From Bolinopsis microptera (taxonomy: Eukaryota; Ctenophora; Tentaculata; Lobata; Bolinopsidae): a stretch of DNA of 64,000 nt. Position numbers and translations under genes: made by a program. The first letter of the stretch is position 1. Each line of letters begins with the position of its first letter. The DNA lies in NCBI RefSeq assembly GCF_026151205.1, contig NC_087076.1, positions 2,751,902 to 2,815,901 on the forward strand, written 5' to 3'. The notes under the pieces are model-generated. The model saw only the letters and a list, made by a program, of their open reading frames with translations, searched no databases and was not told where the DNA came from. Below are positions 1 to 64,000 of the stretch, piece by piece.

Positions 1-432
1 TGATTGCGAAATCGTGGGATTGATTGCACGTGATCCTTTGATGGACAGGGCTGAGTTTTTCAAATAATTCTGTGGCTGTATTGACGTACGTCAGAAATAT
101 TAAAAATATTGATTCTTTGATCAGCTATAATCATCACGGTTGATGTATTAGTGCATGCCTCAAATCGCTTTAAAGCCAAAGATTTTCTGAATATATTCAC
201 AGGTTTTACCTAAATGTTTTACTCCATCTTGTGATCTTTTTGTGTTCATTTTCCGATTTCTCTGTGTTGATTTGTGCCCGTACAATTATACTATGATTAT
301 ACTTTAACTTGCATGTGCTTTCTGTAAAAACGTCGCCCAACTTGGGCTCATTCAGCTGATTACCTTGAACTATTTCTCCGAACTGAATGATGTAAAGTGA
401 AAGAAAAACTGAAACTGGAGCTACCAATTCAG

Positions 433-892
433 GAAGACGGCGTCTATGTGCACGGTCTATTTATTGAAGGTGCAATCTGGGACAGGACTGAAAAGATGAT
501 GGGTGAAGCGGCCCCCAAGATATTGTACGATACGATACCTGTAGTATGGCTTAAACCTGCGGAGAAAAAGAATATATCCAAAGAAGGGATTTACGAGGTA
601 AGAACTGAAACATTTGAGTGAAATTAGATAACTAAACTTTTTTACCTTTACCTTATCAAGAAAAAAAAAGATTGGATTCCGTTCAATTCTGTTTATGTTA
701 AAGTTGGAACACATTTTAACTCATTTCATCCTTATACAGGCGCCTGTCTACAAGACATCTGAAAGAAGAGGAACTTTGTCTACCACAGGACACTCTACAA
801 ACTTTGTAATGTTCATGATGATGAAATCAGACAAGCCACAGGAGCATTGGGTGAATAGAGGTGTAGCACTATTAACTCAGCTGGATGATTAG
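433..892 (+). CDS. Axonemal dynein heavy chain, C-terminal two exons (partial)
   Basis: This is the 3' end of an axonemal dynein heavy chain, the ATP-driven motor of the inner or outer arms of cilia. Two exons are seen, 433-597 and 740-892, both in phase 0, joined by a GT/AG intron (donor GAG|GTAAGA, acceptor TTATACAG). The first encodes the C-terminal barrel segment starting [18 protein letters not shown]. The second encodes [20 protein letters not shown], a nearly invariant dynein heavy-chain signature, and ends [14 protein letters not shown] then TAG, matching the family's usual C-terminus. Resemblance is strongest to the DNAH3/DNAH7/DNAH12 single-headed inner-arm group, but about 105 residues cannot settle the paralogue. 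The rest of the gene lies to the left of the window. Bases 1-432 look like intron. An upstream ATG near 397 is probably not a start, because the family protein continues N-terminally. Confidence 0.93.
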
Positions 893-2550
893 AAACCACA
901 TAATGGGCTATTTAGAGACCAACTGGCATGATTCAGTTCTGAGGCAATTTCATGTTCTAATCAGATGAGATCATGATGGTCACGCCAGACTGCGAGTATT
1001 GCAGATAGTTGCAGAACCTAGCAACCGTCCTTACTCATGCATTTACCAGACTTAAGACTAGTCTTTGAAGAGACCTCGTGACTGATGAAGATTTTTGCAA
1101 TTGAGGTTTGGTGACCCTCATATTATAGTTTTAGTCGGATCATGCGACGTTAAACGTTTACTGCTCCTCTGTTGCCAGCAAGTGCGTCATCTCACAGTAG
1201 AGAACAAAGGATTAAAGAGCGCACTAACAGTGAAATGGAGTAGACAATTGGGCTTTTGTAAACGCTGGGAAATAGGGCTGCCTTGTTTTGAAATTTAGTG
1301 TTCAGATACTACTGCATAGTGCATAACATATGAAGTTGCGCTCCAGTTTCTTTCTTTCAGCAGGGAGCTGCTAATTCAGCACATTTTTTCATTGTTGATA
1401 AAGTTTTGTTGTACTTTCGAGCTTGAAGTTCACAATCTACTGGATTTAAGAATGGTAAAGGGAACCTCTCATTCAACAAAAAGAAAGATGAGGTCAAAAT
1501 CTCTTTCATTTGGGGCTGTTGGACGGTAAGCAGTGATTTACTTGCATCTATAATTATTGATGAATATGATACTATAATTAATAGATGTTTTATTTTATAC
1601 GGTCTTTTGATATAAGAGTTTTTCACAAATATTAGTACAGTTGTGGCTAACGGGGATGAATATCTCTTCTCTGATCGAGTTTTATCTACAGATTACTGTG
1701 TTTGTGGTAACACGGTCCAGTGTTACATTTACAATACTGTTATGTTATATTATTAATAGCAACTTAGTTTTGTAAAAAGTGTACAGATATATACTTATAT
1801 AGTAATCACATTTTCTATGAAAAATTGCCTTTTGCCTTCTACACAATATAATAACATGATGCATAAGATCTGCCTGAGATTTGTCGGAATATTCCACATT
1901 TATGCAGTTATGAGAGAGAAGGATAATTTTGCAGTGATGGTCATGTTTATGGTGTTGTTTTACAGACTTCACAATTCCGGTACACAGTACACTCAAATAT
2001 AATCTGATAAGGTTGAGCGACTAGTACAAGATCCCTCTTGCGTCAAAGAGGGATCAAAGTAAAGTGAAGTAAAATAAAGTGGATAAAAATAAGTAGATAA
2101 AGTAAAGTAAAGTGGTTAAAAAGGATGTTAAACAATAAACATATTCGTGCGTGCAACGACTATCGTTTTCTAAAAGCTTGTAAAAGAGTTCTCATGGCTG
2201 CAGCAAATCACTGGTACATTCTACAGAATAGAAGAATTCAGTAACATGAGTTTAGCATAGTAATTAAAAGTAAGGCGAAAGCGATCTAAAACACATTATT
2301 GGACCAAGTTCATTTAAAAAACCTTAACTGCAGACTTTTAAGAAAATATAAATTCTGAAGAACATTTGTGCAAAGTTATCAACGAGAAGCAGAGGCCTTA
2401 AAGTTTGTAGAAATTATGAGGAAGAGGTAACATTATATTTATCAAGGATGGCCAATAAAAGGGTCTGGACTGTTCAAATGGTACACCACTATGGCTAAAT
2501 ACCGTACATTAGTACATAACGACCTCATTTAGTAATCAGTCTATTATCGG

Positions 2551-2642
2551 GGTGTGCCTATAGTGTATAATGGTATGTAAGGTGTGCCTATAGTGTATAA
2601 TGGTATGTAAGGGGTGTGCCTATAGTGTATAATGGTATGTAA
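2551..2642. repeat. 30-bp tandem repeat, three copies
   Basis: A unit beginning GGTGTGCCTATAGTGTATAA occurs three times almost perfectly (2551-2580, 2581-2610 and 2613-2642). A two-base insertion precedes the third copy. It is a recent local tandem duplication of unknown function. Confidence 0.9.
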
Positions 2643-5600
2643 GGTGTGACTCATTACCTGATATACAAGGCGGCGCATTTTCCAATCATTTGAAAGTCGA
2701 CAGTTTTCCCTCCAACATTATGAACATTGAGTGAAAGTGTGAACTTAAGGAAAACCTGTAAGACCTGTAAAAGAGCTTGTAGAGCACAAGGAAGAGGCTG
2801 GTACAGAGATAAAATGCAGATGTACACACGCTTTCATTTGTCAAGCCAGGGAGCGCAAGAGAGAGGGCTTAGCGTGGGTTGGTCAGTGCAGTTAAGTTAT
2901 CAAATTCTACATTTAATCTACGAGCAAGAGAATGGTGGTCGTTATAAGTAGAATAGAATATAAGAAAAAGCAACATATTCAAGATTCAAGTCACAAGCTA
3001 GAACATTGCATATTATCGTGAGTGGAGTCTCCAACTTGGATAATTGCAATTAAGGGAATTAAGATTAAGATCATAACAAATCTCGTGACAGTGACGTCAC
3101 TCATTTTAGACAGATCCTATACTCGATAATATATTCATATTTCAGACCTTGTATCGGGTACTTAATTAATAGCTAATTTATGCTCCGAATAGAATCTAGA
3201 AATAAACTATTACATAATGTATAGCGATGCATGCTAATTGCTAGTAGGAGAATAAAGACGACCCCTCTGCTTTGTATCAAAATAAAGGCGGCAGAGGGGG
3301 CTTAGAATTTAAACTCATACGGAGAAAAATGTAATAATACAAATCCCTTCGAAAGCACTGAAAACACAGACCGCACTACGAATTACGAGGTTGCATCAAA
3401 ATAAAAGCAAAATTGAACTCTTCCATTTCAACAGAAGAGCACAGTGAATTTCGGCGTTTGTTGGTGGCCGACTCTAACCATAACATGACGTTAAAGTGCG
3501 GTAGTTAGAGACTACGAGATGCAGGCTGGGAGATTGGCCATGTCAACAGTGACTAACGAGCCTCAGATTTACGATTACAGACTACCTATGTAGTTAGTGG
3601 ACATTATTAGGCTGAGTTAGCAAACCTTCTCAATTAACTACCTCCACGTCACTTCAGCGAATCTCAGGTAAGGTTAAGAGGACTGTAGAAAGTATATGGT
3701 TATAATGCCATAATACGCCATATAAATAATACACTATAAGCTTTGTATTTGTCTCGGCAGACGGTTCGCTGACCTATAGTCTTAGTGGACAGAAAATCAC
3801 AGTTGTCATAGCTACGGTTTCTACATTGTAAAGTTTAATATAGTAATTGGTAGATAAGTATGTCGAGACTAGTTGTTCTTAAATATAAGAACGTGTGTTT
3901 TGCGAATGTTCCGATTACGTGCACGTGCAAAAAACACACGTCGCAGAGAAAAGAGTCTAAGTGGAGAAAATGACCAATAGGATGTGGCGAGGAAACACTG
4001 TGTATTGTGTGTACTCATTGTGGTAAACGAGCGATCAGGAGTATAAGGTAGCGAGTAACGACACACTGCTCAGTAACATCTTTAATGGCTTTGTGTAGCC
4101 ATGATAGAACCCAGCGTTAGATGCCACAAACCAGTACACTGGCTGGATAATAGTTATATTGGAAGAAAAGATTCATCTGAAGCTTAAAAAGCACAAAACA
4201 GATTAACATTTTACACCTGTGTAAGGGTAACATATGTATTGAGAGCTGGTGTAGATGGCAAAGGATTGTTGCACAACGTGGCAAGATAAAGACAGTACCA
4301 TTACATGACTAGGTGGTTAAGTGTTATACTATAGTGAGATCCCAGTGTGCGTGCTTCTGCAGAACATTATGATAATTTTATGAGATCTCAGCCGGCACCG
4401 GGACTATTAGTAGCCGGCTATACAGCCGGCACCTGGACTTGGCACTTGTCTGGAGCCGCCTCCAGACTACATTATAAGGTAACATCATCTGCATCATGAT
4501 CATCTCACGCGTGTAGAAGCTGCTCGTGTTTTTATGGTCGTAGCCCTGGTAACACTTGAATATTCAACATCACCCTGTGTTTTGTAAAACGTTCTTCTGT
4601 TCATTGAACGAAGTCTAAGTGGAGGTGCTCTTAGGATCTCCTTTAATCAGTTGTCAGTGTAATTACAAGGATGTTGTAATGTGAAAAACAATCAATGGTA
4701 ACGTTGAAAGTTGGGACATCTAAAATTGAAAGTAGAACGAACTATCAATACAATTTAACCGAAAAGGAACAAGGCAATCTTTCTTTAACCAGTTTGTAAT
4801 ACTCCACATTTATAGTAGACCATGTGTTAGTAATCACCATGGTCCGTTCGACAGACTCAAACTTTAGCGGTACAGAAAATACAGAGTTATTTACCAGAAC
4901 GGATATTGCGTAAGAATTGACGTGTTCTCGTGTACACTGAATATAACAAAGCAAATACACTCAGCTCATGCAGAGTGCAGACCAGTTAGTCCTGCACATT
5001 CGTTTGTTAAGGCTCCCAATTGCAATCTTATATTAATCACCCAAATATATTTGTAATCAAAGCTTGTTTTCTCATCTTGCCCTTAACTTCATGGCTAGAG
5101 TCCGCCCATCTACGGTTAATTGTCTGAGAATTAACTTCTCGGTACCGGGATCCTTTAAACCTCTCTCTCTCTCTCTTTAAACCTACTCAGGGCTGGAGTC
5201 TATCTTTAATTCTTTAATATGTAGCAACATTGGCTGTTTCTCGACCTGCTTGAGATATTTACGTAGTTCTCTGCCGCATATTAATTCTACCTCTGTGACT
5301 CCTGACCAGTTTGACGTCGTGTTCCGTATTTTCTTTCAGCACAAATATGGTTATTAGGAGACTTAGGTAACGGTAAATGTTCTGCCCTAATACTCCTTCA
5401 TAATAATACTCCTTAATACTCCTTCCCCAGCTTTAACGACCATGCTGCGGTCTTTTTTGAGCTTGGGTTGGTATAAAACCTAAACATTAGAACTTTATTA
5501 ACGTATGGTGATAGAATTGGAAGTATTATTTGGGTCTGATACTTTCTGGCAAGCGTGGACTTGGGTAAATAATGATTCGTGTAATACGGACTACGGAGCC

Positions 5601-6108
5601 GTAGTATATTTGTGTATGGAAACTTCTGTTGCTATTCATCTATTGAATCAAGAGTTGGATATCTCGCATTAAGGTGTTACAATTCGCAAATGAGCTTGAA
5701 TTATTAAGCAACGAATAATAAAATATCTTTCCAAATTATTTACGCCGCTTTAAAACTGATTGTGTTCTCTCATCCATTAATTTTCATATGTGATTTAACT
5801 CCAGAACATTATGGAAGAATGAACCTAGTTATAGTGCGCAGTAAAATGCCTCTACGTCCCTGAAATCGTTAGCTTTGAAGATACTATTACTTCTTATCGG
5901 CCAAAGTTATACGATACCGATCCCTTTACTTTTAGTAAGAGTAGGTTTTTAAAGAGATATCCAGCACTTAGTGGGTAACTGGTAAGTAACCATGTTAACA
6001 TTGCTACAAATATCCTATATCAGTTCTTAACGGAATTGCTATTACATAATATTATAAGTACTATATTCTAGAATAGTCAGTCGAGTATCTCCTCCGTCAG
6101 ACGTGGAC

Positions 6109-6138
6109 ATCAACATTCAACATTCAACATTCAACATT
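6109..6138. repeat. 7-bp tandem repeat (ACATTCA)n
   Basis: About four copies of ACATTCA in tandem. It is a short microsatellite with no gene context. Confidence 0.85.
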
Positions 6139-7954
6139 GATTGCGAAACAATTTGTTGTTTGATTAACCCTTCGTTCATTAGTAAGTTATGACTGCCATT
6201 AATAGCTTTTATACCCTGCCTTTTTTATGCTGCCTCTCTTGAGTACGATAAGAGTCATTCTCGCAAGCTTAATTTTGTAAAAAGTCGATTGGAGTTGCAA
6301 CTTGCAGTTCAAATTATTAAAATAATAAGAATTTTACATTAGGTGCTAGTATTAGAAAATATTAAGATAATGAGTAATTATGAATTAATTATTAATTATT
6401 ATAAATGTCGTAACAATGTAATTTCATTTATTTTATACTTTTAAAAGTTTTAAAGAGTACTGCAGCAGTCAATGTTCAAAATATAAACGCGGTCAACAAA
6501 TATTGCCCCCATCTGTAAAATAAGATGGTCACCCAAACACAATAAATCTAAACGCATGGTAAACTATGCCCGCAATGTCAGAATATGATTATAAATGCAT
6601 CCGTGACAAGATGGGTAGCACAAAGAAAAAAATGAGAATAGAAAAAAAGATAATAAAAGAAAGAAGGATACTAGGATCCGCTGGTACTATTGTTTTGCTC
6701 ATTGTCTAGCATTTCCAGAGGTGGAGGTTAGGACAAGGAATGTGTTATTAGGATCTCATATTATTATATATATATATTATATATGGAATATTATATATGG
6801 AATGTTCTATTGTTTGCTGACGTTGGTGGATATATAAACGTCACAGTTAACTTCATACGCTTCATTAATCGGCAGTTAATTAATGAGTTACTGGTTTATT
6901 GCAGTCCTTAAGTTTATCGATACAGCAACCAAGGTGATGTGATCATCACTTATCTGGAGCTATACTGACTGCTACAAGAAGATAAGAAGGTATGTAATGG
7001 AAATCGGTAACTTCAAAAAATTTAAAGCGTCAAGTTTCCAAGGAATCAGGAAATAAGAATTGGTTATCGTCCCACTTCTTCCTAATTGTAACCTATATTT
7101 TGTGGACGGTCACGTGGTTACTGGTTATCCTGTGTCTACCTCCCTAAACCGCACCCCCTTATTGGTAAATCGGTAATTATTTAAAATATTACTAATTTAG
7201 TAATTTATGTGGATTTTGGTAGTACATCCTTATTCCTTGGACCCTAATGAACAGTTTTAAACGCTCAAACCTGTGCCATGTTTAGTAATTCCTAACCTGG
7301 ACTAATAACGGTAATGGCAATTTTAATAGCTCCTGCTTGTTATTTTGTAGTGGTCACCGCAGCTTAACTATGATATAATTTCGTTAACGGTCCAAAGACG
7401 GTACTAATACTGTAGCTCGACATAAGCCACCTACCAGTTATCTCACTTCAGACTCGTTTAATCAGATAATTAAAACACCTGATGTTTCAAGAGGTCTATA
7501 AAGTCACCGCAATATTAATGAGCATCACAGTTCAGAGTAGTACATGCTGATGTAATCTTGTGGGTAGTTAGACTTGCAGTAGAATAGGTCAACACGCTCC
7601 CATTATAACTGGTACACACTGTACCAGATCTTTTATTGTCACCACCAGACCCAACATTCAATCGTCTTGATTAAGAAACTTGTATGGGGAGGGAGGGAGC
7701 CAGCACCTACCTATATATTATGCCACAAGACAACCTCGCATACAAAACTAGGCGACAGTTCTAGCTATTGCTTTATTGGTTTTGTCGCGGTGTGTTTACT
7801 AGAACACTCGATCTGAGCGCTTCTCACAGGCAGTCTCACGGCGGTCTTCAACAAGGGTGAGTATTTCTTTTTTTAGACTTTGAAGTTAAATCAGTTCGAC
7901 TGATTACCGATGAAATTGTTGTAACATTTTCTGACACTGCTTCAAAAAACAGTT

Positions 7955-7991
7955 ACTTTGAGCATAATGTTACTAACATTATGCTCAAAGT
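7955..7991. repeat. Perfect 37-bp palindrome
   Basis: ACTTTGAGCATAATGTTA is followed by a single C and its exact reverse complement, giving 18-bp arms with a one-base centre. It may be the core of a small fold-back element or a cruciform-prone site. No flanking duplication was found. Confidence 0.85.
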
Positions 7992-9339
7992 CATTGTTAG
8001 CCCCGACAAGGTTTAGCTGAAGTTTTTGAAGCTATTCCATGAATCGAATATTGTGACAAACAGTGTGTGAAGACCAGAATGAAATTTCTAAATGATATTG
8101 AAAAATATAAAATAACTTTTGACCGATCACCCACAAAACATATAGGTCATCTACTCATGTTACTCTTTATACAATTATTTCCTGTTTGAAAATTTTGATT
8201 TATCAAAACACGTGAATTATTTAAATGTTACAAGATCAAGGCAAGTACATGATTATACAGATTTACAAATCATAAACTTGCCTTAAAAATGGCCAATTAA
8301 ATACTCAAATCGTATGTCGAGGTTATTTTTATTCGCAACTGTAGATAAATTTCGATTTAACAATACTCTGATCTAACTATTCATGTCATGAGAGGTTGTT
8401 TTTATTCTAAGTGAGTAAGTAAAGTGAGTAAGTATTAAGTACATCCTTTTCCTCTCACCGTATAATGGGCTAATCTATCTAAATTAGGCGCGTGGCTGCC
8501 CTATAGCGAGCTGCGAGCATGGTACCACTTCAGTGTCTGCCCTATAGCGAGCTATAGGTAGCTTACCACTTCATATCAAGGTTGTGGCCACGTTCTAAAT
8601 AGTTTCTCAGTTCTCTTTTGCACGTGCTGTATTACAGTTTTGTGTCACATTCCCTCTACAGAGCGATTGTGTCTGTTATACTGTGTGTAGCGTATAAACT
8701 GGTTAGCAAGACTGATTTACATGCTAACTTGTTGGCTAGCTGATTAGGTATTTGTTTGCCGGTATAGAGTAAATTAGAACTGAAATAGTTAATCGAGTCG
8801 TTGGTTGGCTAGACTCAATAAAAGTAAAATAAGTTGTTTACCAAGTTAACAACTTCCGGGACCTCTTAATTAACGACACGACCAGCATATTCTAATAATA
8901 TTCAGTTACAGAATGACATGAAATGCAGTACTCTGCGGTACTTTAACTTGAGTTAATGAGGCGTACTTTTTATAATCAATTAGTTAATCTTTTGTTTAGC
9001 CTAATGTGGACTTATGTTTGTCGGCCATGTTTGTAATTGTAAACGACAATATCCCGATTTGCTTTTCATTCGAGATCTTCGTTACGACTGCAATCCTAGT
9101 TCGACCTAGACAAAAATGTCATTTGCATCGTTTATTTATTTATTTATTTAGAGTCCAAACTAGAAAACAAGAATTTTCCAATCATACTTGGTCTACTTTA
9201 AGATCAATTTACAGTGAACTAATAGTAAGTAGTACTAATAATATAAGTTACTCAACAGTCATTACGTCACCAGTTATTACGTCTGTTACTCTAATCATCA
9301 ACAGGCCATTGATAGAACATCTTACCTATCTTCCACGTT

Positions 9340-10300
9340 GTCACGCAGCGATATCATTTATAGGAGTGATATCTCCGTGGGTTTGTTCGTTCGTAATGTA
9401 CACTTAATCAAGAAAACAGTAGTGGTTACGGGACTGGTTTTTTTGGTATGGTACTGACAAACTTAGAAGAAGCTAAATAACTTAGGTTTTTTAATCGACC
9501 TGTGGTAAGTGGTTTGATTAGGGGGGAAGGGGGGGGGGGGGTCCACATGGAAATTTTCTCAAAATCGATTTTTTAGTTGTTTCTAATAGAGGAGAGTGAT
9601 GTCTATCAGATGCTTTTAATCCCATAGAAAAACATTGTTCCTAAAAATTATTGCCGGTCAAAGGTCAGCGCTTGTGTGTAATTGTATTGCGCAAGGGATT
9701 TTTGATCGCGCGTCCTGAAAATCGACTCTAAAAATCTATCTTCTCCTACATTTTTTGAGCAATCACTCTGAAACTTTCAGGATATGTTCTAGGGACCATT
9801 TAGAAGAGATAAGCCGGATGGAATTTTGAGATAGGCCTTTAAAACAATTTTATTCGATTTTGAAAATCTTGGACCTCGAAAAACGAGGTCCAAGATTTTC
9901 AAAATCGAATAAAAATTTTTAGGACGATTTTTAGGACGCGCGATCAAAAATCCCTTGCGCAATACAATTAGACACAAGCTCTGACCTTTGACCGGCAATA
10001 ATTTCGGCTAGGAACAATATTTTTCTATGGGATTAAAAGCATCTGATAGACATCACTCCCCTCTATTAGAAACAACTAAAAAATCGATTTTGAGAAAATT
10101 TCCATGAGGACCCCCCCTGCCCCCTTAATCAAACCACTTACCTCAGGTCGATTAAAAAAACCTAAGTTATTTAGCTTCTTCTAAGTTTGTCAGTACCATA
10201 CAACAAAAAAACCAGTCCCGTAACCACTACTGTTTTTTTGATTAAGTGTACATTACGAACGAACAAACCCACGGAGATATTACTCCTAGATAAATGATAT
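9340..10300. mobile_element. Long fold-back element, about 960 bp
   Basis: Two arms of about 360-375 bp are near-perfect reverse complements: about 9349-9715 and 9930-10300. They start with sequences such as AGTGATATCTCCGTGGGTTT on the left and the matching complement on the right, and both include a G-run/C-run and the tract AAAATCGATTTTTTAGTTGT. The loop contains a second hairpin at about 9848-9912 whose arms (TTGAAAATCTTGGACCTCG and complement) are separated by only a few bases. There is no transposase-like frame. This is a MITE or fold-back transposon, or a recent inverted duplication. Open frames inside it on either strand are by-products of the repeat. Confidence 0.8.
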
Positions 10301-10303
10301 AAT

Positions 10304-10412
10304 TTTGAGATAGGCCTTTAAAAATGTTTTATTCGATTTTGAAAATCTTGGACCTCGTTTTTGAAAAAATTTCCACGAGGACCCCCCCCCCCCTGCCCCC
10401 TTAATGGTTTTA
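10304..10412. repeat. Partial third copy of the fold-back element
   Basis: Directly next to the palindrome, TTTTGAGATAGGCCTTTAAA and TCGATTTTGAAAATCTTGGA recur in the same order as in the loop at about 9820-9885. They then jump to the C-run segment. This is an internally deleted direct repeat, consistent with a rearranged or nested copy. Confidence 0.75.
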
Positions 10413-10450
10413 ACCCCCAATGTGATACGAACGTTTATCACCTTCGGTCC

Positions 10451-10498
<48 letters not shown>

Positions 10499-10520
10499 GT
10501 CTCTCTCTCTCTCTCTCTCT
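10451..10520. repeat. (CT)n microsatellite
   Basis: A CT dinucleotide tract interrupted by a few GT steps (CTGTCTCTGTCTCTGTCT). Confidence 0.9.
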
Positions 10521-11575
10521 CAGCTTTACTGCATAAATAGTTAATTTGACAGCTGAGCCGCAGGATTGCCTATTACTATTGGATACGTGAGGGCACTCAT
10601 AATTTTTAAATTAAATTTACTTAAATGAAGCTTTCGACTGAGTGGGTTCATACTTTTGCACCGTTTTAAGTGCGACAGTTAAACTAGTTCTTAAATATTA
10701 CTGATCCATTTAATTCGGATAATCTGCAACTGCTGATCTTTAAGTAATCAAAAATTAGACATAATTAATAATCATGAAGCTAACAAATCGGAATAATATG
10801 GCAGGCCTTTTCAGGATATCTGATTACTTACCAAGTTACCACTGCCAATAGATCAACATCAACAGCTCAACTCGTTTATTAGGGTTTATACAGGATGTTC
10901 TCTATTTCCCACTTGTTTTCTAGCTTTATGCTCGGTAATCGGTATCTGGTGGGTACATGTTTTTTGCTGCTTTGAAAACGAGCGTTTCTCTAGAAATACA
11001 GAATTGTGGTCAAGGAGCTGGTGTCTCATTGTAAGTGTAATTTACGGAAGTAGCCCCACATAAGAAGGTTTTTACTGGAATACGAAGTCTCGAACATTCT
11101 CTTAAATATGGAGATCTTGGGTCCAATTAATGCTATTCGTCACTCATTTCGTTCATATGATCTGTTTACCATCATGTCATAAGTATTCCGCGAATGGGTC
11201 GGGCTTCTTGGATACTGCATAATTTACTTAAAATCCATGTCAATTTTAAAACTCAGAAGCCTGTGAGATGTACAAACTGTTTTCGACCCAACAGGGAATC
11301 ACGAAATTAAGATATTATGGTATACATGACTCTGGCAACTAGTATGATGTCACGTTACAACTAGTATGATGTCACGTGCAGAAGAATTAAACCCTCTCAC
11401 AGCAGATAACAATATATCCGTCCTAATTTCTTAGATTAAACAATTATAAATCTGGTTTCTTTTATACTTCTCTTTGATTCTGTCAACTTCAGTAAATTGA
11501 CAGCCATTTGTTTGCATTTCTTATCTCATAATTTTCTTAACCAGGCTAATAAATGTTCTATTTTTAAATATTTAC

Positions 11576-11812
11576 CTAACCACATGACTTTTCTCCACCA
11601 ATTTTCTGAACGATTTTATTCGCACGCCGTATTTGTCCAACATCTCTATTCTGTAATCACGAAATGACCTCAATTTCAAGTAGAAGATTATAAACATCAG
11701 TATGATTGTCCACAAGTCCATGAAAAGCTTCGGGCCAGGGTTGAACTTTGAGCAGTGGACACCAAAGGAGCAGACAGAGCAGAGTTTTGTTGATTTCAGT
11801 AGTCTGTACCGT
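11576..11812 (-). CDS. Orphan exon encoding a membrane segment (unidentified)
   Basis: On the minus strand a 237-base open segment sits between a good acceptor (TTTAGTTTCGTTTAG) and a good donor (TTAG|GTAAAT), phase 2 to phase 2, with no internal stop. It encodes FNPGPKLFMDLWTIILMFII followed by FYLKLRSF and a basic region, so one transmembrane helix is likely. The family is not recognised and no neighbouring exon was joined to it. The balanced splice sites and the hydrophobic helix favour a real exon, but a chance open frame is possible. Confidence 0.35.
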
Positions 11813-14363
11813 CTAAACGAAACTAAAAAGAAGAAAAGGTAATGTATATTGTATGGATTAAGTGGATTTGACATCACTAACTTTGTTCACAACTTATTTC
11901 AACTTATTTTACCCAGATTCGTTTTGTGACTTGTGGTAGGACAGCTATTGATAATAGTTTGTGGTTTGTTACAATTGTACAATTAAATATTTAAACAGTT
12001 TTCCATGTTCCTCCTTTCTTATCCAAGTTATAAGTGGACTTCTTATTGTTCCCAATCCTAAATTTAGGTAGAAATTAAATTGCCAACTTTGTTCATTATA
12101 AGATCTGTCAAATGAGTTTGATTACTTTTAATTAATAGCCGGGTATTTAATTTTGTATTTATTAAACGCGATTTTTTAATTGCCTTCTGATGATTTGCGC
12201 TGGACTTTTTGTGAAATTTGTGCCATTAATTTTAGTCGTGCTTTTTTAGTCTGTACAGTTCTTCGTATTAGTTAAATCCGGATGAACTAAAATATGCCAA
12301 AGTGGTAAATATAATCCAAAATTAGTGTCCACGTGCAGTCTCTGTCAGGTATTTTATCTTTTTGTGATCACTATAAAACTGTTAGGTGGTAGATACTTAA
12401 ATTATTATCAAAACAAAACACAGTATTGACTATCCCGCTACTTTGCGACAAATATATTGTATAATACATTTAAACTTAATAATCTATATTGTATAAAATA
12501 ATATAGGTAAGTGAACTTAAGCCGGTTTTTGGAGTACTCTGAGTCGATTTTTTAAATCACTTGACTCAATCATCACGTTTAATTCGGCGGAGTAATAGAT
12601 ATAAAAGTATATAATAAATATATAGCTACCAGCTACCTGCTGAAGAAGAAGACTGTGCTGAGTCTATCAGCGTTATATCAGCGTTTTATATATTACAGCT
12701 ACTCTTTGAGTTCCTCGTTGCTAAACGCAAATAGTTTTGAGTTCTTAGCAAGTTGGAAAAAAACGTAGACAAAAACGTAGACAAATGGAAAAAGAAGTGT
12801 GTCTTCTAGCCGGCTTGTGAAAAGTGAATCACCTTATAACCGAGAGATTGAGAGAAGTACTGACTTAAGGCGGCTTCAGAGTTCGAGTCAAAGTCAGGAG
12901 CGGAGGATAAATTGGTCTGACAAAGAGGTTTCAAGATACCAACGCTGCTTGATAAATGTGCATTTTAAACGATTTAGAACTCTTAAACAGTTCACAGAGT
13001 AGTTTTTGACTCAAGGTAATGATACCGTTATATCTTGCCTGATATTAGTTATTGGTATTAGGACGCCACTTAAATACCTCACTGACGCACTAAAAGTTCA
13101 GCATAATATGTCTAATTGCCCATTACTTCCGGTTCATCCAGTTGGTGTAAGCTGAAGTTCAAGTACGGAACATATTATAATACTAGTATCTATATATATA
13201 TGTAATACTAGTATCTGCTCAGCTGCTCTATCTCTATTTGTTATTGCGTCTTACCCTGGTAAGCATTAAATGTCTTACTTTAGAGTCATCTGAATAATCA
13301 TTTCGTTACAGCGTCTATTCTTCATTCGCCGACGTATCTAATAATAATTGTTTCGAGATTTGAAACTTGCATTTTACTCAGTCATTCCCCGTGTATCGGT
13401 GTTATCAAACAAGATCATTACTCTAGATTTTAACTAATGACTAGTTGATGTTGTAGTAGTAGTAGTGTCTAAGATCACGTGTAAACAGTACTGCAGTTTA
13501 GGCAGACTGCAACTCCTGGACAATGTCCGCCGTCAGGTCCACTTATCATTGGCTAAGGTATGGCTAATCTACGGAACTTCATCATCTCTTCGATCGTTCT
13601 TCTGTTTAAATGTTTGGAGTTGTTATTACGTTTACAACGTGAGCCGTGTTATGAAATGGTTGGGTAACATGGAATTTCTACACAAGCTTATTTGATTAGT
13701 CGGCATAAACTTTGATAAAGCATAATTATACTTATGAGATTGAATTTCCCAAGTTAACTTCGATTAAGCACACCACTTACAGTGCCCAGTGGTCATGTGA
13801 TTTCACGATTTAGCAGCACTTAGCGGTAGCCCATCAGCGACGTAGAGTTGTTGTTTTACAATACAGTACACGAGAAAATATAAAGTTTTAGTTATTCTGC
13901 AGCTGCGGTTTTATTCTATAATTTTACTCTTCTGAGTGTATACCAGTTGTAGAAGGTTCTGTAGTTGCGGTTTAGATCGTTCCTTTTCAAACTCTTAAAT
14001 CAAAGGTAGGAGTGACCATTGACAAAACCAAAGCGTATGTTTAGAAAATAAATTTATATATATATAGACTTATTTTCAATCGAATGATTTGATTTAAATC
14101 TTTTAGCTTGTTTTACAGCCATCATCCTTTAATTATATGTCTTGGGATATAATCAGGTTCGAAAATTTGAAATAATGACAATGTATGTCCCCAACTTTAA
14201 TAAAGGGTGAACGATGCATCTGAATTCTGAAATAGTAAAAGCCTTTTAACAAACGTTAATTTTAGATCTTGGCACACTCCTCAGAATATGTTTATTCCCG
14301 CACAAAAATGAGCTTCTGAATTGCACTAAACATGATCCTAATATATATATATATTTTTTTCAG

Positions 14364-14480
14364 GAGCAAGCTAGACGATATGGTATCAGGGCAGGATATG
14401 GTGAACGGTAAGGAGAGGTGCTATTTCCAGGAAAAGAAATGCTTGACTGAAATCCACAATCGCACTGCGATAGCCTCCAG
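14364..14480 (+). CDS. Candidate upstream exon of the multi-C2 gene
   Basis: A 117-base open segment follows a strong acceptor (TATATTTTTTTCAG) and ends at CCAG|GTACTT. It encodes SKLDDMVSGQDMVNGKERCY and about 18 further residues. It ends in phase 2. An acceptor at 19,831-19,832 (ACAATAG|TGAGATG) would continue that phase in frame into the first coding exon of the multi-C2 gene. This makes it a plausible further 5' exon, or a leader containing an alternative ATG at 14,380. The phase match is seen in the sequence; the join itself is inferred. Confidence 0.35.
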
Positions 14481-14775
14481 GTACTTATTTCTTCTGGAAT
14501 ACAGACGTAACATTTTAGGATATCGAGGCGAAGAAATAAGTTATTATTTTTATATAATAAATAAAGTGATTACACAGTGATAACACAGAAATGGGGATCG
14601 TATCCAAGAAGCCCGCACACACATCACATTGTTGGATATCATTATTAGCTACGAAATTTGCGGGCTGCTTTTAATTTTATTTTGTAATGTTAGATTATTA
14701 AATAGATTAGATGTGAACTAACTAACTCTCATTGATAGTAAACTTTATGAATACCAGATTACCACTTACCAGTAG

Positions 14776-14972
14776 TCGACCGGGGGCGGGATTTTTAACC
14801 GGTCCGGGGATCCCCAATCTAGCCGGGGCTGGCCATCGCCATTTAGCCAGGCCGGCAAATCCTCCATTTTGCCGGGACCGGGAATTGCCCCCAGTAAATT
14901 GCTAAATTTTGGCCGGGCCGGGAAGGGCCGGGGGTTCTGATTTTGGCAGGGGCCGGGCCCGGGTCGAGCACT
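14776..14972. repeat. GC-rich CCGGG-repeat block
   Basis: In AT-rich surroundings this 200-base block is dense in CCGGG/CCCGG motifs spaced by AT-rich words (for example GGCCGGGCCGGGAAGGGCCG). It begins GTCGACCGGGGGCGGG and ends GGGCCCGGGTCGAGC, so its ends are weakly complementary (GTCGACC and GGGTCGA). It is probably the remnant of a GC-ended transposon. The base composition is very unlike its neighbours. Confidence 0.6.
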
Positions 14973-15267
14973 GATGAATACTACTACTATCGATAAATGA
15001 ATCAATAAAACTTCATAGAACAGAAAATCCTAAAATTAATTGGATAGATCAACAAATGTAATCACTAATAAAACTGGAACTTACTGTTTACTGTTTGGGG
15101 ACCGGTTTTTGGAACACCGGCCAATGTTCACAAAATCATATGATACATAACAATGTAATTTTATTTAATATACGTGAATATGATAATTGAAAATTATGAT
15201 GTAACCTTTTACATTTATTCATTTAAAAAAACCAAAACTTTAAAAATTAAAACTTGCATATCATGAT

Positions 15268-15287
15268 TTATTATTGTATTGTATTGT
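15268..15287. repeat. (TTGTA)n pentamer tail
   Basis: A short run of TTGTA units abuts a moderately GC-rich segment (15288-15420). Short pentamer tails are typical of the 3' ends of CR1/L2-type LINEs and their SINE partners, so this may be the tail of a minus-strand copy. A similar (ATACA)n run occurs at 50826-50843. Confidence 0.45.
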
Positions 15288-16200
15288 ATCAGATGCCATC
15301 GTGGAGTAGGTGGTCTCCTGCACCTTTTCCGCCTCGACATGGAAGAAAAAACCTAGACATGCAACCTGCAATCCGAAGGTGATTGCAGCCCTTACGGAAG
15401 ACTATTATAAGGTCTTCATGCTTTTATAATTAATGATGCATAACGATAGCTTGTAAACCCCAGAAGTTTCCAGTATCATTATGGATCACTTACCAAGCCT
15501 GGTGACACAAAGCCAAAAGCTGCATGCTGGGACCGGCTTAAAATTTTTAAAGAAACGAATGGTCTTCGTATCATTCATTCCTGTAACTTTGAGTGCGGAA
15601 GGGCGGCGAAAATTTTAGGGAGTTATGAAAAATTGTAAAAAGAAAGTGTGCCTACTTATAGTGGTAGTTAAATGGATGGAAATGTAATACTATTCTATTA
15701 GTAATGCTGTAGCCCAAGGTAAATGTTTGACCCCACGTGGTGTAAGTCATCTGATATAGACACGTTATAAACACGTGAAATAAAAATAAAAATAAATGAA
15801 ACGAGAGGCCGAAAATGGAAGTGAAAATTATCGAACTAAATAGATGAATTACCGAGAAACGGTAAATAACCGTTATGCACAGGGAAGGGGTATAATTGAT
15901 TTATTAACATGGTGACAAATAATTTGATTTGATACGACAGAGAGATCACACGCACTGTTTTATAAGCTACTTGTGTCGGATTAACGATTAGTGGGCAGTG
16001 CAGAGTCGATAGTATAGTGCTCTGTATCAGTATAATAGTGCTCTTGTTTGAAGTGAACACAAATAAGAATAGCTGAGCCCATGTCTTATCAGCACCTGCT
16101 AGCCCTATCAATATGACGCTATCAATATGACAGTGAATGGGCAGTGAAAAATGTGGCATATGGTTGATAGTGACTAATGTGCTAACCGTATAGTTTTACT

Positions 16201-16858
16201 TATTCCTTAGGTAATTCTCGGTAGTTGATTTGTTGAGTGCCTGATCTTGTCGATTTACGTAGCCCGGGTAAATTATATTGTAACAGAAAAGGTGGCCAAT
16301 CTTCATTGTTTCCTGAGCTTTGTAGTTCTATCATTACACGCTTTGCTGATTTCTTATAAATGCTTATTGAGAAAATGCTAGATGGGCAAGTTATGCGACT
16401 AATGTTGTGCTCGGTAATAGCTAATATAGGACCTTTATAGATAACAGTAGCGCGTAGATCCGGTTGAGAGTACGTTGTTAGCCAGTTGATATTGTCGTCA
16501 TAATACGTGCCATACTTTGGTATATCGGGAGGAAATAAGTCTTTTATCGACGACGATACAAGGCCAGGCATGTAAGTTATCTTTTGCATCAGAGTCAGAG
16601 CATTTTTTATGATGACCCCGTGTACAGATAATATTTCGTACTCTTTAAACGTAGCTTTAGTATGATCCGGAAGCTTACCATCCTTGTAATAGTAATTCAC
16701 GTAGCCCGACATAACTGCTTGTATTCCCTGCTTTTGTTTAGTGAACAGTGAGTCAATATGGGATTTTGCAGCAAAGCCCCAAACTAGTGCACAGAAATTT
16801 GAATGAGATTGTACAAAACTTTGGAAGATCTGTAAGCGTGCTTTGATTGGTAATTTGA
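16201..16858 (-). pseudogene. 5'-truncated LINE fragment, reverse transcriptase C-terminus
   Basis: The minus strand reads in one open frame as the region downstream of the catalytic palm of a non-LTR reverse transcriptase. QSFVQSHSNFCALVWGF corresponds to the conserved 'F.hShl.YC..vWg' element, followed by IDSLFTKQKQGIQAVMSG and, near the end, NLPGLRKSTRSG. The palm motifs and endonuclease are missing, so this is a 5'-truncated insertion, the usual fate of LINE copies. The frame has no stop over about 215 residues, suggesting a fairly recent copy. It belongs to a different lineage from the AlkB-containing LINE at 43-49 kb, judging by its C-terminal sequence. Confidence 0.75.
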
Positions 16859-18061
16859 TTGGTAACTTAAAACAGCTCTAACTTTTTGACCTTTCGGTTC
16901 CTTAGTTGAGAAAACTCCCTAATCTTGAGGTTCCGGGCAAAGTGGTTCCTTGGATAATTATCTATAAATCTGATGTAGCGATTTTTATTCGACTCGGTTC
17001 TCGAATTATGAGGTTGACCATTTCAAAAAGTTGCTAAATTTACACTTTTGAGATGGTTAACCTAACAATTCGAGATTGTTGACAGATATACCCTCCTCTC
17101 CTTAATATATATAACTTAACAAAATGGTAATTGATCATACTCGAGTTATAATAACAAACCTAAATCGAACATTACCTCCGGTCTTGCTCGGTCTTGCTCG
17201 GTATTATGTCTGCTTCAAGGCAATTGCACACCCCTTATAGAAAGACAGTTGATCTTTCTATTCGAACTTTAGCTGTTTTGTAATCCTTAATATCAAGCTA
17301 ACGTTCACTTCGAGCCTACTTTCTGACTGAGCTTATGGTAATGAGCTCAATAGATCTGGAAAATGAGGAGGGGAACCATATTACTCTGACATGTGACAGT
17401 GATTAACCAATCAGCTTCAATCATTGACCAATCAAACCCCAGAATCACAGTCGCGTGTCAAAACAAATATGGTTCACCTCCCCACAAGCGTCTGATCACA
17501 AGAAATTTTCCTCTTAAACTTTTATAAGAGGCATTTTGTTACTCGCAAATTTCTTTCAGGGCCTCACTGTTTGTAGCTCTGAAGAGGTGGAAAACGAAAG
17601 CAACTAATTCATACAAAGTTAAAGGATACGTAAGTAGTATGACGTCATGATTCTCAACGTCTATTTTAGATTTAGACTTGTTGATCTTGTCTACTTTATT
17701 TCTTGCTTTGGACCTGTTCTTTTAAAGTGGGTATATCCACATTCCACCATTATCTGTTTAGTTAACACAGTGTGTCAGCGTAGTGATTACTTCCCCACGT
17801 TTTCCATATATGATAATGATATATAATATAATAATACCTCGCCACATTTACATAATACCGCGATACTAAGCCTAAAACCTTGCCCTTCACCCCTTTCACT
17901 CTGTCTGGTGTCCTAGACCCTTAGCACTTAGCTCTTAGCACTTAGCTCTTAGCACTTAGCACTTAGCACTCTTAGGAGTACCTATACCCTAACACACCTG
18001 TTTATAAATCATGTCTAGTTGTTTAGCTGGGATGATAATATATCCTTACTTATGGAAGTAT

Positions 18062-18560
18062 ACCTTAGTTCCCAACAATTTTGTTGACGAAAAATTTGAG
18101 CGGCGCTTTCGCCCAAATTTTTCGCACACAAATTAATTGTTAACCAAAATTTACATCTACTAAAATGTTTGTTAACCAAAATTTTGGCATTTCGTTTTTC
18201 ATGCTTAGATCCGTAGAAAAAATACTTTCTGTTCGTATCTGTGTGAAATACTGTTTAGTTACATTTTAATTCTCAACACAGTCATTCGTTCTTTTAACAA
18301 GTAACACTGCTTTTTTCGAATTAATAGGAGTAATTTGAGAAAGATTACAGTTAATTTAAATTTAGTAGTATATAATTGTATGATTTCATTAATCCAAGGC
18401 GAATAGAATTGAAATTCATTAGGGCCAAAATTGGTCGCCCAAATTTTTCGTTAACCAAATTTTTGGTTGCCCAAATAGGTTCAATTTTTTTGCCCAAATT
18501 TTTCGTACTCAAATTTATCGAGCCCAAAATTTTATCACACCAATTTTTGGGAACTAAGGT
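18062..18560. mobile_element. MITE-like TIR element, about 500 bp
   Basis: The ends are inverted copies: ACCTTAGTTCCCAACAATTT on the left and its complement (AATTTTTGGGAACTAAGGT) on the right. TAT flanks both sides, possibly the target duplication. Inside are repeated words GCCCAAATTTTTCG and ACCAAAATTT. No transposase is seen. It is a non-autonomous DNA transposon of unassigned superfamily. Confidence 0.7.
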
Positions 18561-19698
18561 TATCTGATAGCATGGAACTTGAACTGATAATTGACTTGCA
18601 ATATCGCCACTTAACTCTAATTTTTCCCATACAAGCGTCCAGTAAGGATATAATAGGTGGCTATAATTATAATGATCTATTACTGACTGTTATATTGCAG
18701 TATTGTCCTCCACTCTTACGGGCGGTTCCTTTTACAGCTAAACCAGCTAACTATAAACGCTTGATAACAGATAACAGATAACGGCCATGACATTTACCTG
18801 ACATAACTCTTACTTGTTTTCGGTTTCATGATACAAATTTAAGGGATGATTCAGTATTACTTTATCGTGGTAATGATTGTACTCTCATTTTGTGCGGCTT
18901 TTTGAACTCTGTTTCCTGTACATGTCGGTCCTCCTTTAAAACCCAACAAAATGACTCATCGGCTCACGCTCACATAGTTTCAAACAATGAGTTGTTAACT
19001 GCTGTATTTCTTTTGATGTCGCTCGGAATCTCTAATCTTTCCTTATTCCGAGGCGTTTTACGTAGATGAGGCCACGGGGCTCATGCCACGTTAAGTATGT
19101 TCTATTGTGACGTTTATATTTAGGGGGCGCCTTGCTCGCTATCATGAAGTCTATGCCTATTATTTATTACTGATATTCAGGGCTACATTCGCGTCGCCTT
19201 GGGTAGACTTGCGTCCATTGTTAATTAAAAGAAGTTACGCTTTTCTCCATATTAACGCTTTTACTGGCCAATGCTCTTTGAGGCCTAAAATGAATTAAAA
19301 AATATAAGCGACTGAGATATTCGTATTTCAGGGTAGTTAGATGACCCATTTCCTGTTTGGTGGTCTAATTACCTTCAATATCCCTGTGCCTGTCTGTCCT
19401 GGGTTTATACTGCGTTTTCCAATTATAGCCATAGATTTAGCTGACTATACCCACACTAACCCACAGAAAACACAGCGGCTAAGAGCGAATCTAAGTTCTA
19501 ATTACCAATTTTGAAATTTCAAAAATCACGTGACCTCGAACGAAGCAGCTGATTGGAGAGATTTAGCGTTCTGTCCCTCTGTTGCACGGATTTTATTTTC
19601 TTTATTGAATACCGACTGTCTAATTCAGTGTTAGAAGTGGAACTCAACAGACCAGGTTTTGGTTAATTATTCCTTAACTTTCTTTTAGTCTCGTTAGG

Positions 19699-19836
19699 GA
19701 CTGATCTGCTCGCTGGTTGATATTGCTCAATGTTAGATCCAATATATATATATATAATAGTGAGACTGATCTGCTCGCTGGTTGATATTGTTCAATGTTA
19801 GATCCAATATAATATATATATATATACAATAGTGAG
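19699..19836. repeat. Tandem duplication abutting the first C2-gene exon
   Basis: The sequence GACTGATCTGCTCGCTGGTT through the AT dinucleotide run to AATAGTGAGA occurs twice in tandem, units about 65-73 bp, with near identity. The second unit ends immediately before the ATG at 19,837, so both units carry the same candidate acceptor (AATAG|TGAG). Confidence 0.85.
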
Positions 19837-37236
<17,400 letters not shown>

Positions 37237-37808
37237 ATTTGAATCAAAATTTTATATTCTTGAAGATTTCAGAACTGTAAATTGTAATGTTAAATGTATG
37301 TACATATTTTTATGGTGTTACTGAAGGATGGACACATTGGTTTATGGTTCATCATTCGTGGTTAAAGCTAAACTATAAACTGTAGAAGAATTGTTTAGGT
37401 TTGTCTTTTTGATTATTTATTATTGAATTTGACGAAAAGAGTTGTTTCAAATGTTCACAGGTTCAAATTGCTCCAGTAATCGTAGTAGCACAGATCGGCA
37501 GATAATCTGCGAGAAAATTTTGTATTTAAATTTTGGAGGAAATTTGGTGCCAAATATGAAATAGGAAATTTCTAGAAGACCTATCTTTTTTGGGGCTTTT
37601 GAAAGTAAGAAAATACTGGGAATTTAACTGCGAGGAAATTTAAAACTTTCTGGATGTGGGTAAATAAAACAATTAGTCCTTAATTAAATAAAATTTCGAT
37701 TTTCCACCCACACAATCGCTCAGCACTGACCTAGACACCTTCGAGCATTATTGAATTGAAACTGGCCCTTCAGTCCCCAACTTGAATTTTACCGTGTTAA
37801 TACTCCTT
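37237..37808. other. Gene-free stretch after the multi-C2 gene
   Basis: The 3' untranslated region of the C2 gene presumably lies here. A possible AATAAA-like signal occurs at about 37,665. Nothing else is recognised. Confidence 0.5.
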
Positions 37809-37943
37809 TTGGAGGACTTCGCCGCTTCGACGCGCCGCTCGAACTAGCATTCTTGCTTCGCATCGACGATCTTGCTTCGCATCGACGATCGTTGCTCTGC
37901 TTCGCAGAGCAACGATCTCGACGGATTGACATCGTCAATCAAA
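37809..37943. mobile_element. GC-rich MITE (family G1), copy 1
   Basis: A 135-base GC-rich segment is flanked by perfect 8-bp duplications TACTCCTT (37,801-37,808 and 37,944-37,951). It starts TTGGAGGACTTCGCCGCTTC and ends GACATCGTCAATCAA, and contains the hairpin GTTGCTCTGCTTCGCAGAGC. An 8-bp duplication suggests a hAT-like mobiliser. Copies 2 and 3 are at 39,502 and 39,727. Confidence 0.85.
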
Positions 37944-38134
37944 TACTCCTTAAAATATGCTCTTGGCAGTAGTCAGCTCATCGTATGGAATAGTAATCAT
38001 AATCATTTTGTGCGGTAATTGGTTAGTACTTGGTGTTCGGCTGTAATCATGGTGTCTGGAACATGTACCGTTGTTTCAGTTTCCTCTTCTGAGAAAATAA
38101 ATTATTCCTCATTTGTTGTCAAATTTGTTAATAA

Positions 38135-38405
38135 TTTAACGGGTGATACTCGTAAAATATTTGTTCCAAATATTTTACCGTCGACGAGTTCAACTCGGCG
38201 CACGTCTTGCTAGGTTATAAACCTATAATTCATAATTGATAATATAATAAGGCCTCATTGCTCATTTTGCAAGATCACTATACTGTTATCCCAATTGACA
38301 CACGTTGTAGGTTTAAAACCTACCAGGACGCGCGCCGAGTTGGACTCGTCGACGGTAAAATATTTGGAACAAATACAAAATATTTTACGAGTATCACCCG
38401 TTAAA
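38135..38405. mobile_element. TIR element, 271 bp, long arms
   Basis: Arms of roughly 70 bp begin TTTAACGGGTGATACTCGTA and include ATTTTACCGTCGACGAGTTC. The right arm is the complement, with a small indel. No target duplication was identified. A short frame running across the left arm is fortuitous. Confidence 0.8.
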
Positions 38406-38410
38406 ACTGC

Positions 38411-38477
38411 ATTTTACTTACTATACTGGGCGGCGCGGCGCTCAGCCTGTCATATAAATAGCCTGGTGTCCCCAGGT
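38411..38477. mobile_element. Small GC-ended MITE (family G2), copy 1
   Basis: A 67-base insert is flanked by 8-bp repeats AAAACTGC (38,403-38,410 and 38,478-38,485). It contains ACTGGGCGGCGC near one end and CCCCAGGT at the other. Its left duplication overlaps the end of the preceding TIR element, so it inserted at that element's edge. Confidence 0.7.
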
Positions 38478-38521
38478 AAAACTGCACGAGAGAGGTATAA
38501 CGATATAATACAACGTGTAGC

Positions 38522-38720
38522 TTACCTGAGGACCCCCGACCCCAGGCTATTATGTTCTTACTGGGCCGCGCTCAGCCTGTCATTCCGCCAAATCTTAATG
38601 AACATAATAGCCTGTCATTCCGCCAAATCTTAATGAACATAATAGCCTGGGGTCCTCAGGTAATTATGTTCATAAACATAAAGATTCGGCGGAATGACAG
38701 GCTGCAAGCGCCGCCCAGTA
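38522..38720. mobile_element. GC-ended MITE (family G2), copy 2
   Basis: The element starts TTACCTGAGGACCCC and ends GCGCCGCCCAGTA, flanked by ACGTGTAGC on both sides (8-9 bp). An internal 41-bp unit containing CATTCCGCCAAATCTTAATG is tandemly duplicated. A third, shorter family copy is at about 51,231-51,305. Confidence 0.75.
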
Positions 38721-38905
38721 ACGTGTAGCAAGCCCTATTTTACATATATTAGATGTCATTTGGGGTGATTCGGAATTGGGAATCAGCCTTCGAAAATATT
38801 ACATTGATTGAAATTGGTTTCAACTGTCGGGGGGCCTTTTAAAAAAATCTCGAAGATCGAGTGTACTGTGTACTGTGTAAAGCTTGATTTAGCACGCTCG
38901 TTTAT

Positions 38906-38980
38906 ATTAATGTCCGTTTGGCATTTCAATTATGTCCGCGCCGTTCACGCAATGTTCATTCAATTACGTCCGATAAGGTA
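38906..38980. mobile_element. Terminal fragment of the pogo-like family
   Basis: TTAATGTCCG, CAATTATGTCCG and finally ACGTCCGATAAGGTAAT match the right end of the pogo-like elements at 39.1-41.1 and 42.7-49.9 kb. Only the end is left, so this is a solo terminal remnant next to copy A. Confidence 0.65.
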
Positions 38981-39501
38981 ATATGTACAATTTGTTCTAA
39001 TCGACTATATTTTCGGTTGTGTAAGCAGTAAGAGTACTAACATAAAGGTACCTTTCATTTTACTTTTCCTAAGAAATACGACTACGTTATCGGACCTTAT
39101 TTGGACGGACATTAATTGAACGCTGGAGGCCCTAACGGTCAGCTTTAAATTAATTAATTTCCGTTCAAATAAAGTCCGTTCATTTAAGGTCCGTCCAAGT
39201 TAGGACCGTAAAATTTTTATTCCAAAATTTTTCCACCTTGAACTTTTTGTCCAGAATATGACAACTACAAACTATGAGAACTTTAATGTGCCGTAAGTTA
39301 AAGGTTCTCCTTGGTCTACCGGAGGCACAGAGAACTTTACTAGTAGTAGTATTATACAACATATATATGCTGTAGCGCGATGCACTACTAGGGCCGCGCG
39401 CGCATCCAATAATGAATAATGCTAATATCGCCACCTTATGCAGATCGGCGAGATGCGAAGGATTGACATTGTGAATAGTATATGATGTTTCCAGGGTAAC
39501 T

Positions 39502-39620
39502 TTGGAGGACTTCGCCGCTTCGACGCGCCGCGCAAACTAGCATTATTGCTTCGCATCCGTCGTCGATCGTTGCTCTGCTTCGCAGAGCAACGATCTCGAC
39601 GGATTGACATTGTCAATCAA
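39502..39620. mobile_element. GC-rich MITE (family G1), copy 2, inside pogo copy A
   Basis: Same ends as copy 1 (TTTGGAGGACTTCGCCGCTT to GTCAATCAA), flanked by GGGTAACT and GGGTCACT, an 8-bp duplication with one difference. Pogo copy B has the uninterrupted site (AAGGGTCACTTGG), which proves this is an insertion. Confidence 0.88.
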
Positions 39621-39701
39621 GGGTCACTTAATTTGGTGGGAAAAGTTAACAAAATTATGGCACGCAACAACATAGTTCATGAGCGCGCTAGTACCCGCTA
39701 A

Positions 39702-40510
39702 TAGTCAGTGTAATAATGCGCCAAGCTTGATTATATTGGCGATGTCAATCCGTCCGAGATCGTTGCTTTGCAAAGCAGAGCAACGATCGACGAAGCAAGA
39801 ATGCTAATTTGCGCGGCGCGTCGAAGCGGCGAAGTCCGCCAAGCGCCAGCACAGAACTTTTTTCTCCGATTTCGATAAATTTGGTACCAAAATTTGTCTA
39901 AAAATGTGAATAAAATAAATCCACCGTGTAGCAATTTTCGCTAAAATGCTACACGGCGCTTGTTTTATTTGCCGCGCGTGCTTTTTTTTGCGCAAATTTT
40001 TATTTTTTGGCCTATAACTTTCACATTCCAGTTATTAACACATAATTATTATGGCATCGTAATCAGCTCATCGAGACAAAACTTTTAGTACTAATCTTTT
40101 AAGATTTAAAGGAAAATTATTTTCAAAATTTTTCAATCTGAACACAAGGTGTGAAATTTTGAACAAATTTTTGAAAAATTTGGTGCTTCAAATACTATAA
40201 TTTTGGTACCAAAGGTTGCGTCTGAGTAAGCTCATTACGATACTGTAATAATTATTTCAAAATATTCAATATTTTAGGAGTCATAGGCATTTTAAGCACT
40301 AAATTACCCATTTTTCGTCCTTTGTACATTACTTTAATATTCTTATAATGCACAGGAGGCCCACATATAGCTCGACGTTATTTTGCTACACGGTGAATTT
40401 GCAATATTCACACTTAGAGGCAACTAGAACTTTTGTTACCAAATTTATCAAAATCACAAATCAGAGACAAAAAATTCTGTGCCAGCTCATGGCGCTTATT
40501 ACATAGACTA
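39702..40510. mobile_element. TIR element inside pogo copy A
   Basis: Left end TAGTCAGTGTAATAATGCGCC and right end GGCGCTTATTACATAGACTA are inverted copies that continue inward for about 100 bases, including AGAACTTTTTTCTCCGATTT and CCACCGTGTAGCA on the left. TAA flanks both sides, suggesting a 3-bp target duplication of Harbinger type. Its left arm is itself interrupted by a GC-rich MITE. Confidence 0.7.
39727..39842. mobile_element. GC-rich MITE (family G1), copy 3, reversed
   Basis: A reverse-orientation copy (CGAGATCGTTGCTTTGCAAA through GTCGAAGCGGCGAAGTCC) splits the left terminal repeat of the surrounding element. Flanks GCGCCAAGC and GCGCCAGC look like an 8-bp duplication that has since gained or lost a base. 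Confidence 0.75.
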
Positions 40511-40604
40511 TAATATGACAAACTTGTTCCAGCCTCTTATCTAGATATTACGCTTAATCGTGTTGCCAAGGACATTTTCCGACGTTTTTATAGTTCATAT
40601 TACT

Positions 40605-40682
40605 TTGATACATGTTTCGTATCCCAATATCATTCGGCGGGGCGCGCTTCGCGCCTGACGAGGGGCATGCAACGTATGTCAA
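40605..40682. mobile_element. 78-bp MITE (family G3), copy 1, inside pogo copy A
   Basis: The insert starts TTGATACATGTTTCGTATCC and ends GCAACGTATGTCAA, flanked by ATATTACT and ATATAACT (8 bp, one difference). Copy B has the empty site (CATATTACTCAGGGG). Confidence 0.8.
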
Positions 40683-40784
40683 ATATAACTCAGGGGAGGT
40701 AATGGAACAGTGCTAGGAAAGCTCCACGTGATGTTAAGGTTTACCTAAAGTTGTTTAAGATAAAACCACTTCACGCCGAATGGT

Positions 40785-40847
40785 TGACATACGTTGCATG
40801 CCACTTTTCGCCACTTTTCACTTTTGGGATACGAAACATACTATCAA
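40785..40847. mobile_element. 63-bp MITE (family G3), copy 2, inside pogo copy A
   Basis: The insert starts TTGACATACGTTGCATGCC and ends GATACGAAACATACTATCAA, flanked by perfect CCGAATGG duplications. It is the reverse-orientation partner of the 78-bp copy 100 bases upstream, so two members of one tiny family inserted independently into the same host element. Confidence 0.82.
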
Positions 40848-41225
40848 CCGAATGGCTTGTAAAAGTTAAAACGCTGAAATGCAGGAACGGGGTAGTTTGA
40901 TTTTTTAAAAAGGTTTCCATAAAGCTAGAAATCACTGATGCTTTAAGCATGGACTATTTCATGCACGAAAACCCATTTGATGAAGATGATATGTGATATT
41001 AGACACTGATCATGTACACATATTTTAACATTCTCACTGCTTAACGTCTGTTTTTCTTACTTACTGTATAAAAATGTATTTTAAAATCATTTGCTGAAAT
41101 AAAAAAAAACGTCAAAAAATTTAATGTCCGTTCAAATAAGGTCCAATAAGGTAATTATAACTGACTGATCAGTGAATTAGCAAAGGGTCCACGATGTAGC
41201 TGAACCATAAAATCAAATATTTTAC

Positions 41226-44200
41226 CTTCACACGTAACTTTTGAGCCCAATTACCTCCCCTGCCGTCATTTTGACATGCAGCCGACAACCCATATTGGTT
41301 AAACGTTTCCGTGGCATTGGATGCAGTAAAACATTCTGTGTTGTATTGGACTGCGAAGACAGAGAAGCCTTGTTCCTTGGCGAAGTTGTAGCAGTCTTCA
41401 ATCGGTGTATTTGAGTTGAATCTGATGCCTCCAGCTATTGCTCTGGTAGGAGCGTCAGTCCAGCAGCCCAGACTCTGAGGACTGCATTCACCTTCAGGAG
41501 TTGGTTTCTCTGATGGATTTGATTATAGTTACAAGTTTCAATGAGAGCTTTAATTTGATATAATAATCTACAGAGTAACTGCACTTCTATCATCACAGTG
41601 CTGGCAAGCATGACCGTGCCTCTTATATTCACTATACTATTTACCCTCTTCACTAATATACCCCCTTTACTATTATACCCTCTTAATTGTTTTTCAGGCA
41701 ATTAGTTTTTCGTCAAGTAGTTCAGCAGACATATTTTAAGTTCAAAACATTCTAATTCAATGTCAAAGATGACAGGAATAAGAAATAATTCTGTGGAGAT
41801 TTTTAAGAATTTTGGGGGGGGGGGGGGGGGGCCAACCATATTAAAGTATATTAAAGTATATCCCCGGGTCAAAATCGGAAAAAATCCTACATTTTAATAT
41901 ACTTTAATATACCTACAATTAGTAGATTAGAAGATAAGCCATTTGCTAGTCCCCTGAACTCATACTTCATATATTTTGGCTCATAAATTGGTCAAGTATC
42001 AATATCTTTGAACAAGACTTACTTTACATGAAAGGTAAATCTAATCCATACATTAAATAAAACAAAATTTTTCACATAATTTTTTATAATGTAGGGATAG
42101 ACACTCCCCATATTAAAGTATATTAAAGTATATCCCGGGTCAAAATTGGAAAAAAAACCTACATTTTAATATACTTTAATATGGTTCAAAATTTTAATGG
42201 AGAAAATGTAGGTATATTAAAGTATATTAAAGTATATTAAAGTATATTAAAGTATATTAAAGTATATCCCCGGGTCAAAATTGGAAAAAATCCTACATTT
42301 TAATATACTTTAATATGGTTGCCCCCCCCCCCCCCCCCCAATTTTACATAAAATACGCCCCAGCACTGTTATACGAAATTCGGTAAAAAACCCAAAATCG
42401 CCATATTCAGGTGCCTTAAAAACCATGTTAAAATTGACTTAGAGATCTGAAACTTTGCAGGGCATCTAGACGTTGACCAAATCGACAACAAAAAGTTTCA
42501 AGTTTCAGGAGCATTGGAAAGTGGGTTTTCTAGAACCCCTGTTTTACGACAGATTGCCGTGTATATATATAATATTCAGGGATAGACGCTTTGTCAGTCA
42601 TTGTAGCCTGTATTTAATTGTAGATTCAAAAGTATAAAAGATACAGCCATTTCCGACCACAGGTCTTAAAGATAATTGCTAAAATGTTTATTTTTAATGG
42701 ACATTAATTGAACGCTGGAGGCCCTAACAGTCATCTTAATGTCCATTCAAATAAAGTCTGTTCATTTAAGGTCCGTTGAATTTTTTTCCAAAATGTTTCC
42801 ACTTCGAACTTTTTGTCCAGAATATGACAACTATGAGAACTTTATTGTGCCGTAAGTTAACGACGGAAAGGTTCTCCTTGGTTTGCCAGAAGCACAGAAA
42901 ACTCTACAAGTATATGATGTTTTCAAGGGTCACTTGGCGGAAAAAGTCAACGAAATTATGGCACTTAACAACATAGTTCATGAGCTAGTCCCCGCCAACA
43001 TGACAAACTTGTTCCAGCCTCTCGATATTACGGTAAACCCAGTGACATAAAGTGAGGAATCTAAGAATCTAATTCCTAGCCATATTAATTTCCATAGCCA
43101 CGCCGACTAATTTTTGTCAACAAAATTATTAAATCAACTTTAAAATAGTCGCGGTTGTTACACACTGTAACGCCGCGCACTGTACTTTAATTCTATATTT
43201 ATCCGAGAAGATGTTCGAATCGAGCGCAAATGCCAGATTCCTGCAGATTCCTAGTTCTTGCGCTTAACTTGCGCGTTACCAAATAATCCAAGATATTCCT
43301 GTCAGGATCCAAGATTTTCCTACTACCAGTATGGTAGTATGGACTGTTTGGTAGTATGGTAGTATGGTAGTTGCAGGAACGCGCGAAGACGTATATGTAA
43401 ATATTACAAAAGCGTACATGGAATCGTAGCCTAGTTGGTTCATCCGTCGGTACAATGTTCTTATCTCTGAACATGAATCAGAAACTCAAAACTGTGAAGT
43501 TAGCAGTGTGACTGAACTTAATAGCAACCCATCTCTTGTGAATTCTTCTGATGTTAACAAACAATCTTCAACCAGTGTTAACGTTGTGGGTAAGTCCATC
43601 AATCCATATCATGATTTGAGTCGAGGTGTATTCAGGTTTGTTGATACTCTCAAGTTGGATATGGAAACACAATACACACAAACGTTTAACAATAGGGCTG
43701 TAGCATACTATGGGGATTTCCCATATGCCTACAATGGAGGCTTCCATAACACGAGGCCGTTAAATGACAATCCCTTATTAAAGTCTATTTTAGAACGTTT
43801 ACGCTCACAGTTCCCAAGTCTGATATTTAACAGCGCCATGATCACTAAGTATGAAAATGGCAAGCAAGGAATACCATTCCATTCAGATGATGAGAGGTCC
43901 ATATCACCAGGCTCCATGATTTCCACCATATCGTTAGGAGCAACAAGAGTCCTCAGTTTTAGGTCTAAAAGCAAAGTCCACGTTGCCAATCTTACTCTCT
44001 CCCATGGCGACATAATGATTATGACCAGAAAATCTCAGGACAGCTTTGAACACAGCCTTATTCAGGACCATACTGATGACATGAGAATTAGCATTACTCT
44101 GCGCCAGATTGATGGCAGTGCAACCTTGTCTGCTCCACCCGATACCTCAAGTAAGCCTTTCGTTACTGTAGGAGAAACTGAACCCTCAATCAAAGGGAAA

Positions 44201-47200
44201 TCATCACCCAACAAAATCACTCATAAGAGCACCGTATCCCCTGCTTCAGTCAAAAGCAAATCCCTTGCTGTGTATGTTAGCTCAAGCCAGGGACAAAAGG
44301 ATTTCGCGGCATGTACGAAATCGCGAAATTTCCCATTCTCCGCGACAAATTTTATGTATAGTTTAATGTATAGCCTGTTAAATTTTGCGGTATCGCGAAA
44401 TTTGGCCAAAATAATCGCGAAATCCTTTTGTCCCTGGCTCAAGCATGTTCTCCAAGTTAGATGCTACAAAACTATCCTCTGCTCATCAAGAAGCACATGT
44501 ATTTCACTATCCTGGTGGCATTGCAAACGGTATCAATGAACGCTTCCACTCAGATGAAAGAAAGAGGTCAATTGATGCAAATAATGTGAAGACCATCGTA
44601 CTCATGTGTGGAACTAATGATGTGGACTTAATCCTAGAGAGTCCTCGACACATGAGGAATAGATTATTGTCACCCGATGAGTTCACAGGAAAAGCAAAGG
44701 CCCTTGATAACACCAATCGCTCTATTGATAATCTGATCCAGTCACTTCACTCGTGGGCTCCAGCTGCAAAAATTAAGATCATAAACATTTTACCAAGAGA
44801 AAGTTTTGCTAGAAATAAAGTGATAAATGACATCAATATCTTTTTATCTAAGATTCCTTCCAAATACTCGTTTGTTAGCTTTATACCCACAGAGATGAAT
44901 CGATTTTTGTTTAGTGATAGATCTGGATTTAGGAAATCATCTTGTTTTAATAGTAGATTTGGGGAAGACAATGTGCATCTAAACAGCGATGGTATCTTTA
45001 AACTAGCAAAGCACATCAAGTACCATGCTCACCATTGAAATCGACATGACATTTCCACCTGAATATTTATTTTGATTTCAAGTTTAAAACTTTTCTATTG
45101 AAAATATTTACAGGCGGATAATTTTCACCTGATTTTAGTTTAATCAGACACAACGACTAACACGTTCTGTGAAATGACAAATATTCACAACTCAGCTGAC
45201 AAATTTCATAACCTTTGCATTGGTCACTGTAACATTCAAGGTGGTCTCCTAAATTTAGCTAAAAGTAATGAACTTACTCAACTCATTCGAGATCATAAGC
45301 TAGACATACTTTCCCTAAATGAGATGAATCTTAATGATACTATTGACACAGACACCATAAATATTCCTTCCTCCTTCAACATTATGCGATGCGACAGGCC
45401 AAACAGTTCTAGGGGTGGTTATGGCTTAATGATAAACAAAAAACTAGCTTACACAGAATTAGTTATGGATAGTAAGCTTGATAACATTGAAGCATTATGG
45501 GTGAAGCTTAAGAATAGCAAGATCAATGTTTGCTGCTTCTATCGCTCTGGAAATTATTGCAGTGTTGATAACTTTATTGAGTACATTCATTTTTGCATGA
45601 AAAAATTGAACGGGAAAAAGGTTATCTGGATTGGGGATATAAACATTGACCAGAATAATATCTCATCAACCCAGTACAAAAAATTAGATATGACCTTGAG
45701 ATGTTACAATCTAGTTCAAACCATTCAAGGGATAACTAGAGTTGCTAAACGTGGAGACAATTTTACCCAGACTACTATTGATGTAATATTCACTAACTGT
45801 TATGCAGATTTTGTTCAATCTTCTGTTCTTGATTCAAACGTATTGGGGATCATCAAGCTATTATGTGTGAGATAGATTGTAAAGTACCTATAGCTCCTAA
45901 ATTTGAAAAGGTTGAAATTAGAAATCATTGTAAACGTAATGTTAAACAATTCTTAGACTATCTAGATACCTGTTCTGATTACAGTCCACTATTGGAAAGT
46001 ACAGATGTTGAAGCTATCACTGCTGGCCTTTGTCATCATATTGAACAGGCATATGCAACCTTCTTCCCTTGCAAGACCATAGAAAGGCATGAAAAGTTCA
46101 TACATAAACCTTCTACTGAACTTTTAAATGCCATTAATCATACACATTTTCTTCTAAAGAAATTCCGTAAAAAGAAGGATAAGAGAGACAATGGAAATTG
46201 CAATAAATGTGGTATATGTAGCAAATGTATAAAGTGTAATGAGGCCTGGGATTGCTACAAGATTCAGAGAAATATTAGAAATAAATTAGCTAAAACCTGC
46301 AAAAAGGCTAATGTAATCGATGATCTACAAGTTAAAAGTGCCAAGAATGATCTTAAAGTGGTATGGAAAACTATCAAACTGGCATCAAATATGACCCCTG
46401 GTACAACTAATTGTCAAACTATCAATGAGAATGATCCTGAGCTATTTAACTTTCATTTTGCAAATGTTGGATCAAGATTACAAAATCAGGCCCCCAGTAT
46501 TGAAAGAGTTAGTTTTACTGATTTTTTACCTCCTAGAACTAACATCTCATTTGATAGATTCCAAGAAATAAATGAAACTGATATCCTAATGTATGTCGAA
46601 ACGCTCAAGAATGACAAGGCCTCATATGACGATGTGCCTCTATTTTTACTTAAGCAAGCTGTACCACACATAGTTGAGCCACTGACCCATATTGTCAATT
46701 TGAGCCTTAATACAGGTGTTGTACCAACCCTTTGTAAAAAATCTAGAGTAACTCCCATCCATAAGGCAGGAATGAAAGATGATCCTAATAATTACAGACC
46801 AATATCCATCCTTCCACTTGTAGGAAAACTTATAGAATACTTTGTCGGCAAGCAACTCACTGATTACATGGAAGAGAACAAACTTTTCATCCGGCATCAA
46901 TATGGCTTTCGGAAAAATCACTCCACAACTTATTTGATGTACGATCTGATGGACGAAATATATATGAGTAAATCTAAGTCTTATAAACCAGGAATCATCT
47001 TTCTTGATCTTAAGAAGGCCTTTGACACAGTGAATCATGAAATATTGCTTCAAAAATTGGCATATTATGGAATTGGTGGCATTGCTTTAACCTGGTTTAA
47101 GAACTTCTTATCTTGTAGATATCAATGCACTAGGATCAATGGCAAACTGAGCTCATTTTTAGAAGTTCTGAGTGGTGTACCACAAGGAAGCATCATTGGG

Positions 47201-50200
47201 CCTATATTATTTAGTATCTTCATAAATGACATCATTTATGCCTGTAACCTATCTAAGCCCTTTCTATTTGCAGATGATGGTGCACTATTCTTTGATCAAA
47301 CCTGCAGAAGCACATTTATAAACATGAAAATAGAACTTATGACAATCTTTAAATGGCTCAGTGTAAATAAATTATCACTCAATGAAAAGAAGACTGAATT
47401 CCTATTGTTTGATTCTGTTGATCAACATGATGAATTAACCATTGAATGTAATGAGGTAACTTTCACAATCAAGGAGTGCAAAGAGACAAAATATCTTGGC
47501 CTAATTCTAGATAGTAAATTAAACTTCAAAAGCCATGTAGATTATATTATTAAGAAGGTCATGAAGAGAATTGGTGCCATGTATAGAAGTAAAGCACTGC
47601 TACCCATTAAATATAGGAAAATGTTTGCCAATGCACTCATGTTGCCACAATTCGATTATTTAGACACGATCTATTGTAGAGCTGGCAAGACAAAACTTGC
47701 TGAACTTGACACTCTGTACAAAAAGGTAGCCAAAATAGCTCTCAACGTTCCACAAACAGAGAGCAGCCTTAATGTTTATAGAGACATGAAATGGTTACCA
47801 CTCCATCTTAGACGACAACTCCATCTGTCAAATTATATGTTTAGAATCATCCATGACAATTGTCCTACAAACTTTATGAACAAATTTAGTTACATATCAG
47901 GAGGTAGTAGGAGCGGCGAAAGCTGCAAACCTATATGTTAATAGATGCAACCTATATGTTAATAGATGCAACCTATATGTTAATAGATCAACATCACATA
48001 AAAACTTTCAATACTTGGGGGCAAAATGTTGGAATAATGTTCCAACAGATCTACGAAATCTGCCCGATGTTAAAAGCTTTAGTGATTCGTATAAGAAACA
48101 GCTACTCTCATCTATAACAACAGACCCTAATTATACCGTCGACAATTCATATGACAAATTTTACACTGCAATCATAGTCGACGATAACTAAGTATCTTCT
48201 AATTCTTTTAAATCTGAGGCATATATAATTGATGTATCGAAAGAATTTTCCTTGTTTTACCACCTTACCATTTTGATTGATTTTGCACATGACTGACATG
48301 TTTTAACTGGAGAAAGGGTTCGCACAGTGGTAGTTTTATAAACCACTTTTAATTTAATGACCTATTATACCTAGTGGTAGTTTTATAGACCACATTTAAT
48401 TTATTTACTTATTATACTTAGTATTTATTTTTGGTGACTGTATCACCCAGTTTTAACATTTGATAATTGTACATTTTATTGACGACACATTGACTGAATG
48501 TTATTTTATATTCTAATTTATATTCTAGATATTTTACTTATTTTTCAACAGACGACAACTTCCTGTTTTTTCTTCTATATAAGTTACTCATATCTCTTTT
48601 ACAGACTTTTTTACAAGGACATTGACAGATGATACTCACATTAGGCATTCATTATTGCATCTAAATTATTTCACTTGCATTAGGTTTAGAAATTTATTCT
48701 CTGGTTAACAGATTTCAAATGTTTAATTAATTTGTAGTATGACAGTAAGGTATATAAGAAGTTATTTAATTTTGCCTGGGCTATTATATTGACTATTGAG
48801 GTTTAATGATGGTATGGAATTTGAATTCTATATAAATTTACACTCTGTGGTTGGGGCATTTTGCATAGTAAATATGGTTACTACTCCTATATATCATATT
48901 ATTTGATTGGTATTCGATTTCTGATTATTTCTCTAGGAATATGATTATTATATCTCAATTTGGCTTTAGGTAGGGTGCCCCGCTAAAAGAACTGGATTCT
49001 TCCAGGAAGCATCCCGTGCACAGACCTTGGTCTACATATATATTAAATTATTAACCATTCATTCTGTATGTGCACGAAAATTTATTTCAATCAATATTAG
49101 CAGATCGCGAGTTCGAGACCCGGAAAGGAAATCTTTCACAATCTTTTGGCAATTATGAATAACTATACTAATGAATTAATAACTATACTAATGAATAACT
49201 AAACCTCTGTAATATAACTAGCAAAGTAAAATGAAATCGTTATCCGGCCGCGGAGCGGCCGAAAAATTTATGGTAGTCGTTTTAAAAATATATGGTAGCC
49301 GTTTTTTCTTTCCAGACTGGATTCCTAGTCCCTTTTTAAATTTTTGTCACTGGGACGGTAAATCGTGTTGCCAAGGACATTTTCCGACGTTGTTATAGTT
49401 CATATTACTCAGGGGAGGTAATAGAACAGTGCTAGGAAAGCTCCACGTGATGTTAAGGTTTACCTAAAGTTGTCTAAGATAAAACCACTTTACGCTGAAT
49501 GGCTTGTAAAACACTGAAATGCAGGACCGGGATAGTTTGATAAAAAAGGTTTTCATAAAGCTAGAAATCACTGATGCTTTAAGCATGGACTATTTCTTGC
49601 ACGAAAACCCATTTGATGAAGATGATATGTGAAATTAGACACTGATCATGTACACATATTTTAACATTCTTACTGCTTAACGTCTGTTTTTCTTACTTAC
49701 TGTATAAAAATGGATTTAAAAATCATTTGCTGAAATAAAAAAACGTCAAAAAAATGAAAAAAATTCGGAATTTTGATGGTTTTGAATGCCTTCTAGCATT
49801 CATATTAATATCCGTTCATAATTATGTCCGTTAATTTAATGTCCGTCCAAATAAGGTCCGATAAGGTAACCAAAACGAAGACACTCACCTAGCTTACGTC
49901 CTTGGTAGCTCATTCCATAATTTCTAGTTCTACTGGGACATGGCGTGAACTGGTCCCCCTCGCAGCACAAACTGTTTCTCTATCACACTGCCGTCACACT
50001 TGGTACCCTGAGGAGTGTAGACGTTCTCCTTGTTTGATTTACAACAGTACTGTCCATGGTAGTAGACGTTGGGGAAAGACGCAGGACAATCTAAAAATAG
50101 TTGGCAAAAAATATATTCCATATTTATTACTATTTATCATCTCTATTTCTAAATTCTATGCAAGTTGACAAGGATATGTTCATAAGTTTTTAAAAAGTGC

Positions 50201-50540
50201 CAAATATTCACATATATCTGCCACTACTGTACAATAGGTTTATCATATCGATCGAAATCTCTTCACTCTTTGGGTTTCGTTTTGAGATATCTACCGTAAT
50301 TTGTAATTACATATTTAAATGAAGAAACAAACTATTAGCTAAGACAACTGTCGGGTGTGTCTAAATTAACATCTACTCAGGTAAATGTAATTAACATGGT
50401 TCAGTTTCAACTACATACCTTGAAGATCTTCCGTCTCCCCCTGAGCAGAGGTTGAGAAACTGAGAAATGCGTTTGCTTCTGTGTTTATCGCTGTTTTGGT
50501 TTCCAATGTCTGTAAGGAAGCCAATCTGGCCAACCAGAAT
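41226..50540 (-). CDS. WSC-like domain protein (partial model, possibly disabled)
   Basis: Three minus-strand exons are visible. About 50,540-50,419 is an N-terminal segment with TEANAFLSFSTSAQGETEDL. 50,090-49,889 is a Cys-rich segment, FPNVYYHGQYCCKSNKENVY then TPQGTKCDGSV. 41,474-41,226 carries LGCWTDAPTRAIAGGIRFNS, DCYNFAKEQGFSVFAVQYNT and CFTASNATETFNQYGLSAAC. The last resembles WSC-type carbohydrate-binding extracellular domains of marine invertebrates (GCW.D start, VFAVQ core, paired Cys). In the middle exon the reading frame shifts at about 49,970. One frame reads into a stop, while the other continues CCEGDQFTPCPS, which fits the Cys pattern. The phase into the 41,474 exon does not match directly, so an exon is missing or the gene is decaying. 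The ~8.4-kb intron between the last two exons holds the transposon nest. Secreted or extracellular function is inferred. Confidence 0.5.
41814..42339. mobile_element. TIR element bounded by poly(G) and poly(C)
   Basis: The left boundary is an 18-base G-run followed by CCAACCATATTAAAGTATAT. The right boundary is the complement, ending in an 18-base C-run. The interior contains a 10-bp unit (ATTAAAGTAT) repeated singly or up to about six times in both orientations, and repeated CCCGGGTCAAAATTGGAAAA segments. Homopolymer ends of opposite strand identity and internal short repeats make an unusual fold-back element. Confidence 0.75.
42340..42698. other. Stretch between fold-back element and pogo copy B
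   Basis: AT-rich sequence with no gene or repeat recognised. Confidence 0.5.
43508..45038 (+). pseudogene. LINE ORF1: AlkB dioxygenase plus SGNH esterase, interrupted
   Basis: Residues from about 43,600 to 44,115 form an AlkB-family 2-oxoglutarate/Fe(II) dioxygenase. They show NSAMITKYENGKQGIPFHSD with the HxD metal pair, a distal His in SFEHSL, and the RISITLR arginine pair that binds 2-oxoglutarate. The family repairs alkylated bases in DNA or RNA. After a Ser/Lys-rich linker comes an SGNH hydrolase domain. Its block I (near VYVSSS) is split by the 153-bp MITE; block III is CGTNDV at about 44,610, and block V is DNVHLNSDG at about 44,970. Esterase domains are known in CR1-type ORF1 proteins; AlkB there is unusual. 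Excluding the MITE and one TCAA copy (157 bases) brings the two parts into one frame, so ORF1 was intact when the MITE arrived. The ORF1 start lies outside this copy. Confidence 0.8.
44286..44438. mobile_element. 153-bp MITE inside the esterase domain
   Basis: Perfect 23-bp terminal inverted repeats (GCCAGGGACAAAAGGATTTC plus GCG, and its complement) flanked by TCAA on both sides (44,282-44,285 and 44,439-44,442). The centre is AT-rich with GCGAAAT words in both orientations. TIR start and 4-bp duplication are seen; superfamily is not assigned. It splits the reading frame by +1. Confidence 0.92.
45174..48191 (+). pseudogene. LINE ORF2: endonuclease and reverse transcriptase, two frame changes
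   Basis: The endonuclease part (45,174-45,850) has GHCNIQGGL, the catalytic LSLNEMNL, WIGDINID and TTIDVIFTN. The frame then changes at about 45,845-45,850, in a G-run just before the expected DH of the last endonuclease motif (DHQAIMCEI in the next frame). The RT part (45,863-47,940) has TPIHKAGMKDDPNNYRPISI, FLDLKKAFDTVNHEIL, SGVPQGSIIGPILFS and the catalytic FADDGALFF, consistent with the CR1/jockey group. A Cys cluster CNKCGICSKCIKCNEAWDC lies between the two domains. A second frame change at about 47,920-47,927 precedes a 21-bp unit repeated three times. The C-terminal tail (FQYLGAKCWNNVPTDLRNLP) continues in the shifted frame to a stop at 48,189-48,191. No RNase H. Confidence 0.88.
47928..47988. 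repeat. 21-bp tandem triplication in the ORF2 tail
   Basis: AACCTATATGTTAATAGATG plus C repeats three times, the last unit incomplete. Being 21 bp it preserves frame, adding about seven residues per copy. It sits next to the frame change. Confidence 0.9.
48192..49092 (+). other. 3' region of the LINE
   Basis: Non-coding AT-rich sequence between the ORF2 stop and the resumption of tRNA-like sequence. It includes a partial direct repeat (GTGGTAGTTTTATAAACCAC and GTGGTAGTTTTATAGACCAC). No poly(A) or clear terminal microsatellite is seen. Confidence 0.55.
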
Positions 50541-50825
50541 ATATAAAATATAAATCAAGATATAAACCATTATATGTTCAACGTATCTTTATCGGACAAA
50601 TTGATGCTGTTGCTACTCGACTGAAATCAAAAAGCCGAGCTATCATAAATGAATTGAAAAAATGTATTACTATTTATAAGTTATATCTCTATCTCTAACA
50701 TGTGACATGTAACAGTAACATCAGCAGTAGTAGTACTATTTTATTGTTAGCCCCCAGTCCTGAGTCCATACTTTACAATATGACATGTATATCTCACTAA
50801 AAGCTAAAATGTTCTTTATGCTCGA

Positions 50826-50843
50826 TACAATACAATACAATAG
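50826..50843. repeat. (ATACA)n pentamer run
   Basis: GATACAATACAATACAATAG; possibly the tail of a LINE or SINE copy, complementary in sequence to the run at 15,268. Confidence 0.5.
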
Positions 50844-52514
50844 TAGGCCTTTAAAGTAGTTTTTGTTGCTCTATTCACGCTTCCTCATTTAAATGCGAAG
50901 TTTACAATAATCTCAAATCTTTGCACCCATTTTCAACTCAATCGAAAAGTTTTTATTTCAATGAATCATATCGTAAATGTCTCCACGTACAACATCGAGC
51001 GTGCTAAATCACTCTACAGTCGATCTTCGAGATTGTTCTAAAAGGGCCCCCAACAGTTGAAATCAACTTCATTCGATGTATTTTCGGACGCTGATTCCGA
51101 ATCACCCCCATGACATAAGGTTAAAATGCTCCCCTGACGAGATATTGGCGAAAAACTGTCTCGATCACGTGATATGACCCTATGAGGAAGTTGGTCTAAT
51201 TTCTCGTTAGGGTTAGCAGTTAGGGTTTCAGTTACCTGGGGACCTCAGGCTATCGTGTTCATAAACATAGAGATTCGGCGGAATGACAGGCTAGGCTGAG
51301 CGCCGCCCAGTAAGTTTTGTGCCAGTAAATTCACAAAGTGAGTATTAAAGAAAAATTCAGTCAAAACAGTAAAATGTACAGGGTGGCCCAGAAGTAACTG
51401 CCCACACCCAACCCTTTAATAACTCACGTAATTCTTCTTAGAATTGCACAGAAATTTCAGAGATTATAGATATGGGCCAAAGTTATATTTCCTAAAAGAT
51501 TCGTCAAATTTAACTAATTAAAGTGGGTGTGTAGGGGAGTTGAATTTCTTTGGGGACAAAATGAATTTCTCCAGGATCTAGCCAACTAGATAAATTAGAA
51601 ACCAATAAAGTTCAACGGTCTCATATGATGCCAGTTAGCTATCAACCTTAGATCACAATCTTGGGATGCTAGAAACATTATCATAGCATACAAAAAATAC
51701 ATCAAATTACCGAGACTCTGCACATATCTGATAGGGAAAAGACACCACCTTAAAGAGGGAGGATCCTGGACCCCGAAATCCACCACTTTTCTGTACTTTC
51801 ATTGGTACCATTGTGGCATGGCAGGAAGCCAGGGCCCATACTGCCACTGAGCTAAAGCAGTAGAGGGGAACGGATGGCAGCTTCTCTGGGATCTAACACA
51901 TCCTGAAGCAGCCCAACACTATGTCCCAACGCAAACGCACTGGTGTTGGGATGTCTGCCCCCGGTGCCTGCCCAGATCAATAAAGCAGTCAAGCTTCATG
52001 TATGTTTTGTTGAGTATTCTCAACCAACAAATGTGGAAACACCCACAGTGAAATACCAAAAAGATCTAAACACATTTAACAGAATCAGATAAATAGACTT
52101 GAATTTATATATATACATAATTTATGAAGTGTATGTTATTGCCCACTTAAAGGGGCCAGTTAATAATTAGTTTAACTATTAGCTATTTTAGATATAATAA
52201 TAAGTGGTTGAAAATTGGTAATCTGAACGTTAAGAGCCCCTTCCTGGGTCTCCCCAGTGATCTACAATCTATTTGCTTCATATTGTTGACTTCTGTGATC
52301 AAGCATTAAAGGCTGAGGGTTGAAAGTTGTAAAACTTTGTTTTATCTATTGTTGATGGCAGGATTTGAACACAAAACGTACTTGTTCTGCTGCTATCACT
52401 GCTAATTCATTATCCAACCCATTCTGCACAAACTTTTTTACTTAATTAGAAGAATATAAATCGATGAATTTTCGATTTTACCAGCACTGACAACACTATT
52501 TTGAAAGTTGTATC
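50844..52514. other. Intergenic stretch upstream of POC1
   Basis: Holds a G2-family MITE fragment (51,231-51,305) and one Tc1-like terminus TACAGGGTGGCCCAGAAGTA at about 51,377 without a visible partner. AT-rich sequence follows. The POC1 promoter presumably lies in the last few hundred bases; no TATA box is evident. Confidence 0.5.
51231..51305. mobile_element. GC-ended MITE (family G2), copy 3
   Basis: TTACCTGGGGACCTCAGGC at the left, GATTCGGCGGAATGACAGGC in the middle and GCGCCGCCCAGTA at the right match the 38,522 copy in order. Target duplication not clear. Confidence 0.7.
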
Positions 52515-55337
52515 ATGAAAGAAGATCCAACATTAGAGAGACACTTCAAGGGTCACAAAGATACAGTGACATGCTGCCATTTCAATCCAAACATGAAGCA
52601 ACTTGCTTCAAGCGGTATGGATTCCACTGTCATGGTAAGTGGTATCTGTGATATTAGCCAAACTAGGTTCAGTGCAGTGCTAAGGGGTCATTCACATATT
52701 ACGTAATCAGCCGAGGGGGAGCGGGTTTCCAAATGATTACGCTAGTGTAATTTTGATGCAATAGCTGTGTGTAAATTGTGGATGGAGGAGGAGGGGGGGG
52801 GGGGTGGCCGGTGGGCGAGGGGTTAAAAATTGTCCAAAACGTGATTATGTAATATGTGAACGACCCCTTTGTAGTTGATTAAATGAATGTACACAGAACA
52901 TGATTCTTTGCCATAATTTTTTTAAAACATGATTCTTTGCCATAATTTTTTTAAAATGTTTTTAAAAAATGTAGATATTACATTAGTTAAGTTGGCAAGG
53001 CCAAGGTATATTGTACATGAAAATATCCCAGGTTTGGAACTTTAAACCCCAGATGAGAGCCTACCGATTCTTGGGACACAAAGATGCTGTCATGTCCCTG
53101 AAATTTAGTCCTTCTGGACACCTTCTTGCTTCAGGCTCCCGAGATAGGACTATCCGGCTGTGGATACCATCAGTTAAAGGGGAATCTACAGTTTTTAAAG
53201 CACACACTAACACTGTTAGATGTGTCGACTTCTCTGCTGATGGCCAATCACTACTCTCTTCATCTGATGATAAATCTATTAAATTATGGACGGTTCATAG
53301 ACAAAAGTTTCAGGTGAATTATCAATGGTTTTGACTCTGTGCTAGTTTGATGACACATTACTAAAAAAGTGACTATAATATAATATTATTGAAACGTCTT
53401 TATACAGGTATACAGCGTGATGTGAACATTTTTTGTGCGATACTACATATTATAATCATAAAATCAAATTTTTATTCATCTTTTATTTCAGGCATCTTTG
53501 AATGGCCATGTGAACTGGGTTAAGACAGCCAAGTTCTCCTCTGATGGCAGATTGGTCGGGTCTGGTAGTGATGATAAGTCACTGAAACTGTGGGACATTG
53601 CCAGCAAAGAATGTATTCATACATTCTTCGAACATTCTGGTTTTATCAACGATGTGAGTTGATTAATAATTCTACTAATTGGGAATATCTATAATGATTA
53701 ATATACAAGTGTATAAGTTCAGCATTTACAATGTCTTCACTTCATTTCCTTATCTGCCAGGTTGAGTTCCACCCTAATGGAACGTGCATAGCCTCCGCAA
53801 ACTCAGACAATTCTGTTAAACTGTGGGATCTCAGAATGAACAAGTTACTTCAGCATTACCAAGCTCATGGCTCAACTGTCAACAGTGTTTCCTTCCATCC
53901 ATCTGGTTTGTTATAATACTTGCACCAAATAAATCAAGACATCTTGATAATTTAACAAATTTTTAAAAGTGGTGCCGGTAGCTATATGAAAGACTTTCAT
54001 ATCAGTCATTAAGGAATGACTGTGGTAATAAAATCTAATTCATATTTTCACAACAAATTTTCACGAACTGCGGTATTATTACCACTATAAATATCACTTC
54101 TACTATTATAAGCTTGCATCCATTTTGTATACAATTATACACCGTAAACTACAAATATTTAATTACACAGTTGAATTTTAATCAGCTGTATTACTATACA
54201 CTAATCATCAAAGTAATTAACATATTTACAAAAATTTACAACAACTAATTTTCAGGAAACTTCCTCCTGACGGCAAGTAGTGATTCTACTCTCAAGATAA
54301 TGGACCTTATAGAGGGTCGTCTCTTCTACACACTCCACGGTCACAAGGGTCCTGCTACTGCTGCTGCTTTCTCATCTACCGGAGAATACTTTGCTAGCGG
54401 TGGGGCTGACGAGCAGGTAATGTTTTGATAAGAGTCATATTATGTGGGATCTACTTTATATTGTAAGATTGTTAGCTATTTACTTTAATACAAGAGTAGT
54501 GAAGATCCAAATGGACAAGCTCCCAACCTTAACCCAATCCTCCCAGGTGATGGTGTGGAAAACAAACTTTAAAGGAGACGAGCCAGTAAGCAATGTTCCT
54601 AAAGCCTCCAAAAAAGAGCACGTGCACAAGTTTAATGTTGACAGTAATGTTCAGCCTGGTTCGTACCTTCATTTTAAACTTTCTTGTTAATATAAGTCCA
54701 TTTCAATGTCTTGAAGAGAATAAAGTTTAGGCGAAATCTAATTTTAAAGGTTAAAATTGTCCAGTTAATAAGCTCGTGTCCCCAGAAGGTAAACAAGTGT
54801 CAGTGCTAGCACAGCCTAAAGATTGTTCAGCTCCAGAATGTGAACCAGTCAATGTGGGACCAGCTCTGTTCAACCTGCCTGCTAACCAAACCAACCAGAT
54901 AGATCAACGAACCAACCCTGATAACACTAAAGATAACATATTTAATAACCACGCTACGTTAGTTTTATTTTACAGTTCTAGTGCTGTTGAGATTACTTAA
55001 TACATTGTATGTTTTAGTTTTTCGACTTCCGTTTCCTTTTCTCATCTGATATCCGCATAAGATAATCACAGTTAATTACAATATTCTTATGCTATTATCT
55101 TATGCATACAAATACCCATATTAACTAATTAATTATACCCTCAGGACGACTCCACTAGAGCCCCAGTCCATCCCCCCACAATTAGCAGCAACACTGGAAC
55201 ACATGGTAGGACAGCTAGATGTACTGACACAAACTGTAAGTATTCTAGAGCAGAGACTGACCATGACGGAGAATAAGTTGAAGGAGTGTCTGGATAACCA
55301 ACAAATGATCTCCCTCCAGATCAAGCCAAATGATTGA
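52515..55337 (+). CDS. POC1: POC1 centriolar WD40 protein, 448 aa, 8 exons
   Basis: Exons 52515-52634, 53032-53313, 53492-53653, 53761-53905, 54256-54416, 54547-54658, 54786-54957 and 55145-55337; the phases agree and total 449 codons. The protein begins [20 protein letters not shown] and folds as seven WD40 repeats (for example [79 protein letters not shown]). It ends with a Gln/Asn-rich linker and a C-terminal coiled coil ([20 protein letters not shown]), the POC1 motif. POC1 proteins bind centriole microtubules and stabilise centrioles and basal bodies, so the protein acts at the same organelle as the dynein at the window's start. Repeat 1's start matches the POC1A/B N-terminus, supporting this ATG. 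Intron 1 carries a MITE and a 31-bp direct duplication. Confidence 0.95.
52684..52869. mobile_element. hAT-type MITE in POC1 intron 1
   Basis: Ends GGGGTCATTCACATATTACG and the complement of AGGGGTCGTTCACATATTAC enclose about 185 bases with a G-rich centre. GGGGTC-GTTCA-ending MITEs with ATTACGTAA are widespread in invertebrates. Target duplication not resolved. Confidence 0.75.
52888..52953. repeat. 31-bp direct duplication
   Basis: ACATGATTCTTTGCCATAAT and the following T-run occur twice in tandem in POC1 intron 1. Confidence 0.85.
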
Positions 55338-56115
55338 GATGGTCTCTGTGCTGTGATTGGTTGATGTTCAGATCCCTTGCATGTGTAGTAGATGTAAAGG
55401 AAGGTTATAATTTATATTGTATATAAAGTACAAATGGTTTAGTCAGACATCACATTATATTACTATTAACTGATTAAGTTATTTGACCTTGAAATTTCAC
55501 AGAAGATTTTTACCAGAATTTAATATTTTTAAACTGTGACAGTTGCAAATCCATAAAACAATTTAGATTTAAGTAATTTTTAATTAGCTGCTTACGTAAA
55601 GCCAAGGGAACAGTTTTTACATGGTAGCAGACTTTGAATTTAGCACAATATACATCAAATTGAAAATCTCAAACAGTTAGAGTTGTAACTTTAACCCGAA
55701 ATTTAGTTTTGCTACCACTCAAAATTAAGTATGAGATAACTTTTTAAATTAATGGTACATATATTGGTTTAAAATAATGAAATTAATTGACGAACACTTT
55801 GGAACAAAGGTTACAGTGGTTCCACTAATCATATCAACTATAATATGCAAGCTTATTTCAAGAAAACAACACCAGAGTTTTATTTAACTAACGATGTATT
55901 TAAATGCTTCTCCCCTGTCTGTTTCATTTTTAAGGCATTGTAATTCAACTTAAAAATATCGTCTAGTTTTTGCTGTGTTTACAACTGAAATCTGCTGAAA
56001 GCATCAGAAGTACTATTTCCTCTTGCACCATGTACTAGAGAGCTTATAATGATAATAACTTCTGATTAGACTTTATGAGAAGTAAAAAGCCAACAGAAAT
56101 CAAGTCTACGTAAAG
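55338..56115. other. POC1-ITPA intergenic region
   Basis: 778 bases between POC1 and ITPA on the same strand. It must hold the POC1 3' UTR and the ITPA promoter. A likely polyadenylation region is the AT-rich tract after 55,420. Nothing else is seen. Confidence 0.6.
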
Positions 56116-59100
56116 ATGAGTGCTCAAAAAGTCATCACCTTCATCACTGGAAACGCTAAAAAGTTAGAAGAGGTTAGTACCTACATGTTTTGTTTTTTCC
56201 TGTTTGAGATAAATGGATAACGTCCTTGTAATGTTCCAGATCGTAATTTAAATGTTCATAAATGTTTTACAATTATTTCATTCATTCCAAGAACCTACAA
56301 TAATTGACAATTTATCCTAAGCAAATATTCCTTGTTTGTCTGGTAACCTCAGTTTATTTGCCTCAGGTGACTGCAATACTTGGTAAAGACTTTCCCTTTA
56401 TGATTGAAGCTCATAAAGTTGATCGTAAGTAGATTTTATTATCCTCTTGAAAGGATACAAATCAAATTAAAGATTCCACGTTTTACTTATTAAAAACTTG
56501 TATTATTCATAAATTCTTCGATTTTGCTATAATTCTTGACATTTTTCCAGTTCCAGAATTACAAGGAGAGCCAGAAGACATAGCAAGACAAAAATGTTTA
56601 CTAGCTGCTGAAAAAGTAAGTCGAGTAGTAAATGTAGTTTAGCGTACAATTTTCATAAATATGCCTGATTTCAGCCATGTTACCAGTCACACATGGTTTG
56701 TACTTACTTAAAACTTCTTAATCACGCACATGTGAACATTGACGGTACCTCCAGTAACGGTAAACATTACATACAAAGTTATGACATTCTCTGAACTAAC
56801 TGCTGATAATTCCTTCTCTTCAATTGACCGGATTTTGTCATTTGAACTTTGTAAAATCAGTGATCGGATAACGTTTGGATTTGGCGCCTTTTTAACGGTT
56901 TTGCATCTTTTTACTAGTCGACATTCGACATTCAAATAATAAAGGCAAAAGGCGTTGAGCCGTTAGTGTAGCAAAATTGTGTGCGCGGCGCGCAATTGAG
57001 CAAGCCATGCAATCCCCAGCTAGCTGACCTTACATAATATTATTCGATTTAATGTATTTGTTTTTCAGATGAATTTTGGACCGGTGATAGTGGAAGATAC
57101 TTGTCTCTGTTACAACGCACTCAATGGTCTGCCTGGTCCCTACATGTAAGACACTTAGGTAGTTGGTACTGTGTAGTTTAAATCTAGTTAGTGAAAATGT
57201 ATCTTTCATTCACTATAGGTTTCAAGGGTATAGTCATTACTAATTTGTAAATAGTATAGAAGTCAGTCAAGCCGCTATGAACAAACATCATTACACTATA
57301 TTTCTATATTTGCCATCTTACATTTGATACACCTCATTCATAAAAAGGAGGCGGTCACAGCTCTCGCCGTGGACAATTGAGGTCCCCGCCAGCTTGGTTC
57401 TTTTATTTGGGGAAATATTGAAATTCTGGATCAAATAATATCACCACAATACGTGGATCCAGAAATCAATCTCTGCAAAGATTTGCCATTCTTAAAAAGT
57501 TGTTAATGATCAGAATTGAGGGTACTTTATACAATTACAATTCACCGAACCTTTCGCATTTATTTTTAAACGCCACTGCGAGGAAAAATCGTAGAAAGTA
57601 CAGGGTGGGCCAAAAGTCACTGGACATGCGTTGGTCTTAATAGCTTCGCCGTGTTTTATATTTGAGAGCTGTTGCTTTGCAGATCGATAGCATACTGTAG
57701 CTTCTGGTTCGAGGATTCCGTCGTCAAAATTTGAAAATTCGAATATTTGAGACCACGCCCATTCAAAATTAAAATTCTGGACGCCTGATTTTTTATAAAG
57801 ACGGTAGATTATTAAATGTTGCATCTGATCTGAAAAAATGACGTGAAACAGATTAGAAATGACGAAGTTATCAAGAATTTTGTGTATCTCGTTAACAAAA
57901 TTGACTGGATGATTATCTGACACCGTGACACGCCACCTTAATTGGGCAGCCTCAACGATTCCCATAATGTTTAATGGGGTGGTTAACGGGGTAATAAAAT
58001 TTAGCTCGATCCGACTATCCAAACTATCAAATAAATGCAAAAATGAACCTTCATTTGAAAAAAATGAACTCGAATATTTTTCGATTTGACAAATTCCTCG
58101 AACCAGTGGTGGTAGTAAGTCGTACCAGAAAGAATTATTTCAATTGGTCACTCAGTGACTGAGCTATTAAGGCCAACGTATGTCCAGTGACTTTTGGCCC
58201 ACCCTGTACTATTAATTAATAGTTAATAGGATATTCACATCTAAATGAAATGAAATGAAATGAAATGAAATAATGTGCTTGTATACCGCCCATATGGTTA
58301 GCAACTGACACAAGTGCCAGGTACTAACCATGTCAGAGCGGTTCTAAAGGGTGAGGTGAAAATATCCAGCAACAAACAACTAAATCATCTCAAAAACAAA
58401 TCTATTTAGGAAAAATTAAAACTTTAAATATATCATATAGTAATCATAGGAAGATTTATTGATATATACCACACTACGATTAACAATAAACCACCAGAAA
58501 ACTCTTCAAAAGTAACATAACATACTTATAGGAATCAAAAGAAGGATTATTAATATGTTAATACACATTGCACTAATAAATAAAGATACACCCTACAACA
58601 AATCATAAGAACAAAGACAAAAACAGCACTAATCACATACGGTCATATAAATAATGTTTAAGGGTACCTTTGAAACTGTCTACGTTGCGTAGTGATCGTA
58701 TCTCCCAGGGAAGTGAGTTCCAAGCAGTTGGTGCGTAGTTGGTGAATCGACGTTGATCAATCTTACTATTTGTAGTTTTAGGAGTCTTTAGTCTGTAACA
58801 ATCTCCTTCTACTTTTGATCTTGTACAAGTAGCTATTGTCAATGGGTTTTCAATCACTACAAGATTCTGTATGTAGGCCGGTGCAATCCCATGCACAGCT
58901 TTATAAGTTAACAGGCAGACTTTAAAGAAAATCCTTTGGTCAAGAGGAAGGATATGTGCTCTCTTGTAGTAGGGAAGTAGGTCTTCTGATCGGTCTTTGA
59001 TATTGTAGATGAACCGTATGGCACCATTGAGGGTTGATCTTAGCTTGTTTAGTCGTGTCTTTGGTAGGTTCATGTAAAGAGAATTACAGTAGTCGAGCTT

Positions 59101-60404
59101 TGATATTACAAGCTGTGTTACCATCATGAGTTTCACTCCTTCATCCAGATAGCGCCCAATCGTCCTTAGATTCATCATTGTCCAGCTGCATTTCTTTTTG
59201 ACACTATTAATTTGTCTTTCCATGGTAAGAGACTTATCAAACTTTACCCCAAGACTCTTCCAGCTGTCACCTTTAAGAGACTTCTTCACGTCCTTACGAT
59301 AAACTTCGGTCCATTCATGGTTAGTGATAGTAGTCTCTGTATCATCCTCGTTCACTGGTGACTTGGCTATAGTAATCGTGTGCCTTGCTGGCAGGGGCTT
59401 CTCTATTGGGAGGTTAGCTTGCAGGGATTCCGCAGGGGAAATGGCAGCCACTGAAATAGCTTCTTTCAGAAGATTAGGTAGGACTTCACTCAATTGTCTC
59501 TTAATTATGTTTTCTAGAGTTTGGCTGTCCTGTTCCGGAAGGGGGACAAGTGAGGTCTTTGCTAGATCAATAGCTCTGGTTGCAATGATGTATAGTTCTT
59601 TACAAACCTTGAAAATATGTTCTTTGTTGTTGCTGGTGGGTATATCTGTTAAAATCTTTGCTTCGTGGATTGTTTTCTTACCTTGAAAGGACTTTTCGTT
59701 GATTAGGTCGAGCTCTTCTTCCAGTTTCTTCAAGTCATCCATATCTGCTAATGAAATCAAGGTCCTATACCCAAGATAAACTGTAAGTTTTTAGAAAAAC
59801 TTAAACAGCTACAGTAACGTAGATCTGGGTGTGTATGATAACAACTTAACAATAGAAACCTCAAATTATTTGTTATATAGTAGTGTTGAAAGTATTAAAA
59901 CTAAGTCTAAACGTTTTAGAAAGTGGTTTTTAGACAAGTGTGGCAGAGAAGGTTTGTACAAATTATTGGCTGGTTACGAGGACAAGTCTGCTTTTGCTCT
60001 CTGTACTTTCGCTTACTACGATCCGGACAAGAAAGAGGCGGTTATCTTCGAGGGGAAATGTCATGTGAGCAACACGTTTCACTTCTTGTTGTTTTATTTT
60101 GGTGGAATTATTACAGAGCTGATCAATATATTTAAATCGATTTTGCAGATTTTACTTCGAAATGTGCGGCACTTTGAAAAAATTGCTGAATTAGTACCCT
60201 GAATCTATACGTACATTTCAGGGAAAGATTGTTCCCCCGAGAGGCCCGGATTATTTTGGCTGGGACCCAGTCTTTCAGCCTGACGGCTATGATGTGACTT
60301 ACGCTGAAATGGATAAGAAGATAAAGAACACCATTTCCCATCGTTTCAATGCTCTGTTAGCTATGAAGAATTATTTCTTGGAGAATGGAAACTTAGGATC
60401 GTAG
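56116..60404 (+). CDS. ITPA: Inosine triphosphate pyrophosphatase, 194 aa, 6 exons
   Basis: Exons 56116-56172, 56367-56424, 56551-56615, 57069-57145, 59920-60064 and 60222-60404; phases agree and sum to 195 codons, the same length as human ITPA (194 aa). The enzyme hydrolyses ITP, dITP and XTP to the monophosphate plus pyrophosphate, clearing deaminated purines from the cytosolic nucleotide pool. Visible signatures are the N-terminal [15 protein letters not shown] substrate motif, [33 protein letters not shown] with its metal-binding acidic residues, and the C-terminal [19 protein letters not shown] then ISHRFNAL. Intron 4 (57,146-59,919) is greatly enlarged by a Tc1-like MITE and an internally deleted LINE. 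The 3' end converges on the BZW-like gene about 970 bases away. Confidence 0.97.
57599..58208. mobile_element. Tc1/mariner-like MITE, complete copy
   Basis: Termini TACAGGGTGGGCCAAAAGTC and its complement (GACTTTTGGCCCACCCTGTA) enclose 610 bases, inserted at TA in ITPA intron 4. On the minus strand a 176-codon open segment crosses the element (57,510-58,040), with words such as [19 protein letters not shown]. It has no recognisable DDE motifs. It is shared with the copy at 28,509, so it could be a relic of an unknown protein or simply open by chance. Confidence 0.85.
58244..59800 (-). mobile_element. Internally deleted LINE in ITPA intron 4
   Basis: A minus-strand LINE derivative. The 3' end is a pentamer tail, read on the plus strand as (ATGAA)n at 58,247-58,271, typical of L2/CR1 lineages. 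The 5' boundary is near 59,800. The endonuclease and the catalytic half of the reverse transcriptase are missing. The target duplication was not resolved. Confidence 0.8.
58633..59760 (-). CDS. Fused ORF1 N-terminus / RT C-terminus, 375 codons, open
   Basis: The single open frame begins [20 protein letters not shown], a charged, coiled-coil-like ORF1 N-terminus. At about residue 163-166 ([14 protein letters not shown]) it passes into the region downstream of the RT palm: [30 protein letters not shown] and, near the end, [20 protein letters not shown]. About 2-3 kb of element (rest of ORF1, endonuclease, RT palm) has been removed in frame. It cannot reverse-transcribe itself. The intact frame could reflect youth, or use as a non-autonomous element that keeps an RNA-binding ORF1 part. 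A host role is not shown. Confidence 0.75.
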   Translation of the reverse strand: MISLADMDDLKKLEEELDLINEKSFQGKKTIHEAKILTDIPTSNNKEHIFKVCKELYIIATRAIDLAKTSLVPLPEQDSQTLENIIKRQLSEVLPNLLKEAISVAAISPAESLQANLPIEKPLPARHTITIAKSPVNEDDTETTITNHEWTEVYRKDVKKSLKGDSWKSLGVKFDKSLTMERQINSVKKKCSWTMMNLRTIGRYLDEGVKLMMVTQLVISKLDYCNSLYMNLPKTRLNKLRSTLNGAIRFIYNIKDRSEDLLPYYKRAHILPLDQRIFFKVCLLTYKAVHGIAPAYIQNLVVIENPLTIATCTRSKVEGDCYRLKTPKTTNSKIDQRRFTNYAPTAWNSLPWEIRSLRNVDSFKGTLKHYLYDRM

Positions 60405-61373
60405 GACTTGAAGTTATTTTTAATTCGTTTATTTTAATTGTAGTCCATTCTAACATCCGCTTCTTTACATTTTCAATTTTATCGGTTTTAGAAGCCAAGA
60501 TAACAATAGAAATTCTTAATTAAATTGCTTACTTTTAGCCGCTGTTTTTATATTCTAAAATAATTTATTGAATTTTGGTTTCATTTTCTTCAGTTTTAAA
60601 GTTCCTGTTTTAACTTTGTAATTGCCAAATGAAAATCAATAAATTACTCCAGCAAAATACAAAATCATATTAGAACCATAGCATAGGTTATATCAATCTT
60701 TGCTGCTGCTTTCATACCGGAAAATAAAATATAAGCTTAAGTTAAACGGGGAACGAACCACAATAAAATCAACCTAAAATTTCGAATTAAATTCAAATAG
60801 CACATCATACACGTATATCGTAAAAATTGGCTGTTATCCAATGAACCACTCCTAGCGGTTATATCCGTAGTAGGTTTGCTAAAGAGTTAGAAACATTTCA
60901 CAAAGTATTTTATCTAGATTATAGAGACCTCTCAAAGTATGTGTGTAGGATAAACCTTCGTGAGAGCATACCAGGGTGTGTTGCTACCATATTTACAAAT
61001 TTTTTGAATAAATACCTGCAAAAAAAACATGATCTTACTGTTCTTCATAAAATCTCAATTCAAGAAATATTGTGACAACTCTTTAAAATTTAGAAACATA
61101 CAATGTAAAATCCCGGAATTGCGGCACTAAATTATCAATACTAAGTTAAAACTTTGCATTATCAATGTTTTAATGATGCGGACAGCAACACTATACATTT
61201 CTATATTACTGCCCAAAAAAACTACAAATAAATAACCCCTTTTCCATTACACTTGAAATAATTTTCTCTCAAATCGTAGCCTAGAAAGGAAGGAGGAGGG
61301 TGAGGTTGTTCGTTCCCGGAGAGGGCTGGAATCTTCTAGAAAGTTCGGAAGAGTTCTAGAAACTTGGAGAGGT
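60405..61373. other. Convergent intergenic region, ITPA and BZW-like gene
   Basis: AT-rich sequence between two converging 3' ends. It presumably holds both 3' untranslated regions; several AATAAA-like words occur (for example about 60,638 and, on the other strand, near 61,000). No gene is seen. Confidence 0.6.
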
Positions 61374-63695
61374 CTACTCCTCATCCTCGTCGGAGTCCTC
61401 CTCTGAAATTTAACTGAACATTAATACAAATATTAATATTCACAGAAACTTTACACTCTGGACCAGGTTAATCCTGAAAATCTAACTTATCTTGGGACAT
61501 GTGGGCCCGAAATTAGAAGTTCGGAGATGTTAAGTTGTTGCCAAACAAGCTGTTCTTTAAAAGAATAGTTAAAGAAGTCAGTGAACAACTAAAATAAACA
61601 AACCTTCCTCGGCATTTTCAAGCCAGTTGACCATTTTCTCCATCTGAGAGAGGAATTCTGTTTGGCCCTTAGTGCTGTGTGAACTTTTGTACCAATCTAC
61701 TATTGCATCTTCCTCCAGCACGTTGCCTGAGGAAACAGGTCTGTTATTTAGGTTACCATCATTACCCAGACTGTTCCTGAATATTAGAGTTAGATTGACG
61801 TCTCGTTTTGGGTGGAAGAATGTTAATATTGGAGTTTGATTGGAAGAATGGCATTTACAAGTGCAGGTTGCATGTATTCCAATCTTACCGTTATAAAGCA
61901 TGAATATAACTTTGTGGAATGTTTTGAGAAAGTTGATGTTGTCGTAACAGAACTCTTGTATTTTGTTCATGAAGTCTATTTGTAATTTGTGTGTCTTGGC
62001 AATTTCCTTGAATAGCGCGCTGTATTGCTGAAAAGAGAGTTAAATTATAAGTGATTATAATTATATTGATACGGGTAGAAATACTGAGCCTCAGATCGAA
62101 ATAGAATAGAATGCTGCATAACACTGCCATTAATAATGGAAAGTTTAACCTGAAGTCAAACTCCTCGACAAATGATAAATTTCTCCTCACTTAAAACAAA
62201 TTGCCAGAAGAATGATACCTTGAGTTCCTTGTAAAAATCGTCAGGAATTGAGTCGGATCCAGCCCAATCTCCTGAGTTGGCAATGGCTGAGAATAGAGTT
62301 TGCATTGCATACGGTTGGGTCACCTTTCCTTGATCTGTTGCTTCTTTGATGTACACTGACAACTGAAACAAACGGCGTTAAATAAGAGTCTGTAATAGAA
62401 TCTAGCATGGAATTATTACTTGTTTATTATTAATTAATTACTTATATCAAATATTGTGATTTAACAGTGTTCATGGTCGTAGAAATGAAAGATATATCAA
62501 AAACAAGCAGGCCCAGATACGGATTCTCATAAAAAATATACAGCTTGTATATGTCATCTGGAATGATTCAGCTCACGGTCCAGGAATTTGTAATATACAC
62601 TTGGCAAGACTAGTAAAACTAGATAAGTATTGATTTTTAAAAGCTTTAAAGTGACGTTAGTCGTTACGCTTTCGTGTGACTCTGTCACACTTGACACAAA
62701 CGGGAAATGAGTCGCAAGCCTAGCTGTACGGCGCATTGCGTATGGTACGTGAGACTGAGCATGCAGCGCAGGCGAATCGGAAAAAATCAGTAATGCGCGC
62801 GTCGCAAAATTTGTAAGCAAGACGCGCCATTCCGCGCGCGAACTTTCTATAGGATAAACGACAAAATCACGTACGTTTTCGCAAGATTGAAACAAGTAAG
62901 ACTGTGACAAAAATTAGGTCATCAGTGACGAATCGGTCATTACCTCTGAAGTATTGTATTCGTCGTCATTCACGAACAATTTGATCCGGGAAACAAACAC
63001 TTTCCGGTTGTTATTCGCTCTTTGTGAACGCTGAAAATTGAATCTTTTAAAATACTGCCACTGGTAATAAAACAACGTGTATGCGTGAGTCCGTGACCAC
63101 ATATTATCTAGAAACACATGTTGTTAATCAGGGAAGAAAATATCAAATTTACTAAAAAGGTGTACTAACCACATGTTGGACCATCTCATTCAGTCCCTGT
63201 TCCTTGAAATAACTCTCTATGTGGTCCAGACTTCTTTTGGGACCGATTGGGAATATGTCCTGTGGCAAAAAGTCATTATGAGACAGAATAGTAGCATTAG
63301 TTGGAGCAACTTCAGGTTTCAATAGGACAATCAATAATTTAATTTTAATTCAAAAACTGCCAGTATGTAATTATTAGAATCACAACGAACATAAATTTCC
63401 CTTGCAGATATAACAGACTTAGTTAAAATTACAATGTTTCAACAAGCATGATAAGATATGAAACGTTCGCCGAGTTTGAAAACAACAGTCAGAGCCATTA
63501 CATTTTTCAGAAAAAAGGGTAACATTAAACAAATGGCTGACAGTGAGTGACCAGTATTTTGATAATATCTTGAATATTATTTTACCTGGAGGGAGGGGTC
63601 TAGAGAGGCTTTCTTGAGAGTAGAAGTTAAAGAAGCCATGTCCCTCTCCTGGAGCCATGTCCTGAACAGACTTGTTGCGTACATAACACTTACCT
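61374..63695 (-). CDS. BZW / eIF5-mimic protein, C-terminal seven exons (partial)
   Basis: Minus-strand exons in coding order: 63695-63586, 63259-63170, 63030-62944, 62362-62219, 62027-61889, 61726-61604 and 61402-61374; phases agree. They encode LFRTWLQERDMASLTSTLKK, FPIGPKRSLDHIESYFKEQG, SVYIKEATDQGKV, KIQEFCYDNINFLKTFHKVI, EEDAIVDWYKSSHSTKG and MEKMVNWLENAEE, ending EEDSDEDEE. This is the C-terminal HEAT-type half and W2 domain of BZW1/BZW2 (5MP), cytoplasmic proteins that mimic eIF5, bind eIF2 and regulate start-codon choice. The aromatic/acidic AA-boxes at the end are the eIF2-binding surface in the family. The 162-base intron 61,727-61,888 is in frame and open, but removing it gives the family spacing, so it is an intron (AACG|GTAAGA). 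The N-terminal half lies beyond the window. Confidence 0.9.
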
Positions 63696-64000
63696 CTGAA
63701 ATAGATAACATGACACAATGTTCAGATAGCGTGAAGAACACATACCGGATATCCCTCATTACGGGACTAAATATTGTTAATTAGATGGCTCCCAACTTCC
63801 CCATCTACAAGTGGAGAATGTAAATAATGTAACAAACAACAAATGATACATCTTACTGATGTCTCCTTGTTATATATTAACAAACAAACCAGAGTGTGAT
63901 CAATTTTCAGAGACAAACGCCGGCGACATTGTGTACTTATATGTGTGTAGTTCACCACTTGAACCGAGGACAAACGGTAAACTCTAATTCTTTTAGGTGG
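63696..64000 (-). other. Intron of the BZW-like gene to the window edge
   Basis: No further exon of the gene is recognised in the last 300 bases, so upstream exons must lie beyond the window. Confidence 0.55.

Follow-up and report, generated by a model that had tools for sequence, protein, structure and literature searches.

The window analysed here, a 64,000-nucleotide stretch of the Bolinopsis microptera genome, contains a 5′-truncated LINE copy at 43449..48190 on the forward strand, delimited by tblastn with P0051, an intact 536-aa ORF1, and by the frame of the ORF2 C-terminus. The copy comprises, all on the same strand, (i) the first half of ORF1, with an AlkB domain and linkers (43449..44286); (ii) the second half of ORF1, with an SGNH/GDSL esterase (44438..45038); (iii) an ORF2 APE-type endonuclease (45144..45875, with an ATG at 45174); and (iv) an ORF2 reverse transcriptase (45833..47941). 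ORF1 lacks about 60 N-terminal residues, its sequence beginning at ~43449, which corresponds to residue ~60 of P0051; the GTG at 43508, given as the ORF1 start in the earlier note, is not the true start. The two halves are split by a 151-bp palindromic, MITE-like TIR insert of no assigned strand (44287..44437), flanked by the target-site duplication CTCAAG (44281-44286 and 44438-44443). The joining of AlkB and esterase in one ORF, as originally described, is thus a property of the intact copies, whereas in the window copy the insert puts the domains in different frames, a breakage that the earlier note had missed. ORF2 carries two frameshifts, near 45850 and near 47905, while the homologous ORF2 is open for ~997 aa in the copies L041 and L044. 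A three-fold 21-nt tandem precedes the ORF2 C-terminus, and coding ends near 48190. No convincing direct repeat representing a LINE target-site duplication was found around the window copy, nor was the exact LINE 3′ end located. The LINE is enclosed by a TIR DNA transposon (43038..49354, no strand assigned) with ends CCCAGTGACA...TGTCACTGGG and the 8-bp target-site duplication ACGGTAAA at 43030-43037 and 49355-49362, the junctions being set against a second pogo-like copy at ~39100-41161. This transposon in turn interrupts a host transposon copy that appears pogo/Tigger-like, as read from its translation.

The assignment to LINEs made in the earlier note is borne out by an EEP endonuclease (PF03372, 2.4e-8) and RVT_1 (PF00078, 6.4e-36), both encoded after ORF1 in the same orientation, with R2, L1 ORF2 and others among the PDB matches of the reverse transcriptase. 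With its EN/RT ORF2 lying 3′ of ORF1, and with dispersed, multiple copies that include truncated ones, the element is an APE-type non-LTR retrotransposon.

The AlkB core that had been proposed for ORF1 was recovered by profile search, the frame 43430-44539(+) matching PF13532 with an E-value of 1.7e-17 over nt ~43721-44104, and the human ALKBH3 and ALKBH2 chains with 7.3e-14 and 9.3e-13, respectively. Its motifs comprise HSD (43880-43888), the distal His (44051-44053), and RISITLR, an RxSxTxR motif (44084-44104). All 79 proteins of the alignment A3 carry PF13532, and among 131 two-domain relatives none of the iron and 2-oxoglutarate ligands is substituted, HxD being present in 127/127 where covered. 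The Asn of the canonical RxNxTxR is replaced by Ser in 129 of the 131, a residue also found there in AlkBs outside the family. The predicted fold gives structural Z scores of 20-24 with ALKBH2/3 and about 17 with ALKBH5/FTO; ALKBH2/3 are also nearest by profile, the match to ALKBH5 being weak (E 0.06-0.15). The HxD...H iron triad, the two 2-oxoglutarate-binding Arg residues and the modelled AlkB fold identify the ORF1 dioxygenase as a predicted AlkB (2OG-FeII_Oxy_2).

The SGNH core following AlkB, likewise noted before, lies in the frame 44415-45038 and is matched weakly by Pfam (Lipase_GDSL_2, E 0.0019, below the Pfam cut-off) and strongly by the profile of its own family (2.7e-83); no match to either family profile, AlkB or SGNH, was obtained with 1000 shuffled sequences. 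In the window copy, the Ser (44442-44444), GxN (44610-44618), Asp (44967-44969), and His (44976-44978) are in place. The complete set of Ser, Gly, Asn, and Asp-x-x-His (S340, G364, N398, D514, H517) occurs in 79/79 proteins of A3; counts over the 131 proteins include gaps and three odd proteins. Upstream of AlkB, a CxxC lies within the first 120 residues of 80/107 proteins (control window, 0/107), and the AF2 model of P0051 displays a helix at residues 23-48. NCBIfam returned no match for P0051 or P0028.

Full-length copies, which the earlier note had suggested collecting, are present in the same 265-Mb genome, where at least 16 span residues 1-536 stop-free with 95-97% identity, out of at least 85 matches to P0051 (81 of 844 candidates scored), the others being partial. 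Both domains are joined in a single protein in the intact copies, with ORF1s of 536-551 aa in many of them. The earlier note had allowed that most copies might lack AlkB, or that this copy alone might have captured AlkB from a host gene; PF13532 is present in 24/24 proteins recovered with the esterase as the only query, and of the 30 AlkB places sampled, 24 are LINE ORF1s with EN/RT downstream, so that, with 16 full-span copies, both suppositions fail. The AlkB-SGNH LINE family thus has many copies and was apparently active recently. AlkB is associated with several deeply diverged RT lineages, the RTs of AlkB-LINE families being mostly 27-36% identical to that of the window, and the AlkB and RT trees display corresponding family groups. 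In one lineage (L022/L026), AlkB is present and the esterase was not detected. Purifying selection on AlkB was found by dN/dS in six of the eight families tested, the exceptions being a 593-aa family (median 1.03) and a 778-aa family (4.0, from one pair), both with few changes. The named relatives all come from the ctenophore Mnemiopsis leidyi. One Mnemiopsis gene model, P0133, whose N-terminus had been taken as a piece of ORF2, was discarded as linkage evidence, having no real match to the window ORF2.

The ORF1 also appears to move between elements. Identity to L041, followed per 150-column step, is 65-79% across ORF1, then 86%, then 97-100% in ORF2, which places a breakpoint at 45179..45330 on the forward strand; nearly identical ORF2s are therefore paired with two different AlkB-SGNH ORF1s, indicating that ORF1 was swapped. 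Moreover, SGNH-AlkB forms the N-terminus of Rep-helicase proteins in the same genome (L019; L011+L045), which the earlier note had also missed. These proteins match Helitron_like_N (PF14214, 5e-22 and 2.5e-22) and PIF1 helicase (PF05970, 8.8e-22 and 8.6e-21), and an HLH (HUH) motif can be read in L019; a HUH Rep-like domain and a PIF1 helicase within one ORF classify both, by sequence, as putative Helitrons. Rep and helicase are shared with other Helitrons, whereas the N-terminal SGNH and AlkB are additional; to our knowledge neither is an established Helitron part.

In the AlkB tree, 48 family AlkBs are split from 15 others by one branch (support 87/89), and in a second tree only the host genes L007-L009 join ALKBH2/3. 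The ALKBH2-, ALKBH3-, and ALKBH8-like host genes are loci separate from the LINE AlkBs; the ALKBH2- and ALKBH3-like genes also stand apart in the tree, the placement of the long-branched ALKBH8 row being unsure. The comparison with ALKBH2/3 envisaged in the earlier note thus separates host genes from LINE AlkBs but does not put the family inside ALKBH2/3: the LINE clade lies outside in both trees, so that the substrate is not readable from ancestry. L021, considered as a host AlkB gene, groups with a 676-aa LINE family and was therefore counted as a LINE fragment. A scan of viral contigs with the AlkB alignment gave five loci; in the four whose long frames were read (L001, L003, L004, and L005), AlkB lies within large polyproteins that read as probably of phage type, and these were rejected as LINE relatives. 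Two further viral-contig scans, with full ORF1, yielded no relative, and neither did one scan of prokaryote genomes.

The closest known architecture is the Type IV (esterase) ORF1 of CR1/L2 LINEs, e.g. ZfL2-1, which likewise precedes an EN-RT ORF2 and shares an N-terminal zinc/coiled-coil-like segment, a variable linker, and a C-terminal SGNH esterase (Ser-Gly-Asn-Asp-His); in contrast, in the ctenophore ORF1 the N-terminal segment is followed first by an AlkB dioxygenase and only then by the esterase (PMC4120745; PMC3905857). The words AlkB and oxygenase are absent from the main text of both Metcalfe & Casane (PMC4120745) and Schneider et al. (PMC3905857). The former found esterase ORF1s in no more than two groups, both exclusively vertebrate, whereas the named relatives here are ctenophore only; the latter describes esterase ORF1ps without a further structural nucleic-acid-binding domain, whereas an AlkB domain is present here. 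AlkB-family proteins are also encoded by Ty3/gypsy elements of the orchid Phalaenopsis, described, in the portion available, as plant LTR elements with a separate ALKBH5-like ORF and no mention of an esterase (PMC9289625); in the ctenophore, AlkB is ALKBH2/3-like, esterase-fused, located in LINE ORF1 and Helitrons, and of predicted activity. No AlkB-bearing LINE was found in a literature search mostly confined to papers free of subscription, in which the orchid Gypsy, as far as the accessible texts go, was the sole TE-encoded AlkB. Cellular ALKBH2 and ALKBH3 are nearest in sequence and fold and share the Fe ligands and 2-oxoglutarate Arg residues, whereas the family differs in its separate tree branch, RxSxTxR in place of RxNxTxR, and SGNH fusion in a mobile element. 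In plant RNA viruses, AlkB domains were reportedly described by van den Born and colleagues in 2008. Such viruses resemble the LINEs as selfish RNA-templated elements with their own AlkB, which in the viral case is part of the replicase.

We favour, at slightly better than even odds (about 0.55), a LINE family with an AlkB-SGNH ORF1 and a separate EN-RT ORF2, in which AlkB would demethylate the element's own single-stranded intermediate. ORF1p, built from an N-terminal CxxC/helical segment, the ALKBH2/3-like dioxygenase, and the esterase, would multimerise through a coiled coil and coat the element RNA; AlkB would oxidatively strip base methylation from that RNA, most likely N1-methyl-A and N3-methyl-C, two modifications that obstruct base pairing as well as reverse transcription; ORF2p could then copy the RNA. 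As has been suggested for ZfL2-1, the esterase may help RNPs to assemble in a membrane- or lipid-linked manner. The Helitron pair may act on a single-stranded DNA intermediate. That ORF1 may repair the element's RNA or change m1A/m3C, put forward in the earlier note, is reasonable as a prediction. Counted against this reading are (i) the two of eight families with dN/dS near 1 or above; (ii) Ser for Asn in RxNxTxR; (iii) L022/L026 with no detected esterase; (iv) the Helitrons, whose possession of the pair weakens a purely RNA-template-repair reading; and (v) the AlkB clade outside ALKBH2/3.

A broader proposal, held tentatively and at somewhat below even odds, is that AlkB and SGNH constitute a transferable accessory module of old origin in one LINE clade, with a separate second AlkB capture in L022/L026, whole-ORF1 swaps between LINE subfamilies, and exchange with rolling-circle Helitrons, each time demethylating single-stranded RNA or DNA of the element at a membrane-associated assembly site. 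Rather unlikely, though a serious competitor, is that AlkB erases host silencing marks (m6A/m1A on element RNA, 6mA or other on element DNA) as counter-defence and not damage repair: the orchid AlkB is an ALKBH5-like m6A RNA demethylase in vitro with proposed epitranscriptomic control (PMC9289625), and LINEs and Helitrons of one genome both carrying AlkB fits a common host mark, but the proximity to ALKBH2/3 in profile and structural Z, above ALKBH5/FTO, points elsewhere. That AlkB is chiefly a nucleic-acid-binding module, its chemistry secondary, filling the place of an absent structural RNA-binding domain, seems improbable; no RepBase esterase ORF1p with an RRM or similar known structural domain is reported (PMC3905857), and catalytically dead orchid AlkB binds RNA (PMC9289625), yet some loss of the Fe/2-oxoglutarate ligands, invariant in 131 relatives, would be expected under binding alone. 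Virtually no weight remains for the idea that a host AlkB gene was captured once, by chance, next to an ordinary LINE, or that the arrangement is an artefact of gene prediction. The broken window copy might suggest as much, but the many two-domain copies, downstream EN/RT, matching trees and separate host loci refute it.

Of all LINE parts, ORF1 is the least understood, and LINEs rank with the most common retroelements of animals. A predicted nucleic-acid-modifying enzyme belongs to ORF1 as a conserved component in several deep lineages, and occurs in a DNA transposon class besides. The pair of two ORF1s with one ORF2 offers a recent case of ORF1 exchange, and the presence of the AlkB-esterase pair in unrelated Helitrons is a sign that mobile DNA may bring with it an enzyme by which its RNA or DNA is cleaned or unmarked. 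These elements would add LINEs and Helitrons of animals to the orchid Gypsy as bearers of a TE-encoded AlkB, may provide a natural enzyme that works alongside reverse transcriptase on methylated templates, and make it now testable whether a transposon repairs its nucleic acids or removes marks from them.

The LINE of the window is a broken copy that begins ~60 residues into ORF1 and comprises (i) an AlkB piece of ORF1 in frame 43430-44539 (PF13532, E 1.7e-17; ALKBH3 chain, 7.3e-14; ALKBH2 chain, 9.3e-13), (ii) an SGNH esterase piece in frame 44415-45038, with a weak Pfam match (E 0.0019), and (iii) ORF2, which starts at 45174, encodes an endonuclease (EN; PF03372, 2.4e-8) and a reverse transcriptase (RT; RVT_1, 6.4e-36), and bears frameshifts near 45850 and near 47905. 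ORF1 is split by a palindromic, MITE-like insert of 151 bp (44287-44437) with the 6-bp TSD CTCAAG; blastn reveals no second copy of this insert within the window. The reading of ORF1 as AlkB joined to SGNH, proposed in the earlier note, holds: family profiles score the pieces at 1e-71 and 2.7e-83, respectively, and match 0 of 1000 shuffled controls (500 per piece; HMMER filters on). As the profiles were built from relatives, this result guards against chance matching but does not amount to independent discovery.

The LINE lies within a TIR transposon (43038-49354; ends CCCAGTGACA, 8-bp TSD ACGGTAAA), itself nested in a pogo/Tigger-like transposon, of which type a second copy is located at ~38900-41161. 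Elsewhere in the window, two open frames, 16200-16877(-) and 58633-59790(-), appear to resemble the RT C-terminal ends of other LINEs; Pfam identifies no domain in either, and only the latter matches the window RT, weakly (7e-6). A long (AG)n tract occupies 23802-24570, with all six frames open over ~750 bp.

The AlkB half of the window ORF1, used as query, retrieves 34 proteins, and a profile of 11 two-domain proteins finds at least 126 relatives at E ≤ 1e-3 among 7993 candidates scored (120 listed). All 24 proteins retrieved with the esterase part alone carry PF13532, for a query that reaches close relatives of ~0.55-1.75 times its length and could miss short or distant esterase-only ORF1s. 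Family profiles assign both domains to 131 of 148 proteins, a count that is partly circular because the two-domain profiles derive from 79 of the 131; by the same profiles 17 are AlkB-only, being fragments or cellular AlkBs (Pfam does find an esterase in one, P0014), and none of the 148 is SGNH-only. Pfam alone, applied to the 79-protein set, detects PF13532 in 79 and Lipase_GDSL_2 in 41. The relative P0051 (536 aa; from a 43-member cluster) represents the window ORF1 in intact form, with 194 of 199 residues identical in the esterase half; a genome search with P0051 recovers the pieces of the window copy at 94% and 97%. Another relative, P0001, shares 66% with the window ORF1 in both halves.

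The alignment of active-site positions, numbered as in P0051, discloses conserved sites in both domains across the 131 two-domain proteins. The AlkB iron ligands H205 and D207 are present in 127/127 where covered (4 gaps), and the distal H262 and the 2OG arginines Arg273 and Arg279 in 131/131 each; position 275 is Ser in 129 (D in 1, N in 1). The esterase preserves Ser340 (131/131), Gly364 (130/131; C in 1), Asn398 (129/131; 2 gaps), Asp514 (119/131; 10 gaps, 1 E, 1 N), and His517 (119/131; 11 gaps, 1 K). The deviant letters come from P0111, which reads as carrying unlike sequence at its end, P0143, and P0011, which reads as truncated. Over the 79-protein alignment, pairwise identity averages 42% for AlkB, 44% for SGNH, 12% for the linker, and 24% for the N-terminal part. 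Among two-domain proteins of more than 480 aa, 80 of 107 have an N-terminal CxxC (control windows, 0/107).

Selection was assessed by Nei-Gojobori dN/dS, with at most four pairs shown per family. The window AlkB against four loci (L040, L041, L042, and L044) gives dN 0.105-0.116 and dS 1.17-1.26, and the median ratio in its family is 0.18 over 21 pairs. In further families, AlkB gives dN 0.032 and dS 0.165 (586-aa family; one pair), dN 0.021 and dS 0.096 (676-aa family), a median ratio of 0.28 (645-aa family), and a ratio of 0.20 (707-aa family; one close pair). Two families count against selection on AlkB: the 593-aa family (median ratio 1.03 at dS 0.035) and the 778-aa family (4.0, from 6.5 and 0.5 changes). 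SGNH median ratios span 0.0 to 0.54.

The genome (264,652,675 bases, 232 contigs) contains at least 151 PF13532 matches, from 150 scored of 587 first-look candidates. A sample of 30 loci (L015-L044; approximately every fifth listed match by hand count; 10 read at 6 kb, the others at 10 kb) shows EN/RT downstream on the same strand in 24 (23 by tblastn with the window EN/RT; L035 by Pfam endonuclease), which dismisses the alternative of a captured host gene unique to the window copy. The remaining six comprise four of Helitron type (L018, L019, L020, L036), a LINE-family fragment placed by tree (L021), and a host ALKBH8-type gene, L032 (AlkB + methyltransferase). Next to the latter, UbiA prenyltransferase and GH47 are each encoded by a long frame without interruption (L032:4425-7473(+)), a stretch of apparently intron-poor genes. 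In a few loci (e.g., L016, L025, L028) other insertions interrupt the ORF1-RT hit interval. The ORF1 of L017 is of PHD-AlkB-SGNH type (PHD 5e-4, below Pfam's cut-off); L022 (778-aa frame) and L026 (511 aa) carry AlkB in a LINE ORF1 in which no SGNH esterase was detected. RT core identity to the window's is 27-36% for other AlkB LINE families, 58% for L015, and 98% for the copies L039 and L041.

P0051 finds at least 85 genomic matches (81 of 844 candidates scored). The concern that most copies might lack AlkB is contradicted by at least 16 stop-free copies spanning residues 1-536 at 95-97% identity, one with a 520-aa frame. A sister ORF1 type, represented by P0001/P0002 and 99% identical to the L041 ORF1, contributes at least 22 stop-free copies (residue 1-19 to 536; 65-66% to P0051; frames of 551-552 aa); the remaining matches are partial or stop-bearing, the window copy being in two pieces. 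Comparison of window 43591-48190 with L041 in 150-column steps gives 65-79% nucleotide identity over ORF1, 86% at 45179-45328, and 97-100% thereafter up to the ORF2 end. This sharp break (45179-45330) indicates two different AlkB-SGNH ORF1s with nearly one ORF2, most simply read as a swap that would have occurred by recombination or template switching near the ORF2 start.

AlkB also occurs in frames of 2225-3388 aa, six among the matches listed. The two read in detail are Helitron Rep-helicase polyproteins with N-terminal SGNH followed by AlkB: L019:3-9527(-), of 3175 aa and ending at the locus edge, displays SGNH-AlkB-DUF6570-Helitron_like_N-PIF1, with esterase motifs GDS, GTN, and DNLH, AlkB HKD...H...RFSLTFR, and Rep HLH; L011:223-3402(+) with L045:2-5482(+) forms one 2459-aa frame with the same parts. 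L018 is a broken example, L020 keeps SGNH then AlkB pieces in the L019 order, although its tested frames lack a Helitron domain, and L036 is a fragment whose Helitron-type placement comes from the tree. Helitron AlkB dN/dS values are 0.059/0.357 (L019-L020) and 0.042/0.252 (L019-L011).

In a first AlkB tree, built without the Helitron and L022/L026 loci and with some LINE labels by domain content only, a single branch (87/89) sets 48 family AlkBs apart from 15 other AlkBs (E. coli, human, metagenomic, IMG/VR). A second tree with genomic loci added (46 rows; 11 near-copies removed beforehand) groups 26 LINE and 5 Helitron AlkBs (98/97), together with the fragment L021 and a long-branched ALKBH8 row of unsure place. 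Host genes fall apart from the LINE AlkBs, L007 with ALKBH2 and L008 and L009 with ALKBH3. The L022/L026 AlkBs are placed among the cellular ones, suggesting a separate, independent capture. The Helitron AlkBs form a single clade (100/100) that neighbours the PHD-AlkB-SGNH LINEs (92/70), a position suggestive, but not proof, of exchange between them. The main family groups of an RT tree (18 rows, family elements only, long branches flagged) match the AlkB tree, as expected if AlkB has long been inherited with the element.

The AlkB-SGNH element is documented by its domains, predicted folds, intact sites, selection, copies, and linkage. In ZfL2-1, a LINE with an esterase ORF1, the esterase is reported to be active and to bind phospholipids, and a role in membrane-linked RNP assembly has been proposed for it; esterase ORF1ps are described as being without known RNA-binding domains (PMC3905857). 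For an orchid Ty3/gypsy element, RNA binding and m6A demethylation in vitro by its AlkB are reported (PMC9289625). The main texts of PMC4120745 (448 Jockey-superfamily elements) and PMC3905857 mention no AlkB or oxygenase, and the same applies to PMC5408684. Within the literature searched, with Repbase/Dfam and subscription papers outside its scope, no AlkB-bearing LINE was found. The element kinds themselves, LINE ORF1 and Helitron, are known; the AlkB-SGNH module has, to our knowledge, no counterpart in other LINEs or Helitrons.

ALKBH2/3-type AlkB enzymes demethylate N1-methyl-A and N3-methyl-C, two modifications that prevent base pairing and halt reverse transcriptases; ALKBH3 works on single strands, of DNA as well as of RNA. 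Within ORF1p, AlkB may act on the RNA of its own element, either ahead of target-primed reverse transcription or in the course of it. The occurrence of the AlkB-SGNH pair in Helitrons suggests that what these elements share is a single-stranded intermediate, or else a host mark, and not RNA alone.
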